Source of the DNA: Pseudomonadota bacterium
Lineage (GTDB): Bacteria > Pseudomonadota > Gammaproteobacteria > Xanthomonadales > Rhodanobacteraceae
Assembly (NCBI GenBank): GCA_021794575.1
Contig: JAJYQO010000039.1
Location: forward strand, 7,160 to 71,159
Reading direction: 5' to 3'
DNA length: 64,000 nt
Numbering within the stretch: position 1 is the stretch's first letter; each line of letters begins with the position of its first letter. Both the position numbers and the translations under genes were made by a program. Below, one piece after another: positions 1 to 64,000 of this stretch. The notes under the pieces are model-generated. The model ran no database searches and was not told the origin of the DNA. It saw only the letters and a program-made list of their open reading frames with translations.

Positions 1-816
<816 letters not shown>

Positions 817-839
817 TCGGCGGACCATTGGCTTCGGAG

Positions 840-2642
840 CTAATCGGTGTCGTAGCCCCAATGCCGCAGCATTGGTCCCAGGATCGGCAGCGCCGGCCGC
901 AAAGCCTCACGATAGCGATGCCAACGATTGACGCGACGCGGCGTAATCGGCTGTATCACCTCGGTGTAACTGGGTGTCGCGATGTAGCCCTTCTCGCGCG
1001 CACGCGCGTCCGACATCAGCAGCGGTTGCGCATCGGCAAGTCCAAGAAACTCGGCTAGGCGCTGTGCCTGCTGCGCAGGGTCCGCCACCAGCGTTTCATA
1101 GCGGGACACGAACACCTGCGGCTTGAACAGCTCAACGTGATGTAACCAGTACTCCATAGCCGTCACGTAACCGCGCGCCAATGTCTCGAGATCAGCACAT
1201 ATGGCTCCCAGTACTACCGAGCGGAAATTCTGGAAATAATTGCTCAGCAGCACATCACATGGATGCCGCAATGCCAGAATGAAACGCGCTTCAGGGAACA
1301 ACCGGTGGATCAGCGGCAGCCACAGCATGTTCAACGGATTCTTGTCGACTAACTGTGTACCGGGCCTGCGTGTGATCTTATCGCGTACCAGATCCCAGTA
1401 GCCGGCGCGCAACTGGTCGCAATCGCTTTGTTGCAGCCGGCATAGTTCACGCGGCACGCGCAGGCCGGCTTCGGAAAGCCTGTCGCCCAGCACGTTGAAA
1501 AAGGGTCGCTCGTCCATGGATTGCAGCAGCGGATGCGCATCCAGCATCTGCTCCAGCAGCGTGGTGCCCGAGCGGGGAAAGCCGATGATAAACACCGGGG
1601 ATTCCGTAGCTGTCGGAGCATGCAATTTCGGCCAGGCTGCGTAATCTTCCACGCTGAACCAGTAATTGGCAGCAGGGAACACCGGTGCGTCCGAAACAAA
1701 GCGCTTGGGCGCCGCACGGCGCATATCCTCGATCTGCAAGGTGTGCGCGGCGTGCAACGCCTGCAGAGCTGCGGCACGGTCATCAAGTTTGTCGCAAACC
1801 TGCGCGAGTGCGAAGTAGTGGTCGGAATCCTCAGGACCACGTGATCCGCGTGTTTCCAACATGCTGCGTGCAGCGGCAAAGTCTCCGGACCGCTCGATCA
1901 GGCGCGCCTCGCAGTGACTGATATCGTGTGCGACCGCCGCATCCAGTTCGTCAGCCTGCTCCTTGATGCGGGCGATCAGCGCGCGGGCATCGTCCAGCCG
2001 GTTGCTGCGCTCATACACGCTAGCCAGCAGCGTCAATGCACGGAGGTTGTTTGGCGCGCGCGTCACCAGATCCTCGAGCAGTTGCTGCGCCGCTGGCGCA
2101 TCACCAATGGTCATCAGTGCAAAGGCAAGGTCGAACTGTGCGCCATCCGCCAATGGCAGCCAGCGGCTCCAGCCCTGGATCAGATCCTCGGCAAAGTAAT
2201 CGCGGCAGGCGATGGCCGCCTGTGCGGCTTGGATGGCGATCTCCGCATCATTCCGTTTCAAAGCATGCGCGCGCAGCAAAAGGTCGCGTGCGGTTTCGTA
2301 TTCACGCTGGCGCAAGCGCATCCCGCCGAGACTGGCCAGCAAACCGGCATCGTCGGGCACCATGCGCAGACCGTTTTCACAGGCCGCGATGGCTTCGACT
2401 TCGCGCCCGACCTGACGCAAGGCAGCGGCCAAGTTGGCCCAGTGCAGGCCCGACCCAGGATACAGGTGGGTCAGCTGCTCGTGCACGGCCGCGGCTTCGT
2501 CATTGCGGCCCTGGTGATGCAGGCTCAGCGCCAGCAGCACCAACAGGTTCTCGTCGTCTGGCTGCGCATGCAGCCGCTCCCGGCATTCAACCTCGGCACG
2601 GACCGGGTCGCCGGTCTGCAAGGCATACACGATGTCGCGCAT
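840..2642 (-). CDS. Tetratricopeptide repeat-containing sulfotransferase
   Basis: N-terminal TPR-like repeats (ALSLHHQGRNDEAAAVHEQLTHLYPGSGLHWANLAAALRQVGREVEAIAACENGL) followed by VFIIGFPRSGTTLLEQMLDAHP. Start chosen at ATG 2642 (MRDIVYAL) with GGGAG upstream. Confidence 0.85.
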   Translation of the reverse strand: MRDIVYALQTGDPVRAEVECRERLHAQPDDENLLVLLALSLHHQGRNDEAAAVHEQLTHLYPGSGLHWANLAAALRQVGREVEAIAACENGLRMVPDDAGLLASLGGMRLRQREYETARDLLLRAHALKRNDAEIAIQAAQAAIACRDYFAEDLIQGWSRWLPLADGAQFDLAFALMTIGDAPAAQQLLEDLVTRAPNNLRALTLLASVYERSNRLDDARALIARIKEQADELDAAVAHDISHCEARLIERSGDFAAARSMLETRGSRGPEDSDHYFALAQVCDKLDDRAAALQALHAAHTLQIEDMRRAAPKRFVSDAPVFPAANYWFSVEDYAAWPKLHAPTATESPVFIIGFPRSGTTLLEQMLDAHPLLQSMDERPFFNVLGDRLSEAGLRVPRELCRLQQSDCDQLRAGYWDLVRDKITRRPGTQLVDKNPLNMLWLPLIHRLFPEARFILALRHPCDVLLSNYFQNFRSVVLGAICADLETLARGYVTAMEYWLHHVELFKPQVFVSRYETLVADPAQQAQRLAEFLGLADAQPLLMSDARAREKGYIATPSYTEVIQPITPRRVNRWHRYREALRPALPILGPMLRHWGYDTD

Positions 2643-2652
2643 GGCACTCCCG

Positions 2653-2686
2653 AAAAAAAGAGCCGCGCGGACTTGCCGCGCGGCTC
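2653..2686 (-). terminator. Strong rho-independent terminator downstream of the TonB receptor gene
   Basis: Minus-strand GAGCCGCGCGG-CAAGT-CCGCGCGGCTC (11-bp perfect stem) followed by TTTTTTT. Confidence 0.93.
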
Positions 2687-2708
2687 GATTGTGCAACCTG
2701 ATGACCGT

Positions 2709-5690
2709 TTAGAACTTGACGGTCACGCGGCCCCAGTAGTAACGCCCGATCAGGTCAAAATCGGCCGGGTCGGTATTGGCATTCAACGTGTTGTTGGCAT
2801 ACAGGAACGGAGGCTGCTTGTTGAACACGTTGTTGATACCGATCTGGAACTTGGTGTTGATCGGCGCGATTTCGTAGCCCACAGACAAATCACTGTAGGT
2901 AGTCGAGCCGTAATCCAGTTCCTGCGGGTTGTTGGCCGCGAAACTGGGAATCGCGGTCATTCCCTGCGACGGATCGGTCGAGCCCAGACGGAACTTGCCG
3001 ATATAGCGCATGCGCCAGGAGGCGTCCCACGGACCGCGGCTCCAGTCGATCTCAGCCTGTGCACGCCAACGCGGGAACAGACAGATGCCGCCCACCGAAG
3101 TAGGACATGCACCCTGGGCCGCCGAACCGAAGGGCAGGAAGTGACCTGCGAAGTGGTACACGCTGTTAGCCGGCAGGCCTGGTGCCGTCTGCACGTCGAA
3201 ACGCGACAGGTAGGTACTGTTGAAGCTCACCGCGAAGTGGCCGGGGTCCACGCCCATCACGTTGAACTGCGGCAGACGATAGCGGAAGCCGAAGTCCACA
3301 CCGCTGGCGTCAGTACGGCCAAGGTTGGCCGTAGGCTGCAGGATTTGGAGGATTTGGCCTTGGTTGAGACCGGACGGATAGCGCGAAATCAACGGACAGT
3401 ACTGGGTCTGTCCCGCCGAGCACAGATCGAGAATCGTCTGAGCGCCCACGCTAGTGATCGTGTTGTTCAGATAGACGCGCCAGAAATCGACTGTGGTCGA
3501 GAAACCCGGCAACCAGCTCGGGTCATACACGAAGCCATAGTCGAACGACTTGCCTTTCTCCGGACCTAGCGGGAAATTGGCATACTTGGAACCGGAACTG
3601 ACCGCTTTGATCTGCTGCCCTGTCAATACGTCCTGGTTGACGAAACTGCCGTTAGTCGGCACGTTGACGCAGGCCGGGTCGACGGGGTTGCCGGTGTAGC
3701 CATTGCAGGGGTCGCTGCTCAGCTTGGGTGCGCTGCTGACCGGCGAACCGTACACGTTGCCCACCGTCGGCGCGCGGAATACCGTGGTCACCGTGGCGCG
3801 CAGAAGCAGGTCGTTGATGGGGCGCCACTCGACCGCCAGCTTGGTGTTGTTGGTGTTGCCGAACGTGCTGTACTTCGAATAGCGATCGCCGACATCCACA
3901 TTCAGCGACTTGGCGAATGGCGCATCCTTGAGGATGGGCACGAACAACTCGCCGTAAGCTTCTTTGACGTTGTAGCCACCCTGCAAGTTGGACGAGCACT
4001 GACTGCCCAAGGTGCAGTTACCGGTCGAAGGATTGATCAGCAGAACCGGGTCGACGATGCTGCGCGTATATTCTTGACGATACACCGCGCCTACCGCCAG
4101 GCGGGCTTCGCCAGCAGGCAGATTGAAGAGCGCGCCGTTGGCATCGACGTGCTCGTAGCGCTCGACACTGTACGCATCACTTATGGCGCTGGCGGCGGCC
4201 GACTTGATAACCGCCAGATAGGCCGGGTTGTTCAAGTCGAAGCCGCTGATGGGCGTGCAGCCCGAAACGATGTTGGCAGACGGTACAACGCCGTTTACTG
4301 GCACGCCGCAAACGATGTTACCTGCCGCATCGGGCCCCGAAGGTCCCATGGCCTGGTTGAGAATGTTGAGGTTGGGCAGGCCTTGGGTGATCGTAATCGT
4401 GCTGACATGCCCGTAACCCAGACCTGCGTTCCAGTCCCAGCTGTGCCCCAGGAAATCCAGGTTACCCTTCAGGCCGGTGAACAACTGATCGGTCGAAGAG
4501 CCGAACTGAGCTGCGCGCGGGCCGGCTGCAGTGAGGCGCGCACGGAAATCAAGTCCGCTCGTTCCACCATAGGCGGCGCCGAACGGGTTGTAGTAACTCT
4601 GCTGCGAGATCGTCGCGCCAAAGAGGGCGCCGACCAGGGCGGGCGCAAGCTGGAAGCCCGAAGATGTCTTGGTGTGATAAAACTGCAAATAAGCGTCAAC
4701 GTTATCGGAAAGGTGGTAGTCACCGCTGACCCAGGCGTAGGTACGCTCTTGTGGAGTCATGATCAGGTTGATCGGCGCGTAGTTGTATTTGTCGCTGTTG
4801 CCGAAGCAGTGGTAGTTGGCCGTGCTGACCACCTGGGCGTTGCCGCCTGGATTCAGCGAAACGCGCTTGCAACCGAACGTGCTTTGCAGGCTAGTCGGCA
4901 ATTGGATGTTTTCAGCCGGGTTGAACGTGGAGCCCCCGACATATTGATAAGGCGGCGTGTTGGTGCTGCCGGTCAGTGAAATCGAGTTCTTGGAGAAACT
5001 GCGGTTGGCGGCAAGGATCTGGTCCTGCTTGTTGTACTCGATGCCGCCCATGATGCTGCCCTTCTCACCGGACTGGCCGAAGGTGAAGCTGAAGCCGCGG
5101 CGGGCACCATCGCCATAATCGGAGATGCCGTAGTCGGTGCTGAACTCGGCTCCCTGGTAGTTCCTGCGGGTGATGATGTTGACCACACCGCCGATGGCGT
5201 CGGAGCCGTAGATGGCCGATGCGCCATCACTCAGCACTTCGACGCGCTCGACCATGTCTTTCGGGATCGAATTCAGATCCCCATTGATGATGCGGTTGCC
5301 GTTGACCAGGATCAGCGTGCGGTTGGAGCCCAGACCGCGCAGGTTGATGCTGGATGCGCCCGTACCACCACCGTTATTGGTCTGCGGGTTGGCGAAACTG
5401 CCGGTGTTGGATGGAATGGCCTGCACCACGCTGCCGATGGTCAGGCTGCCGGCGTTCTGGATCGCCTCGCGACCGATTGAGATGACCGGGTTCGAGGTTT
5501 CGATGTCCACGCGACGGATGCGCGAACCGGTGACCACGATGGTCTGCAGTTCTTTGGCGTTGTTGCTGGTGGAGGGGGTGGTGCCGGTGTCCTGTGCCAT
5601 GGCCGTACCGGCCACGCCCGCAGCGGCAACCGCGCCGAGGGTCAGCGCCATACGCACGGCTGACGAAAGCTTGTTCGTGTCGAGGTTCAT
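2709..5690 (-). CDS. TonB-dependent receptor
   Basis: Signal peptide, TonB-box/plug region (QTIVVTGSRIRRVDIETSNPV...LILVNGNRI...VERVEVLSDGASAIYGSDAIGGVVNIITR), C-terminal barrel ending in aromatic residue F. Confidence 0.93.
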   Translation of the reverse strand: MNLDTNKLSSAVRMALTLGAVAAAGVAGTAMAQDTGTTPSTSNNAKELQTIVVTGSRIRRVDIETSNPVISIGREAIQNAGSLTIGSVVQAIPSNTGSFANPQTNNGGGTGASSINLRGLGSNRTLILVNGNRIINGDLNSIPKDMVERVEVLSDGASAIYGSDAIGGVVNIITRRNYQGAEFSTDYGISDYGDGARRGFSFTFGQSGEKGSIMGGIEYNKQDQILAANRSFSKNSISLTGSTNTPPYQYVGGSTFNPAENIQLPTSLQSTFGCKRVSLNPGGNAQVVSTANYHCFGNSDKYNYAPINLIMTPQERTYAWVSGDYHLSDNVDAYLQFYHTKTSSGFQLAPALVGALFGATISQQSYYNPFGAAYGGTSGLDFRARLTAAGPRAAQFGSSTDQLFTGLKGNLDFLGHSWDWNAGLGYGHVSTITITQGLPNLNILNQAMGPSGPDAAGNIVCGVPVNGVVPSANIVSGCTPISGFDLNNPAYLAVIKSAAASAISDAYSVERYEHVDANGALFNLPAGEARLAVGAVYRQEYTRSIVDPVLLINPSTGNCTLGSQCSSNLQGGYNVKEAYGELFVPILKDAPFAKSLNVDVGDRYSKYSTFGNTNNTKLAVEWRPINDLLLRATVTTVFRAPTVGNVYGSPVSSAPKLSSDPCNGYTGNPVDPACVNVPTNGSFVNQDVLTGQQIKAVSSGSKYANFPLGPEKGKSFDYGFVYDPSWLPGFSTTVDFWRVYLNNTITSVGAQTILDLCSAGQTQYCPLISRYPSGLNQGQILQILQPTANLGRTDASGVDFGFRYRLPQFNVMGVDPGHFAVSFNSTYLSRFDVQTAPGLPANSVYHFAGHFLPFGSAAQGACPTSVGGICLFPRWRAQAEIDWSRGPWDASWRMRYIGKFRLGSTDPSQGMTAIPSFAANNPQELDYGSTTYSDLSVGYEIAPINTKFQIGINNVFNKQPPFLYANNTLNANTDPADFDLIGRYYWGRVTVKF

Positions 5691-5973
5691 CAAAACTCTC
5701 CAACGTCGTGGTGCGACGTAATGTTGGGACATGGTGATTTCGTCCTTGAACGGCCTCTGCAGGCCAGCCCTAACCCTGGTGCGCCCGACTCTAACAAGTT
5801 TCTAACCCGGTTGGAATACCCATTTCACCACGGACCGTAAGACATGCCTGTAGCGCAGGAGGCAACGTCAGGCTCCGCTCACGGAAGCCATACCTTGAAC
5901 GCGAAGATGACCAGCTCGTAAGGCCACCGCTATCAAGCCCGCCGCGAAGGGGCAGGCGCGCGGAAGGCGCTGA

Positions 5974-7032
5974 TCAGAGATCCTGCTGATACTGGACGTA
6001 CGGCACGCGCGCAGCGGCGCCAGGCACGTTGGCGCCCGGTGGCGGCGCACCCTGCGACCACAGATTCTGGGCGCCCACGCTCAGTGCGCCATGCCAGGGC
6101 AGACGCCATGTGATGCCAAGGTCCACCGTGGTCCACGACTGCAGATCGAGGCCAAGCCCAGCCGCGTTGCCCGGCGTGATCACGCGCCCGGTGACAACCC
6201 CGGTGATCGCGCCCTTGGCCACGCCCAGGCGCAATGACTTTTCGTTGAGACCGCCGAAACCGGGCAGCAGGGTCGGATTGGTGTCGACCCGGCCATAGCT
6301 GGCGCCGAGTTCGAAGCGCAATCCGCCCAGAGCCAGACCGCTGCTGGCGCTGAGTTGCGTGGCACTGCCCATCAGGTCAAGTGGCAGCCCAGCTAGCGCC
6401 CCGCCACCATACAGTGGCGACAGCGTTGGTGTGCCCAGCGGTCCGCCAAGGTTGCTGGGACGCGACAAGCCCAGCGACAGCGCCATGTCCAGCGGACCGC
6501 GTGCGTAGCCCGCGCCCAGTTCGGCTGTAGTCACGCCACCCAGCGCCGTGCGCCCATCTGCACAAGCGCCAGAACTCAGGCCAAGCGGCGCCATGCATCC
6601 GGGACTGGTCCAACTACGCTGCGCCATGCGCGCCTCGGCGCGCAAGCCGTTGTCGAACTGGTAGCGCAGTGTCTCGGTCAGCAGCGGCGACGCATCCACG
6701 GCGCGCAGGTTGAGTGCACCGCCCAGCAGAGGCGCGCGCCAACTATCGGCATTAGAGGCTTGCCCGGAAGCCACGATCGCCAGCAGCTTGCCGTCGCTGC
6801 CGCGCCACAACGGCAACACCACGCCGGGCGCGATCTCGGCCACCTGCGCGGGCGCACGATGGAGTAGAGAGCTGGCCAGGGCCTCTTCCGCACGCGTGCT
6901 GTAGGGCATGCGCGCGAAGGCACGCCCAGGCGCGAACAGCGCGACGAGCAGTGCGCAGATCAGCAGCAGCGTAAGCGGACGGGAGGTACTCACGATGGCG
7001 GTATGTGGGTGCGATCTGACTTGACTTTGCAC
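5974..7032 (-). CDS. Putative secreted/outer-membrane beta-barrel protein of unknown function (start may be GTG 6990)
   Basis: N-terminal hydrophobic signal sequence (RPLTLLLICALLVALFAPGRAFA) and alternating Gly/Leu-rich strands resembling barrel strands. No named family recognised. Confidence 0.55.
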   Translation of the reverse strand: MQSQVRSHPHTAIVSTSRPLTLLLICALLVALFAPGRAFARMPYSTRAEEALASSLLHRAPAQVAEIAPGVVLPLWRGSDGKLLAIVASGQASNADSWRAPLLGGALNLRAVDASPLLTETLRYQFDNGLRAEARMAQRSWTSPGCMAPLGLSSGACADGRTALGGVTTAELGAGYARGPLDMALSLGLSRPSNLGGPLGTPTLSPLYGGGALAGLPLDLMGSATQLSASSGLALGGLRFELGASYGRVDTNPTLLPGFGGLNEKSLRLGVAKGAITGVVTGRVITPGNAAGLGLDLQSWTTVDLGITWRLPWHGALSVGAQNLWSQGAPPPGANVPGAAARVPYVQYQQDL

Positions 7033-7153
7033 GCCAGAGTCTACCGCTTTTTACAATTTTCTAATAGCCGTAAAGTGCGGCCGGGCCACGCAATGTTCAC
7101 ACCGCGTCACAGTTTTTGACGTTTCTGAGGTCTGGACGTGCCGCAGCCGTAAT

Positions 7154-7231
7154 TGGCGCCCGAAGTTGGACTCGAACCAACGACCCCCTGATTAACAGTC
7201 AGGTGCTCTAACCGGCTGAGCTATTCGGGCG
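7154..7231 (-). tRNA. tRNA-Asn (anticodon GTT)
   Basis: Reverse complement CGCCCGAATAGCTCAGCCGGTTAGAGCACCTGACTGTTAATCAGGGGGTCGTTGGTTCGAGTCCAACTTCGGGCGCCA: 7-bp acceptor stem, D, anticodon and T arms, discriminator G and encoded CCA. Confidence 0.97.
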
Positions 7232-7283
7232 GGGATTGGGCATTGTCTTGGCGCATGCGCGTGCCGTCAAGGCGCGCGGCGCC

Positions 7284-8711
7284 TCATGCGCCGGTAACGA
7301 TGCGGTAGCAGGGTTGATAGCCTTTGCCGCCCGGGAGCTTCATGCGCTGCTGCGCGACGAACGCGCGCAACAGCGCGTCCAGTGCCTGCATGATGGCCGG
7401 CTCGCCACGGATCTCGTAGGGACCGCCGGACTCGATCGCGCGCAGGCCTTCTTCTTTGACATTGCCGGCGACGATGCCCGAGAAGGCGCGGCGGAGGTCG
7501 GCGGCCAGTTCGTGTGCGGGGCGTTCACGATGCAGGTTCAATGCCGCCATCGACTCATGGGCGGGGAGAAACGGCTGCTGATACGCGAACGGCACGCTGA
7601 GCGCCCAGTTGAAGAAGAAGGCGTCCTTGTTGTCCAGGCGCTGCTCGCGCACTTTGTCGATGCCTTTGCTCATGGCGCGCGCCACGGCCTGCGGATTGTC
7701 GACGATGATCTGGTAGCGGCGGGCAATCGACTCGCCCAGCACCAGCCGAAGGAAGCGGTCGATCTGCTCGAAGTAGCCGGCCGATTCGCACGGCCCGGTA
7801 AAGACCAGCGGCAGGGCCTGCTCGGCGTTGTCCGGGTGCAGCAACAGGCCGAGCAGGTAGAAGATCTCCTCGGCGGTTCCCACGCCGCCGGGAAAAACGA
7901 TGATGCCGTGACCGATGCGCACGAAAGCCTCGAGGCGCTTCTCGATGTCCGGCATGATCACCAGATGACTGACGATCGGGTTGGGCGACTCGGCAGCGAT
8001 GATGCCGGGCTCAGTGATGCCGATATAGCGGTTGTGGCGGCGGCGCTGCTTGGCATGAGCGATGGTGGCGCCCTTCATCGGACCCTTCATGGCGCCGGGG
8101 CCGCAGCCGGTGCAGATATCCAGCCCGCGCAGGCCGAGCTGATAGCCCACCTGCTTGGTGTAGTCGTATTCGGCACGCGCGATCGAATGGCCGCCCCAAC
8201 ACACCGCCAGGTTGGGATCGGTGTGCGGGCGCAGGATGCGCGCGTTGCGCAGGATCTCGAACACCGCATGGGTGATGCCCACCGAATCGTCGAGGTCGAA
8301 CGTGCCCGCCGCGAGGCTCGAGGACGCGTAGACGATGTCGCGCACCACCGCGACTAGCAGCTCGTTGATGCCGCGAATGATCTGCCCATCCACGAAGGCC
8401 TGCGCGGGCGCGTTGCGCAATTCAAGCTTGATGCCGCGGTCCTGCTGCAGCACCTGGATGTCAAAATCGGGGTAGCGCTCTAGCGTAGAACGCGGATCGT
8501 CGCTCTCACTGCCCGAGGTCAGCACGGCCAGCGCACAGCGCCGTAGCAAACCGTGTAACCCCGACGCGCTGACGTCGCGCAGCATGGCCACCTCGTTGCG
8601 CGAAAGCACATCCAACCCGCCCGAGGGCGAGATACGTGCGCTGACGGTGCTGCACAACGGAGGCCGTGGCGGCAGATAGTCTTCCTCTCGTTCCTGTCTG
8701 CTGAGAGTCAT
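7284..8711 (-). CDS. ppnN: Nucleotide 5'-monophosphate nucleosidase PpnN (YgdH/LOG family)
   Basis: LOG-family motif (FPGGVGTAEEIFYLLG) and CTGCGPGAMKGPMKGA, with the long N- and C-terminal domains typical of YgdH/PpnN. Start at ATG 8711 (MTLSRQEREEDYLPPRPPL). Confidence 0.87.
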   Translation of the reverse strand: MTLSRQEREEDYLPPRPPLCSTVSARISPSGGLDVLSRNEVAMLRDVSASGLHGLLRRCALAVLTSGSESDDPRSTLERYPDFDIQVLQQDRGIKLELRNAPAQAFVDGQIIRGINELLVAVVRDIVYASSSLAAGTFDLDDSVGITHAVFEILRNARILRPHTDPNLAVCWGGHSIARAEYDYTKQVGYQLGLRGLDICTGCGPGAMKGPMKGATIAHAKQRRRHNRYIGITEPGIIAAESPNPIVSHLVIMPDIEKRLEAFVRIGHGIIVFPGGVGTAEEIFYLLGLLLHPDNAEQALPLVFTGPCESAGYFEQIDRFLRLVLGESIARRYQIIVDNPQAVARAMSKGIDKVREQRLDNKDAFFFNWALSVPFAYQQPFLPAHESMAALNLHRERPAHELAADLRRAFSGIVAGNVKEEGLRAIESGGPYEIRGEPAIMQALDALLRAFVAQQRMKLPGGKGYQPCYRIVTGA

Positions 8712-8793
8712 GGTGTTTCTCCGGCGCGCGCGGCGGCCCTTCTGCTCAAGCCGTTCAGCATCACCATGCCGATTGGCGATTGCAAGCGCGCAA

Positions 8794-8823
8794 CAAAAAA
8801 CCGGCGCCCGCGAGGACGCCGGT
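8794..8823 (-). terminator. Rho-independent terminator of the Oar-like receptor gene
   Basis: Minus-strand ACCGGCG-tcctcgcggg-CGCCGGT followed by TTTTTTG. Confidence 0.88.
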
Positions 8824-8845
8824 CGATAACGCACCAAATGTGCAG

Positions 8846-11800
8846 TCAGAACTTGTAGCGCACGGTCACCTGCACCGACCAGCGCGAAACCGGCCGTGTA
8901 GAGGTATCGAGCAGACCGAAGCTTTCCGGCGCGTAGTTGCCATTGGCATCGACATAGCGGCTCAGGTCGTAGATGTACTTGCCGGTGGCCGGATCGATGC
9001 CGGCGAAGTTGGCGAGGTTGCGCGCCGGCGGAAAACCCACGTAGTGGAACTGCCCCCACCTGCGATCCAGCAGGTTGAGGAAGTTGTAAAGATCCACCAC
9101 CACTTCGCCCTTGTTGTCCTTGAACAGGCCCGGGATTTCCTGCGTGAAGCGCAGGTCGATCTCGTGTGTCCATGGCAGATAGCTGCTGTTGCGCGGTACG
9201 TCGCGGCCGGCGTATTGCGCCAGTCCGGCCTGCGACTTGATGTAGCTGAAGAACTGTTGCTGCAGTTGCGCCGAAGTGGTGCTGGTGAACTCCACGTCAC
9301 CCGGGCCGGTCGGCACGTACACCAAATCGTTGTAGGAGATGGTGTCGCCATTGGCGTTGTTGCCGAAAATCCAGCTGTAAGGGCTGCCGCTGGCGATATT
9401 GAGGAACGCGCCGAACGTGGTTCGGTAATCACGGAAGAACTTGTGCGACCACGACAAGTAACCGGAGAAACGGTCGCGCACGTTGTAGTTGGCGTTGTAG
9501 GCGATATTGGCGTTGGGGTTGACCGCCGGCGCGTTGCTCCAGTTGGAGTACGCCACCGAGGATGTCCCCGGATTGACCGCATCGGCGCGCCCGTGCGTCC
9601 AGGCCAGCGACCAGCCGAAGCCGTCCGCCGCAGGCCGCTGCAGACGCAGCGTGGTGTAGGCGGCACTGCCCAGATCGGTGTTGGTCAGCAGCGTGGACTG
9701 CGGATTGAAGGCGCGATTGGTGTTGGCGATCGTGGTGGTGCCGAGCGTGCCGTTGGGATTGAGTTTGAAATAAATCGGCCGGCCGTCCGGGCCAAAGGTC
9801 GTCGGCGCACCCAGATTGATGGCCTGGAAGTAAACGGCGTTCTGATCCTTGACGTACGAGATCTCGGCGCTGGCAACCATGCCCCACCACGGCAACTCGT
9901 GGTCCAGTGCCAGCGACGCCTTCAGCACGGTCGGCTGCTGGAACGAAGTGCTCAATGCATCGACACGCTGCTGCGGCAGGCTGAGCACCTGCGTCGGCTG
10001 GCCGGTGGGATTGGCCGATACCGGATACAGCGTGGCCGGATTGCGCACGAACGCGGTGGCGACGTTGATGCCGTTGTTGGTGTAGGGATTCGATTGCCAT
10101 ACCGCCGGCGTGGCGCCCATGAAGATGCCGATACCGCCGCGCAACTGCGTGGGCAGCGCGGTATCGAAGGTGTAATTGAAAGACAGGCGCGGCTCCAGCA
10201 CCGTCTTACCGTCGATAGTGGTGTTGTTGGGATAACCGAAGGTCTGCGCAAACTGCGCGTTGTATGCCGGTTTGGTCGGCACGCGCGGCACGTCCATGCG
10301 CAGACCGTATTGCAGGTTCAGCGCGTCGTTGATCTGCCAGACGTCCTGCGCGAAGAAGCCCCAATTGTCGTAGGACCAGATCGCCGACGCGCTGGCCAGC
10401 GCCCCGGCGGACGGACGTGCCAACTGGTACTGGTAGTACTTGCCGGCCTGGAAATCGGCGATGCTGCGGAACACGTAGGTGCCCGCGTAATCCTGCAGGA
10501 ATAGGTTGTCGTACTGGTTGCGCACGAAGTCCACGCCGAACTTGACGGTGTGGTCGTTGAGGAACAGCGTGCCTGCCCAGAAACCGGTCCAGGTCTTGGT
10601 GTTGAGGCTGTTGGCCTGGTAGGACCGGTCGGTGCCCAGGTAGACGCTGGGACCGGAAGGCGAGGTGCCGGTGCTGCCGTTCACGTAAACCTGCGCTTGC
10701 GCGGCCAGGGGACCGTCGAGTTGCGGGACGCGCGCGTACTTGCCGTAGGAAACCGACGTCTCCGTGGAGAAGGTATCCGACCAGTCGTCATAGCTGTTGA
10801 CGACAAAATTCCTGAAGTCGCGCAACTGCGAGTAGAAGCGCGCGGCATAGCTGACCGAACCGTTGTTGCCTGGAGTGAAGTTGGGATACACGGCCAGGTT
10901 GCTCTTGACGCGGTCGTAGCGGAACGACAGGCGGTGGTTGTTGTTGATGTTCCAGTCGATCTTGGCGAGGTAGCGTTTTTCGTCGGTATTGTTGGCGCCG
11001 GTGGTGATGCCGCCGGTGGCCCAGCCGTAGCCCTGCGCAATCTGCGCGATCTGCGCCAACTGCGTCGGTGTGACATTGATGGTGTTGGAAGCACCCGAAC
11101 CGATGATGCCCACATCGGGGCCCGGTGCGGTGGTCTTCTGATCCTCGTAGCCGACGAAGAAGAACAACTTGTCCTTGATGATCGGGCCACCCAGGGTGAA
11201 ACCGGCCGTGGTGTTCTTGTTGAAGCCGGTGAACGGCGTGTCGTTGATGCCCTTGCCCACCCACTTGGCGGGCAGGTATACGTAGTAAAGATCGCCGTGG
11301 AATTGGTTGGTGCCGCTCTTGGTCACCGCGTTGATCTGCGCGCCAGTATTGCGCTGGTTGGTGACATCGTAGTTGTTGGTGGAGACGTTGATTTCCTGGA
11401 TCGTGTCGATGGAGATCGGCTGGCCAAGTGAAGGCAGTCCACCGGCCTCCAGACCGAACGGATCGTTGGTGGGCACAGCGTCGATACTGATGTTGTTGTA
11501 GCGGCTGTTCTGGCCCAGCGCCGAGATCTCGCCGCGCGTCGGATCAGTAATGTTGACCATCGGGTCTAGGCGCACGTAATCCTGCAGGCTGCGACCGGTG
11601 GCCGGCAGAGTCTGAATCTCCTGCTGGGTGACGTTGGTGGTCAGGCCGCGGCTGTCGGGATTGAAAGTGTTGTTGAGCGCCGTCCCGGTCACGGTAACGG
11701 TGTGCAACTCCTTGGCCTGTATCCCCAAGGTAAAATTGACCGTGCCGGTCTCGGCCAGCTTGAGATAGACGTTGTCTTTTTCGACACTCTCCAGCCCCTG

Positions 11801-12061
11801 CTTGCCGACTTTGATCTCGAACGGCCCGCCCACGCGCAAACCCTGCGCGTTGTAGACGCCCTTGGCGTCGGTGGTGACCACGCGCGTGGTGCCCGAAGGT
11901 ACGTTGACGATGGTCACGGTGGCACCGGCCACCGGCTTGCCCTGCGCGTCGACCACCTGGCCAGTGATGGCTGAAGAAGTGTTCTGGGCGTGCGCAGTGG
12001 AAACAGCCAGCAGCATGGCGATGGCGAACGGCAGCGCCTTGACCTGAATGCGATGACTCAT
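8846..12061 (-). CDS. TonB-dependent receptor with N-terminal carboxypeptidase-regulatory-like domain (Oar-like)
   Basis: Signal peptide, ITGQVVDAQGKPVAGATVTIVNVPSGTTRVVTTDAKGVYNAQGL domain, plug (IQEINVSTNNYDVTNQRNTGAQINAVTKSGTNQFHG) and C-terminal VTVRYKF. Confidence 0.93.
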   Translation of the reverse strand: MSHRIQVKALPFAIAMLLAVSTAHAQNTSSAITGQVVDAQGKPVAGATVTIVNVPSGTTRVVTTDAKGVYNAQGLRVGGPFEIKVGKQGLESVEKDNVYLKLAETGTVNFTLGIQAKELHTVTVTGTALNNTFNPDSRGLTTNVTQQEIQTLPATGRSLQDYVRLDPMVNITDPTRGEISALGQNSRYNNISIDAVPTNDPFGLEAGGLPSLGQPISIDTIQEINVSTNNYDVTNQRNTGAQINAVTKSGTNQFHGDLYYVYLPAKWVGKGINDTPFTGFNKNTTAGFTLGGPIIKDKLFFFVGYEDQKTTAPGPDVGIIGSGASNTINVTPTQLAQIAQIAQGYGWATGGITTGANNTDEKRYLAKIDWNINNNHRLSFRYDRVKSNLAVYPNFTPGNNGSVSYAARFYSQLRDFRNFVVNSYDDWSDTFSTETSVSYGKYARVPQLDGPLAAQAQVYVNGSTGTSPSGPSVYLGTDRSYQANSLNTKTWTGFWAGTLFLNDHTVKFGVDFVRNQYDNLFLQDYAGTYVFRSIADFQAGKYYQYQLARPSAGALASASAIWSYDNWGFFAQDVWQINDALNLQYGLRMDVPRVPTKPAYNAQFAQTFGYPNNTTIDGKTVLEPRLSFNYTFDTALPTQLRGGIGIFMGATPAVWQSNPYTNNGINVATAFVRNPATLYPVSANPTGQPTQVLSLPQQRVDALSTSFQQPTVLKASLALDHELPWWGMVASAEISYVKDQNAVYFQAINLGAPTTFGPDGRPIYFKLNPNGTLGTTTIANTNRAFNPQSTLLTNTDLGSAAYTTLRLQRPAADGFGWSLAWTHGRADAVNPGTSSVAYSNWSNAPAVNPNANIAYNANYNVRDRFSGYLSWSHKFFRDYRTTFGAFLNIASGSPYSWIFGNNANGDTISYNDLVYVPTGPGDVEFTSTTSAQLQQQFFSYIKSQAGLAQYAGRDVPRNSSYLPWTHEIDLRFTQEIPGLFKDNKGEVVVDLYNFLNLLDRRWGQFHYVGFPPARNLANFAGIDPATGKYIYDLSRYVDANGNYAPESFGLLDTSTRPVSRWSVQVTVRYKF

Positions 12062-12422
12062 GGGTATGCCCTTAGCTCACAGAAAAGTAAGGTTGGGGCG
12101 CAGCTTTCCCGCTCTGCATGCAGCAGAGGCCGAATCGCGGACAACCCCTTACGCACTGATAGCGCGTGAGTAACAAAAGGCTAACAGCATAATATGACGG
12201 ATTTGTAAAAAATGCCGAACCGTAATGTTTCGGCCGCGGCGCGTACTGCGCCGTCGTGACAGCTCCGTCGGGCGGACCTCACATTCGAAGCCATGGGCTG
12301 TCGGTACGGACGGGCAGCCTCATTACTCGGCGCCGGCATGGCGCGCGCACGAAAAAAGCAGTTATTGAGGCGAGGCGGCGAACAAGCCGGAGTGGTCCGA
12401 GTCGCGGACCCGGCCGCACGCT

Positions 12423-13898
12423 TCAGCCGGCGCGGCGCAACTGCTTGGCCGCGTCGGAGCGCGCGGCTTCCAGCGCTTCAAGATAGCCTGCATCGAGGCC
12501 GGTGACGTATTCGCCGGTGAAACAGGAGGCATCGAAGCGGGTCAGTGCATCGTTGCCCTCGGCCACGGCCGCTTCCAGATCGACCAGGTCCAGGTACACC
12601 AGCCAGTCGGCGCCCAGCAGCGTTTCGATCTCGGCTTCGCTGCGTCCGTGCGCGATCAACTCGTGCGCAGCCGGCATATCGATGCCGTACACGTTCGGAT
12701 AACGCACCGGCGGTGCCGCCGAGGCGAAATACACCTTGTGCGCACCGGCCTCGCGCGCCATCTGGATGATCTGTCTGGAGGTGGTACCACGCACGATGGA
12801 ATCGTCGACCAGCAGCACGTTCTTCTTGCGGAATTCCAACTCGATCGGATTGAGTTTGCGGCGCACCGATTTGGCGCGTTCGCCCTGCCCCGGCATGATG
12901 AAGGTGCGGCCGATGTAGCGGTTCTTGACGAAGCCCTCGCGGAATGGCACACCCAGCACTGCTGCCAGCGAGCTGGCCGCGGTACGCGCGGTATCGGGGA
13001 TGGGGATCACCGCGTCGATGTCGTGGTCGGGGCGCAGACGGCGGATCTTGGCGCCCAGGCGCTCGCCCATGCGCAGCCGCGCCTTGTACACCGACACGTC
13101 CTCGATCATCGAATCCGGTCGCGCCAGGTACACGTATTCGAAGATGCACGGCGCATGCACCGCATCGCGCGTGCAGATGCGGCTGTGCAGGGTTCCATCG
13201 AGGGCCACGAACACCGCCTCGCCGGCGGCCACGTCACGCACGCGCTTGAAGCCGAGGATGTCGAACGCCACCGATTCCGATGCGAAGGCGTACTCCTTGC
13301 CCTGCGGCGTTTCGCGCTCGCCCAGCACCAGCGGACGGATGCCGTTGGGATCGCGCATGGCCAGCAGGCCCTTGCCGACCACCAGCGCCAGGCAGGCATA
13401 GCCGCCACGCGCGCGGCGGTGCACGGCGGCGACCGCATCGAACAGGCGCTCGGCGCTGAACTTCTCCGGCGCCTGTGCGGCCAGTTCGTGCGCCAGCACG
13501 TTCAGCAGCACCTCGGAGTCGGAGTCGGTATTGATATGGCGGCGGTCGTCCTCGAACAGCTCGCGGCGCAGGGCCTCGGTGTTGACCAGGTTGCCGTTAT
13601 GCGCGAAGGCGATGCCATAGGGCGAGTTGACGTAGAACGGCTGCGCCTCACCGACGTTGTCGCAGCCGGCGGTGGGATAGCGACAGTGGCCGATGCCGGC
13701 GCGGCCCAGCAGCAGGCGCATGTGCGCGTGACCGAATACGTCGCGCACCAGGCCATTGTCCTTGTGCAGTCGCAGGCGCGCGCCGTCCAGGGTGGCGATG
13801 CCGGCGGCGTCCTGGCCGCGATGCTGCAGCACGGTCAAACCGTCATAAAGCTGCGCCGCGACGTCACTGCGGCCGACGATGCCGATGATTCCACACAT
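12423..13898 (-). CDS. purF: Amidophosphoribosyltransferase
   Basis: Starts with the N-terminal nucleophile motif MCGIIGIVG. Contains the PRPP site [26 protein letters not shown]. Confidence 0.97.
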
Positions 13899-13901
13899 GA
13901 C

Positions 13902-14477
13902 TCAGTGCTCGTTGGATGAAGGGTGCAGCGCCTGGCGCAAGCGCGGCGGCAGCGACCAACCTGCGGGCGTGGGCAGTGGCGGCTCGGAGGCATAACTCAC
14001 GTAGCGGGCCACCCGTGGCGGTAGACGCGCCTGCAGTCTCTGCGCCGCGTGCTGGAAAGTAGGAATCAACGCCGACTGCCGCCACCAGGCGTCGCGTGGC
14101 AGCGGCGTCATGCCGGCCAGCAGCACTGCCAGAGTCACGATCAGCAGCCCGCGCGCAGCACCGAACAGCATGCCCAGCATGCGGTCGGTACCGGTCAGAC
14201 CGGTGCCCTGCACCAACAGCCGCAGCAGCCACCCGATGACCACTCCGGCAATCAGCACCAGCACGAAGATCAGCACCCATGCCGCGAACAGCCGCGCAGC
14301 AGGATCGCGCAGGCCGGCCGGCAGATAGGCCGAGACGGGTTCGCCGAATTGCCACGCTGCCCACAGCGCGACAAACCAGACGACCAGCGCCAGCACCTCG
14401 GCAAGCAGACCGCGCCACAGGCCCAGCAGCACCGAGATCGAGATCACCGCGAGGATGACGTAATCGGCGACGTCCAT
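13902..14477 (-). CDS. cvpA: CvpA family protein
   Basis: MDVADYVILAVISISVLLGLWRGLLAEVLALVVW with multiple TM segments, immediately upstream of purF on the same strand. Confidence 0.9.
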   Translation of the reverse strand: MDVADYVILAVISISVLLGLWRGLLAEVLALVVWFVALWAAWQFGEPVSAYLPAGLRDPAARLFAAWVLIFVLVLIAGVVIGWLLRLLVQGTGLTGTDRMLGMLFGAARGLLIVTLAVLLAGMTPLPRDAWWRQSALIPTFQHAAQRLQARLPPRVARYVSYASEPPLPTPAGWSLPPRLRQALHPSSNEH

Positions 14478-14492
14478 CGCGCGACCGGCCGC

Positions 14493-15500
14493 TCAATGTG
14501 CCACGGCGACGATGCCGTCCTGGCCCAGCTTGGCCTTGATCTGCGCGCGCAGCGCCAGCGCGCCGTCACGGCTGGCCTCGGGGCCGACGCGCACGCGCCA
14601 CAGCGTACCGCTGGCAACGTGGATGGTATCGGTATAGGCCGGAAAGCCGGCCGCGAATACACGGGTCTTGAGGCTGTCGGCCGTCGCCGGGTTGTCGAAG
14701 GCACCCAACTGCACCACCCAGCCGCCCGCCCGCCCCGCCGGCAAGTCTGCCGCCGGTTGATCGGCCTGCAGCGTCGTACTCTGCGCGACCAGCACCGCCG
14801 TGGTGCGGGGTTCGGCGGCGTGGATGCGCAACCGCGCCGCCTCGGCCAAGGCGCGATTGGCGTAGGGTCCGGCATAGATGCGCAGCGCCGGCTTGCCGGC
14901 CACGCGCAGGGCCTGCTCGCCCACCGGCACGCCCAGCTTGCGCACGCGCCCAGCCAGTGCGCGCGCATTGCCGAGGTCGGTGTAAGCACCCAGGCTGACG
15001 ATGTAGCGCAGTTGCGCGGCCGTGCCCGGCGGCAGCGTTGTCACGGTCGGGCGCGGGGCTGCGGCTGGCGCAGCGGGCGTCGCCGCATGCGTGGCCGCGG
15101 AAACCGCGCCGGGGGTCGCGGGCGGGTTGCCGGATGCCGGCGCCTGCGCGGGTGCCGGCATGCCGGGCGCCGGACGCGGCAGCGCGGTGGTGGAACCGAC
15201 ATCGGCGGGGGCACCCGGAATGGTCACCGTGGGCATCGCCCCCGTCGTCGCCGGCTGCGCGCCCGCGCCGCCGACCGTCGTTGCAGACGCTTTCGGTGCG
15301 CTCGTCGCGGGTGTCGGCGCGCCCAGTGCGAAGGTCTTGCTCTGCTGCGGTGGCTGCGGCTGCGCCGGAATGCCCAAGCTCACCGATGTGGTGGCGCTGC
15401 CGCCCTGCTCATGCCCGGAGAAAAACATGGGCACCACGATGACGATCAGCGCCAGCAACACGGCGGCACCGACCAGACGCTGTTTCAGGCGTGCATCCAC
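14493..15500 (-). CDS. SPOR domain-containing protein (DedD-like), GTG start
   Basis: N-terminal TM (RLVGAAVLLALIVIVVPMFFSG), Pro/Ala-rich linker, C-terminal SPOR-like repeats (YIVSLGAYTDLGNARALAGRVRKLGV; WVVQLGAFDNPATADSLKTRVFAAGF). Canonical folC-dedD-cvpA-purF order. Confidence 0.87.
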   Translation of the reverse strand: MDARLKQRLVGAAVLLALIVIVVPMFFSGHEQGGSATTSVSLGIPAQPQPPQQSKTFALGAPTPATSAPKASATTVGGAGAQPATTGAMPTVTIPGAPADVGSTTALPRPAPGMPAPAQAPASGNPPATPGAVSAATHAATPAAPAAAPRPTVTTLPPGTAAQLRYIVSLGAYTDLGNARALAGRVRKLGVPVGEQALRVAGKPALRIYAGPYANRALAEAARLRIHAAEPRTTAVLVAQSTTLQADQPAADLPAGRAGGWVVQLGAFDNPATADSLKTRVFAAGFPAYTDTIHVASGTLWRVRVGPEASRDGALALRAQIKAKLGQDGIVAVAH

Positions 15501-15568
15501 GGGCTGGGCTCGCGGGTGAAAGGCAACTGATTATAGCGCCTGCAACTCTGCTACCGCCGCGCGTGGAT

Positions 15569-16879
15569 TCAGCCGCGCGCCGCCGGATCGAGCAATGCAC
15601 CGGCAATGTGGAACGAGCCGAACGCCAGAATGCGTGCGTCGGCCGGCAGCATGGCGCGCGCCGCAGCCAGCGCCGCGTGCAAGCTGGCATGTTCGCTGAG
15701 ACCCGCGCCACGCAATGTGCCGCGCAGCCGCAGTGAGACTTCGGCTGCGCTCAGACCACGCAGTCCGGCATCCCTGATCGGGCAGACATGCCAATGCGCG
15801 ATACGCATGCCCAGAGCTGCACCAATACCGGCGATGTCCTTGTCGGCCAGCGCGCTGAACACGGCGTGGGTGGGGCGCGCGGGCTGTGTGTCCAGCCAGG
15901 CCGCGAGTTCAGCCGCCGCTTGCGGGTTGTGCGCCACGTCCACGACCAGTTCCGGCGTGCCGCCCAGCGACTGCAGCCGGCCCTGCAGCCGTGTCTGCGC
16001 AAGTCCGTGCGCATAAGCCTCAGGCGCCCATCCCAATCGCGCGCGCAGCGCCCACAACGCCGCCAGCGCCGCAGCCGCGTTGTCGCGCTGGTGTGGTGCG
16101 GCGAGCGCCAATTCAGGCATCCGCAGGCGCGCGTGGGTGGCATTTTGGGGATGTGCTCCGTGCGGCGCGCCCGGCCCGGCCCACCACACGCTCGCGCCAG
16201 CACCCGGCGCGAGGCCGAAGTCCACACCCGGCCACAACACCTGCGCGCGTGCGGCGTGCGCGGCATCGAGCAGTCCGGCCGGCATCCCGGCAGTGCCCAA
16301 GACCAGTGGATGCCCGGCGCGCGCGATGCCGGCCTTCTCGCGACCGATGCTGTCGCGGTCCGGACCCAGGTACTCGACGTGGTCGATGCCGATGGTGGTG
16401 ACGATGGCGGCATCGGCATCGACGATATTGACCGCGTCCAGGCGCCCGCCCAGACCAACCTCGAGCAGCGCCACATCCAGTCCGGCTGCGGCGAACAGCA
16501 GCAGCGCAGCCAGCGTGCCGTACTCGAAATAAGTCAGTGGTATCGCGTCGCGCGCCTGCTCGATGCGCGCGAAGGCCGCGCACAGCGCGGCGTCCTCGGC
16601 CTCCACGCCGGCTATGCGCACGCGTTCGTTGTAGCGCATCAGATGCGGCGAGGTGTACGCGCCGACCCGCAGTCCGCGAGCGCGCAGCATGGCTTCGAGA
16701 AACGCCACCGTCGAACCTTTGCCGTTGGTGCCGCCGACGGTGATGGTCACCGGCGCTGCCGCCGGTGCGCCCAGCGCCTGCCACACCGAGCGCACGCGCT
16801 GCAGACCCAGCGCGATCGGCTGCGCGTGCTGGCGTTGCTGGTACTCCAGCCAGTCTTCGAGCGTATCCGGCAGGTGCAT
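15569..16879 (-). CDS. folC: Bifunctional folylpolyglutamate synthase/dihydrofolate synthase
   Basis: ITVGGTNGKGSTVAFLEAMLRARGLRVGAYTSPHL and IGIDHVEYLGPDRDSIGREKAGI. Start at ATG 16879 (MHLPDTLEDWL). Confidence 0.94.
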   Translation of the reverse strand: MHLPDTLEDWLEYQQRQHAQPIALGLQRVRSVWQALGAPAAAPVTITVGGTNGKGSTVAFLEAMLRARGLRVGAYTSPHLMRYNERVRIAGVEAEDAALCAAFARIEQARDAIPLTYFEYGTLAALLLFAAAGLDVALLEVGLGGRLDAVNIVDADAAIVTTIGIDHVEYLGPDRDSIGREKAGIARAGHPLVLGTAGMPAGLLDAAHAARAQVLWPGVDFGLAPGAGASVWWAGPGAPHGAHPQNATHARLRMPELALAAPHQRDNAAAALAALWALRARLGWAPEAYAHGLAQTRLQGRLQSLGGTPELVVDVAHNPQAAAELAAWLDTQPARPTHAVFSALADKDIAGIGAALGMRIAHWHVCPIRDAGLRGLSAAEVSLRLRGTLRGAGLSEHASLHAALAAARAMLPADARILAFGSFHIAGALLDPAARG

Positions 16880-17005
16880 GCGAGGTCGGCGTGCGGCGGG
16901 CGCGCAGCATGCTGAGCGCGCCGGCGCGGCGCAAGTCCCGCATCGGCGAGCGCCCGGGCTGCCGCGCATTTGCGTTTGCGCGCGCGCTTTGGCTTGATGC
17001 GGCAC

Positions 17006-18367
17006 ATGAGTCACGAGCTGACCGCGTTGCTGGAGCTGCAACTGGCACGGGCGCCGCAGGGTCCGTTGCGCGTGGCGTTCAGCGGCGGCCCGGACTCCTG
17101 CGCGCTGTTGCACGCGCTGGGCCTGTTGCGGCAAGCGCGTGCGCGCGACCTGCGCGCGCTGCATGTGGATCACGGCCTGCGCGCCGAGAGCGCGCACTGG
17201 GCGGCGCAGTGCCTGGATTTCTGCGCGCAGTGGCGGATTCCGCTGGAGCTGCTCGCGGTACGCGTACCCCGCGACAGCGGCGCCGGACTGGAGGCGGCGG
17301 CGCGCGCTGCGCGCTACGCCGCGTTGGCCGCGCGCCTGCCCGCCGGCGGCCTGCTAGTGCTAGCGCATCATCGCGAGGACCAGGCCGAAACCGTGCTGCT
17401 GAAGCTGCTGCGCGGCGCCGGGCCCGAGGGCCTCGGCGCCATGCGCACGCTGCGCGGGTTCGCGGATGGTCAGCTCTGGCGGCCGCTGCTGGCGGCACCG
17501 CGCGCCCTTCTGCGCGGCCATCTGGACGCGTTCGGCATCGTGCCGATCGAGGATCCGGCCAACCGCGACCCCGCGCACGCGCGCAGCTACTTGCGCACGC
17601 AGGTCTGGCCGCTGCTGCAACGCCATTGGCCCGAGGCCGCGGCATCCCTGAGCCACGTGGCGCGGGTGCAGCACGCGCTGGCCGAGGATCTGGCCACGCG
17701 CGCGGCACACGCGCTGCGGGAAGTGGTCCGCGCCGACACCGATACGCTCGACTGCACCGCCTGGCTGGCCCTGCCCGACGCGTTGCGTGCGCCGGTGCTG
17801 GCGCGCTGGTTGCGCATGCGCGGTCTGCGCGCGCCGGATGGTGCGCAGCGCGCGGCGCTGGAGCGCGCGCTGCGCAGCGCCGCGCGCGACCGCGTGCCCG
17901 AGCTGCGCTGCGCCGACACCGTGCTGCGTGCCTGGCGCGGACGCCTGTACGCCGAGCCCTGGCAGGCGCCGGTGATGCCAGACTGGAGCGCCGAATGGAA
18001 CGGCGCCGCGCTGGCCCTGCCCGGCGGCGCGCAATTGGCGCTGCTACGAGACGACCTGCGCTTCGCCTTGCCGCTGCGCGTGCGCGCCACCCGCGCCGGC
18101 GAACGCCTGCGCCGCGCCGACGACACCCATACACGCAGCCTGGGCGCTCTGTTCCAGCAGGCCGACGTGCCGCCCTGGCAACGCGCACGCTGTCCGCTGA
18201 TCGAAACGCCGCAGGGCGAGCCCCTGGCGCTGGGTGATATTGCGTTTACCGCGCGCGGAGCGGACTTCTTCGCCGCATTGGAGACGCGACCGCTGTGGCG
18301 CCGCTGCACCGCGCCGGAATGGCGCAAAGGCATTGCTGCCGCCGCGATCACGCGCGCCGGTGATTGA
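17006..18367 (+). CDS. tilS: tRNA(Ile)-lysidine synthase
   Basis: PP-loop motif FSGGPDSCALLHAL, LHVDHGLR, LAHHREDQAETVLLKLLRGAG. Confidence 0.95.
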   Translation: MSHELTALLELQLARAPQGPLRVAFSGGPDSCALLHALGLLRQARARDLRALHVDHGLRAESAHWAAQCLDFCAQWRIPLELLAVRVPRDSGAGLEAAARAARYAALAARLPAGGLLVLAHHREDQAETVLLKLLRGAGPEGLGAMRTLRGFADGQLWRPLLAAPRALLRGHLDAFGIVPIEDPANRDPAHARSYLRTQVWPLLQRHWPEAAASLSHVARVQHALAEDLATRAAHALREVVRADTDTLDCTAWLALPDALRAPVLARWLRMRGLRAPDGAQRAALERALRSAARDRVPELRCADTVLRAWRGRLYAEPWQAPVMPDWSAEWNGAALALPGGAQLALLRDDLRFALPLRVRATRAGERLRRADDTHTRSLGALFQQADVPPWQRARCPLIETPQGEPLALGDIAFTARGADFFAALETRPLWRRCTAPEWRKGIAAAAITRAGD

Positions 18368-18400
18368 ATCGCCGCCGTCGCTGCGCTAGCGTTCGCGACC

Positions 18401-18658
18401 ATGGCCAAGTCCAGCACTCAAGCATCGGCGCCGGCGTCTGCCGCGTTCGAGCAGTCGCTCGACGAACTGGAAGCACTGGTTGCGCGCATGGAACAGGGCG
18501 AACTGGGTCTCGATGAGTCGCTGGCCGCGTTCGAGCGCGGCGTGGCTTTGTATCGCAACTGTCAGGGCGCACTGGACCAGGCCGAGCTGCGCGTGCGCAA
18601 GCTGCTCGATCCCGAGGCGCCCGATTCCGCCGAACCCTTTGAAGCCGATACACCCTGA
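18401..18658 (+). CDS. xseB: Exodeoxyribonuclease VII small subunit
   Basis: [50 protein letters not shown]. Confidence 0.95.
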
Positions 18659-19547
18659 ACTCGGCCCCGAATTCACCGCGCTGATCGAACGCAGCGAGGC
18701 CGCGCTCGAACGTGCGCTGCCGCGCGCCGCGCAAGACGATCCCGGCCGCCTGCACGCGGCGATGCGCTACGCGGTGCTGGGCGGCGGCAAGCGCCTGCGC
18801 CCGCTGCTGGTCTACGCCAGCGGCGGGTTGTTCGATGCGCCGCCGACGCGGCTGGACGTGCCTGCCGTGGCCGTCGAACTGATCCACGCCTACTCGCTGG
18901 TGCACGATGACCTGCCGGCCATGGACGACGATGCGCTGCGCCGCGGCCGACCCACCTGCCACGTGGCCTACGGCGAGGCCACAGCCATCCTGGCCGGCGA
19001 CGCGCTGCAGGCGCTGGCGTTCGAGCACCTGACGCGCGACACCACCCTGGAGGTCGATACCGCCGTGCGCCTGGCTATGCTGCGCGCGCTGGCCGAAGCC
19101 TGCGGCGCCGAGGGCATGGCGGGCGGCCAGGCACTGGACCTAGCCGCCACCGGCGGTCGACTCGATCTGCCCCGGCTCGAACACCTGCACGCACTGAAGA
19201 CCGGCGCATTGATCCGCGCCAGCGTGCGCCTAGGCGCGCTGGCCGCCGGCGCGGACAACGCCGCCGCGTTGCGGGCGCTGGATGACTATGCCAGTGCCCT
19301 CGGTCTGGCCTTCCAGATCCGCGACGATCTGCTCGACGTGGAAGGCGCCACCGCCACACTCGGCAAGACCGCCGGCAAGGATGCCGCGCAAAGCAAACCC
19401 ACGTTTCCTATGCTGCTGGGCATCGACGGCACGCACCGCCGCCTGGGCCAGATCACCGCGCAGGCGCTGGCAGCGCTGGCGCCGTTCGGCGCGCGTGCCG
19501 GACAGCTTGCGGAACTGGCGCGACATGTCGCCGCGCGGGCGCGCTGA
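18639..19547 (+). CDS. ispA: Polyprenyl synthetase/farnesyl diphosphate synthase, probable TTG start overlapping xseB
   Basis: [14 protein letters not shown], first Asp-rich motif [12 protein letters not shown] and second motif [12 protein letters not shown]. In-frame TTG at 18639 gives [20 protein letters not shown]. Confidence 0.9.
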
Positions 19548-19568
19548 GCGCGCCCTGACCAGCGATCA

Positions 19569-19970
19569 TCAGTTGATGAAACGGATCGTCAGCGGATAAC
19601 GGTAGCGCGTGCCGTTGCTGGTCTGCACGGCGGCGATGATCGACATCACGATATCGAACACCACGACCAGCGGTATCAGCAGGAAGCCGATCAGCAGGAA
19701 TACCAGCACCCAGGAAACGAGGAATGCGATGAGCATGGTGAGCTGAAAGTTCACCGCTTCTTTGCCGGCTTCGTTGACCTGCGGCATCTGGTCCTTCTTG
19801 ATCAGCCACAACACCAGTGGGCCGAGAATGAAGCCCACGCCAGTGATCAGGCCGAACAACGCGGACAAGTGCGTGAACATGGCCCAGTTGCGCTGCTCCA
19901 TCTCGCCAGGCGGCGCGTAACCCGGCGCCGGAGGCGGCGGCGGTGTGGTGTACTGCTCGTTCTCGCTCAT
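19569..19970 (-). CDS. DUF4870 domain-containing membrane protein
   Basis: MFTHLSALFGLITGVGFILGPLVLWLIKKDQMPQVNEAGKEAVNFQLTMLIAFLVSWVLVFLLIGFLLIP. Confidence 0.85.
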   Translation of the reverse strand: MSENEQYTTPPPPPAPGYAPPGEMEQRNWAMFTHLSALFGLITGVGFILGPLVLWLIKKDQMPQVNEAGKEAVNFQLTMLIAFLVSWVLVFLLIGFLLIPLVVVFDIVMSIIAAVQTSNGTRYRYPLTIRFIN

Positions 19971-20049
19971 GACGGCATCTCCCCGGGTGACGCCGGCTAG
20001 CGTCCTCGCCGGTTCGGGCACTGTCAATGTGCGGCAAGGCCGGCGCGCA

Positions 20050-21318
20050 TCAGGCCGCACGTGCCACGCGCAGCAGGCCGCCCTGCGGCTGTAGCGCCGC
20101 GCTGCCCGGAAACACGCGCGTGGCCAGCGTCGACTCGGACACGCCCATGTGGCCGGCCAGCAGACCTTTGAACACGGCGCGGAAATCCGTCGTCGCATGG
20201 ATGTCGCGATCCTGATACAGCTGGCCCGGACGCATGCCCGGCCACTGCCCACCCACGCGGCCGCCAGCCACCGCGCCGCCGGCGACGAACATCACGCTGC
20301 CGGTGCCGTGATCGGTGCCGTTGGTGCCGTTGATGCGCGCGGTGCGGCCAAACTCGGTCACCACCACCAGCGTGGTGCGCGCCCACACCGGCTGCGCGGC
20401 CTGCGCGAAGCTGGACAGCGCGTTGTCCAGCTCCTTGAGCTTGCGCATCAGGATGGCGGCCTGGTTGGCATGGGTGTCCCAGCCGTAATCCTCGACGAAG
20501 CCGATGCGCGGGCCTTCCGCCTTGGCCATGAAGGTGCCGGCCGCCTGCATCAGCTGCGGCAGGCGCCCGCCGCTGCCCATGGCTTTGGCCTTGCCGCGCA
20601 TCGTCTTGCCGTCCATCGCCAGCGGCATCGCGCCGGGCATGGATGCGGCCATGGTGTCGGGCATCACCGCGCCGCCGCCTTGGCTGGCCAGGGCATCGGC
20701 GAAGGCCGGCGCCAGGCGCGGATCCTCGGCATACAGCGGCTCCAGCCGCTGCAACAAGATCGGGTTGACGCGCACCGGCAGCGGCGGCGTCCAAGTGGCC
20801 ACCGGCACCGCACCGCGCATCATCAGCGGCATTACCGTGCTCACCGCCAGACCCTCCGCGCCGGGCAATGCCGCGATGGCGCGGTTGAGCCAGCCGGTCT
20901 GCGCGCCATCCGGCGTGGCAGTGCCGTTTTCCACGCAATCCTGGGCCTCGAAGTGCGAGCGGCCCCAGTACGGCGGCGCCGCGGCGGGAATCGGCAACAA
21001 CTGGCCGCGCTGGTACAACTGCTGCGCGAAGGTGAGTGCGGGATGCAGCGCGAAGGTGCCGTCCAGCTTGAGCGCGGCGGCGGCCTCGGCGGTCGATCCG
21101 GCAGGCGACAGCGCCAGCGGCCCGCGCAGTTGCGCATAGCCCGGATCACCGTAGGGCGGCAGCGCATGCAGGCCATCCAGACCGCCGCGCAACATCAGCA
21201 CCAGAAAGCGCGTATCGCTGCCGGTGGCGGCGCGGGTGATGCCTGGCCACAGCGTCAACGTGGCCGCAGCCGCAGCCGAATAACCCATCAGGCGCAGGAA
21301 TTCGCGACGCGTGGTCAT
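20050..21318 (-). CDS. DUF1501 domain-containing protein with Tat-type signal
   Basis: MTTRREFLRLMGYSAAAAATLTLWPG twin-arginine-type leader, then FLVLMLRGGLDGLHALPPYGDPGY and TTLVVVTEFGRTARINGTNGTDHGTGSVMFVAGG. Confidence 0.87.
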   Translation of the reverse strand: MTTRREFLRLMGYSAAAAATLTLWPGITRAATGSDTRFLVLMLRGGLDGLHALPPYGDPGYAQLRGPLALSPAGSTAEAAAALKLDGTFALHPALTFAQQLYQRGQLLPIPAAAPPYWGRSHFEAQDCVENGTATPDGAQTGWLNRAIAALPGAEGLAVSTVMPLMMRGAVPVATWTPPLPVRVNPILLQRLEPLYAEDPRLAPAFADALASQGGGAVMPDTMAASMPGAMPLAMDGKTMRGKAKAMGSGGRLPQLMQAAGTFMAKAEGPRIGFVEDYGWDTHANQAAILMRKLKELDNALSSFAQAAQPVWARTTLVVVTEFGRTARINGTNGTDHGTGSVMFVAGGAVAGGRVGGQWPGMRPGQLYQDRDIHATTDFRAVFKGLLAGHMGVSESTLATRVFPGSAALQPQGGLLRVARAA

Positions 21319-21319
21319 G

Positions 21320-22792
21320 TCATACCCTCCACTGGAACTCGGGGCTGGCCAGCAGCAGCGCCACCGCCTGCTCGGGCGCCTCGGCGCGGCGCAGGGCCAG
21401 GTCGGTGCCGGCGCCAAGCTGCGGACCCAGCACGTCAGCGGCCAGCGCGCACGGATCGAGTCCACTGCGCGGCACGCGCTCGGCCAGCGCCTCGGACACC
21501 TGCACGCGTTTCCACAACGCATCCGGCGCGATCCAGTCGCTGGCGATGTCGGTGTAGCCGGCCGGCGAACGCGGCATGAAGGTGGGCTGGCCCAGGCGCA
21601 TCGAAAAACCTTCCCACGGCTGCGGCTTGTCGCCCGGATCGATGCCGCCGGCGCGCATGCCGGCGTACAACAGGTCCTGCGGCGTGCGGAACTTGCGCGC
21701 GTCCGGCGCCCAGGTGGCCGGATGCTCGAGCATGGCCGCGTACAGGGCCGGCAGCATGCCGCCGCTGTCGAGATAGGCCTGCGCCATGTGCCGGACCAGT
21801 CCGGACGGTGGCACATCGCTGACGCAGTGCGTGGCCAGTTCGGTCGCCAGATGTTGCGCGGTGGCCGGGTGCACGGCGAAGTCGGCGAGGATGGCCCTGG
21901 CCTGGTCCTCGCCGCGCTGGTCGTAGACCTTGCCCAGCACGGTGACGCTGCCCGGCTCGTGCGCGAACGGCCGGAACTTGAACGCGCGCTGCACATCGCC
22001 CTGTTCCAGCTCGCGCGGAAACGGCAGACTCCAGCCGGTCAGCGCACGCGCGAACTGGGTGACGTCGGCCTGCGTGTAGTGCGCGCCGACGCCGAGGGTG
22101 TGCAGTTCCATGATCTCGCGCGCGAGGTTTTCGTTGAGGCCGAGCTTGCGCGCGGGCTGGCCATCGGCGCGCCGCGCCAGACGCCGGTCGACGCGCTCGG
22201 CCAACGGCGAATCCGGACCCACCGACTGCGCCTGGTCGAGATAGCGCAGCATCGCCGGATGCTGTTCCACCGCCAGCAGCATGTCGTAGAAGCGTCCGTC
22301 GAGATGCGGGCGGATGGCCTCGCGCTCCATCGGCGCGGCGTACAGGCGCGCCGGGCCCTTGTCCACCGACACCGCGAAGTGGTTGGACCAGAAACGCACC
22401 AGGCGCTCGGCAAACGGTGTGCCGGTACGTGCCGCCAGTTGCCAGCGCGCGCTGGCCTCGTGGCGCAGGTCATCGCCGAACATCCGGGCGTACAGCCGCG
22501 CCAGCGAGTTGACCGGCTTGCCGCTCCTGACGCTCGCGGACGGCACCGGCTGCCCCGCGTCATCGCGCTTCAGCGCGCGGCGCTGCTGCATCAGCCGGGC
22601 TTCCTTGCGCAGGTAATCGAGACTGTCCGGCAGGCCGTCGAACACGCCGAGATCGGCGGCCGGCCGGCGCGACTGTGCCAGTGCCCAGCTCGTCGCGTCG
22701 CCGAGCTGTTCCAGCTCGCCGTGGCGTGCGCCCAGCCCCAGCCGATTCAGCGCGCTGGCGGCGCGGCGTCGGGATTCGGCACGCATAGGCAT
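21320..22792 (-). CDS. DUF1800 domain-containing protein
   Basis: ALNRLGLGARHGELEQLG N-terminus, RLVRFWSNHFAVSVDKG, GLNENLAREIMELHTLGVGAHYTQADVTQFARALTGW. Confidence 0.88.
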   Translation of the reverse strand: MPMRAESRRRAASALNRLGLGARHGELEQLGDATSWALAQSRRPAADLGVFDGLPDSLDYLRKEARLMQQRRALKRDDAGQPVPSASVRSGKPVNSLARLYARMFGDDLRHEASARWQLAARTGTPFAERLVRFWSNHFAVSVDKGPARLYAAPMEREAIRPHLDGRFYDMLLAVEQHPAMLRYLDQAQSVGPDSPLAERVDRRLARRADGQPARKLGLNENLAREIMELHTLGVGAHYTQADVTQFARALTGWSLPFPRELEQGDVQRAFKFRPFAHEPGSVTVLGKVYDQRGEDQARAILADFAVHPATAQHLATELATHCVSDVPPSGLVRHMAQAYLDSGGMLPALYAAMLEHPATWAPDARKFRTPQDLLYAGMRAGGIDPGDKPQPWEGFSMRLGQPTFMPRSPAGYTDIASDWIAPDALWKRVQVSEALAERVPRSGLDPCALAADVLGPQLGAGTDLALRRAEAPEQAVALLLASPEFQWRV

Positions 22793-22862
22793 CGCTCCGC
22801 GGCCCCGCGGGCCGCCCATGGACGATGCAACGCGCCAGCCGGCGCGGCGTTGACGTCGGTGC

Positions 22863-24230
22863 TCAGCTACCGGCGACGGTCATCGCACCGATCAGCACCG
22901 AGGGCGTCATCAGGCCGCTGCGCGCGTCGAGATCACTGCCGACGACTTCGATGCCGGCGAACATGGCGCGCAGATTGGAGGCGATGGTCACTTCCTCCAC
23001 CGGATGCACGATGCGGCCGTGCTCGACCCAGAAGCCCGCCGCGCCGCGCGAGTAGTCACCGGTGACGGTATTGACGCCCTGCCCCATCAGTTCGGTCACC
23101 AGCAGGCCGCTGCCCAGCGCCTCCAGCATCTGCGCGAAATCCAGCGCGCCCGGCTCCAGCACCAGGTTGCGCACGCCACCGGCGTTGCCGGTGCTGGCCA
23201 GGCCCAGTTTGCGCGCCGAATAGCTGCCCAGCACGTAGCGCGTCAGCACGCCGCGCTCGATCAGCGGTTGCTCGCGCGTGGTCACGCCTTCGGCGTCGAA
23301 GGCGGCCGAGGCCGGACCACGCGGCAGACGCGGACGTTCGATGATGTCGATGTGTTCGGGAAACAGGCGCTGGCCCTGCTGGTCGAGCAGAAAACTGGCG
23401 CGCCGATACAGCGCGCCGCCGCTGACCGCGCTCACCAGATGGCCGATCAGGCTGCGCGCCGTATCGGGCGTGAACAACACGCGGCACGAACCGGTGGCCA
23501 CGGGCCGTGCGCCCAACCGCGCCAGCGCGCGTTCGGCGGCGCGACGACCCAAGGCTTCGGCATCCATCAGATCCTCGCCGGCCCGCGCGCTGTCCCACCA
23601 GTAGTCGCGCTGCATGCCGTCCGCGCTGTTGCCGGCGATCAGGCTGCACGACAACGAATGCTGGGTCGAATGCTCGCGCCCCAGGAATCCGTGCGAGTTG
23701 GCATACACCGACAGCGCGCTGCCGCTGCCCACGCCGGCGCCCTCGCTGTTGCCGATGCCGGCCACGGCCAGTCCGGCAGCCTCGCAACGCTGAGCCAGCG
23801 CCACCGCGGCATCCACGCCCAGCTTCCACGGATGCCAGAGGTCCAGATCGGGAAAATGCGTGGCCATGCGCTCGGCATCGGCGAGCCCGGCCGCGGGGTC
23901 GGATTCGGTGTGGCGCGCGATTGCGCAGGCGTGCTCCAACGTGGCGGTGATCGATTCCGGCTTGAGATCGGCGGTGCTGGCGCTGCCCTTGCGCTGGCCG
24001 AAGTACACGCTGAGGCTGAAACCGCGATCACGCGAGTGCTCGACCGTCTCCACCTCGCCCATGCGCACGTTGACGTTGAGGCCGGTGTCGACGCTGGCGT
24101 GCACCTCGGCGGCGCTGGCGCCGGCGGCGCGCGCCCGGGCGATGACATCGCACGCGATTTCGGCCAGGCGATCGAGTTCTTGTGCGGGCTCGGTCTCGGC
24201 CGCAGACGCGGCGCTCAGTGCTTGCGGCAT
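22863..24230 (-). CDS. pmbA: Metalloprotease PmbA/TldE family
   Basis: RGFSLSVYFGQRKGSASTADL, TRYVLGSYSARKLGLASTGNAGG, NTVTGDYSRGAAGFWVEHGRIVHPVEEVTIASNL. Confidence 0.94.
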   Translation of the reverse strand: MPQALSAASAAETEPAQELDRLAEIACDVIARARAAGASAAEVHASVDTGLNVNVRMGEVETVEHSRDRGFSLSVYFGQRKGSASTADLKPESITATLEHACAIARHTESDPAAGLADAERMATHFPDLDLWHPWKLGVDAAVALAQRCEAAGLAVAGIGNSEGAGVGSGSALSVYANSHGFLGREHSTQHSLSCSLIAGNSADGMQRDYWWDSARAGEDLMDAEALGRRAAERALARLGARPVATGSCRVLFTPDTARSLIGHLVSAVSGGALYRRASFLLDQQGQRLFPEHIDIIERPRLPRGPASAAFDAEGVTTREQPLIERGVLTRYVLGSYSARKLGLASTGNAGGVRNLVLEPGALDFAQMLEALGSGLLVTELMGQGVNTVTGDYSRGAAGFWVEHGRIVHPVEEVTIASNLRAMFAGIEVVGSDLDARSGLMTPSVLIGAMTVAGS

Positions 24231-24295
24231 GGGTTTGTCTCGCGCGGCCGGCGCGCTACGCTGCGCGCCTGATTCGCCGCGCAGTGTGCCATGAC

Positions 24296-24862
24296 ATGCA
24301 AGCCGACCTCGACCCGGAACACCCCGCCGAGCCCAGCCGCAGCCAGCGTCGCCGCGACGCGCTGGCGCTGTTCGATCTCGGCGAGGCACTGGTGGCGTTG
24401 CCGCCGTCGCGGCTGGCGCGCATCGAGTTGCCCGACGACGTGCGCGGCGAAATCGCCAACGTGCGCCGTATCGGCGCGCCGGTAGCGCGCAAGCGCCAGC
24501 TGCAGTACCTGGCCAAGCTGATGCGCCGTCACGACGCCGCCGTCTTCGCGCCGGCGCGCGCCGCGCTCGGCGAAGACGCCGCCACGCATCGGCTGCAGGT
24601 GGCCGCCGAGCAGCGTCTGGAAACCCTGCGCGAACGTCTGCTGGGCGAGGGCGACAGCGCGCTGGGCGAACTGCTGCGGCGGCATCCGCAGGCCGACCGG
24701 CAGCACCTGCGCGCGCTAGTGCGCCAGGCCCGAAACGAACGCGCCGGACACGCCGTGCCGCATGCCTACCGCGCTCTGTTGCGCGTCCTGCGCGCGCTGG
24801 AATCCGCGGCGCCTGCTGCGGACTCCGGCGCGCCCGCAGCGGATTCAACCGCGCGCGACTGA
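24296..24862 (+). CDS. darP: DUF615 ribosome-associated protein YjgA/DarP
   Basis: SQRRRDALALFDLGEALVALPPSRLARIELPDDVRGEIANVRRI...ARKRQLQYLAKLMRR. Divergent from pmbA as in other proteobacteria. Confidence 0.9.
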   Translation: MQADLDPEHPAEPSRSQRRRDALALFDLGEALVALPPSRLARIELPDDVRGEIANVRRIGAPVARKRQLQYLAKLMRRHDAAVFAPARAALGEDAATHRLQVAAEQRLETLRERLLGEGDSALGELLRRHPQADRQHLRALVRQARNERAGHAVPHAYRALLRVLRALESAAPAADSGAPAADSTARD

Positions 24863-24867
24863 CGCAT

Positions 24868-26445
24868 TCATCGCCCCGCAGGCTCGCGATCGCTGGCGCG
24901 GATGAACTGCACGATGTTGTCGTGCAGGCGCTGCAGGTCTTCGGGACGCACGTAGATCATGTGCCCGGTGTGGTAGTAGCGGAACTCGATGTTCTTCTGC
25001 AGGCTGGCCTGCATCGGCAACTGCTGCATTTGGTACCACGCCGCGTAGTACGGCGTGGCCAGATCGTAGTAACCGGCGTTGACCATCACTTTCAGGTCGG
25101 GGTTGTAGCTCATCGCCGCGGCCAGATCGGGCATCACGTTGGTGGCGACATAGGCCGGCGTGGTCTGGCCCGGTGGGGTGTGCAGCAGGTTCCAGTCGTT
25201 GCCCACGCTGTTGGAAACGATCTTGTAATTGTGATCGCCGCCGAAATGCAGCGTCTTGCGCACATAGTCGTTGAAGGCCGCGGTATAGGCCGAACTGATC
25301 GCCGCGCTCTGCGGGTCGTACGCCGCCATCTCGGCCAGCGGATCCATGCTGGGGCCGGAGAAGCGCGCGTCCAGGCGGCCGGTGGTTTCACCGCGCGGCA
25401 ACAGCAGGGTCTGCTCGAACTCGGGGCCGGTGACGCGCAGATCGGCCTTCAGGATGTACGCCTCGGACAAGCCGGTGTACTGCGCCATCTGCCTGGCGAT
25501 GATGTCCTCCTGCGCCCGCGGCAGCGTGGCACCTTCGTTCAGCGCCTGCAGATAAGGGCCCATCGCCCAGGCCTGCACCTGGTCCAGCCACGGATGCAGC
25601 GTGGCCGGCGGGTTGTCCAGCGCCTTGTGATACCAGGCGGTGGCTGCGTAGGTGGGCAGCGCCAGCGCGTAGGGCAGATTGATGCCCGGATCGAGATTGG
25701 GCTGATCGATGCTGGTATCGAAGTTGAGAATGGTCGAGCACAGCACGATGCCGTTGAGATCGATGTTGTCCTGCTGTTCGAGAATGTTGGCCAGCACGGC
25801 CGAGCGGGTGGTGCCATAGCTCTCACCGATCAGGTATTTGGGCGAGTTCCAGCGGCCGTACTTCGAGAGGAACTCGGTGATGAACTGGGCGAAGGCCTGG
25901 CCGTCCGGATCGACGCCGTAAAATGTCTTGGGCGTGCCCGCGCCGCCCTCGGCCTTGCCCAGGATGCGGCTGAAGCCGGTGCCCATGGCATCCACGAACA
26001 CCAGGTCGGTGGCGTCGAGCAGGCTGCCGTCATTGTTCACCAGCCGGTACGGTGCAGGCGGCGTGTGGATGTGGCTGTCGGTGACCACGCGCACCGGGCC
26101 GAAGGCCCCCATGTGCAGCCACACCGATGATGAACCCGGCCCGCCGTTGTAGAGGAATGCGATCGGCCGGCGCGCGGCGTCGGCGCCGCGTTTGAAGTAG
26201 GCCACGTAGAACATCTCGCCGGTCGGCTTGCCCTGCTTGTCATGCAGGATCAGGGTGCCGGTATCGGCGGTGTAATCGATGCGCTTGCCGTTGATGGTCA
26301 CCGCGCCATGCGTGCTGACGGTATGCGGCCGCGACCAGAAGTTGCCGGCGGCGGCCGGTTTGGCCGCGACTGTGGCGGCGAAAGCGGCGGCTGGCAGCAG
26401 CATGGTGGCGATGGCCAGTGCGGAAATGCGGCGTGCGATGGACAT
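24868..26445 (-). CDS. Secreted S10-family serine carboxypeptidase
   Basis: Signal peptide; FLYNGGPGSSSVWLHMGAFGP oxyanion motif; LIGESYGTTRSAVLAN nucleophile motif; C-terminal GHMIYVRPEDLQRL catalytic His region. Confidence 0.9.
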   Translation of the reverse strand: MSIARRISALAIATMLLPAAAFAATVAAKPAAAGNFWSRPHTVSTHGAVTINGKRIDYTADTGTLILHDKQGKPTGEMFYVAYFKRGADAARRPIAFLYNGGPGSSSVWLHMGAFGPVRVVTDSHIHTPPAPYRLVNNDGSLLDATDLVFVDAMGTGFSRILGKAEGGAGTPKTFYGVDPDGQAFAQFITEFLSKYGRWNSPKYLIGESYGTTRSAVLANILEQQDNIDLNGIVLCSTILNFDTSIDQPNLDPGINLPYALALPTYAATAWYHKALDNPPATLHPWLDQVQAWAMGPYLQALNEGATLPRAQEDIIARQMAQYTGLSEAYILKADLRVTGPEFEQTLLLPRGETTGRLDARFSGPSMDPLAEMAAYDPQSAAISSAYTAAFNDYVRKTLHFGGDHNYKIVSNSVGNDWNLLHTPPGQTTPAYVATNVMPDLAAAMSYNPDLKVMVNAGYYDLATPYYAAWYQMQQLPMQASLQKNIEFRYYHTGHMIYVRPEDLQRLHDNIVQFIRASDREPAGR

Positions 26446-26722
26446 GGAATCTCCGGAACGCGTATTCGCGAATGCGCCGCATGCAGATCATCGCGACGAC
26501 GACAAGTTCCCGCGACGCGCACGCCGGCGGGTGTCCTGTTTACGGCTCCGCAATCCGTCCGTCGCGGCCGGACGCATCTGCGCAGCGCGCACCGGCGCGG
26601 CATGACCGCCATGTCCGCGACCCGTGTTTACAAATTCGTAGGCCTGCGCGCGCTCCGGCACGGGCGCGCCGTCGCGACGAGGCCGTGCCATGCTTGCGAA
26701 CGGACACAGCCGGAGCATCGTC

Positions 26723-27700
26723 ATGGAGTACCGCCGCCTCGGATCATCGGGCCTCAAGCTCTCCGCCCTGTCCTTCGGGGCCTGGGTCACCTTCGGGCGC
26801 CAGGTCGACACCGCCGCCGCACGCGAAATGCTGGCCGAGGCCCACGCCAAAGGCGTGAACTTCTTCGACAACGCGGAGGTGTACGCGCATGGCGCGGCGG
26901 AGCAGGTGATGGGCGAGGCGCTGCATGCGCTGGCGCTTCCGCGTGACGGCTACTGCGTGTCCAGCAAGGCTTACTTCGGGCGTCTGCCCGACCCGGCACC
27001 TACCCAGCGCGGGCTGTCGCGCAAGCATCTCACCGAGGCCTGTCAGCAAGCCCTGCGCAGACTGCGCGTGGAGTATCTGGACCTGTTCTTCTGCCATCGC
27101 CCGGACCAGGACACGCCGGTCGAGGAGGTGGTGATCAGCATGGACAGCCTGATCCGCCAAGGCAAGGTGCTGTACTGGGGCACCAGCGAATGGCCGGCCG
27201 CCGCCATCGCCGCCGCGGCCGCATTCGCGCGCGCCGAGCACCTGATCGGCCCGCAGATGGAGCAGCCTCAATACAACCTGCTGCACCGCGAGCGCGTCGA
27301 GCAGGAATACGCCCCCCTGTACGCGCAGATCGGCCTTGGCACGACGACGTGGTCGCCGCTGGCCTCGGGTCTGCTGACCGGCAAATACGCCGGCGGCGTA
27401 CCGGAACAGTCGCGCCTGGGACAGAACGACTACGACTGGCTGCGCGAATCGGTGCTGGGCGCCGATGACGGCCGCAATGCGCGGCGCGCGGCGCGCCTGC
27501 CCGCCCTGGCCGCCGAACTGGGCTGCACGCCAGCACAGCTGGCCATTGCCTGGTGCCTGCGCAACCCGCACGTCAGCACAGTGATTCTGGGCGCCAGCCG
27601 CGTGGCGCAGCTGCGCGAAAATCTGGGCGCACTGGACGTTCACCAGCGCCTCGATGCCGCTGCCTGGCGGCACTTCGAGGCCGCTTTCGCGGCCGCCTGA
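26723..27700 (+). CDS. Aldo/keto reductase (K+ channel beta-subunit-like family)
   Basis: [75 protein letters not shown]. Confidence 0.92.
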
Positions 27701-27767
27701 ATGCGGCGCGCCGCTGCATGACCGGGCACCGTCCTATACTCGGGCAACGCATCGGGGGAGCGCATCG

Positions 27768-28712
27768 ATGATGCTGTTTTTCGCAGTGCTGCTGGTCGTG
27801 GTCGCGGTGATCGTGCTGGTCAAACTGGTGCGCATCGTGCCGCAGGGCTACGAATGGACGGTGGAGCGTTTCGGCAAGTACGTGGCCACGCTCGATCCTG
27901 GCCTGCATTTCCTGATTCCCTTCATCTACGCCATCGGGCGCAGAGTGAACATGATGGAACAGGTGCTGGACGTGCCCAGCCAGGACGTGATCACCAAGGA
28001 CAACGCGGTGGTCAAGGTGGACGGCGTGGTGTTCTACCAGGTGCTGGACGCGGCGCGCGCCGCCTACGAGGTGGCCAATCTCGAGCAGGCCATCATCAAC
28101 CTGGTGATGACCAACATCCGCACCGTGCTGGGCTCGCTGGACCTGGACGAATCGCTGAGCAAGCGCGACGAGATCAACGCCAAGCTGCTGCGCGTGGTCG
28201 ACGAAGCCACGCATCCGTGGGGCCTCAAGGTCACCCGCATCGAACTCAAGGACATCCAGCCGCCGCGCGATCTGGTCGATTCGATGGCGCGGCAGATGAA
28301 GGCCGAGCGCGAAAAGCGCGCCAACATCCTCGAAGCCGAAGGTTTCCGCCAGGCGGCGATCCTCAAGGCCGAAGGCGAGAAGCAGAGCACCATCCTGGCC
28401 GCCGAAGGCAAGCGCGAAGCCGCCTACCGCGAAGCCGAAGCGCGCGAACGCCTGGGCGCCGCCGACGCCAAGGCCACCGAACTGGTTTCGCGGGCCATCG
28501 CGCAGGGCGACGTCAACGCGCTGAACTTCTTCGTGGCCAGCAAATACATCGAGGCGCTGAAGGCGCTGGCCGAAGCGCCCAACCAGAAGACGCTGCTGAT
28601 GCCGATGGAAGCCACCGGCGTGCTGGGCGCGCTGGCCGGCATCACCGATCTGGTGCGCAGCGCCCAGAGCGAGAGCAGCGCGCGCAAGAACCTCCCCGGA
28701 GGCAAGCCATGA
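27768..28712 (+). CDS. SPFH/stomatin-family membrane protein (QmcA-like)
   Basis: [52 protein letters not shown]... followed by an NfeD gene. Confidence 0.92.
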
Positions 28713-29209
28713 GCGCTTTGTTCATCAACCTGCCCGGACATCTGGTGTGGTGGTCGGTGGCCTTGATTCTGGCCGCCGCCGAAGTGCTGGCACCCGGCTA
28801 TTTTCTGATCTGGATAGGCCTGGGCGCGGCGGCCACCGGCGGCCTCGTGCTGCTATGGCCGCAGTTGGGCGTCCTGGCCCAGGCACTGAGCTTCACGCTG
28901 CTGGCTTTTCTTTCCTGCGCGGCCTACTGGAGCTGGTTGCGGCCGCGCCTGCAGCGCGGCGAGCGCAGCGACGCCACCACGCTGAACCGCCGCGGCGCCA
29001 GCCTGGTGGGGCGACGGTTAGTGCTGACCGAGGCTATCCGCGATGGCCGCGGCCGCGCGCGGGTCGGTGACAGCGTCTGGCTGGCGACCGGCCCCGATCT
29101 GCCCGCCGGCAGCGAAGTCGAGGTGGTCGGCAGCGAGGGCGTGCTGCTGAACGTGCGTCCACTGCATGCCGCCGAGTCCGTATCCAAGGATCAGGCGCAC
29201 CCGGGCTGA
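28709..29209 (+). CDS. NfeD family protein
   Basis: Three TM segments plus a C-terminal OB-like domain; ATGA overlap with the SPFH gene. Confidence 0.88.
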
Positions 29210-29217
29210 GAGCGGGC

Positions 29218-30114
29218 TCACGCCAGCAGCAGACAGGCCACGCCCGCAAGCGTGCAGGCCACACCCAGCAACTTGCGCGCGCTCAGCGGCTCGCGCAGCA
29301 ACAAGGCTGCCAGCAGGACGATGAAGGCCGAACTGGTCTCGTTGAGAATGGCTGCCACCGTCGCCGGCGCGTATTTGTAGCCACCTATCCACATCAGCAC
29401 GGCCAGATACTGGCCGACGAACGCGGCCAGCAGTAGCAGCGGCCAGCGCACGCGGCGTCCGGACAGCGTCCGCCACGGCGCTTCGCGTCGCCATGCGAAC
29501 AGCACAAGCAGGCCGAGCAGGCCGCCCAGGGTCCGCAGCAGCACGATCCACAGCACCGGCTGGCCGCCGAGCCAGGGCTTGATCAGCACGATCGCCACCG
29601 CCATCAGGAAGATCGCAGCGACGCCAAGCGCAATCCCCTGCCGCAACCGGCGTCGATCCAGTCCCGTCGCGTGACCGCGCGCCCGGCTCACCACCAGCAC
29701 GCCCGCGCTGACCAGCGCGAAACCCAGCCATTGCAGCGGCCGCATGCTTTCGCCGAGAAACAGCGCCGAAAGCCCGATCACGAACGGACTGTACAGATTG
29801 CCGATGATGCCCGCGCGACTGGCGCCCAAGCGGTTGAGCGCGGCGAAATACAAACTGTCGGCGCAGGCCATGCCGAGCACGCCGGACAACAGTGTCACGC
29901 CAATACCCAGCGCATCGAGCCGCGGCGGCGTAGTGCCCAGCACCTGCACGGTCAGCACCAACATGCCCAGCACCAGCAGGTTCTTCACCAGGTTCAGCGT
30001 CAACGGCGGCAACGTTTCGCCCAGCCGTTTGTAGATAATCACCGCTGTCGCCCAAGCCAGCGCACTGCCGATGGACAACATTTCACCCAGCAGCATCGGG
30101 TTCCCCATGCGCAC
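29218..30114 (-). CDS. EamA/DMT-family transporter
   Basis: About 10 TM segments, two repeated EamA-like halves (GEMLSIGSALAWATAVIIYKRL; LLLLAAFVGQYLAVLMWIGGYKYAPATVAAILNETSSAFIVLLAALLLREPLSARKLLG). Confidence 0.9.
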   Translation of the reverse strand: MRMGNPMLLGEMLSIGSALAWATAVIIYKRLGETLPPLTLNLVKNLLVLGMLVLTVQVLGTTPPRLDALGIGVTLLSGVLGMACADSLYFAALNRLGASRAGIIGNLYSPFVIGLSALFLGESMRPLQWLGFALVSAGVLVVSRARGHATGLDRRRLRQGIALGVAAIFLMAVAIVLIKPWLGGQPVLWIVLLRTLGGLLGLLVLFAWRREAPWRTLSGRRVRWPLLLLAAFVGQYLAVLMWIGGYKYAPATVAAILNETSSAFIVLLAALLLREPLSARKLLGVACTLAGVACLLLA

Positions 30115-30192
30115 CGGCCCGGTGCGAGATTATCCCGACCGCGGCGCCTGCCGCCCAGCGCCAACGATCCCGCGCGGCGGCGGTGTCGCTCC

Positions 30193-31434
30193 ATGAGTGC
30201 GCTCGGCACATCGTTCGAGACACGCGTGGGCTTCGTGGTCGAAACCGCGCGGCGCCTGCACCAGTACGGCACCGCAGCCCCACGCCTGGAAATGGCCGTC
30301 GCGCGCATCGGCGAGCGCCTGGGCTTGCGCGTCGAGGTATGGTCCAGCCCGACCGCCATCATCCTGTCGGCCGGCGCGCAACAGCCGCCGCAAGCGAAAC
30401 GCCTGGCCGAGACCACCCAAGTCGTGCGGCTGCCGCCGGGCGACGTCAATCTGGCCAAGCTGTGCAAGGTCGACCGCATCGCCGACCGCGTGATCGCCGG
30501 GGAACTCGACATCGAGGACGGTTTCCGGCAACTGCAGTCGCTGTCCGACCCGGCGCCGCGCTGGATGGCGCCCGCCACGACGCTGGCCTTTGGCGTGGCC
30601 GCGGCGATGGTGGCCACGCTGCTGCACGGCGCCTGGACGGACTTGCTGCTGGCCGGACTGATCGGACTTGCCATCGGGCAGCTGACGGTAAGCAGCGCGC
30701 GTCATCCGCGGCTGGCGGTGGCCAGTGAAGCGATCGCGGCGCTGCTGGCCACGCTGATCGCAGGCGCGGTCAACGCTTTCGTCGTGCCGCTGGCGGTGAA
30801 AACCGTGGTGGTCTCCGGGCTGATCGTGCTGATGCCGGGCATGGCACTGACCAACGCCGTGCGCGAGATCTCAACCCAGCACCTCGCGTCGGGCTCGGCG
30901 CGCATGGCCGGTGCCATGGCCAGCCTGCTGAAGCTCACCTTCGGCGCGCTGGCCGGCGCGCAGATCCTCGATGTACTGGGTTGGCATGGCGCGGGCGCGC
31001 CGCCGCCGCCGGCACCGGCCTGGTTCCTGGCGCCCGCGTTGCTGCTGGGCACGCTGTCCTTCGGTGTGCTGTTCCAGGCCGCAGTGCGCGACTGGCCGCT
31101 GGTCATGCTCGCCGCCATCACCGGCTATCTGTCCACGCGCATGGGCGCCGGGCTGTACGGGCCCAGCTTTGGCGTGTTTGTAGGCGGCCTGGTCGTCGGC
31201 GCGCTCAGCAATCTGTACGCGCGTCACCGGCATCGGCCCGGTGCGCTGGTACGCGAACCGGGCATCATCCTGCTGGTGCCGGGTTCGGTGGGCTTCAGCA
31301 GCGTGTCCGCGCTGCTGGAGCGCAACGTGCCGATCGGAACCGATGCCGGCCTGCTGCTGGTATCGCTGCTGGTGGCGTTGGTAGCGGGCCTGCTGTTCGG
31401 CGATCTGCTGGTCGGTCCCCGGCGCAGTCTGTAG
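30193..31434 (+). CDS. Threonine/serine exporter family protein (ThrE, fused two-domain form)
   Basis: FVVETARRLHQYGTAAPRLEMAVARIGERLGL and a 10-TM hydrophobic region with LMPGMALTNAVREI. Confidence 0.88.
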   Translation: MSALGTSFETRVGFVVETARRLHQYGTAAPRLEMAVARIGERLGLRVEVWSSPTAIILSAGAQQPPQAKRLAETTQVVRLPPGDVNLAKLCKVDRIADRVIAGELDIEDGFRQLQSLSDPAPRWMAPATTLAFGVAAAMVATLLHGAWTDLLLAGLIGLAIGQLTVSSARHPRLAVASEAIAALLATLIAGAVNAFVVPLAVKTVVVSGLIVLMPGMALTNAVREISTQHLASGSARMAGAMASLLKLTFGALAGAQILDVLGWHGAGAPPPPAPAWFLAPALLLGTLSFGVLFQAAVRDWPLVMLAAITGYLSTRMGAGLYGPSFGVFVGGLVVGALSNLYARHRHRPGALVREPGIILLVPGSVGFSSVSALLERNVPIGTDAGLLLVSLLVALVAGLLFGDLLVGPRRSL

Positions 31435-31440
31435 ATCCCC

Positions 31441-31581
31441 GGGCATCCTGCCGCCTGATTCAAAGCGGCCACATGCAAGCAAAACGGACGCGGCAAAGCC
31501 GCGCCGCCTTGGTCGCGACCAGTAGTTGTGTGCTCGTCGCGGCGGCACATCCAGGTGCCGGAGCGGTTTTGCAAACCGCTC
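31441..31581 (+). repeat. 141-bp inverted-repeat arm A flanking the H-NS-family gene
   Basis: Matches the reverse complement of 32085-32225 with about 6 differences by manual alignment (4 substitutions, 2 single-base indels). Confidence 0.95.
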
Positions 31582-31643
31582 TGTAGTCCATAGACAACGA
31601 CACCGGCACAGGGCCGGCGTCGCGGTCCGGCTTGGCGATCCGG

Positions 31644-31973
31644 CTATTTCCTGATCAGCAGATCCGATTCCTTCTTGCCCGCGGCCAGAGCGTCATGGAA
31701 CCAGCGCGGACGCTTGCCGCGGCCGCTCCAGGTCTGCTCGCGATTGGCCGGATTGGCGTACTTGGGCGCCACCGGGGCACCGGTCTTGCGCGCGCGTCGA
31801 CCACGGCCCGCAAACACTTCGTCCACCGTGTAGCCTTCCTGCTTGATAATTTTTTCCAGACGTTCACGCAATGCGCCCAGATTTTCCTTGGCCAGTTCGG
31901 TCTGGCGCAGTCGGGCATGCTCGATCAGCTCGCTGAGTTGCTGGTTATTGAGATTTTTCAGGTCAATGGACAT
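31644..31973 (-). CDS. H-NS histone-like family protein
   Basis: MSIDLKNLNNQQLSELIEHARLRQTELAKENLGALRERLEKIIKQEGYTVDEVF coiled-coil plus C-terminal YANPANREQTWSGRGKRPRWFHDALAAGK (H-NS-type TWSGRGRxPxW motif). Confidence 0.93.
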   Translation of the reverse strand: MSIDLKNLNNQQLSELIEHARLRQTELAKENLGALRERLEKIIKQEGYTVDEVFAGRGRRARKTGAPVAPKYANPANREQTWSGRGKRPRWFHDALAAGKKESDLLIRK

Positions 31974-32084
31974 GCGACATCTCCAGAATGCAGTTGGAAT
32001 GCGGATCGCCAGGTTCGGTCCGGGTACGGCGGCGTAATTCTGGCATGGCATCCGATGCTGCTCAATGCCCGGTGATTCATGAAT

Positions 32085-32225
32085 GAGTGGTTTGCAAAAA
32101 CCGCTCCGGCACCTGGATGTGCCGCCGCGACGAGCACACAAATGCTGGTCGCGACCAAGGCGGCGCGGCTTTGCCGCGTCCGTTTGCCTGCATGTGGCCG
32201 CTTTGAATCAGGCGGCAGGATGCCC
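32085..32225 (-). repeat. 141-bp inverted-repeat arm B flanking the H-NS-family gene
   Basis: Reverse complement of 31441-31581 with about 6 differences. Confidence 0.95.
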
Positions 32226-32322
32226 GGTTTTGCAAACTGATCGAATGCTGCAATAGCCTTGGCGTGGCCGATCATTTCCTGCAATAACGCCCAGCGCTGC
32301 CCGCGCCACGGCACATGCGCAT

Positions 32323-34029
32323 TCAAATGCTGTCGGAACTGATTTTGTCCAGCAGTTCCATGACGTTCAGCATTTCGCTCCGGTCGGCATCGCGGCGACG
32401 GTATTCGAACTGTCCGGCAGCGCTGCTGCGTTCGCTAATGACCACGCGCTGCGGAATGCCGATCAGTTCGATATCGGCAAACATCGCGCCGGGACGCAGC
32501 CCGCGATCGTCCAGCACTACCTCGACGCCGCGTTGCTGCAATTGGGCGTACAGGGCCGACGCCGACGCGTCGACTTCGGCATTGCCTTTCGGATTGATCA
32601 CGCAGATCGCCACTTGCCAGGGCGCCATTGCGGCGGGCCAGCGAATGCCTGCCGCGTCGTGGTTCTGCTCGATGGCGGCAGCCACGATGCGGCTGACACC
32701 GATACCGTAGCAACCCATGTGCGGCGTGACCGCCTTGCCCTGTGCATCCAGCACGCTGGCGTGCATGGCCGCAGCGTACTTCTGACCCAGTTGGAACACG
32801 TGCCCGACTTCGATGCCGCGCGCGATCGCCAGCGCACCGCTGCCATCGGCGGCGGTTTCCCCGGCTTCGACGTTGCGGATGTCGGCGACGCACTGCGGTT
32901 CCGGCAAATCACGGCCCCAGTTGACGCCGCGCAGGTGGAAGCCGGTTTCATTGGCCCCAATCACAAAATCGGACAGCGCCGCCACCGCGCGGTCGGCGAT
33001 CACGGTGATGGCCTTGCGCGGCGCACGCGGCCCGATGAAACCCGGCGCGCCGCCGAGGTAATCGACGATTTCGTCCTCGCGCGCCAGGCGGTACTCGCCC
33101 AGGTCTGGCTGCTTGGCCAGCTTGATTTCGTTGAGCGTGTGATCGCCGCGCACCAGCGCCAGTGCGAAACCGTGTTCGCCCATCAGCGCGACGGATTTGA
33201 CGGTCCGCGCGAGTTCCACTCCCAGCAGTTGCGCAACTTCGGCACAGGTCTTTTGCGTGGGCGTGGCTACTTTCTCCAACGTCTCCCGCGCGGCCGCGCG
33301 CGCACATGGCGCGGGCGCCGCGGCCATTTCGATATTGGCTGCGTAATCCGAAGCGGTGGAAAAAGCGATGGCGTCTTCGCCGGAGTCGGCCAATACGTGG
33401 AATTCGTGGCTGGCGCTGCCGCCGATGGCGCCGGTGTCGGCCTGCACAGCGCGGAATCTCAAGCCCAGGCGCGTGAAAATGCGCGTGTAGGCGTCGTACA
33501 TGTTCTGGTATTCGCGCGCTAGGCATTGCGGATCGAGATGGAACGAATAGGCGTCCTTCATCAGGAACTCCCGCGCACGCATCACCCCGAAGCGCGGCCG
33601 GATCTCGTCACGGAACTTGGTCTGGATCTGGAAGAAATTGACCGGCAGCTGGCGGTAGCTTTTCAGCTCGTTGCGGGCGAAATCGGTGATCACTTCCTCG
33701 TGGGTGGGGCCGTAGCAGTATTCCTGGTCCTTGCGGTCTTTCAGCTTCAGCAGTTGGCCGCCGAATTTCTGCCAGCGCCCGGTTTCGTCCCACAGTTCAC
33801 GCGGCTGGATCGAGGGCATCAACAGCTCGATGGCGCCGGCGCGCTGCATCTCCTCGCGCACGATGGTCTCGACCTTGCGCAACACGCGCAGACCCAACGG
33901 CGTCCAGGTGTAGATGCCGGCGGCCAGCTTGCGCAGCATGCCGGCACGCAGCATCAACTGGTGGCTAATGATTTCGGCATCGGCCGGCACTTCCTTGACG
34001 GTGTTGAGATGGAACTGGCTGAGGCGCAT
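32323..34029 (-). CDS. proS: Prolyl-tRNA synthetase (bacterial type with insertion domain)
   Basis: [94 protein letters not shown]. Confidence 0.96.
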
Positions 34030-34073
34030 CGGTCGGTCCGCTGGAAAGCCGCCAGTGTAGCGGGCGCAATCGC

Positions 34074-35381
34074 TCAATCGCGCAGTGTGGCCAATGCCTG
34101 GCGGTAGCGGCGCGCGACGGCCTCGCGCTGCAGGTGCCGGCCGTCGCGCACCAGCATGCGGCTGCGCACGCAGGCCGCGCGCAGCAGCGGTGCATTGCCG
34201 GCGAAAATCCAGCTGTCTAGCACCTCCCCGGAGCGGCGGCCAGCCAGCAGTGCGTGCGTGGCATCCAGTTCGATCACCGCATCCGCATCCACGCGGACCT
34301 CCGTATCGATGTCCAGGCCCGCGGCCTGACGACCGCCTGCCAGCGCCAGCCCGAACAGACGCTCGCCGCTGTGCGGCTGCTGTGCGCTGGATGCGAGATT
34401 GCGTGCGCGGTGCAACAGCCGCTGGCCATACTCCAGCCAGCGCAGTTCCTCGACCGGGCTGATCGAGACATTGCTGTCCGAGCCGATGGCGATGCGTCCG
34501 CCTTCGGCCAGGAACGCGGGCAACGCGAACAGGCCATCGCCCAGATTGGCCTCGGTGCTGGGGCACAACGCCACCACCGCGCTGCTGCGCGCCAAGCGGC
34601 GGGTTTCGTCAGCGTCCATGTGGGTGGCGTGGACCAGACACCAGCGCGCGTCGACCGGCGCGTGATCCAGCAGCCAGGCCACTGGCCGTTGGCCGGTGGC
34701 GGCCAAGCACGCGTCCACCTCGCCGGTCTGCTCGGCAACGTGGATGTGGATGGGTCCGCGCGCGGCCAGCCCCGAGTCGAGCACCGCGCGCAGGGCCGAC
34801 GCCGGTACCGCACGCAGTGAATGCAAGGCGATGCCCACGATCAGACCGGTCGTTTCGCGCGCGCGCAAAGCCTCGATCAGCGCCAGAAACGACTCCACCG
34901 TGTGCGCAAAGCGGCGCTGGTGAGCCGCCAACGGCCGGCCATCGAAGCCGCCGCTGATGTACAGAGTGGGCAGCAGGGTCAGGCCGATGCCGGTTTCGCG
35001 CGCTGCGTCGATCAGCGCATCGGCCATGGCGCTGGCCGGCGCGTAGGGCCTGCCGCCCGGATCGTGATGCAGATAATGGAACTCGCAGACGTGGGTGTAA
35101 CCAGCCTCCAGCATCTCCACGTACGACTGCGCCGCCACTGCATGTAGTCGCTCCGGATCGAAACGCGTCGCGAGGGCATACATGGTCTCGCGCCAACTCC
35201 AGAAGCTGTCCTCGGCGCCGGCACGCCGCTCGGCCAGGCCGGCCATGGCGCGCTGGAAGGCGTGCGCATGCGCGTTGACCAGACCCGGCAGCGCCCAGCC
35301 ATGCCAGGTGGTGTCGCCTTCGGAACCGGCGCAGGGACACTGCCGGGCACGCCATTGCGCACCATCCCAGACGTTGAGCAT
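34074..35381 (-). CDS. hutF: Formimidoylglutamate deiminase
   Basis: [124 protein letters not shown]. Confidence 0.94.
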
Positions 35382-35468
35382 GTTCAATGTATGCACGCGC
35401 GCTCCCGTGCCGAAACCCCGGACAGTGCTGCGGAAACGGCCGCGCGCAGGGTACGCGATAATCGCCGG

Positions 35469-36848
35469 ATGCACGACACCGCGCCCGCCGCGCCCACGCA
35501 TGCACACCGCCACGGCGCGCCGCAGCACGATGCCGCGCCGTGGCGCCGGCGCCTGGTGCTGTGGAGCGGCGGCGTATTGGTGGGACTGGTGGCGGTGGCC
35601 TTCATCAAACTCACCAATCTGGCCTACGCCGGCTTCGCGCAGTTCATCCACGGCCACGCCTGGCTGGCACTGCTGATTACGCCGATCGGCTTCGCGCTGA
35701 TCGCCTGGTACATCCAGCGCTACATGCCCGACGCGCGCGGCAGCGGCATCCCCGAGGTGATCGCCGCGCAGGACGCGAATAGCCGCGACCTCAGCGAGCG
35801 GCTGGTGGGCTGGCGCATCACGCTGGCCAAGTTTCTGATGACGCCACTGGCGCTGCTGACCGGCGCATCGATCGGCAACGAGGGTCCGACGGTGCAGATC
35901 GGTGCCGGGGTGATGCATACGCTGGGCAAGCGCTTCGGCTTCGAGGAGCCGCAGGCCGCGGCGCGCTTCATCCTCGCCGGCGGCGGCGCCGGGCTGGCGG
36001 CGGCCTTCAATGCGCCGCTGGCAGGGGTAGTGTTCGCCATCGAGGAATTGGCCGGTACCTTCGAGCACCGGCTCAGCGGTATCCTGATCGCGGCGGTGCT
36101 GTTCGCTGGCGTGGTTTCGCTTAGCATCCTCGGCAATTACAGCTATTTCGGCAACGTCGCGGCCAGCCTGCCGCTGGGCGAAGGCTGGCTGGCGGTGCTG
36201 ATGATCGGCGGCATCGGCGGCTTGGCCGGCGGACTGTTCGCACGGCTGATCCTGTTGGACATAGGTCCGCTACCACGACTGGCGACGCTGCGCGGGCGGT
36301 ATCCGGTGCCGGTCGCGGCACTAGGCGGTCTGCTGCTGGCGGGGCTGGGGCTGGCCAGCCACGGCAGCATCTATGGCACCGGCTACGAACAGGCGCGTGC
36401 CTTGCTGGAGGGGGCGGTCCGCAATCCCGGCCAGAGCTTCGGCGCGCTGAAGCTGATCGCCAACGTGATCAACGTGTGGTCGGGCGTGCCCGGTGGCACC
36501 CTCTCGCCGGCCCTTGCGGTGGGCACCGGCCTGGGTGCCAACGTTGCGCATTTCTTCCCGCAGGTGACACCGGCGGCGATCATGCTGCTGGGTATGGCCG
36601 CCTATCTCTCGGGCGTGGCGCAAACGCCGCTGACGGCGGCGGTGATCTGTCTGGAGATCACGCCCAGCCAGAATCTGGCGCTGCCGATCCTGGCGGCGGC
36701 GCTGCTGGGCCGCGCCAGTTCGGCGCTGATCTGCCGCACGCCGATGTACAACGTGTTCGCCGCGCGCCTGACCGAAGCCTATGCCCGGCAGCGCGCTGCC
36801 GGGCAGCCCCGGCACGACGAATGTCCCGCGCAGCAGGGTCCGCCATGA
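35469..36848 (+). CDS. ClC-family chloride channel/antiporter
   Basis: ClC selectivity motifs GSGIPEV, GNEGPTVQIGA, AFNAPLAGVVFAIEE and about 10 TM segments. Confidence 0.95.
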   Translation: MHDTAPAAPTHAHRHGAPQHDAAPWRRRLVLWSGGVLVGLVAVAFIKLTNLAYAGFAQFIHGHAWLALLITPIGFALIAWYIQRYMPDARGSGIPEVIAAQDANSRDLSERLVGWRITLAKFLMTPLALLTGASIGNEGPTVQIGAGVMHTLGKRFGFEEPQAAARFILAGGGAGLAAAFNAPLAGVVFAIEELAGTFEHRLSGILIAAVLFAGVVSLSILGNYSYFGNVAASLPLGEGWLAVLMIGGIGGLAGGLFARLILLDIGPLPRLATLRGRYPVPVAALGGLLLAGLGLASHGSIYGTGYEQARALLEGAVRNPGQSFGALKLIANVINVWSGVPGGTLSPALAVGTGLGANVAHFFPQVTPAAIMLLGMAAYLSGVAQTPLTAAVICLEITPSQNLALPILAAALLGRASSALICRTPMYNVFAARLTEAYARQRAAGQPRHDECPAQQGPP

Positions 36849-38083
36849 ACGACATCGCCACCGCGGCGCCAGACAGCGGCCTGCTGCTGCACGCACGCCT
36901 GGCCACACTGGCCGATGCCGAGAGCCATGGCCTGATCGAGGACGGCGCACTGGCCTGGCGCAACGGGCGCATCCTGTGGCTGGGGCCGAGCGCGCAGTTG
37001 CCTGCTGCGTTCGACGATCTGCGCGGGCAGGCACTCGACGCCTGCGGCGCGCTGGTCACTCCGGGCTTGATCGACGCGCACACGCATCTGGTTTTCGCCG
37101 GCGACCGCGCCAGCGAGTTCGAGCAGCGCCTGGAAGGCGTCGGCTACGAGGCCATCGCGCGCGCCGGCGGCGGCATCATGGCCACGGTGCGCGCCACCCG
37201 CGCCGCCAGCGAAGAGGCCTTGCTTGCTGCCGCCCTGCCGCGCGCCCGCGCACTGCTGCGTGAAGGCGTCACCACTGTCGAGATCAAATCCGGCTACGCG
37301 CTGACGCTCGACGGCGAGGCACGCATGCTGCGCGTGGCGCGGCGCCTGGGTGCGCAACTCGGCATCGAAGTGCGCTGTACGCTGCTGGCGCTACACGCCG
37401 TGCCGCCCGAATTCGCCCAGCAACGCGCCGCCTACGTCGATGCGGTGTGCGCGGACTGGCTGCCGCGGCTGCATGCGCAAGGCCTGCTCGATGCCGTGGA
37501 TGCCTTCTGCGAGGGCATCGGCTTCAGCGCCGCGGAAACCCGCCGATTGTTCGCTGCCGCACGCGCGCTGGGGCTGCCGGTCAGGCTGCATGCCGATCAA
37601 CTGTCCAACCTGCACGGCGCCGCGCTGGCGGCCGAATTCGGCGCGCTTTCGGCCGATCATCTGGAGTGCACCGACGACGCCGGCGTAGCCGCACTGGCGA
37701 CCGCCGGCACAGTGGCCGTACTGCTGCCCGGCAGTTACTACGCCTTGCGCGAAAAGCGCCGGCCACCGGTGGCGGCCCTGCGCGCGGCCGGCGTGCCCAT
37801 GGCCGTGGCCAGCGACCTCAACCCGGGCACCTCACCGCTACGCTCGCTGCGCATCGCCATGAACATGGCCTGCACCTTATTCGGACTGACGCCACTGGAA
37901 GCGCTGCATGGCGTCACCGCATACGCCGCGCGTGCGCTGGGGTTGGATGATCGCGGACGCTTGCAGCCAGGGCTGCGCGCCGATCTGGTGCTATGGGATG
38001 CGCAGACGCCAGCCGAACTCAGCTACTGGCTGGGTGGCGATCTGGCTGCTGCCGTGTTCGCAGGCGGCGCGCGCCGCAAGTGA
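36845..38083 (+). CDS. hutI: Imidazolonepropionase
   Basis: VTPGLIDAHTHLVFAGDRASEFEQRLEGVGYEAIARAGGGIMATVRATR, TTVEIKSGYAL, LHADQLSN, ASDLNPGTSP. Confidence 0.96.
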   Translation: MNDIATAAPDSGLLLHARLATLADAESHGLIEDGALAWRNGRILWLGPSAQLPAAFDDLRGQALDACGALVTPGLIDAHTHLVFAGDRASEFEQRLEGVGYEAIARAGGGIMATVRATRAASEEALLAAALPRARALLREGVTTVEIKSGYALTLDGEARMLRVARRLGAQLGIEVRCTLLALHAVPPEFAQQRAAYVDAVCADWLPRLHAQGLLDAVDAFCEGIGFSAAETRRLFAAARALGLPVRLHADQLSNLHGAALAAEFGALSADHLECTDDAGVAALATAGTVAVLLPGSYYALREKRRPPVAALRAAGVPMAVASDLNPGTSPLRSLRIAMNMACTLFGLTPLEALHGVTAYAARALGLDDRGRLQPGLRADLVLWDAQTPAELSYWLGGDLAAAVFAGGARRK

Positions 38084-38137
38084 GGCCGGCGCGCACGGGT
38101 GCAGGCGGTGGGCGCGTCAGCCGCCGCCACGGAGGAC

Positions 38138-38326
38138 TCAGGCTTTCTTGGACGCGGCTTTCCTGACGGCCGGTGCTACGGCTTTCTTCACTGCCGGCGC
38201 CGCCTTCTTGGCGGCCACAGCGACGGTCTTGCTGCCGGCCACTGTCTTGGCCGCGTGCGGACGCGTGTTGCCGTAGTTGCCGCGATAGGTCTTGCCGCGG
38301 CGGGTCTTGGGGTCGCCCTTGCCCAT
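38138..38326 (-). CDS. 30S ribosomal protein THX-like peptide with Lys/Ala-rich C-terminal tail
   Basis: MGKGDPKTRRGKTYRGNYGNTRPHAAK matches the THX core pattern. The tail is AAKKAAPAVKKAVAPAVRKAASKKA. Confidence 0.88.
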   Translation of the reverse strand: MGKGDPKTRRGKTYRGNYGNTRPHAAKTVAGSKTVAVAAKKAAPAVKKAVAPAVRKAASKKA

Positions 38327-38397
38327 GGATGTCCTCGCGTAAATGCTGTGCCGGTGAGACGCGCAGCATAGCAGTGCGCGCTGCGCCGACCAAACGT

Positions 38398-39354
38398 TCA
38401 CGTGCGCGCGTGACAATCGGCGCTGGCGCAATCATCGCGCTCGATCTGCACGGTGGCGTGGCGGATGTCGAAGCGCTCGGCCAGGGCGCCATGCACGAGC
38501 CGCAGTACGCGCTCGGCGTCGGCCACGCCGCGCACGCGCACATGCAGCGTGGCCATGCGCTGACCCGCGGCAAGCTGCCAGAGGTGCAGGTGGTGCACCT
38601 CTTCGATCGCCGGATCGAGCCCGCGCAGCGCGGCAGCCAACACGGCGCTGTCCAGCCCTTCGGGCACGCCCTCCAGCAAGATGTGCGCTGCGCGCCGCAC
38701 CAGCCGCAAGGCGCTGCGCAGCAACAGCAGCGAGATCAGCAGCGACAGCAGCGGATCGACCCACAGCCAGTCCAGCCAGCGCACTGCCATGGCGGCCAGC
38801 ACAGTTGCCACAGAGCCCAGCAGATCGCCCAGCACGTGCAGGCTGGCGGCGGCCATGTTGAGGTCGTCGGCCTCGTGCTCGTGCAGCAGGCGCAGCACCA
38901 GCGTGTTGGCCAGCAGGCCCACCAGCGCCACGCCCAGCATCATGCCGGAGGCGATCGGGTGCGGCGTCAGCAGACGCTGCACCGCCTCCCAGGCGATGAA
39001 CCCCACCAGCACGAACTGCGTCAGCGCATTGAAAAACCCCGCCAGCACCTCGATCCGGGTCAGCCCGAAGCTATAGCGCGCGCTGGCCGGACGCAGTGCG
39101 ATGCGCGCGCTGGCCAGGGCCAGCCCCAGTGCCAGCGCATCCACCAACATGTGCCCGGCATCGGCCAGCAACGCCAGCGATCCCGACCACCAGCCGCCCG
39201 CGGCCTCGACCACCAGCACTAGCAGCGTCAAAGCGAGACTGATGCCGAAGCGGCGCGCGCGGCTGGCGCCACGCACGTGCGCGTGACCGTGCTCGCCGTG
39301 CGCACGCGCGTGCGCGGCAGGATGCGTGTGCCGATGCGGGGATGGATCGTGCAT
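38398..39354 (-). CDS. Cation diffusion facilitator (Zn/Cd/Co) transporter
   Basis: His-rich N-terminus, SLALLADAGHMLVDALALGLAL and NMAAASLHVLGDLLGSVATVLAA (HxxxD metal-site motifs), C-terminal cytoplasmic domain. Confidence 0.94.
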   Translation of the reverse strand: MHDPSPHRHTHPAAHARAHGEHGHAHVRGASRARRFGISLALTLLVLVVEAAGGWWSGSLALLADAGHMLVDALALGLALASARIALRPASARYSFGLTRIEVLAGFFNALTQFVLVGFIAWEAVQRLLTPHPIASGMMLGVALVGLLANTLVLRLLHEHEADDLNMAAASLHVLGDLLGSVATVLAAMAVRWLDWLWVDPLLSLLISLLLLRSALRLVRRAAHILLEGVPEGLDSAVLAAALRGLDPAIEEVHHLHLWQLAAGQRMATLHVRVRGVADAERVLRLVHGALAERFDIRHATVQIERDDCASADCHART

Positions 39355-39429
39355 GCACCGATGCTAGGTGCGCGTCGCCGCGTTACACAATCACCGCGAC
39401 CCGGTGCGGGCTGAACGCGCCGTTGCCCG

Positions 39430-39933
39430 TTACTGCGCGGCAACGCGCGCGACGGCGCTGTCGCGATCGCGACAGCGCGCGCACAAGCCATGCACTTCCA
39501 GCGTCTGCGCACGCGGCGCGAAGCCGCGCCGCTGCGCCTCGCGCGCGATCAGCGCGGCCACGTGTCCGTCGTCGCACAGCTCCTCGGCTTGATTGCACTC
39601 GTCGCAAATCAGGAATGGCACCTGGTGCGCCTGTTCCGGGTGGTGACAGGTGACGAAGGCGTTGATCGAGTCGAGACGATGGATGAAACCGTGTGCGAGC
39701 AGAAATTCCAGCGCGCGGTACACGGTGGGCGGGGCCGCTGTGGCGTGGCGCTGGCGCAGACTTTCGAGCAGGTCATAGGCCTTGGCCGGTCCGCCGTGCG
39801 CGGCCAGCAGCTGCAATATCTCGCGCCGCGATTCGGTGAGGCGCAGGTCACGCTCGCGGCACGCCTGCTCGACCGCGGCGAGGTATCCGCGCGCGTCGTG
39901 ACGATGGCTGTGCGGGTGACTTTGTGCACTCAT
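39430..39933 (-). CDS. zur: Fur-family transcriptional regulator, Zur-like
   Basis: RLTESRREILQLLAAHGGPAKAYDLLESLR, PPTVYRALEFLLAHGFIHRLDSINAFVTC, FLICDECNQAEEL and a second CxxC pair. Confidence 0.88.
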   Translation of the reverse strand: MSAQSHPHSHRHDARGYLAAVEQACRERDLRLTESRREILQLLAAHGGPAKAYDLLESLRQRHATAAPPTVYRALEFLLAHGFIHRLDSINAFVTCHHPEQAHQVPFLICDECNQAEELCDDGHVAALIAREAQRRGFAPRAQTLEVHGLCARCRDRDSAVARVAAQ

Positions 39934-39985
39934 GGACAAAGCATACAACCGCCTCCTCGCGCGCCCGCGACGACACGGCCGCGCG

Positions 39986-41386
39986 TCATCCCGTGCGCGC
40001 CAGCGCCGCCTCGATGCGCGCCAGCGCCTCGCGTCGTCCGGCCAGAAACACTGTGTGTTCGATTGCCGGGGAGACGGCCGTCCCAGTGATCGCCACGCGC
40101 AGCGGCTGCGCGATCTTGCCCATACCCACGCCCAGTGCCGTCGCCGTGGCGCTGATCGCCGCATGCACCTGCTCGGGCGTCCATGTGGCCAGCGCGGCGA
40201 AGCGCGCGTGCACGGCCAGCAGCGCGTCGCGCGCACCGTCGGCGCCAAGGTGTTTGGCCACGGCCTGCTCGTCCCAGGCGCCGATCGGCGCATACCAGAT
40301 GCGCGCGCGCTCGGCCATGTCCCGCAGCGTGTGCACGCGCTCGCGCAGCGCGACGATCACATCCTCGGGCGCGGGACCGCCGGCAGGCTCGATGCCGGCG
40401 CGCAGCAGGTGCCAGCGCAGTTCGGGCGCCAGCTCTGCCGGATCCATGGTCTTGAGGTAGTGCTGGTTGAGCCAGCTCAGCTTGGCCGCGTCAAAGCGCG
40501 ATGCCGACTGGTTGACATCGCCGATATCGAACAACGCGATCATCTCAGCGCGCGAGAAGATTTCCTGATCACCGTGCGACCAACCCAGGCGCACTAGGTA
40601 GTTCAGCAGCGCCTGCGGCAGGAAACCATCCTCGCGATACTGCATCACGCCGACCGCACCATGACGCTTGGACAGCTTCTGTCCGTCCGGCCCCAGGATC
40701 ATCGGCAGGTGCGCGAAGCGCGGCAGCGGCGCGTCCAACGCGTGGTACAGGTTGATCTGGCGCGGCGTGTTGTTGACGTGGTCATCACCGCGGATCACCT
40801 CGCTGATGCGCATGTCGATATCGTCGATGACCACCGCGAAGTTGTAAGTTGGGTAGCCATCGGATCGAATCAGCACCAGATCGTCCAGCTCCTCGTTGCG
40901 CCACTCCACGCGGCCCTTCACCGCATCCTCGAACAGCACGCTGCCGGCAAGCGGATTCTTGAAGCGCAATACGCGGTTGGGGTCGTCGCGGCAGGGCGCT
41001 CCCAGGTCGCGGTAATGGCCGTTGTAACGGGGCTTTTCGCCGCGCGCCATGGCCGCGGCGCGCATCGCGTCGATTTCCTCGCGTGTCTCGTAGGCCCAGT
41101 AGGCCTTGCCGGCGTCCAGCAGGCCGCGCGCGACCTCCTGGTAGCGCGCCAGGCGCGCGGTCTGGAAGACCGGACCCTCGTCGTAATCCAGGCCTAGCCA
41201 GCGCATGCCATCGAGGATGGCCCGCACGGCGGCATCGGTGCTGCGCTCGCGGTCGGTGTCTTCCACGCGCAGGATGAACTGTCCGCCATGACGCCGCGCC
41301 TGCAACCAGCAGTACAGCGCGGTACGCGCACCGCCGATGTGCAGATAGCCGGTGGGGCTTGGGGCAAAACGGGTACGGACGGACAT
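39986..41386 (-). CDS. gltX: Glutamyl-tRNA synthetase
   Basis: [34 protein letters not shown] (KMSKS-like). Confidence 0.97.
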
Positions 41387-41533
41387 GAGTGCGACGGGCG
41401 TCACCGAACAGCGCGCAAGTCTAGCCGGCGTTGCGAATGTTTACGCACATCGGGTGTTTTTCCGATTTCGCCCTGCTGCACGCCGCGGACAATCCACACC
41501 ACTGCACGCCCCTTACTTCCAGCGGATGTCGTC

Positions 41534-42460
41534 ATGCACACCTACGGCCTTGCCTTGACCGGATTCGAGGACGCCACGACCCGGCAACTCGCCGCATTGC
41601 TGTCCGAGCCTGGTGCGGAGCCCCGGCACTGGCGCCTCACCGGCGAAGCCGAGGCGGACGTGGTGATGGTGGATGCCGACACGCTGGGTGGCCACATGAC
41701 TTGGCTGAAGCTGGTCGGCACCGGACGCATCGCCGTGGCCTGCAGCGCCACGCCGGTCCGACCGGAAACGACCAGCGGCACGCTGCATCTATGCCTTCCC
41801 GCCACTGCTGACAGTCTGGGCACGGTCCTGGCGCACGCGCGCGCCAAGCTGCAGCCCGCGGCCCCCGCAATACCCGCGCAGCCGTCAACGGGCACGCCCG
41901 CGTCTGCAGGCCATATGCCATCCGCCGTCGCCCCAAAGCGGGTTTGCGATCTGCTGCTGGATGATGCCGGCTCGCCGCTGCGCATCGAGGCCGGTGAGCG
42001 CAGCATCGTGATCGATCCGCAGTTGGACCGCTGGTACGGAGAGAACGCGCTGAAGCCGCTGACCGCACTCCTGCACAGCCCTGCGCATGCAGCCATGACC
42101 CCCGACCCCGCCGCGCTGACCGCCGCACGTGCCGGCACCGGCCAGCCGCTGGCGCGATTGCGCTGGTTTGCGGCGCTGCTCGCCGATCCGGGCGCGCTGC
42201 CGCAGGGCGCGCGTGCCGAGAGCCGCCTGCGCCTCACGCGCTGGCCTGAGATCGAGCGCGAGTTTCCGCGCCACTTCCGTATCGCCTCGGCGCTGATGCG
42301 GCATCCGGCCACCGTGGCCGAAATTGCCGAACAGACCGGCGTGGAGCCGGCCGATGTGGCCGATTTCGCCCGTGCCGCACAGGCGCGCGGCATGCTCGAA
42401 GTGCTGCCCCCGGCCGCCGCGCCGGATGCGGCTCAGCCGATGCTGGCCGCGCGCAGGTAG
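41534..42460 (+). CDS. Uncharacterised protein; N-terminal pseudo-receiver-like segment and C-terminal winged-helix-like segment (tentative)
   Basis: Full-length ORF with coding character. C-terminus FRIASALMRHPATVAEIAEQTGVEPADVADFARAAQARGMLEV reads like a helix-turn-helix. Confidence 0.6.
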   Translation: MHTYGLALTGFEDATTRQLAALLSEPGAEPRHWRLTGEAEADVVMVDADTLGGHMTWLKLVGTGRIAVACSATPVRPETTSGTLHLCLPATADSLGTVLAHARAKLQPAAPAIPAQPSTGTPASAGHMPSAVAPKRVCDLLLDDAGSPLRIEAGERSIVIDPQLDRWYGENALKPLTALLHSPAHAAMTPDPAALTAARAGTGQPLARLRWFAALLADPGALPQGARAESRLRLTRWPEIEREFPRHFRIASALMRHPATVAEIAEQTGVEPADVADFARAAQARGMLEVLPPAAAPDAAQPMLAARR

Positions 42461-43044
42461 GCCACCACACCCCCCAGGAACATCTGCACCGACAGCGCCA
42501 CCAGCAACATGCCCATCAGGCGCTCCAGGGCGGTGAGCACCTGCTCGCCCAGCCAGCGGAACAAGTAGGTCGAAGACAACAGGATGGCGGCGGTGCCCAA
42601 CCAGGCGGCAAACAACGCCAGGCTCCAAGCGCCCAAACGTCCGGGCTGCTGGTTGGCCAACAACAGCAGCGCCGCCATGGTGCTGGGCCCGGCCACCGAG
42701 GGAATGGCCATGGGCACGATGAACGGCTCGCCGCCGCCGGTCTCGCCGAACAGTCCTTCCTTGGGCGGAAAGATCATGCGCACGCCGATCAAGAACAGCA
42801 CCAGGCCACCGGCAATCGACACCGATTCCTGCTTCAACTGCAGTACGCGCAGAATGAAACCGCCGCCTAGCAAGAAAGCGAACAGTACGCAAAGGGCGAT
42901 CAGCAGCTCGCGCACCAGCACCCAGCGCCGGCGCCGCGGCGCAACGTTCTTCAGCAGGCTGAGAAACAGCGGGATGTTGCCCAGCGGATCCATGATCAGA
43001 AACAGCAAGATCCCCGCCGACAGCGCGTTGATGTTGGGCTCCAT
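42433..43044 (-). CDS. MarC family membrane protein
   Basis: LFLIMDPLGNIPLFLSLLKNV, GGEPFIVPMAIPSVAGPSTMAALLLL, six TM segments. Confidence 0.93.
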   Translation of the reverse strand: MEPNINALSAGILLFLIMDPLGNIPLFLSLLKNVAPRRRRWVLVRELLIALCVLFAFLLGGGFILRVLQLKQESVSIAGGLVLFLIGVRMIFPPKEGLFGETGGGEPFIVPMAIPSVAGPSTMAALLLLANQQPGRLGAWSLALFAAWLGTAAILLSSTYLFRWLGEQVLTALERLMGMLLVALSVQMFLGGVVAYLRAASIG

Positions 43045-43046
43045 GC

Positions 43047-43817
43047 TCAGCCCTCCGCGCGCAGTTCCAGCACCTTCCCGCGCAGCGGCGCGGCGGCGGC
43101 GCCGAGCAGCCAGGCCAGTGCGGCAGCGGCAGCGGTGGGCTCCGGCTGCGCGCTGACCGCCTCGCCGAAATATGCTACGCGGCGCAATGCGGTGCGCATC
43201 GGCGCCGGGCGCAGCGCATGAACACGCAACGGGCCCTCGTGATGCTCCTCGGCCAGGATCGAGAACAGACCCTCGAGCGCGCACTTGGCCACGCCATAGC
43301 CGCCCCAGTGCGCGCGGCGCACGCGCGCCGCGTCATCCAGCACGAAGGCGATGGCGCTGTCGGCGCGCTGCTTCAGCAAGGGCAGCGTGGCCTGGATCAG
43401 CAGCAGCGGCGCACTGAGGTTGACGTGGATCTGGCTCAGCCACAATTCGGGCTCGATCAGCGCAAGCGGCGTCAGCCCGTCGAAACGCGCAGCGGTGAAG
43501 GCCACAGCATCCAGCCCGCCCAGCTCGGTTTCGATGCGCGTGGCCATCTCGGCATAGTCCTTGGGCGTGGCGCCTTCCAGGTTCAGCGGATAGATCGCCG
43601 GCTGCGGCGCGCCCAGCGCCACGACCTCGTCGTAGACCTGCTCCAGGGCACGAACGTGGCGGCCCAGCAGCACCAGTGTGGCGCCTGCGCGCGCGCAAGC
43701 CTCGACGGCGGCGCGTCCGAGACCGCCCGTGGCGCCGACTACCAGCACCACGCGCCCTGCCAGGGCCTGTGCGGCCGGAGTGAATGCCGTGCCGCATGCG
43801 GATGTCGCGGCGTTCAC
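43047..43817 (-). CDS. SDR-family NAD(P)-dependent oxidoreductase (YciK-like), GTG start
   Basis: GRVVLVVGATGGLGRAAVEACARAGATLVLLGR, GGYGVAKCALEGL. GTGA overlap with grxD stop. Confidence 0.88.
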   Translation of the reverse strand: MNAATSACGTAFTPAAQALAGRVVLVVGATGGLGRAAVEACARAGATLVLLGRHVRALEQVYDEVVALGAPQPAIYPLNLEGATPKDYAEMATRIETELGGLDAVAFTAARFDGLTPLALIEPELWLSQIHVNLSAPLLLIQATLPLLKQRADSAIAFVLDDAARVRRAHWGGYGVAKCALEGLFSILAEEHHEGPLRVHALRPAPMRTALRRVAYFGEAVSAQPEPTAAAAALAWLLGAAAAPLRGKVLELRAEG

Positions 43818-44143
43818 GCCGCGGTCCCGTGCGGCGCGGTCTCCTGCGCCAGACGCAGCAGCTCGCCCGAGGCCTTCAGCTCCAGCACGATGTCGCAGCC
43901 GCCCAGCAATTCGCCGTGCAGGAATAGCTGCGGAAACGTGGGCCAGTTGGCGTAACGCGGCAAGGCGGCGCGTAGCTCGGGATCCTCGAGGATGTTGATC
44001 GCGTGGAACGGCGCGGCGACCTCGCGCAGCACCTGTACCGCACGGCTCGAGTAACCGCACATCGGATACTGCGGCGTACCCTTCATGAACAGCACCAGCG
44101 GGTGCGCGTCGAGTAGGGCCTTGATCCGCTCGTTCACATCCAT
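43814..44143 (-). CDS. grxD: Monothiol glutaredoxin, Grx4 family
   Basis: LVLFMKGTPQYPMCGYSSRAVQVL, WPTFPQLFLHGELLGGCDIVLEL. Confidence 0.94.
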   Translation of the reverse strand: MDVNERIKALLDAHPLVLFMKGTPQYPMCGYSSRAVQVLREVAAPFHAINILEDPELRAALPRYANWPTFPQLFLHGELLGGCDIVLELKASGELLRLAQETAPHGTAA

Positions 44144-44257
44144 CGCCGCACCGTTAGACTAGGCTGCTCGCAGCCGCATCGGGCGCGCAGTCTAGCAGCG
44201 CCGGGCCCCTGGCTCCTTCCGTGTGCGGCATTTTCTCCCTGACGAACGGAGCGTCTC

Positions 44258-44836
44258 ATGACCATCGAACTTCCCGCCCTTCCCTACGACCGCGCCGCGC
44301 TCGAGCCGCACATCTCGGCGGAAACCATCGACTTCCACTACGGCAAGCACCATGCCACCTACGTCACCAATACCAACAACCTGATCAAGGGCACCGAGTT
44401 CGAGTCGATGGACCTCGAGCAGATCGTGCGCAAGTCCAGCGGCGGCCTGTTCAACAACGCGGCGCAGGTGTGGAATCACACGTTCTACTGGAACTCGCTC
44501 TCGCCCAAGGGCGGCGGCGATCCCGCTGGCAAGCTGGCCGATGCGCTGGTCAAGGCATTCGGCTCGATCGACAAATTCCGCGAAGAGTTCGGCAAGCTGG
44601 CCGTCGGCACCTTCGGCTCCGGATGGGCCTGGCTGGTGCAGCGCCCGGACGGTAGCCTGGGCTTGGCCAGCACCGCCAACGCGGCCACGCCGCTGACCGG
44701 CGCCGACCGCGCGCTGCTGACCTGCGATGTGTGGGAACACGCGTATTACATCGACTACCGCAACGCGCGCGCCAAGTACATCGAGTCGTTCTGGAAGCTG
44801 GTCAACTGGGATTTCGCCGCCAGTCGCATGAGTTGA
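44258..44836 (+). CDS. sodB: Superoxide dismutase, Fe type
   Basis: [63 protein letters not shown]. Confidence 0.95.
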
Positions 44837-44863
44837 GGCCGGCGCCGGACACCTGCGCTGCGG

Positions 44864-46063
44864 CTACCGCGCCGCGGCGGGTGCGCGCTCAGGGCAAGGC
44901 GCCCACACTTCCGGCAGCACCGCCCGCGCGGGCGCCAGCTGCTCCGCGCGCGCCAGGACACGGGCCATGTCGCCGGCGCGGGCAGCAAGCGTCGCGTCAT
45001 CGCGCGCGCAGACCGTGGCATGGCCCACCTTGCGCCCCGGACGCGGCGCCTTGCCGTAATCGTGCCAATGCACACCGGGCAGCGCCAGCGCAGCGGCGGC
45101 AGGCTCGGGAAGGCTGCCGATCCAGTTGAACATCAGACTGTTCGCACACAGCGCAGTGTCACCCAGTGGCCAGCCCAGCACCGCGCGGATGTGGTTCTCG
45201 AACTGGCTGGTGACCGCGCCTTCGAGCGTCCAGTGCCCGGAATTGTGCACGCGCGGCGCCATCTCGTTACCCAGCAACCGGCCCCCGTGCTCGAACAGTT
45301 CCAGTGCCAGCACGCCCACGTAATCCAGCCGCTCGGCCAGCGCGCGCGCGCGCGCGATGGCGGCGGCTGCCAGTGCGGCGTCCGCTGCCGCCGGCGCCTG
45401 GCTCAGGGCCAGGATGCCCTCGTGGTGCCAGTTGCGCGTCAGCGGCCAGGCGCGGAACTCGCCCGCACGTCCGCGCGCGGCGAGCACGGACAACTCGCGC
45501 GTGAACGGCACGAACGCCTCCAGCACCAGGCCATGCGGTTCGGCCTGCGGACCCAGTGCCGCCCAAGCGGCATCCAGATCCGTCGGCGCACGCAGCCGGA
45601 ACTGGCCCTTGCCGTCATAACCGAGGCGGCGCGTCTTCAGGATGGCGGGCAGGCCGGTCACGACCACCGCAGCGTCCAGTTCGGCGCGCGTGGCCACCGC
45701 GGCGAAAGCCGGCGTTTCCAGACCGATGCCGCGAAACACGGTCTTCTCGGTGACGCGATCCTGCGCCACCGTCAGCGCCGCCGGATTGGGATACACCGGC
45801 ACGCGCCCGCTCAGCCACTCCGCTGTTTCCGCAGGCACGTTCTCGAAATCGAACGTGACCACGTCGACCTCGGCGGCAAAGCGCGCCAGGCTGTCGGTGT
45901 CGCGCCAGTCCGCCACGCGCAGCGGCGCTACCTGCCCGGCACAAGCGTCGGGACTGCCATCGACCACCACGAAATTGACCCCCAGCGGTGCGCCGGCCAG
46001 AACCAGCATGCGCGCCAGCTGGCCCCCACCGAGGATGCCGACGACCGGCTGGCGCCTGCTCAC
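44864..46063 (-). CDS. purK: 5-(carboxyamino)imidazole ribonucleotide synthase, GTG start
   Basis: [67 protein letters not shown]. Confidence 0.95.
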
Positions 46064-46572
46064 GGGGCAGGCTCGCGCGGATCGGCTGCCGCCAGCACGG
46101 CGTCGGTCTGAGCCTTGCGGAAGTCGGCCAGCCGCGCCGACAAGATGGGATCGTGCACGGCCAAGATGGCCGCGGCGAGCAGCGCAGCGTTGACCGCACC
46201 GGCGCGACCGATGGCCAGCGTGCCCACCGGGATGCCGGCCGGCATCTGCACGATCGACAGCAGCGAGTCCATGCCGTTCAGCGCGTGCGATTGCACCGGC
46301 ACACCCAACACCGGCAGTTGCGTCTTTGCCGCGAGCATGCCGGGCAGATGTGCGGCACCGCCGGCGCCGGCGATGATCACCGCGATGCCGCGTGCGGGCG
46401 CCTGCTCGGCATATGCGTAGAGCAAGTCCGGCGTGCGGTGCGCGGAGACCACGCGCACCTCGTGCGCAATGCCGATCTGTTCCAGCGTGCGCGCAGCGTG
46501 CTGCAGCGTGTCCCAGTCCGAACGCGAGCCCATCACCACGCCGACGCGCGGATTCTGCAGGGATTCGGGCAT
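46060..46572 (-). CDS. purE: 5-(carboxyamino)imidazole ribonucleotide mutase
   Basis: [75 protein letters not shown]. Confidence 0.96.
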
Positions 46573-46626
46573 TGGCCAGTCTCGCCAAAACGGCTATCGT
46601 ACATGCGCTCCGTACGGCCACGCATC

Positions 46627-46893
46627 ATGGATTCCCGCCTGCTCGAAATTCTGGTCTGCCCGCTCAGCAAAACGCCGCTGCGCACGCTGACGCGCGCCGA
46701 ACTGGAGGCCTTGAACCGTGCCATCGGCAGCGGCGCGGTGCAGACCGTGTCGGGCTCCGCCGTGGCTGCGCCGTTGCGCGCCGGGCTGATCACCCGCGAT
46801 GGTAAGGTGATCTATCGCGTCGACGATGGCATACCCGTGCTGCTTGCCGACGAAGGCATCGGCACCGTGCAATTGAACGACTTTCCGCGCTGA
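46627..46893 (+). CDS. Trm112 family protein
   Basis: MDSRLLEILVCPLSKTPL...RAGLITRDGKVIYRVDDGIPVLLADE. Confidence 0.88.
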   Translation: MDSRLLEILVCPLSKTPLRTLTRAELEALNRAIGSGAVQTVSGSAVAAPLRAGLITRDGKVIYRVDDGIPVLLADEGIGTVQLNDFPR

Positions 46894-46941
46894 CCCCGCT
46901 TCGTGATCGCAGTCACACTGCGGCCGGGGCGAAGCAGGACA

Positions 46942-49263
46942 ATGACAACCCGTACCCGTGTGCCTGTCGCAGTCATGAGCGCCTCCGAAGAATCCGCTCC
47001 CGCCAAGGTCGTACCCATCGTGCCGCGCCGCGCCGAGCCGGGCCGGCCGGGTGAATTGTTGAGCGGGGTGCGCAACATCGCCACACGCCACCTGCAGGCG
47101 CTCACTGCGAGCCTGTTCGACAGCTTGGACGATGCGCTGTTCGATCTGGCCGAGAAGGCCGCCAGCAATGCGCTGCAGGTCGAATACTTCGACGGCATGC
47201 GTGAACTGCGCAAGAAGCGCGGTCTGATCGAGCGCCTGTTCGTCGAGGACATCGTGCAGCGCCTCTCCGACCTTTCGGCCGGGCGCCTGCGCGAGCGCCG
47301 CACCCTCAACGAGAGCAGTGCCGTGCACAGCGAGTTGAGCCTGGTCGAGGACGCGGAGCTGGAGGAATCACTGGCTGTCGGCAGCATGGCCAGCAAGGCC
47401 GAGCAGCGCCTGGCGCGCAGCCTGTTCGCGCTGAACGAGCGGCTTGCCGTGCTGGCCGGCGGCCTGCGCTTCGACAACGCGCTGGGGCCGCTCGATCCGG
47501 GGGCGCTGGCACAGGGATTCCGCAACGCGCTGCGCGACCTGGAAACCGGCGTGCGCGTCAAACTGATCGTCTACAAGTTATTCGACCGCTACGTGATGAG
47601 TGGCGCCGAGGCCCTGTACGAAGAACTGAACCTCAACCTGGCGCAAGCCGGCGTGCTGCCGCAGATCCGCCAGCCCGGAAGCGGGCGCGCCGCGATGGCG
47701 GCGCAGACACCGGCGGCGGCCACGCCGCAACGAGGTATGGCCACCTCCGGCGAAGACCTGGCCGCGCAGGCCGATCTGTTGACCCAGCTCAGCAGCCTGC
47801 TGGCGGCGCGGCGCGGGCCAGGCGAAACGCCGCCCGGCGGAATGACGCTGCCGGCGCCGGCGCCGGGTTACAGCGCAGTGCCGCTACCGGGTCCGGCCGA
47901 ACTGCTGGGCGCGCTGACGCTGCTGCAGGCCGAGATCGCGCGCGCCAACCTGGCCGCACGTAGCGCCAACGAGGCGCTGGGTGAAGTACGCCACGTCAAG
48001 AATGACTTGCTCGAGCAGGTTTCGCGCATCAGCGGTCAAGTGCGTACACGCGTGTCCGAGGCCGACGAGGACACCATCGACCTGGTCAGCATGCTGTTCG
48101 AGTTTATCTTGCAGGATCGCAATCTGCCGGCCGAGATGCAGGCTTTGCTGGCACGATTGCAAATCCCCTATCTCAAGGTCGCCATCCTCGACCGCCGACT
48201 ATTCGCGCAACGCGCGCACCCGGCACGACGGCTGCTCGACACCCTGGCCGATTCCGCCAAAGGCTGGTCACGCGAATCCGATCCGGACCAGCGGCTGCTG
48301 GGTGATGTGCGTGCGGTGGTGGAGCGCCTGCTGCAGGATTTCGACGATGATCTGGGCGTTTTCGAGCGCCTTCTGGGAGAGTTCACCACACAGTTGGAGA
48401 CGCACCGCAAGCGTGCCGAACTGACTGAGTTGCGCGCCGCCGAAGCGGCACGCGGGCGCGAAAAACTCGATCACGCGCGGCGCACCGCCGCCAATGCCGT
48501 GCTCGACCACTTGCAGGACCGCAATCCGCCGCAACTGGTACGCAGCCTGCTGACGCGGCCCTGGGCCAATTATCTGGTGCTGCTATTGCTGCGCCAGGGC
48601 GCCGAGGCACCGGAGTTTCGCGCGGCGCTGCGCTTCATGGATGATCTGCTGTGGAGCTTCGAGCCCAAGCCCGATGCCGCCGCACGCCAGCGGCTGCGCG
48701 CGCTGCTGCCCGAACTGGAGCGCAACCTGCGTCAGGGCCTGGCCACGGTGGCGCTGCAGGAGCCCGACCAGAACCGCCTGCTCGAGCAGCTCAATGCGCT
48801 GTACCGGCCGCTGCTGGGCGAATCAGGCGCCATCGGCACACCGTCAGTCGCGCTCTCCGGCAACGCCGTGGACATCGAAACCGTGCTGCCGCCGGCGTTG
48901 GAGCCGGAGCCCATTGCAATCCACGCCGTCGCCGACCTCGACGCCGACGCCGCAAACATCCCCAGCGAGGCGTTGGAAACCGTGCGTATGCTCAAGGCGG
49001 GCTGCTGGTTCGAGTTCATCGCAGCCGATGCCGCCCGCGAGCGCGCCAAGCTGTCGTGGGTCAGTCCGATCAGCGGGCGCTACCTGTTCGTCAACCGGCG
49101 TGGCCTGAAGGTAGCCGACAAATCCGCCGCGCAATTGGCTGCCGAAATCGACTCCGGCCAGGCCGTGCTGCTCGAGGAAGTGCCGCTGTTCGATCGCGCG
49201 CTGGATGCCATCGTCGAACGCCTGCGCAACGCGCAACCGGAAGCAGGCCGCACAGGCGCATGA
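46942..49263 (+). CDS. DUF1631 domain-containing protein
   Basis: Long charged protein with conserved DUF1631-like C-terminus (AGCWFEFIAADAARERAKLSWVSPISGRYLFVNRRGLKVADKSAAQLAAEI). Confidence 0.85.
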   Translation: MTTRTRVPVAVMSASEESAPAKVVPIVPRRAEPGRPGELLSGVRNIATRHLQALTASLFDSLDDALFDLAEKAASNALQVEYFDGMRELRKKRGLIERLFVEDIVQRLSDLSAGRLRERRTLNESSAVHSELSLVEDAELEESLAVGSMASKAEQRLARSLFALNERLAVLAGGLRFDNALGPLDPGALAQGFRNALRDLETGVRVKLIVYKLFDRYVMSGAEALYEELNLNLAQAGVLPQIRQPGSGRAAMAAQTPAAATPQRGMATSGEDLAAQADLLTQLSSLLAARRGPGETPPGGMTLPAPAPGYSAVPLPGPAELLGALTLLQAEIARANLAARSANEALGEVRHVKNDLLEQVSRISGQVRTRVSEADEDTIDLVSMLFEFILQDRNLPAEMQALLARLQIPYLKVAILDRRLFAQRAHPARRLLDTLADSAKGWSRESDPDQRLLGDVRAVVERLLQDFDDDLGVFERLLGEFTTQLETHRKRAELTELRAAEAARGREKLDHARRTAANAVLDHLQDRNPPQLVRSLLTRPWANYLVLLLLRQGAEAPEFRAALRFMDDLLWSFEPKPDAAARQRLRALLPELERNLRQGLATVALQEPDQNRLLEQLNALYRPLLGESGAIGTPSVALSGNAVDIETVLPPALEPEPIAIHAVADLDADAANIPSEALETVRMLKAGCWFEFIAADAARERAKLSWVSPISGRYLFVNRRGLKVADKSAAQLAAEIDSGQAVLLEEVPLFDRALDAIVERLRNAQPEAGRTGA

Positions 49264-50108
49264 GTCGCAGCACGCTGCGGCCCGTGGAGGCGGCTGCGAT
49301 CGAGGGAGACGTCGCGCGCGCGCTGGCCGAGGACATCGGCAGCGGAGACGTGACTTCCGATCTGCTGCCGGACGTGCCACTGCGCGCACGCCTGGTCTGC
49401 CGCGAACATGCCGTTCTGGCCGGCGCGCCATGGTTCGAGGCCTGCCTGCGCGCGCTCGATGCATCAGCGCGCTGCATCTGGCGCGTCGCCGACGGCGAGG
49501 TGCTGTACGCCGGCGCCAGCGTCTGCGAGATCGAAGCCCGCGGCCGGGCGCTGCTGGGCGCAGAGCGCTGCGCGATCAATTTCCTACAGACGCTCTCCGG
49601 CACTGCCACCAGCACGGCCGCCTACGTGGCGGCCGTAGCCGGCACCGGCGCACGCATCATCGACACGCGCAAAACGCTGCCCGGATTGCGTCTGGCGCAA
49701 AAATACGCGGTGCGCTGCGGCGGCGGCGGCAACCACCGCATCGGTCTTTACGACATGGTGCTGATCAAGGAAAACCACATCGTGGCGGCGGGCGGCATTA
49801 CGCCTGCGGTCACGGCCGCACGCGCGCTGCATGCGTCGCTGCCGGTGGAGGTCGAGGTGGAGACCCTGGCCCAGCTCGATGAAGCGCTGGCGCTGGCGCC
49901 CACCCGCATCCTGCTGGACAACTTCACGCTCGATGACCTGGTCGAGGCGGTGCGGCGCAGCGCCGGCCGCGTTGCACTGGAAGCATCCGGCGGCATCGAT
50001 CTGCCGGGACTGCGGGCGCTGGCCGAAACCGGCGTGGATTACATCTCGATCGGCGCGCTGACCAAGCACGTGCGCGCGGTCGATTTCTCGCTGCGCGTCG
50101 TCGAATGA
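49260..50108 (+). CDS. nadC: Nicotinate-nucleotide pyrophosphorylase (carboxylating)
   Basis: ALAEDIGSGDVTSDLL, INFLQTLSGTATSTAAYVAAVAGTGARIIDTRKTLPGLRLAQKYAVRCGGGGNHRIGLYDMVLIKENH. Confidence 0.97.
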   Translation: MSRSTLRPVEAAAIEGDVARALAEDIGSGDVTSDLLPDVPLRARLVCREHAVLAGAPWFEACLRALDASARCIWRVADGEVLYAGASVCEIEARGRALLGAERCAINFLQTLSGTATSTAAYVAAVAGTGARIIDTRKTLPGLRLAQKYAVRCGGGGNHRIGLYDMVLIKENHIVAAGGITPAVTAARALHASLPVEVEVETLAQLDEALALAPTRILLDNFTLDDLVEAVRRSAGRVALEASGGIDLPGLRALAETGVDYISIGALTKHVRAVDFSLRVVE

Positions 50109-50128
50109 CCCGCGGCGCGGACGCGCGT

Positions 50129-50590
50129 CTACTTGATGACGCGCAGGTGCGGCGGTTTCTTCACGGGGGGCTCCGCGCCATCACCGGCGGGATCGGCATC
50201 GACGGTTGCTGGCGGGGTGGTGCTGGTCGCTGACGCTGCCGCATCGGTGTTGGGCTCGGAATCGGGCGGGAACACCATGCCCTGGGCATTTTCGCGTGCG
50301 TACACCGCCTCCACCGCGTTCATCGGGACGTACACCGACTGGCTGACACCGCCGAACCGTGCCTGGAAGGCGATCGCCTCGTTGTCGATGCGCAGATGCG
50401 CCACCGCGCGCAGCGCGATGTTCAGAGTCACCTTGCCTTCGCGCACCGCGAAGGACGGCACGCGCACGCCGGGTATGCGCGCATCCACCTGGATATGCGG
50501 CGTCAGGCCGTTGTCGTTGATCCACTCCACCAGCGCGCGCACCAGATAGGGGCGGCTGGAGTTCATGGTGGGCGCGGGAGCTTCGCTCAC
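50129..50590 (-). CDS. sspB: ClpXP protease specificity-enhancing factor
   Basis: SSRPYLVRALVEWINDNGLTPHIQVDA...NEAIAFQARFGGVSQSVYVPMNAVEAVYARENAQGMVF. Confidence 0.94.
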   Translation of the reverse strand: MSEAPAPTMNSSRPYLVRALVEWINDNGLTPHIQVDARIPGVRVPSFAVREGKVTLNIALRAVAHLRIDNEAIAFQARFGGVSQSVYVPMNAVEAVYARENAQGMVFPPDSEPNTDAAASATSTTPPATVDADPAGDGAEPPVKKPPHLRVIK

Positions 50591-51210
50591 TGGCGCAGCG
50601 CCCGTTCGTCGGCGGTCAGGCTGCGGGCGAAACCCTGGCTGGCGAACAGACGCTCGCCGTAGTCGGTCACCGGCGCCGCGCTGCGCGGCAAGTCGATGCC
50701 CAGCGCCGGCAAGCGCCAGATCAGCGGTGCCACCAGGCAGTCGGCCAGACTGATCTCGTTGTTGAGCACGAATTTGGCCATCTTGAACAGGGGCACGGAT
50801 GCCAGCAGCGATTCACGCAGTTGGCGGCGCGCAGTCTCGCCCGTTCGCCCCCCCGCCTTGATGGCCGCCACCATGGGCAGCCAGTCGCGTTCCACGCGCG
50901 TCTGCAGCAGGCGCAGACGGGCGCGCGACTGCGGATCGATCGGCATCAGCGGCGGATGCGGGAAACGCTCGTCGATGTACTCGCAGATCACCGTGGTTTC
51001 GTACAGTGTCAGGTCGCGGTCGATCAGCGTGGGCGCGCTGACGTAGGGGTTCAACTCGGCCAGTTCCGACGGTGGCTTGGCCGCATCGACCAGTTCGCGC
51101 TCATACGAGACACCTTTCGCCGCCAATACCAGCCGCACGCGATGGCACTGGATGTCATCGGCCAGTGTGTACAGCGTCAACACGTTGCGCAAGCGCGGGT
51201 TATGCGCCAT
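50587..51210 (-). CDS. sspA: Stringent starvation protein A (GST-like)
   Basis: TLYTLADDIQCHRVRLVLAAKGVSYERELVD..., ICEYIDERFPHPPLMPIDP, adjacent to sspB. Confidence 0.92.
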   Translation of the reverse strand: MAHNPRLRNVLTLYTLADDIQCHRVRLVLAAKGVSYERELVDAAKPPSELAELNPYVSAPTLIDRDLTLYETTVICEYIDERFPHPPLMPIDPQSRARLRLLQTRVERDWLPMVAAIKAGGRTGETARRQLRESLLASVPLFKMAKFVLNNEISLADCLVAPLIWRLPALGIDLPRSAAPVTDYGERLFASQGFARSLTADERALRQ

Positions 51211-51243
51211 GGACTACCCCCCGACAGCGCGCCCCGGCACGGA

Positions 51244-51981
51244 TCAATGAATGTCCTTCCAGTACTCGCGCTTGAGAAAAACGGCAAGCAGAGAAAACGC
51301 GACCAGATACATCAGCACCCATAGGCCCAGACGTTCGCGCTCGTAGGTGTTGGGTTCGGCCACGTAGGTCAGAAAAGCGGTTACGTCACGCGCGGTGCGA
51401 TCGAACTGCTCCGGCGTTTCCAGTCCGGGCTGGTTGATCTCGAGTTTCTCGACCTTCGCGTCCTCGCCTGGCTTGGCCGCTGCGTAGACTGCGGTCTGCA
51501 CGCCCTGCAGCGACCACAGCGGGTCGGGCATGGATGCGTTGGGGAACACCGTGTTGTTCCAGCCCACTGGCCGCGAGGGATCGAGGTAAAACGACTTCAG
51601 GTAGCTGTAAACCCAGTTCTCGCCCTTGGTGCGAACCTCCAGCGAGAGATCCGGCGGCGCCTTGCCAAACCATTTCGTGGCATCGGCGGCGGGCATGCTG
51701 GATATGGCGTGGTCGCCGAACTTGGCGCCGTTGAAGTCGAAATTGTCCAGCACCTGTTTTTCACTGAGGCCGAGATCCTGGCTGATGCGCTCGTAACGCA
51801 TGTATTCCAGCGAATGGCAGCCCGCGCAGTAGTTGAAGAAGACGCGCGCGCCGCGCTGTACCGAGGCGATGTCGTGCAGGTTGACATGTGCCTCGTAGAG
51901 CGTGGCGGCCCCTTCCTGGGCCAAGACCTGACCGGAGAGCAGCACCAGCAGGGCGGCACCCGCGAATATGCGCTTATTCAT
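51244..51981 (-). CDS. petC: Cytochrome bc1 complex cytochrome c1 subunit
   Basis: VFFNYCAGCHSLEYMRYERIS heme-binding CxxCH, C-terminal TM anchor. Confidence 0.95.
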   Translation of the reverse strand: MNKRIFAGAALLVLLSGQVLAQEGAATLYEAHVNLHDIASVQRGARVFFNYCAGCHSLEYMRYERISQDLGLSEKQVLDNFDFNGAKFGDHAISSMPAADATKWFGKAPPDLSLEVRTKGENWVYSYLKSFYLDPSRPVGWNNTVFPNASMPDPLWSLQGVQTAVYAAAKPGEDAKVEKLEINQPGLETPEQFDRTARDVTAFLTYVAEPNTYERERLGLWVLMYLVAFSLLAVFLKREYWKDIH

Positions 51982-53233
51982 GCATCGTCACCCGCTCGGG
52001 AACCGGCTTGGTCTTTTCCCAGCCGAAATAGGTGTAGGCCCAGAGGAACAGGAAGAACACGAAGTACACGGCGGTCAACGCGCGCGCGATATAGGTGTCG
52101 CCGATCCAGGTGCTCTCGCCGATGCCGATTTTGCCCAGCCATATGAAGGTCAGCGCGAAAACCGCCAAGGCGATCTTGTAGCCGGCGCCGCGATAACGCA
52201 TCGACTTCACCTTGCTGCGATCGATCCAGGGCAGGAAGAACAGTACGGCGATCGCCGAGAACAGCGTCAGCACACCCAGCCCCTTGCTGGGGATCGAGCG
52301 CAGCATCGCGTAGAACGGGGTGAAGTACCACACCGGATGGATGGCGGCCGGTGTCACCAGCGGATTGGCCGGTATGTAATTGTCGTGCTCCAGGAACAGA
52401 CCGAAGAACGTGGGCTGGTAGAAGATGATGAACGCCGCGATGATCAGGAAGAAACCCACGCCCACCAGATCTTTGACCGTGTAGTAGGGGTGGAAGGGAA
52501 TGCCGTCCAGCGGCTTGCCGTCCGCACCCTTGTGCTGCTTGATCTCGATGCCGTCGGGATTGTTGGAGCCCGAGGTATGTAGTGCGCCGAGGTGCAGCAC
52601 CACCAGCAGCAGCAGAACCAGCGGCAGGGCGATGACGTGCAGCGCGAAGAAACGGTTGAGCGTGGCGTCAGCGGGCAGGAAATCGCCCATGATCCACTCG
52701 ACCAGCTTGTTGCCGATCACCGGCACCGCGCCGAACAGCGAGATGATCACCTTGGCGCCCCAGAACGACATCTGCCCCCACGGCAGCACGTAGCCCATGA
52801 ATGCTTCGGCCATCAGCGCCAGATAGATCAGCATGCCGATCACCCACAGCAGTTCGCGCGGTTGCTTGTGGGAGCCGTACATCAGCGCGCGGAACATGTG
52901 CAGGTACACCACCACGAAGAACAGCGAGGCGCCGGTGGTGTGCATGTAGCGGATCAGCCAGCCCCACTGGACATCGCGCATGATGTACTGGATGGAGGCG
53001 AAGGCATCGGCGGCACTGGGATTGAAGTTCATCGCCAGAAAGATGCCGGTGATTATCTGGTTCACCAGGATCAGCAGCGCCAGCGATCCGAAGAAATACA
53101 TGAAGTTGAAGTTCTTCGGCGCGTAGTACTCGATCGTGTGCTCGCGCAGAAAGCCGAAAATCGGCAGGCGATCCTCGATCCAGACCAGTGCCTTGTTGCG
53201 GGGCTTCCAGGCATCGGGTGCAGCGGCCATCAC
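51974..53233 (-). CDS. petB: Cytochrome bc1 complex cytochrome b subunit
   Basis: RYMHTTGASLFFVVVYLHMFRALMYGSHKQPRELLWVIGM, GYVLPWGQMSFWGAKVI, PEWYF-type motif rendered HPVWYFTPFYAMLRS. Confidence 0.96.
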   Translation of the reverse strand: MMAAAPDAWKPRNKALVWIEDRLPIFGFLREHTIEYYAPKNFNFMYFFGSLALLILVNQIITGIFLAMNFNPSAADAFASIQYIMRDVQWGWLIRYMHTTGASLFFVVVYLHMFRALMYGSHKQPRELLWVIGMLIYLALMAEAFMGYVLPWGQMSFWGAKVIISLFGAVPVIGNKLVEWIMGDFLPADATLNRFFALHVIALPLVLLLLVVLHLGALHTSGSNNPDGIEIKQHKGADGKPLDGIPFHPYYTVKDLVGVGFFLIIAAFIIFYQPTFFGLFLEHDNYIPANPLVTPAAIHPVWYFTPFYAMLRSIPSKGLGVLTLFSAIAVLFFLPWIDRSKVKSMRYRGAGYKIALAVFALTFIWLGKIGIGESTWIGDTYIARALTAVYFVFFLFLWAYTYFGWEKTKPVPERVTMHE

Positions 53234-53868
53234 GCGGCTCCTTTCGGATTGACGCCAATGCGCACGTGGGTGTCGTCGATGTAGTGGTACGGCGGAATCA
53301 CCATGTTCAATGGTGCGGGCACACCCTGGAACACACGCCCGGCCACGTCATAGCGCGACTTGTGGCATGGACAGAAAAACCCGCCTTTCCAGTGCGGATC
53401 GAACGGCTCGGGCTTGATCTGGCCGTAGTAGTCGGGCACGCAACCCAGGTGCGTGCAGATGCCGATCATGACCAGCCATTCGGGCTTGATCGAGCGCCAG
53501 GTGTTCTGGCAGTACGCCGGCTGCTGGCTGGTTTCCTTGCAGTGCGGATCGCGCAGCCGCGGATCCAGGCTGGGTAGATCGGCCAGCTGCTCCTTGGTGC
53601 GGTTGACCACGAAGATCGGCAGGCTGCGCCAGGCGAAACGCACCATCTGCCCGGATTCGATCTTGCTGATGTCGATGGTGACCGGCGCGCCCGCCGCCAG
53701 TGCGCGCGCACTGGGTTCCCAGGACTTGATGAACGGAAGCGCCGCGGCCACGACACCGGCTCCGCCGACCACGGCAGTGGTCACGGTCAGAAACCGGCGC
53801 CGGCCGTGGTCGACCTCGCCAGACTCGCCACCGGGATGCTGTAACGCAATTTCGTTGGAATGCGCCAT
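53230..53868 (-). CDS. petA: Ubiquinol-cytochrome c reductase Rieske iron-sulfur subunit
   Basis: CTHLGCVPDYY...FFCPCHKSRYDVAGRVFQGVPAPLNM [2Fe-2S] Rieske motifs and N-terminal TM. Confidence 0.96.
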   Translation of the reverse strand: MAHSNEIALQHPGGESGEVDHGRRRFLTVTTAVVGGAGVVAAALPFIKSWEPSARALAAGAPVTIDISKIESGQMVRFAWRSLPIFVVNRTKEQLADLPSLDPRLRDPHCKETSQQPAYCQNTWRSIKPEWLVMIGICTHLGCVPDYYGQIKPEPFDPHWKGGFFCPCHKSRYDVAGRVFQGVPAPLNMVIPPYHYIDDTHVRIGVNPKGAA

Positions 53869-53988
53869 GGCTGGATGAACCCGCGCTAAAGACTGCCGAA
53901 GTGTAGCCACAGCGTGCCATGCGGGACAACGCCTCCGGACACGGCTCGTGCCGCGCCGTAATGCCCGCGACAACTTGCCGCCGGCAGG

Positions 53989-54924
53989 TCAACCATTGCG
54001 GGCCAGAGCCGCGCCATGCTCGGCCCGCGCATAGCGGCCCAGCAGGATGCGCACGCGGCGCACGTACAGTTGCGTCTCGTCGTAAGGCGGCACCTGGTTG
54101 CCGTACTTGCGCACGGCTGCGCTGCCGGCGTTGTAGGCCGCCGTGGCGAGCGTGGTGTTGCCACCGAAGTCCTGCAGCAGATGCGCCAGATAGCGCGCCC
54201 CTCCAAGGATGTTCTGTGCGGGATCGAACACGTCGCGCACGCCCATGTCGCTGGCGGTGCCCGGCATCAACTGCATCAACCCCTGTGCGCCCTTGTCGGA
54301 AACCGCGTACGGATTGAACGCGCTTTCGGCGTGGATCACCGCACGCAGCAGCGCCGGGTCGATGCGGTAGCGTGCGGCCGCCGCGTCGATCGCGCTGGCG
54401 TAAGCATGCAGCCGCAACGGCACGGTGTGCCAGTCGATGTCGGAGTGCGGATTGCAGGCGTAACAGACCGACAAATAGGTGAATAGCGCATCCACGCGCC
54501 GCGTCTGGATGCCCGCCGGGCGTACGTTGGTGTATTCGACCGTGCCGTTGGCAAGCGTGACTTTGTAGACCGTGCCGCGCAGCACGCGCGCGTGGCGGTG
54601 GATGCGCGGCAAGGTGGTCACCTGCGCCGGCTCCAGGCTGGCCACGACCGGCTGCGCCGGCATGACCGCGGACGACGGCGTGGACGCTGCTGCCGGTGCG
54701 GATGCAGGCGGCCCATCGCGCGCGCTGCCCAGCGCCTGCACGCCGGCATCGGCGATGCGCCGGCAATCGCGGTAACCGACGCGACTGGAGGAAAACACTG
54801 TTTCACCCTGCGTGCCCACACAGCGCCACAGGGCGTCGGCATGCGCCGGCCCGACCACAGCGCCCAGAATCAAGCTGAAAACCAGCGGCAACCGCTCGTA
54901 TCGGTGGCGCGATATCCCCTTCAT
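53989..54924 (-). CDS. Lytic transglycosylase (SLT domain)
   Basis: [68 protein letters not shown]. Confidence 0.93.
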
Positions 54925-55049
54925 GGCCAGAAGTCTGCATTGGGCACGGGCACGCTGCCAAGTGCATAGCCGCCGCCGCGAGCAAGCGAGCGAGGCGTGG
55001 CATGCGGCGCCAGTCACGGTTAGCATCGCCGGTCGTTCCGAGGTGCGTC

Positions 55050-56393
55050 ATGACCCGCAAGCTGTTCATCAAAACCCACGGCTGCCAGATGAACGAGTAC
55101 GACTCGGCGCGCATCGCCGACGTGCTGGGCGTCCGCGAGGGCCTCGAACTGACCACCGACGAAACCCAGGCCGACGTGATCCTGATCAACACCTGCTCGA
55201 TCCGCGAGAAGGCGCAGGAGAAGGTTTTTAGCCAACTGGGCCGCTGGCGGCAGTTGAAGCAGGCCAAGCCCGACCTGCTGATCGGCGTCGGCGGCTGCGT
55301 AGCCAGCCAGGAAGGCGAGGCGCTGCTGACGCGCGCGCCGTATGTGGACGTGGTGTTCGGCCCGCAGACCCTGCACCGATTGCCCGAATTACTGGACGCC
55401 CGCCGCACCAGCGGCCGCGCGCAAGTGGACATCAGCTTCCCGGAGATCGAGAAGTTCGACCGCCTGCCCGAGCCGCGCGCCGAAGGTCCGTGTGCGTTCG
55501 TCTCGATCATGGAAGGCTGCTCGAAATACTGCAGTTACTGCGTGGTGCCCTACACCCGCGGCGAGGAGATCAGCCGGCCCTTCGACAGCGTGATCGCCGA
55601 GGTGGCGACGCTGGCCGGACAAGGCGTGCGCGAAGTCAACCTGCTGGGACAGAACGTCAACGCCTGGCGCGGTGCGCTGCACGGCGGTGGAACTGCCGAT
55701 CTGGCCCTGTTGATCCGCGCCGTCGCCGAACTGCCGCAGATCGGCCGCATCCGTTTCACCACCTCGCACCCGCTGGAATTTTCTGACAGTCTGATCGCGG
55801 CCTATCGCGATGTCGCCAAACTGGCCAACTACCTGCATCTGCCGCTGCAGTCGGGCAGCGACCGTATCCTGGCGGCGATGAAGCGCGGCTACACCGCGCT
55901 CGAATACAAGCAGAAAATCCGCAAGCTGCGCGCGGTACGGCCCGACATCACGCTGAGCACGGACATCATCGTCGGCTTTCCCGGCGAAACCGAGGCCGAG
56001 TTCGAGCAGACCTTGAAGCTGGTCGAATCGATCGGCTTCGACCAGAGCTTCAGCTTCATCTACTCGCGCCGCCCGGGCACGCCCGCGGCCAATCTCGCCG
56101 ACGATACGCCCGATGCGATCAAGCACGAGCGCCTGACGCGCCTGCAGACGCTGCTGAACGCCAATGCCAGACGCTACAGCGAGGCCATGGTGGGCAGCGT
56201 GCAGCGCGTGCTGGTCGAGGGCCCCAGCCTCAAGGATCCGGGCGAACTGTCCGGCCGCACCGAAAACAACCGCACTGTCAATTTTCCGGGGCCGGCTGCG
56301 CTGCGCGGGCAGTTCGTGGAAGTCGTCATCACCGCAGCGCTCAGCAATTCGCTGCGCGGACGCCTGCAGGTTCGCGAAACCGTCACCGCCTAG
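55050..56393 (+). CDS. miaB: tRNA-2-methylthio-N6-dimethylallyladenosine synthase
   Basis: [63 protein letters not shown] radical-SAM CxxxCxxC. Confidence 0.97.
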
Positions 56394-57189
56394 GCGACGC
56401 TCTCGGCGCTGTAGCGCGCCAGCAGGCCGCTGCGCAGCGCGCCGCGGAATACGTGCGTGAAAAATCCCAGCGCCAACGCGATCTGCAGCAGCGCCAACAG
56501 CGTGCCGGCCAGCAGACCTGCCCCGTGCACGCCCTGCCCGGCGGCCAGCGCGCGCAGCCCCTCGAACACGTAGGCCGGCGGCAGCAGATGCGCCACTGCC
56601 TGCATCCAGCCGGGCAGCACGTGCAGCGGATAGAACACCGCCGCGAACGGCGAGAGCAGCGCCGGAATCGGCCACACCAGCCATTCCGAGGCCGGCCCCA
56701 GCCGCAGCACCACCGCGCTGGCGAAGATGCCGAGCGCGATGCCGAACAGGAACAGCACGCCCAGGAACGCCGCCGCCGGCAGCCCGAAAGCCAGCAACGA
56801 CAGCCCGAAAGCGAGCCGCGCCAGCAGCAGCATCACCACCAGACTGACCAGACTGGTCAGCACGCTGGTGGCGACCAGACCGGCCACGTACTCGCCCACG
56901 CCGATGGGGCTGGCGAACAGGTTGAGGAAATTGCGCGACCACACGTCTTCGAAAAAAGCGGTGGTGACGCCCTGCATGATGCGGCCGAAGAAGTCCCACA
57001 GCAGTACCGCGCCCAGCAGGGTCAGGGTGAAATCCGGCGCCTGTCCGCCCAGCGAGCCCAGATAGCGGGTAATGAACCCCCACAGCACGATGTCGATGGC
57101 CACCCAGGCCACCAGCGGCACCACGCGCGTCGGACTGGAGCGCATCAGCGCGAGCTGGCGCAGCACGATCGCGGCGCTGCGACGCGGAT

Positions 57190-57193
<4 letters not shown>
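56390..57193 (-). CDS. ABC-2 type transporter permease
   Basis: Six-TM permease ending in [13 protein letters not shown] region; overlaps the ATP-binding gene start. Confidence 0.88.
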
Positions 57194-57963
<770 letters not shown>

Positions 57964-58024
57964 CCGTCCATGGTGCCATGCGCGCCGCGCAGGCAGCGCA
58001 GGCGCGCGCGCTATGCTTGCGCGC

Positions 58025-59089
58025 ATGTCCGCATCCACCATCGCCCGCGACTTCCAGCTCGAACCCGACGATGCCACGCGCCTGGCCAACCTGGCCGGCC
58101 CGCTGGACGCACATCTGCGCATGATCGAACTGCGTCTGGGCATCGAGATCGCCGCGCGCGGCAGCGCCTTCCGGGTGATCGGTCCGCCGCCGATGGCACT
58201 GGCCGCCGAGCGTTTCATCAAGCGGCTCTACGCCGACACCATGGCCGAGACGCTGGACGAGCACGCGCTGAACCTGCGCCTGCAGGACGCCAGTCTGGAG
58301 GAGCAGGCCGCCGAACTGGCGGAACAGGCGCAAGACGTGGCCATCAAGGTCAAGCGCGGGCTGATCCGCGGGCGTGGGCCCAGCCAGATGCGCTACCTGC
58401 ACGCCATCACCCGCCACGACATCAACTTCGGCATCGGCCCGGCCGGCACCGGCAAGACCTATCTCGCCGTGGCCAGCGCGGTGGAGGCACTGGCGCAGAA
58501 CCGCGTGCAGCGCCTGGTACTGACACGCCCGGCGGTGGAGGCCGGCGAGAAGCTGGGCTTTCTGCCGGGTGATCTCAGCCAGAAGGTCGACCCGTACCTG
58601 CGACCGCTGTACGACGCGCTGTACGAAATGCTGGGCTTCGAGAAAGTGGCCAAGCTGATCGAGCGCAACGTCATCGAGATCGCGCCGCTGGCGTACATGC
58701 GCGGACGCACGCTCAACGATTCCTACGTGATCCTCGACGAGGCGCAGAACACCACCGTCGAGCAGATGAAGATGTTCCTGACCCGCATCGGCTACGGCTC
58801 GGTGGCGGTGATCACCGGCGACGTCACCCAAGTGGATCTGCCGCGCAACGTGCGCTCGGGCCTGCGCCACGTTGTCGAGGTGTTGCGCGAGGTGGAAGGC
58901 GTCAGCTTCACGTTTTTCAGCGCCCGCGACGTGGTGCGTCATCCGGTGGTGGCACGCATCGTGCGCGCGTACGAGCTGGCCGACGAGAGCGACGCCGGGA
59001 CTCGGGACGCGGAACTCGGGACTCGGCAAAAGCAGCGCGGGCATGCCGACACCGATACGAGCGCGCAGGCGCCGCGCGCCGCGGATTGA
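58025..59089 (+). CDS. PhoH family protein (YbeZ-like)
   Basis: GIGPAGTGKTYLAVASAVEAL, RLVLTRPAVEAGEKLGFLPGDL, DSYVILDEAQNTTVEQMKMFLTRIGYGSVAVITGDVTQVDLP. Confidence 0.95.
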   Translation: MSASTIARDFQLEPDDATRLANLAGPLDAHLRMIELRLGIEIAARGSAFRVIGPPPMALAAERFIKRLYADTMAETLDEHALNLRLQDASLEEQAAELAEQAQDVAIKVKRGLIRGRGPSQMRYLHAITRHDINFGIGPAGTGKTYLAVASAVEALAQNRVQRLVLTRPAVEAGEKLGFLPGDLSQKVDPYLRPLYDALYEMLGFEKVAKLIERNVIEIAPLAYMRGRTLNDSYVILDEAQNTTVEQMKMFLTRIGYGSVAVITGDVTQVDLPRNVRSGLRHVVEVLREVEGVSFTFFSARDVVRHPVVARIVRAYELADESDAGTRDAELGTRQKQRGHADTDTSAQAPRAAD

Positions 59090-59185
59090 CTCGCGATGGC
59101 GCCGCGCATCGTCCGCTCGACTCCTCGCAATACCGCGCACCGGCGCAACGCTCGGGTTGCGGGTTCCGAGTCCCCAGTCCCGGCT
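58994..59185. repeat. Imperfect inverted repeat (about 32-bp arms, 58994-59025 and 59154-59185) spanning the phoH/ybeY junction
   Basis: Left arm gccgggactcgggacgcggaactcgggactcg; reverse complement of right arm gccgggactggggactcggaacccgcaacccg. Confidence 0.8.
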
Positions 59186-59641
59186 CTTGTGCTCCACCTC
59201 AATTACGGCGTGCCGCGCCGTGGCCTGCCGGCGGCGCAGTCGTTCCGGCGCTGGGTGAGCGCGGCACTGGTGGCCTCCGGACACGGGGGTACTGTCGAGC
59301 TGTCCATCCGCCTGGTCGGCGCGCGCGAGGGCCGCGCGCTGAATCGCCGGTATCGCGGCCGCGATTACGCGACCAACGTGCTGTCCTTTCCGGTCGAAAT
59401 GCCGGACGGCTTCACCACGCCGCTGCTGGGCGATATCGTGCTGTGCGCGCCGGTACTGGCTGGCGAGGCGCGCGCGCAGGGCAAGACCCTGCGCCAGCAC
59501 GCTGCCCACCTGACCATCCATGGCGTGCTGCATCTGCTCGGCCATGACCACCAGCGCGCACGCGAAACTGCCGCCATGGAGGCGCTGGAAACCGATGCGC
59601 TGGCCCTTCTACGTCTGCCGGATCCCTACACGTACGGCTGA
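59096..59641 (+). CDS. ybeY: Endoribonuclease YbeY (start uncertain: ATG 59096 or in-frame GTG 59189)
   Basis: NRRYRGRDYATNVLSFPVEMP, LTIHGVLHLLGHDHQRARETAAMEALE (HGxLHLxGxDH). Confidence 0.93.
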   Translation: MAPRIVRSTPRNTAHRRNARVAGSESPVPALVLHLNYGVPRRGLPAAQSFRRWVSAALVASGHGGTVELSIRLVGAREGRALNRRYRGRDYATNVLSFPVEMPDGFTTPLLGDIVLCAPVLAGEARAQGKTLRQHAAHLTIHGVLHLLGHDHQRARETAAMEALETDALALLRLPDPYTYG

Positions 59642-59708
59642 GGAAGCGTCGGTCCCGGCCTTTGGGCTATGCTTTTACGTCCTGCCCACGGGCATGCTGA
59701 ACGTTGAA

Positions 59709-60545
59709 ATGAACGAAGGTCCGAGTACCAGCGGCCCGGTGCGGCGCTCCTTCTGGGGCCGCCTGGGCCAGATGCTCGCCGGCGAGCCGCGCAACCAGGA
59801 GGAACTGCTCGAGGAGCTGCGCCTCGCCGCCGCCAACGGCCTGATCACCCGCGACACCCTGGCCATGATCGAAGGCGCCATGGAGGTCAGCGACCTGCGC
59901 GTGGCCGATGCCATGGTGCCGCGCGCGCAGATGGTGATGATCGGCGCCGACGCCAGCTTCGCCGAGGTGCTGGCCACGGTCACCGAATCCGGCCATTCGC
60001 GCTTTCCGGTGCACGGCGAGGACAAGGACGAGATCCGCGGCATCCTGCTGGCCAAGGATCTGCTGCGCTTCCACGACCGCAGCACCGATTTCGACCTGGC
60101 CGGCCTGCTGCGCCCGGTGACGCTGATCCCCGAGTCGATGCACCTGAACGTGCTGCTGGGCGAGTTTCGCCGCAACCGCAACCACATGGCGGTGGTGGTG
60201 GACGAGTACGGCGGCGTGGCCGGACTGATCACCATCGAGGACGTGCTGGAGCAAATCGTCGGCGAGATCGACGACGAACATGACGACGAGCAGGCGCCGC
60301 GTATTCAGCCGCAACCGGACGGCAGCTACCTGGTCGACGCGCTAACACCCATCGACGAGTTCAACGAGCAGTTGGGCAGCAGTTTCCCGGACGAGGCCTT
60401 CGACACCGTCGGCGGCCTGGTGACCGACGCCATCGGCCACCTGCCGGAACGTGACGAGCAGGCCGAATTGGCCGGTTTCGTGTTCCGCGTCAGCGCCGCC
60501 GACGACCGCCGCGTGCTGCAACTGCGCGTGACGCGCGCGGCATGA
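59709..60545 (+). CDS. corC: HlyC/CorC family protein with CBS domains (YbeX-like)
   Basis: RVADAMVPRAQMVMIGADASFAEVLATVTESGHSRFPVHGEDKDEIRGILLAKDLL, VVVDEYGGVAGLITIEDVLEQIVGEIDDEHD. Confidence 0.95.
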   Translation: MNEGPSTSGPVRRSFWGRLGQMLAGEPRNQEELLEELRLAAANGLITRDTLAMIEGAMEVSDLRVADAMVPRAQMVMIGADASFAEVLATVTESGHSRFPVHGEDKDEIRGILLAKDLLRFHDRSTDFDLAGLLRPVTLIPESMHLNVLLGEFRRNRNHMAVVVDEYGGVAGLITIEDVLEQIVGEIDDEHDDEQAPRIQPQPDGSYLVDALTPIDEFNEQLGSSFPDEAFDTVGGLVTDAIGHLPERDEQAELAGFVFRVSAADDRRVLQLRVTRAA

Positions 60546-61771
60546 AGCCGCTGGCGCGGCTGCTGGCGGCGCTGGCGCTGCTGCTGGGCCTGGCCGCGCA
60601 AGCGCGCGCGGGCATCGCCAGCGCCCCCGGCCGTGACCTCGAGGTGGAACTGGTCACCTACGGCCCGGGCCGCGTGTACTGGGAGCGCTTCGGCCACGAC
60701 GCCATCATCCTGCGCGACACGCGCAGCGGCGAAGCGGTCAGCTTCAACTACGGCGTGTTCGATTTCGACACGCGCGATTTCTTCCTCAAGTTCATCCGCG
60801 GCCACCTGCTGTACAGCATGGATGCGGAATACGCGGGGCCGGAGATCGCCAGCTACATCGCCGCTGGGCGCGCGGTGCGCATCGAGCGATTGGCACTCAG
60901 CGCTGCACAGGCCTCGACGCTGCGCGATTTCCTGCTGTGGAACGATGAGCCGCAGCATCGTGACTACCGCTACGACTATTTCACCGACAACTGCACGACG
61001 CGCGTGCGCGACGCGCTGAATCTGGCGCTGGGCGCACAGTTGTTCACGCAGACGCAGGCACCCGCCACGGATCGCAGCTTCCGCTCGCAGGCGCTGCGCA
61101 TGCTGGCACACGACAAACCACTGATGCTATTGGTGGATTTGGGCCTGGGGCCGTACGCGGATCGTCCGCTGACGCTGTGGCAGGACGCGTTTCTGCCGGT
61201 GACGCTCTCCGATCTGGTGCGGCGGGTGCGGATAGCGGACGGCGCTGGTGGCGCGCGGCCGCTGGTGGCCGCGTCGAAACGGGTCTACGCCGGCGACGTG
61301 CGCGCACCGCCGCCGGTACCGCCGCATCTGCTGCTGCCGCTGCTGGCACTGGGACTGGCCTGGGCTGCGGCGATCGCCTGCGGCGTGCGCGCGCGCGCCG
61401 GACGCGCCACGCGTTTCGCGGCTGCCGGCGCCGTGGCCTTGTACGCCCTGCTGGCGGGTCTGGCCGGACTGGTCATGCTGGCGCTGTGGACGCTGACCAC
61501 GCACCGCGCGGCCTGGGCCAACCAGAACCTCCTGCAATTCGACCCGGCGCTGCTGCTTCTGGCCTGGCCGCTGGCGCGCAGTTTCGGCGCGCGCCGCGCG
61601 CTCGGGCGCTGGGCGCGCGCGCTGACGCTGCTGCTGGCCGCGCTGAGCCTGTCCGGTCTAGCTGGCCATCTCGGTGGCCTGCTGGGACAGCAGAACCTGC
61701 ACTGGATCGCTTTCGCGTTGCCGATCAACCTGACGCTGGCCGCGATCGCCTGGCGCGCGGCGCGCGCCTGA
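60542..61771 (+). CDS. DUF4105 domain-containing membrane protein (possible Lnb-type lipoprotein N-acyltransferase)
   Basis: Signal peptide; YWERFGHDAIILRD and YDYFTDNCTTRVRDALN motifs; C-terminal about 5 TM segments with THRAAWANQNLLQFDPALLLL. Starts in an ATGA overlap with corC. Confidence 0.85.
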   Translation: MKPLARLLAALALLLGLAAQARAGIASAPGRDLEVELVTYGPGRVYWERFGHDAIILRDTRSGEAVSFNYGVFDFDTRDFFLKFIRGHLLYSMDAEYAGPEIASYIAAGRAVRIERLALSAAQASTLRDFLLWNDEPQHRDYRYDYFTDNCTTRVRDALNLALGAQLFTQTQAPATDRSFRSQALRMLAHDKPLMLLVDLGLGPYADRPLTLWQDAFLPVTLSDLVRRVRIADGAGGARPLVAASKRVYAGDVRAPPPVPPHLLLPLLALGLAWAAAIACGVRARAGRATRFAAAGAVALYALLAGLAGLVMLALWTLTTHRAAWANQNLLQFDPALLLLAWPLARSFGARRALGRWARALTLLLAALSLSGLAGHLGGLLGQQNLHWIAFALPINLTLAAIAWRAARA

Positions 61772-61824
61772 TCGGCGTCACCCGCGCGCGTTTTGACGCG
61801 GGCGGCAGCGAGGTCGCATGCAGC

Positions 61825-62541
61825 TCACGCGCTGTGGTCGGACCCGGCCAACAATTCGCGCAATAGCGGAATGGTGATGCCACGCTGCCGCGCCAGCGCT
61901 GTATGGTCGATGCGCTCGAACAGCGTGTGCAAGCTGGACAGGTCGCGCGCGGCGCGCGCGAACAGCCAGTCCAGCACGGCCGGCTCCAGCGCCAAGCCAC
62001 GCTCCATGGCCCAGTCGCGCACCAGCGCGCGACGCGCTGCCTCGTCCAGCGGCGCGATCGGCACCTGCACGCAGGCGCCCAGGCGCGAGCGCAGGTCCGG
62101 CAGAGCCAGCGGCAGCACCGGCAGCGGCGCGCGCGCGGCCAGCAGCAGCGCGGCACCTTCGGCGCGCATACGGTTGTAAAGGTCGAACAGGGCATGCTCG
62201 GCCACATCCGAGCCCGCCAACGCGTCCAGATCGTCCAGCGCGAGCAGGTCCGCGCCGTCCAGCGCGCGCAGCGCCGTCGGCGACGCCGCGATGCGCGCGA
62301 CGCTCGCGTATCGTGCGCGATGTCCCCGCACCTGCGCGTCTTGGCAAGCGGCCATCAGCAGGTGCGTCTTGCCGCTGCCGGCCGGCCCGCTCAACAGTGT
62401 CCACGGCGCACGCTGGCTGTCTGCCAGCGCCCGCGCGGCGGCCAGCGCGGCGGCATTGCCCGGGCCCACGCGAAACTGCGCGAAACGCTGCCGCGGCGGC
62501 CAGCGCAGCGCCAGCGGAATCTGCCTCGCATGCGAGGTCAA
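61825..62541 (-). CDS. hda: DnaA regulatory inactivator Hda
   Basis: WTLLSGPAGSGKTHLLMAACQDAQVRGHRARY, ADLLALDDLDALAG, DnaA-like AAA+ of about 238 aa. Confidence 0.92.
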   Translation of the reverse strand: MTSHARQIPLALRWPPRQRFAQFRVGPGNAAALAAARALADSQRAPWTLLSGPAGSGKTHLLMAACQDAQVRGHRARYASVARIAASPTALRALDGADLLALDDLDALAGSDVAEHALFDLYNRMRAEGAALLLAARAPLPVLPLALPDLRSRLGACVQVPIAPLDEAARRALVRDWAMERGLALEPAVLDWLFARAARDLSSLHTLFERIDHTALARQRGITIPLLRELLAGSDHSA

Positions 62542-63677
62542 GGCGCGTCTCGGGGCGGCTCACGCGGCGCAGCGGTGTCGTCCGGCGCCGGCGCGGCCGG
62601 CGCGACGCCATTAGGCGCGCGCGCATACAGGGTACTGGCGATGTAGCGCTCGTGCGCATAGCGCAGCAGCACCACCGCGACCGCCGCCAACGGCAGCGCC
62701 ACCAGCACACCGAAGAACCCGAACAACTGAGCGCCGGCCAGCACCGCGAACATCACCGCCACCGGATGCAGACCGATCTTGTCGCCCACCAGCTTGGGCA
62801 CCAGCACGTAGCTCTCCAGCAATTGACCGGCGCCGAACACGCACAACACCAGCACCAGATGCAGCCAGTCCACGCCGTACTGCACCAGCACCGCAATCAG
62901 CGCCGCAATCAGTCCGGTGATGAATCCCAGGTAAGGCACGAAGCTGACCAGCCCGGCGGCAATGCCGATCAGCGGGCCCAGGCCTAGCTGCGCCACAAAC
63001 GCCAGCGCCAGCGCGTAATACACGCCGAGCCCCAGCATCACCAGCAGCTGGCCCTTGAAGAACGAGCCCAGCACGGCGTCGGACTCGCGCGCCAGCCGCG
63101 TCAATGTGGGTTCGACCGGGCGCGGCAGCAGTTCGCGCACGCGCGCCACCAGCACGTCCCAGTCGCGCAACAGGTAGAAGAACACCACCGGCACCAACAC
63201 CAAGTTGGTGGCCCACTCCAGCAGTACCAGACCGGAGCGCGTGACGTGGCCCAGCAGCGTGGCGGCGAAACCGCCGGCCTGCTGCCAGTGTTGTTGCAGC
63301 AGCGCAATCACATGCTGCGGATCGAAGGTTTCCGGCGCCAGGCGCAGGTGCCGCTGCAACCACGGTGTCGCGGTGTCGCGAAACCACACCAGCGCCGCCG
63401 GCAACGCCGCGATCAGGCGCGCGAATTGATGCTCGAGCAACGGCAGCAGGATGGCCAGCAAACCGATCAGCGTCAGGCTGAACATCACGAACACCAGCGT
63501 CACCGCCAGCGTTCGCGACATGCGCCGCTCGAGCCGGTCGGCCAGCGGATCGGCGATATACGCCAGCAGCGCGGCCAATGCGAACGGCGTCAGCACCGGC
63601 GCCAGCAGCCACAGCACGTAGCCGACCACCGCGGCCAGCAGCGCGAGTTGCAGGCGATACAGCGCTTCCTGACCCAT
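62538..63677 (-). CDS. AI-2E family transporter
   Basis: LAALLAYIADPLADRLERR, GSFFKGQLLVMLGLGVYYALALAFVAQLGLGPLIGIAAGLVSFVPYLGFITGLIAALIAVLVQYG. Confidence 0.94.
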   Translation of the reverse strand: MGQEALYRLQLALLAAVVGYVLWLLAPVLTPFALAALLAYIADPLADRLERRMSRTLAVTLVFVMFSLTLIGLLAILLPLLEHQFARLIAALPAALVWFRDTATPWLQRHLRLAPETFDPQHVIALLQQHWQQAGGFAATLLGHVTRSGLVLLEWATNLVLVPVVFFYLLRDWDVLVARVRELLPRPVEPTLTRLARESDAVLGSFFKGQLLVMLGLGVYYALALAFVAQLGLGPLIGIAAGLVSFVPYLGFITGLIAALIAVLVQYGVDWLHLVLVLCVFGAGQLLESYVLVPKLVGDKIGLHPVAVMFAVLAGAQLFGFFGVLVALPLAAVAVVLLRYAHERYIASTLYARAPNGVAPAAPAPDDTAAPREPPRDAP

Positions 63678-64000
63678 CAGTGCACTCCTTTCAGCCGCCG
63701 GATGCGGCGCGCGCGCGCGCCCCAACGCAGCACGTAGTCGAGCCCGCTGGCCACGGTCAGCGTGCCCACTGCCCAGGCCGGACCGCGCAGCGGCAGGAAC
63801 TGTACGGCGGGCGACCACACCAGCGTCACCAGCACCGCGAGCAGGAAGGCGATCTGCGCCAGTGTGTTCAGCTTGGACAGCAGGCTGGGACGCACCGTCA
63901 GCGGCCCCAGCAGCATGCGCCAGGCCAGCGCACCGGCAACGATCACCACGTCGCGCGCCAGTACCAGCAGGGTCAACAGCAGCGGCACCGCACCGACATA
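63677..64000 (-). CDS. CDP-alcohol phosphatidyltransferase family protein, 5' end beyond the window
   Basis: VLARDVVIVAGALAWRMLLGPLTVRPSLLSKLNTLAQI matches the C-terminal pattern of this family; the frame stays open to the window edge. Confidence 0.75.
   Translation of the reverse strand, partial: YVGAVPLLLTLLVLARDVVIVAGALAWRMLLGPLTVRPSLLSKLNTLAQIAFLLAVLVTLVWSPAVQFLPLRGPAWAVGTLTVASGLDYVLRWGARARRIRRLKGVH

Follow-up and report, generated by a model that had tools for sequence, protein, structure and literature searches.

The window that we analyse here is a stretch of 64,000 nucleotides, within which a gene of the H-NS family (hns) lies between thrE and proS and is enclosed by two nearly identical inverted arms. 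This arrangement raises the question of whether the arms carried hns to its present position, whether they invert or regulate it, or whether they arrived separately around a gene that was already there. We are highly confident in the last of these answers: the arms are copies of one MITE family, placed by two independent insertions of opposite orientation, and hns merely resides between the two gaps that received them. The features of the locus are as follows.

30193-31434, + strand: thrE (threonine/serine exporter; PF06738 and PF12821), with copy 1 inserted at its stop codon
31430-31433, no strand: TGTA target-site duplication flanking copy 1 on the left, overlapping the thrE stop codon at 31432-31434
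31434-31581, + strand: MITE copy 1, 148 nt, its left terminal repeat shortened by 10 nt (aligned to copy 2 and about 60 other copies)
31582-31585, no strand: TGTA target-site duplication flanking copy 1 on the right
31644-31973, - strand: H-NS family gene, resident and not cargo (PF00816, E 1.5e-17; orthologue beside proS in 13/13 genomes of the genus)
32081-32084, no strand: GAAT target-site duplication flanking copy 2 on the left
32085-32242, - strand: MITE copy 2, 158 nt, with both terminal repeats (by alignment)
32243-32246, no strand: GAAT target-site duplication flanking copy 2 on the right
32323-34041, - strand: proS (prolyl-tRNA synthetase; Pfam tRNA-synt_2b, tRNA_edit and HGTP_anticodon)

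The arms match each other and recur across the genome

Copy 1 and the reverse complement of copy 2 share about 96% identity across a spacing of about 503 nt. The initial annotation had recognized near-identical inverted arms around an H-NS-like gene flanked by thrE and proS; the alignment bears out the arms, with boundaries shifted by a few bases, and the Pfam profiles agree on the three genes. Between the two copies there are 5 or 6 substitutions and two indels of 1 nt, together with a gap of 10 nt where most of the left terminal repeat is gone from copy 1. Comparison of the window with itself returns two inverted matches, each at 98% (31482-31570 versus 32097-32185, and 31439-31483 versus 32183-32227), and the window has two exact occurrences of a 42-nt core, compared to 0.00 expected from a shuffle control.

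A sequence search of the same genome (2,485,518 bases in 100 contigs) found about 33 matches to the arm at 81-100% identity, many of them full-length. In a first sample, 9 of the 13 genomes in the genus had the arm, and three other genera gave weak matches; a full-length query then raised the count in the genus to ten by adding G004 and detected related sequence in 62 of 234 family genomes, spanning 12 of 26 genera, with clear matches in six (g1, g9, g15, g19, g25 and g44) and marginal ones in the remainder. The named records in which the left end is exact are MAGs under the labels Rhodanobacter sp., Lysobacteraceae, Rhodanobacteraceae or Proteobacteria bacterium. Copies are scattered across many unrelated loci and species and, with genes called by a rough rule, are mostly intergenic, many of them only a few bases from a stop codon. 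The plasmid collection that we searched contained no match to the element.

Two further observations concern its distribution. The window's own genome (G000) holds a second close inverted pair, 0.5 kb apart and without an obvious cargo gene (contig C57, 48779-49575; L007 and L008), and one of these copies adjoins further terminal-repeat-like sequence (GGTTTGCAAACCGG). In the G012 assembly, many contigs end about 54 bp into the element, among them C58, C64, C69, C93, C126, C131, C190, C317 and C340; near-identical copies probably broke this assembly, and its gaps may conceal an autonomous relative.

Anatomy of the element and its target-site duplications

The element, a foldback-rich repeat of 142-160 bp, is bounded by imperfect terminal inverted repeats of 18 bp, GATCAGTTTGCAAAACCG and GAGCGGTTTGCAAAACCG, whose consensus ends match at 16 of 18 positions. 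Full copies typically start with GATCAGTTTGCAAAACCGGGCATCCTG and finish with GGAGCGGTTTTGCAAACCGCTC; they span 139-160 bp (n = 63) and come in two main sizes, 142 and 157 bp, the shorter form being without an internal block. Within its roughly 150 bp there are short chance reading frames only, and no transposase or other gene. In the MAGs fen_1225 and LIN-96 (L123 and L134), about 70 bp of extra sequence splits the element mid-way, which suggests a longer and perhaps older form.

The target-site duplication is 4 bp long. Abutting 4-mers are identical at the predicted ends in 38 of 89 records, compared to 0.35 expected, with a peak exactly at these boundaries; some sites were entered on both strands, so that the tally is a strong signal rather than an exact rate. 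Older copies often lack an intact duplication. When the match is extended to 5 and 6 bases, its pattern suggests C-NNNN-G as the preferred target. The common ends and 4-bp duplications together indicate transposition with a 4-bp stagger, and not duplication by recombination. The assignment to the MITEs rests on size, ends, target duplications and empty sites, following published definitions (PMC3733652, PMC2229807), and the initial proposal of a recently mobilized or duplicated dispersed element is borne out by the copy number, the terminal repeats and the target duplications.

We envisage the following mechanism. A DDE-type transposase supplied from elsewhere would bind the terminal repeats and insert the element via a 4-bp staggered cut, and the low cost of insertions in gene gaps, often at stop codons, would explain why copies persist chiefly there.

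Copies 1 and 2 inserted independently

The duplications around the two arms are both intact and differ from each other, TGTA/TGTA around copy 1 and GAAT/GAAT around copy 2. Two different matched duplications imply two independent insertions. Copy 1 starts within the stop codon of thrE, where TGTA followed by the element's first G recreates TAG at 31432-31434; consequently, the insertion leaves the length of ThrE unchanged.

The two copies are sisters in a tree of copies (support 0.89) and have two nearly private shared variants. Their unusual likeness probably means that one gave rise to the other or that both stem from one recent source; a hop over a short distance would explain it, and so, equally, would subsequent gene conversion between neighbours. 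The members of the inverted pair on C57 are likewise each other's best match, at 97.4%.

The same locus in related genomes

The orthologue of hns adjoins proS throughout the genus, and thrE lies on its far side in seven genomes (G000, G002, G003, G005, G008, G011 and, pieced together from two contigs, G012). In these seven, hns has a constant orientation, facing thrE and co-directional with proS. The element, by comparison, comes and goes. Genomes G002 and G003 keep the thrE-hns-proS order without it. G005 has one element in the hns-proS gap, at another position and in the orientation opposite to copy 2, and G011 has a diverged element immediately beside the hns stop. G008 carries one in the thrE-hns gap, opposite in orientation to copy 1, at a site that is empty in G012; reciprocally, G012 carries one at the thrE stop with the duplication TAGC, at a site that is empty in G008.

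The thrE-stop insertions of G012 and of the window lie 2 bp apart in the same orientation. As their duplications differ (TAGC and TGTA), nearly one site was hit independently in two species. The relatives' thrE ends serve as the empty site for copy 1, while close relatives provide no base-for-base empty site for copy 2. Reciprocal empty sites and dispersed copies make the element polymorphic among relatives. The elements entered around a fixed hns, and the gene did not travel along with them. The initial annotation had reasoned that single-copy arms, fixed here in all relatives with no empty site, would argue against mobility or inversion. Contrary to that condition, the arms have many copies and vacant sites occur; mobility thus belongs to the element and not to hns itself.

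Are the gaps around hns preferred targets?

In five of the seven species with conserved order, the gaps around hns have received at least six independent insertions. With about 30 copies per genome and about 2,000 gaps, a rough expectation is well under one insertion outside the window, a figure to be read with the caveats that gaps vary in tolerance and that the locus was picked because it already held two copies. Elsewhere too, elements lie near orthologous genes in another species at several loci (for example L013/L043 and L015/L037), which indicates that the reuse of tolerant gaps is general; the pairs L019/L033, L021/L042 and L024/L143 are plausibly shared by descent. A true hotspot, in which the local terminator structure or DNA-binding proteins would steer insertion, or in which selection would favour insertions that alter hns expression, is doubtful in our judgment.

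Could the arms act on hns?

The initial annotation had suggested that recombination could turn hns around relative to its neighbours thrE and proS; as an invertible switch, this would happen in some cells through exchange between the inverted copies. Long inverted stretches of exact identity, about 0.5 kb apart, are possible substrates for homologous recombination, and the sister status of the two copies could reflect exchange or conversion between them. However, a crossover between inverted copies would mix the duplications. They are unmixed, and the present orientation of hns is consequently either the original one or the product of an even number of inversions; no net inversion has been fixed since insertion. 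Every relative with conserved order has hns in a single orientation, no recombinase gene was noticed alongside, and conservation does not extend to the arms as a pair. We consider a switch very unlikely.

Folding offers a second route to a function. A single strand of copy 2 folds more strongly than shuffled sequences (z -4.4) and copy 1 has terminator-like hairpins within it, as a conserved regulatory or structured RNA element acting on hns might. Strong folding is nevertheless expected of a foldback element. Copies occur at many unrelated genes, and some relatives have none at hns. In the alignment of copies, the changes that depart from consensus pairing fall almost entirely on one side and are seldom compensated, as would fit a foldback element whose copies are young. 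The sole Rfam match is sub-threshold (sucA-II, 27 bits compared to a cut-off of 70), and we take it as chance. An RNA element at this locus is thus exceedingly improbable. Two other suggestions fare no better: we see no sign that the arms are under selection as a pair, and a cruciform formed by pairing of the arms would have to bridge the spacing between them, whereas each copy folds on itself instead.

That the two copies form the ends of a composite mobile cassette moving hns as one unit is hardly credible, for although two related inverted ends do enclose one gene, the single outer duplication and jointly moving cargo of a composite transposon are both missing: TGTA lies outside the left copy and GAAT outside the right, each with its own inner partner, relatives have hns at the same place, flanked by thrE and proS, with neither of these copies, and some 30 other copies in the same genome are without hns.

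Search for the transposase

A search of the genus with paired core terminal repeats found no autonomous partner among the matches listed, with G012, G007 and G001 partly covered. Members of the transposase families PF01609, PF13701 and PF13546 in the genus, where most genomes are fragmented assemblies, had their ends scanned, and none carries the element's ends. The earlier statement that no transposase is nearby holds as far as we searched. Separately, G011 contains two copies of a stretch (C2:9000-15000 and C1:1164500-1170500; L144 and L145) in which a frame of 446 aa lies between diverged elements of inverted orientation, spaced by about 1.8 kb. We rejected this duplicated stretch as an autonomous form, the sole long frame between the elements not being transposase-like by eye.

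Relation to known elements

Known bacterial MITEs include RUP, NEMIS/Correia, ERIC, YPAL/RU-2, Nezha and EFAR (reviewed in PMC2229807, listed in PMC3733652). The present element resembles them in its length (70-300 bp in bacterial MITEs; PMC3733652), terminal inverted repeats (15-30 bp), high copy number and absence of an evident coding role, and also in its intergenic location, foldback structure, target-site duplication and, by inference, mobilization in trans. It differs in sequence and in having a host family of Rhodanobacter/Lysobacteraceae type, and it is G+C-rich, whereas most bacterial MITEs are A+T-rich with TA ends (PMC2229807). RUP and Correia-type elements duplicate TA, compared to 4 bp here. 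YPAL/RU-2 of Yersinia (PMC2229807) is similar in being about 160 bp long, not A+T-rich, without TA ends and flanked by target duplications, but its inverted repeats are internal and its duplications range from 3 to 26 bp, whereas our element has terminal repeats and 4-bp duplications.

REP/BIME sequences with RAYT transposases, such as the Stenotrophomonas repeats (PMC3733652), are also high-copy intergenic palindromic repeats of related bacteria. REPs, however, are palindromes of 20-40 bp tagged GTAG or CGTC that make no target duplication, whereas the present element is about 150 bp long with paired ends; its length and 4-bp target duplications place it outside REP/BIME. Searching the literature by sequence and by topic, we found no description of this MITE family.

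The striking idea of a cassette or switch around a nucleoid protein gene consequently gives way to a plain MITE explanation. What is gained is the ends and the 4-bp target rule of a family that we have not found described, in uncultured relatives of Rhodanobacter and Lysobacteraceae. The same family probably accounts for further intergenic inverted repeats of these genomes, as well as for contig breaks in one or more assemblies. Its recurrence around hns poses a small, testable question of insertion-site choice.
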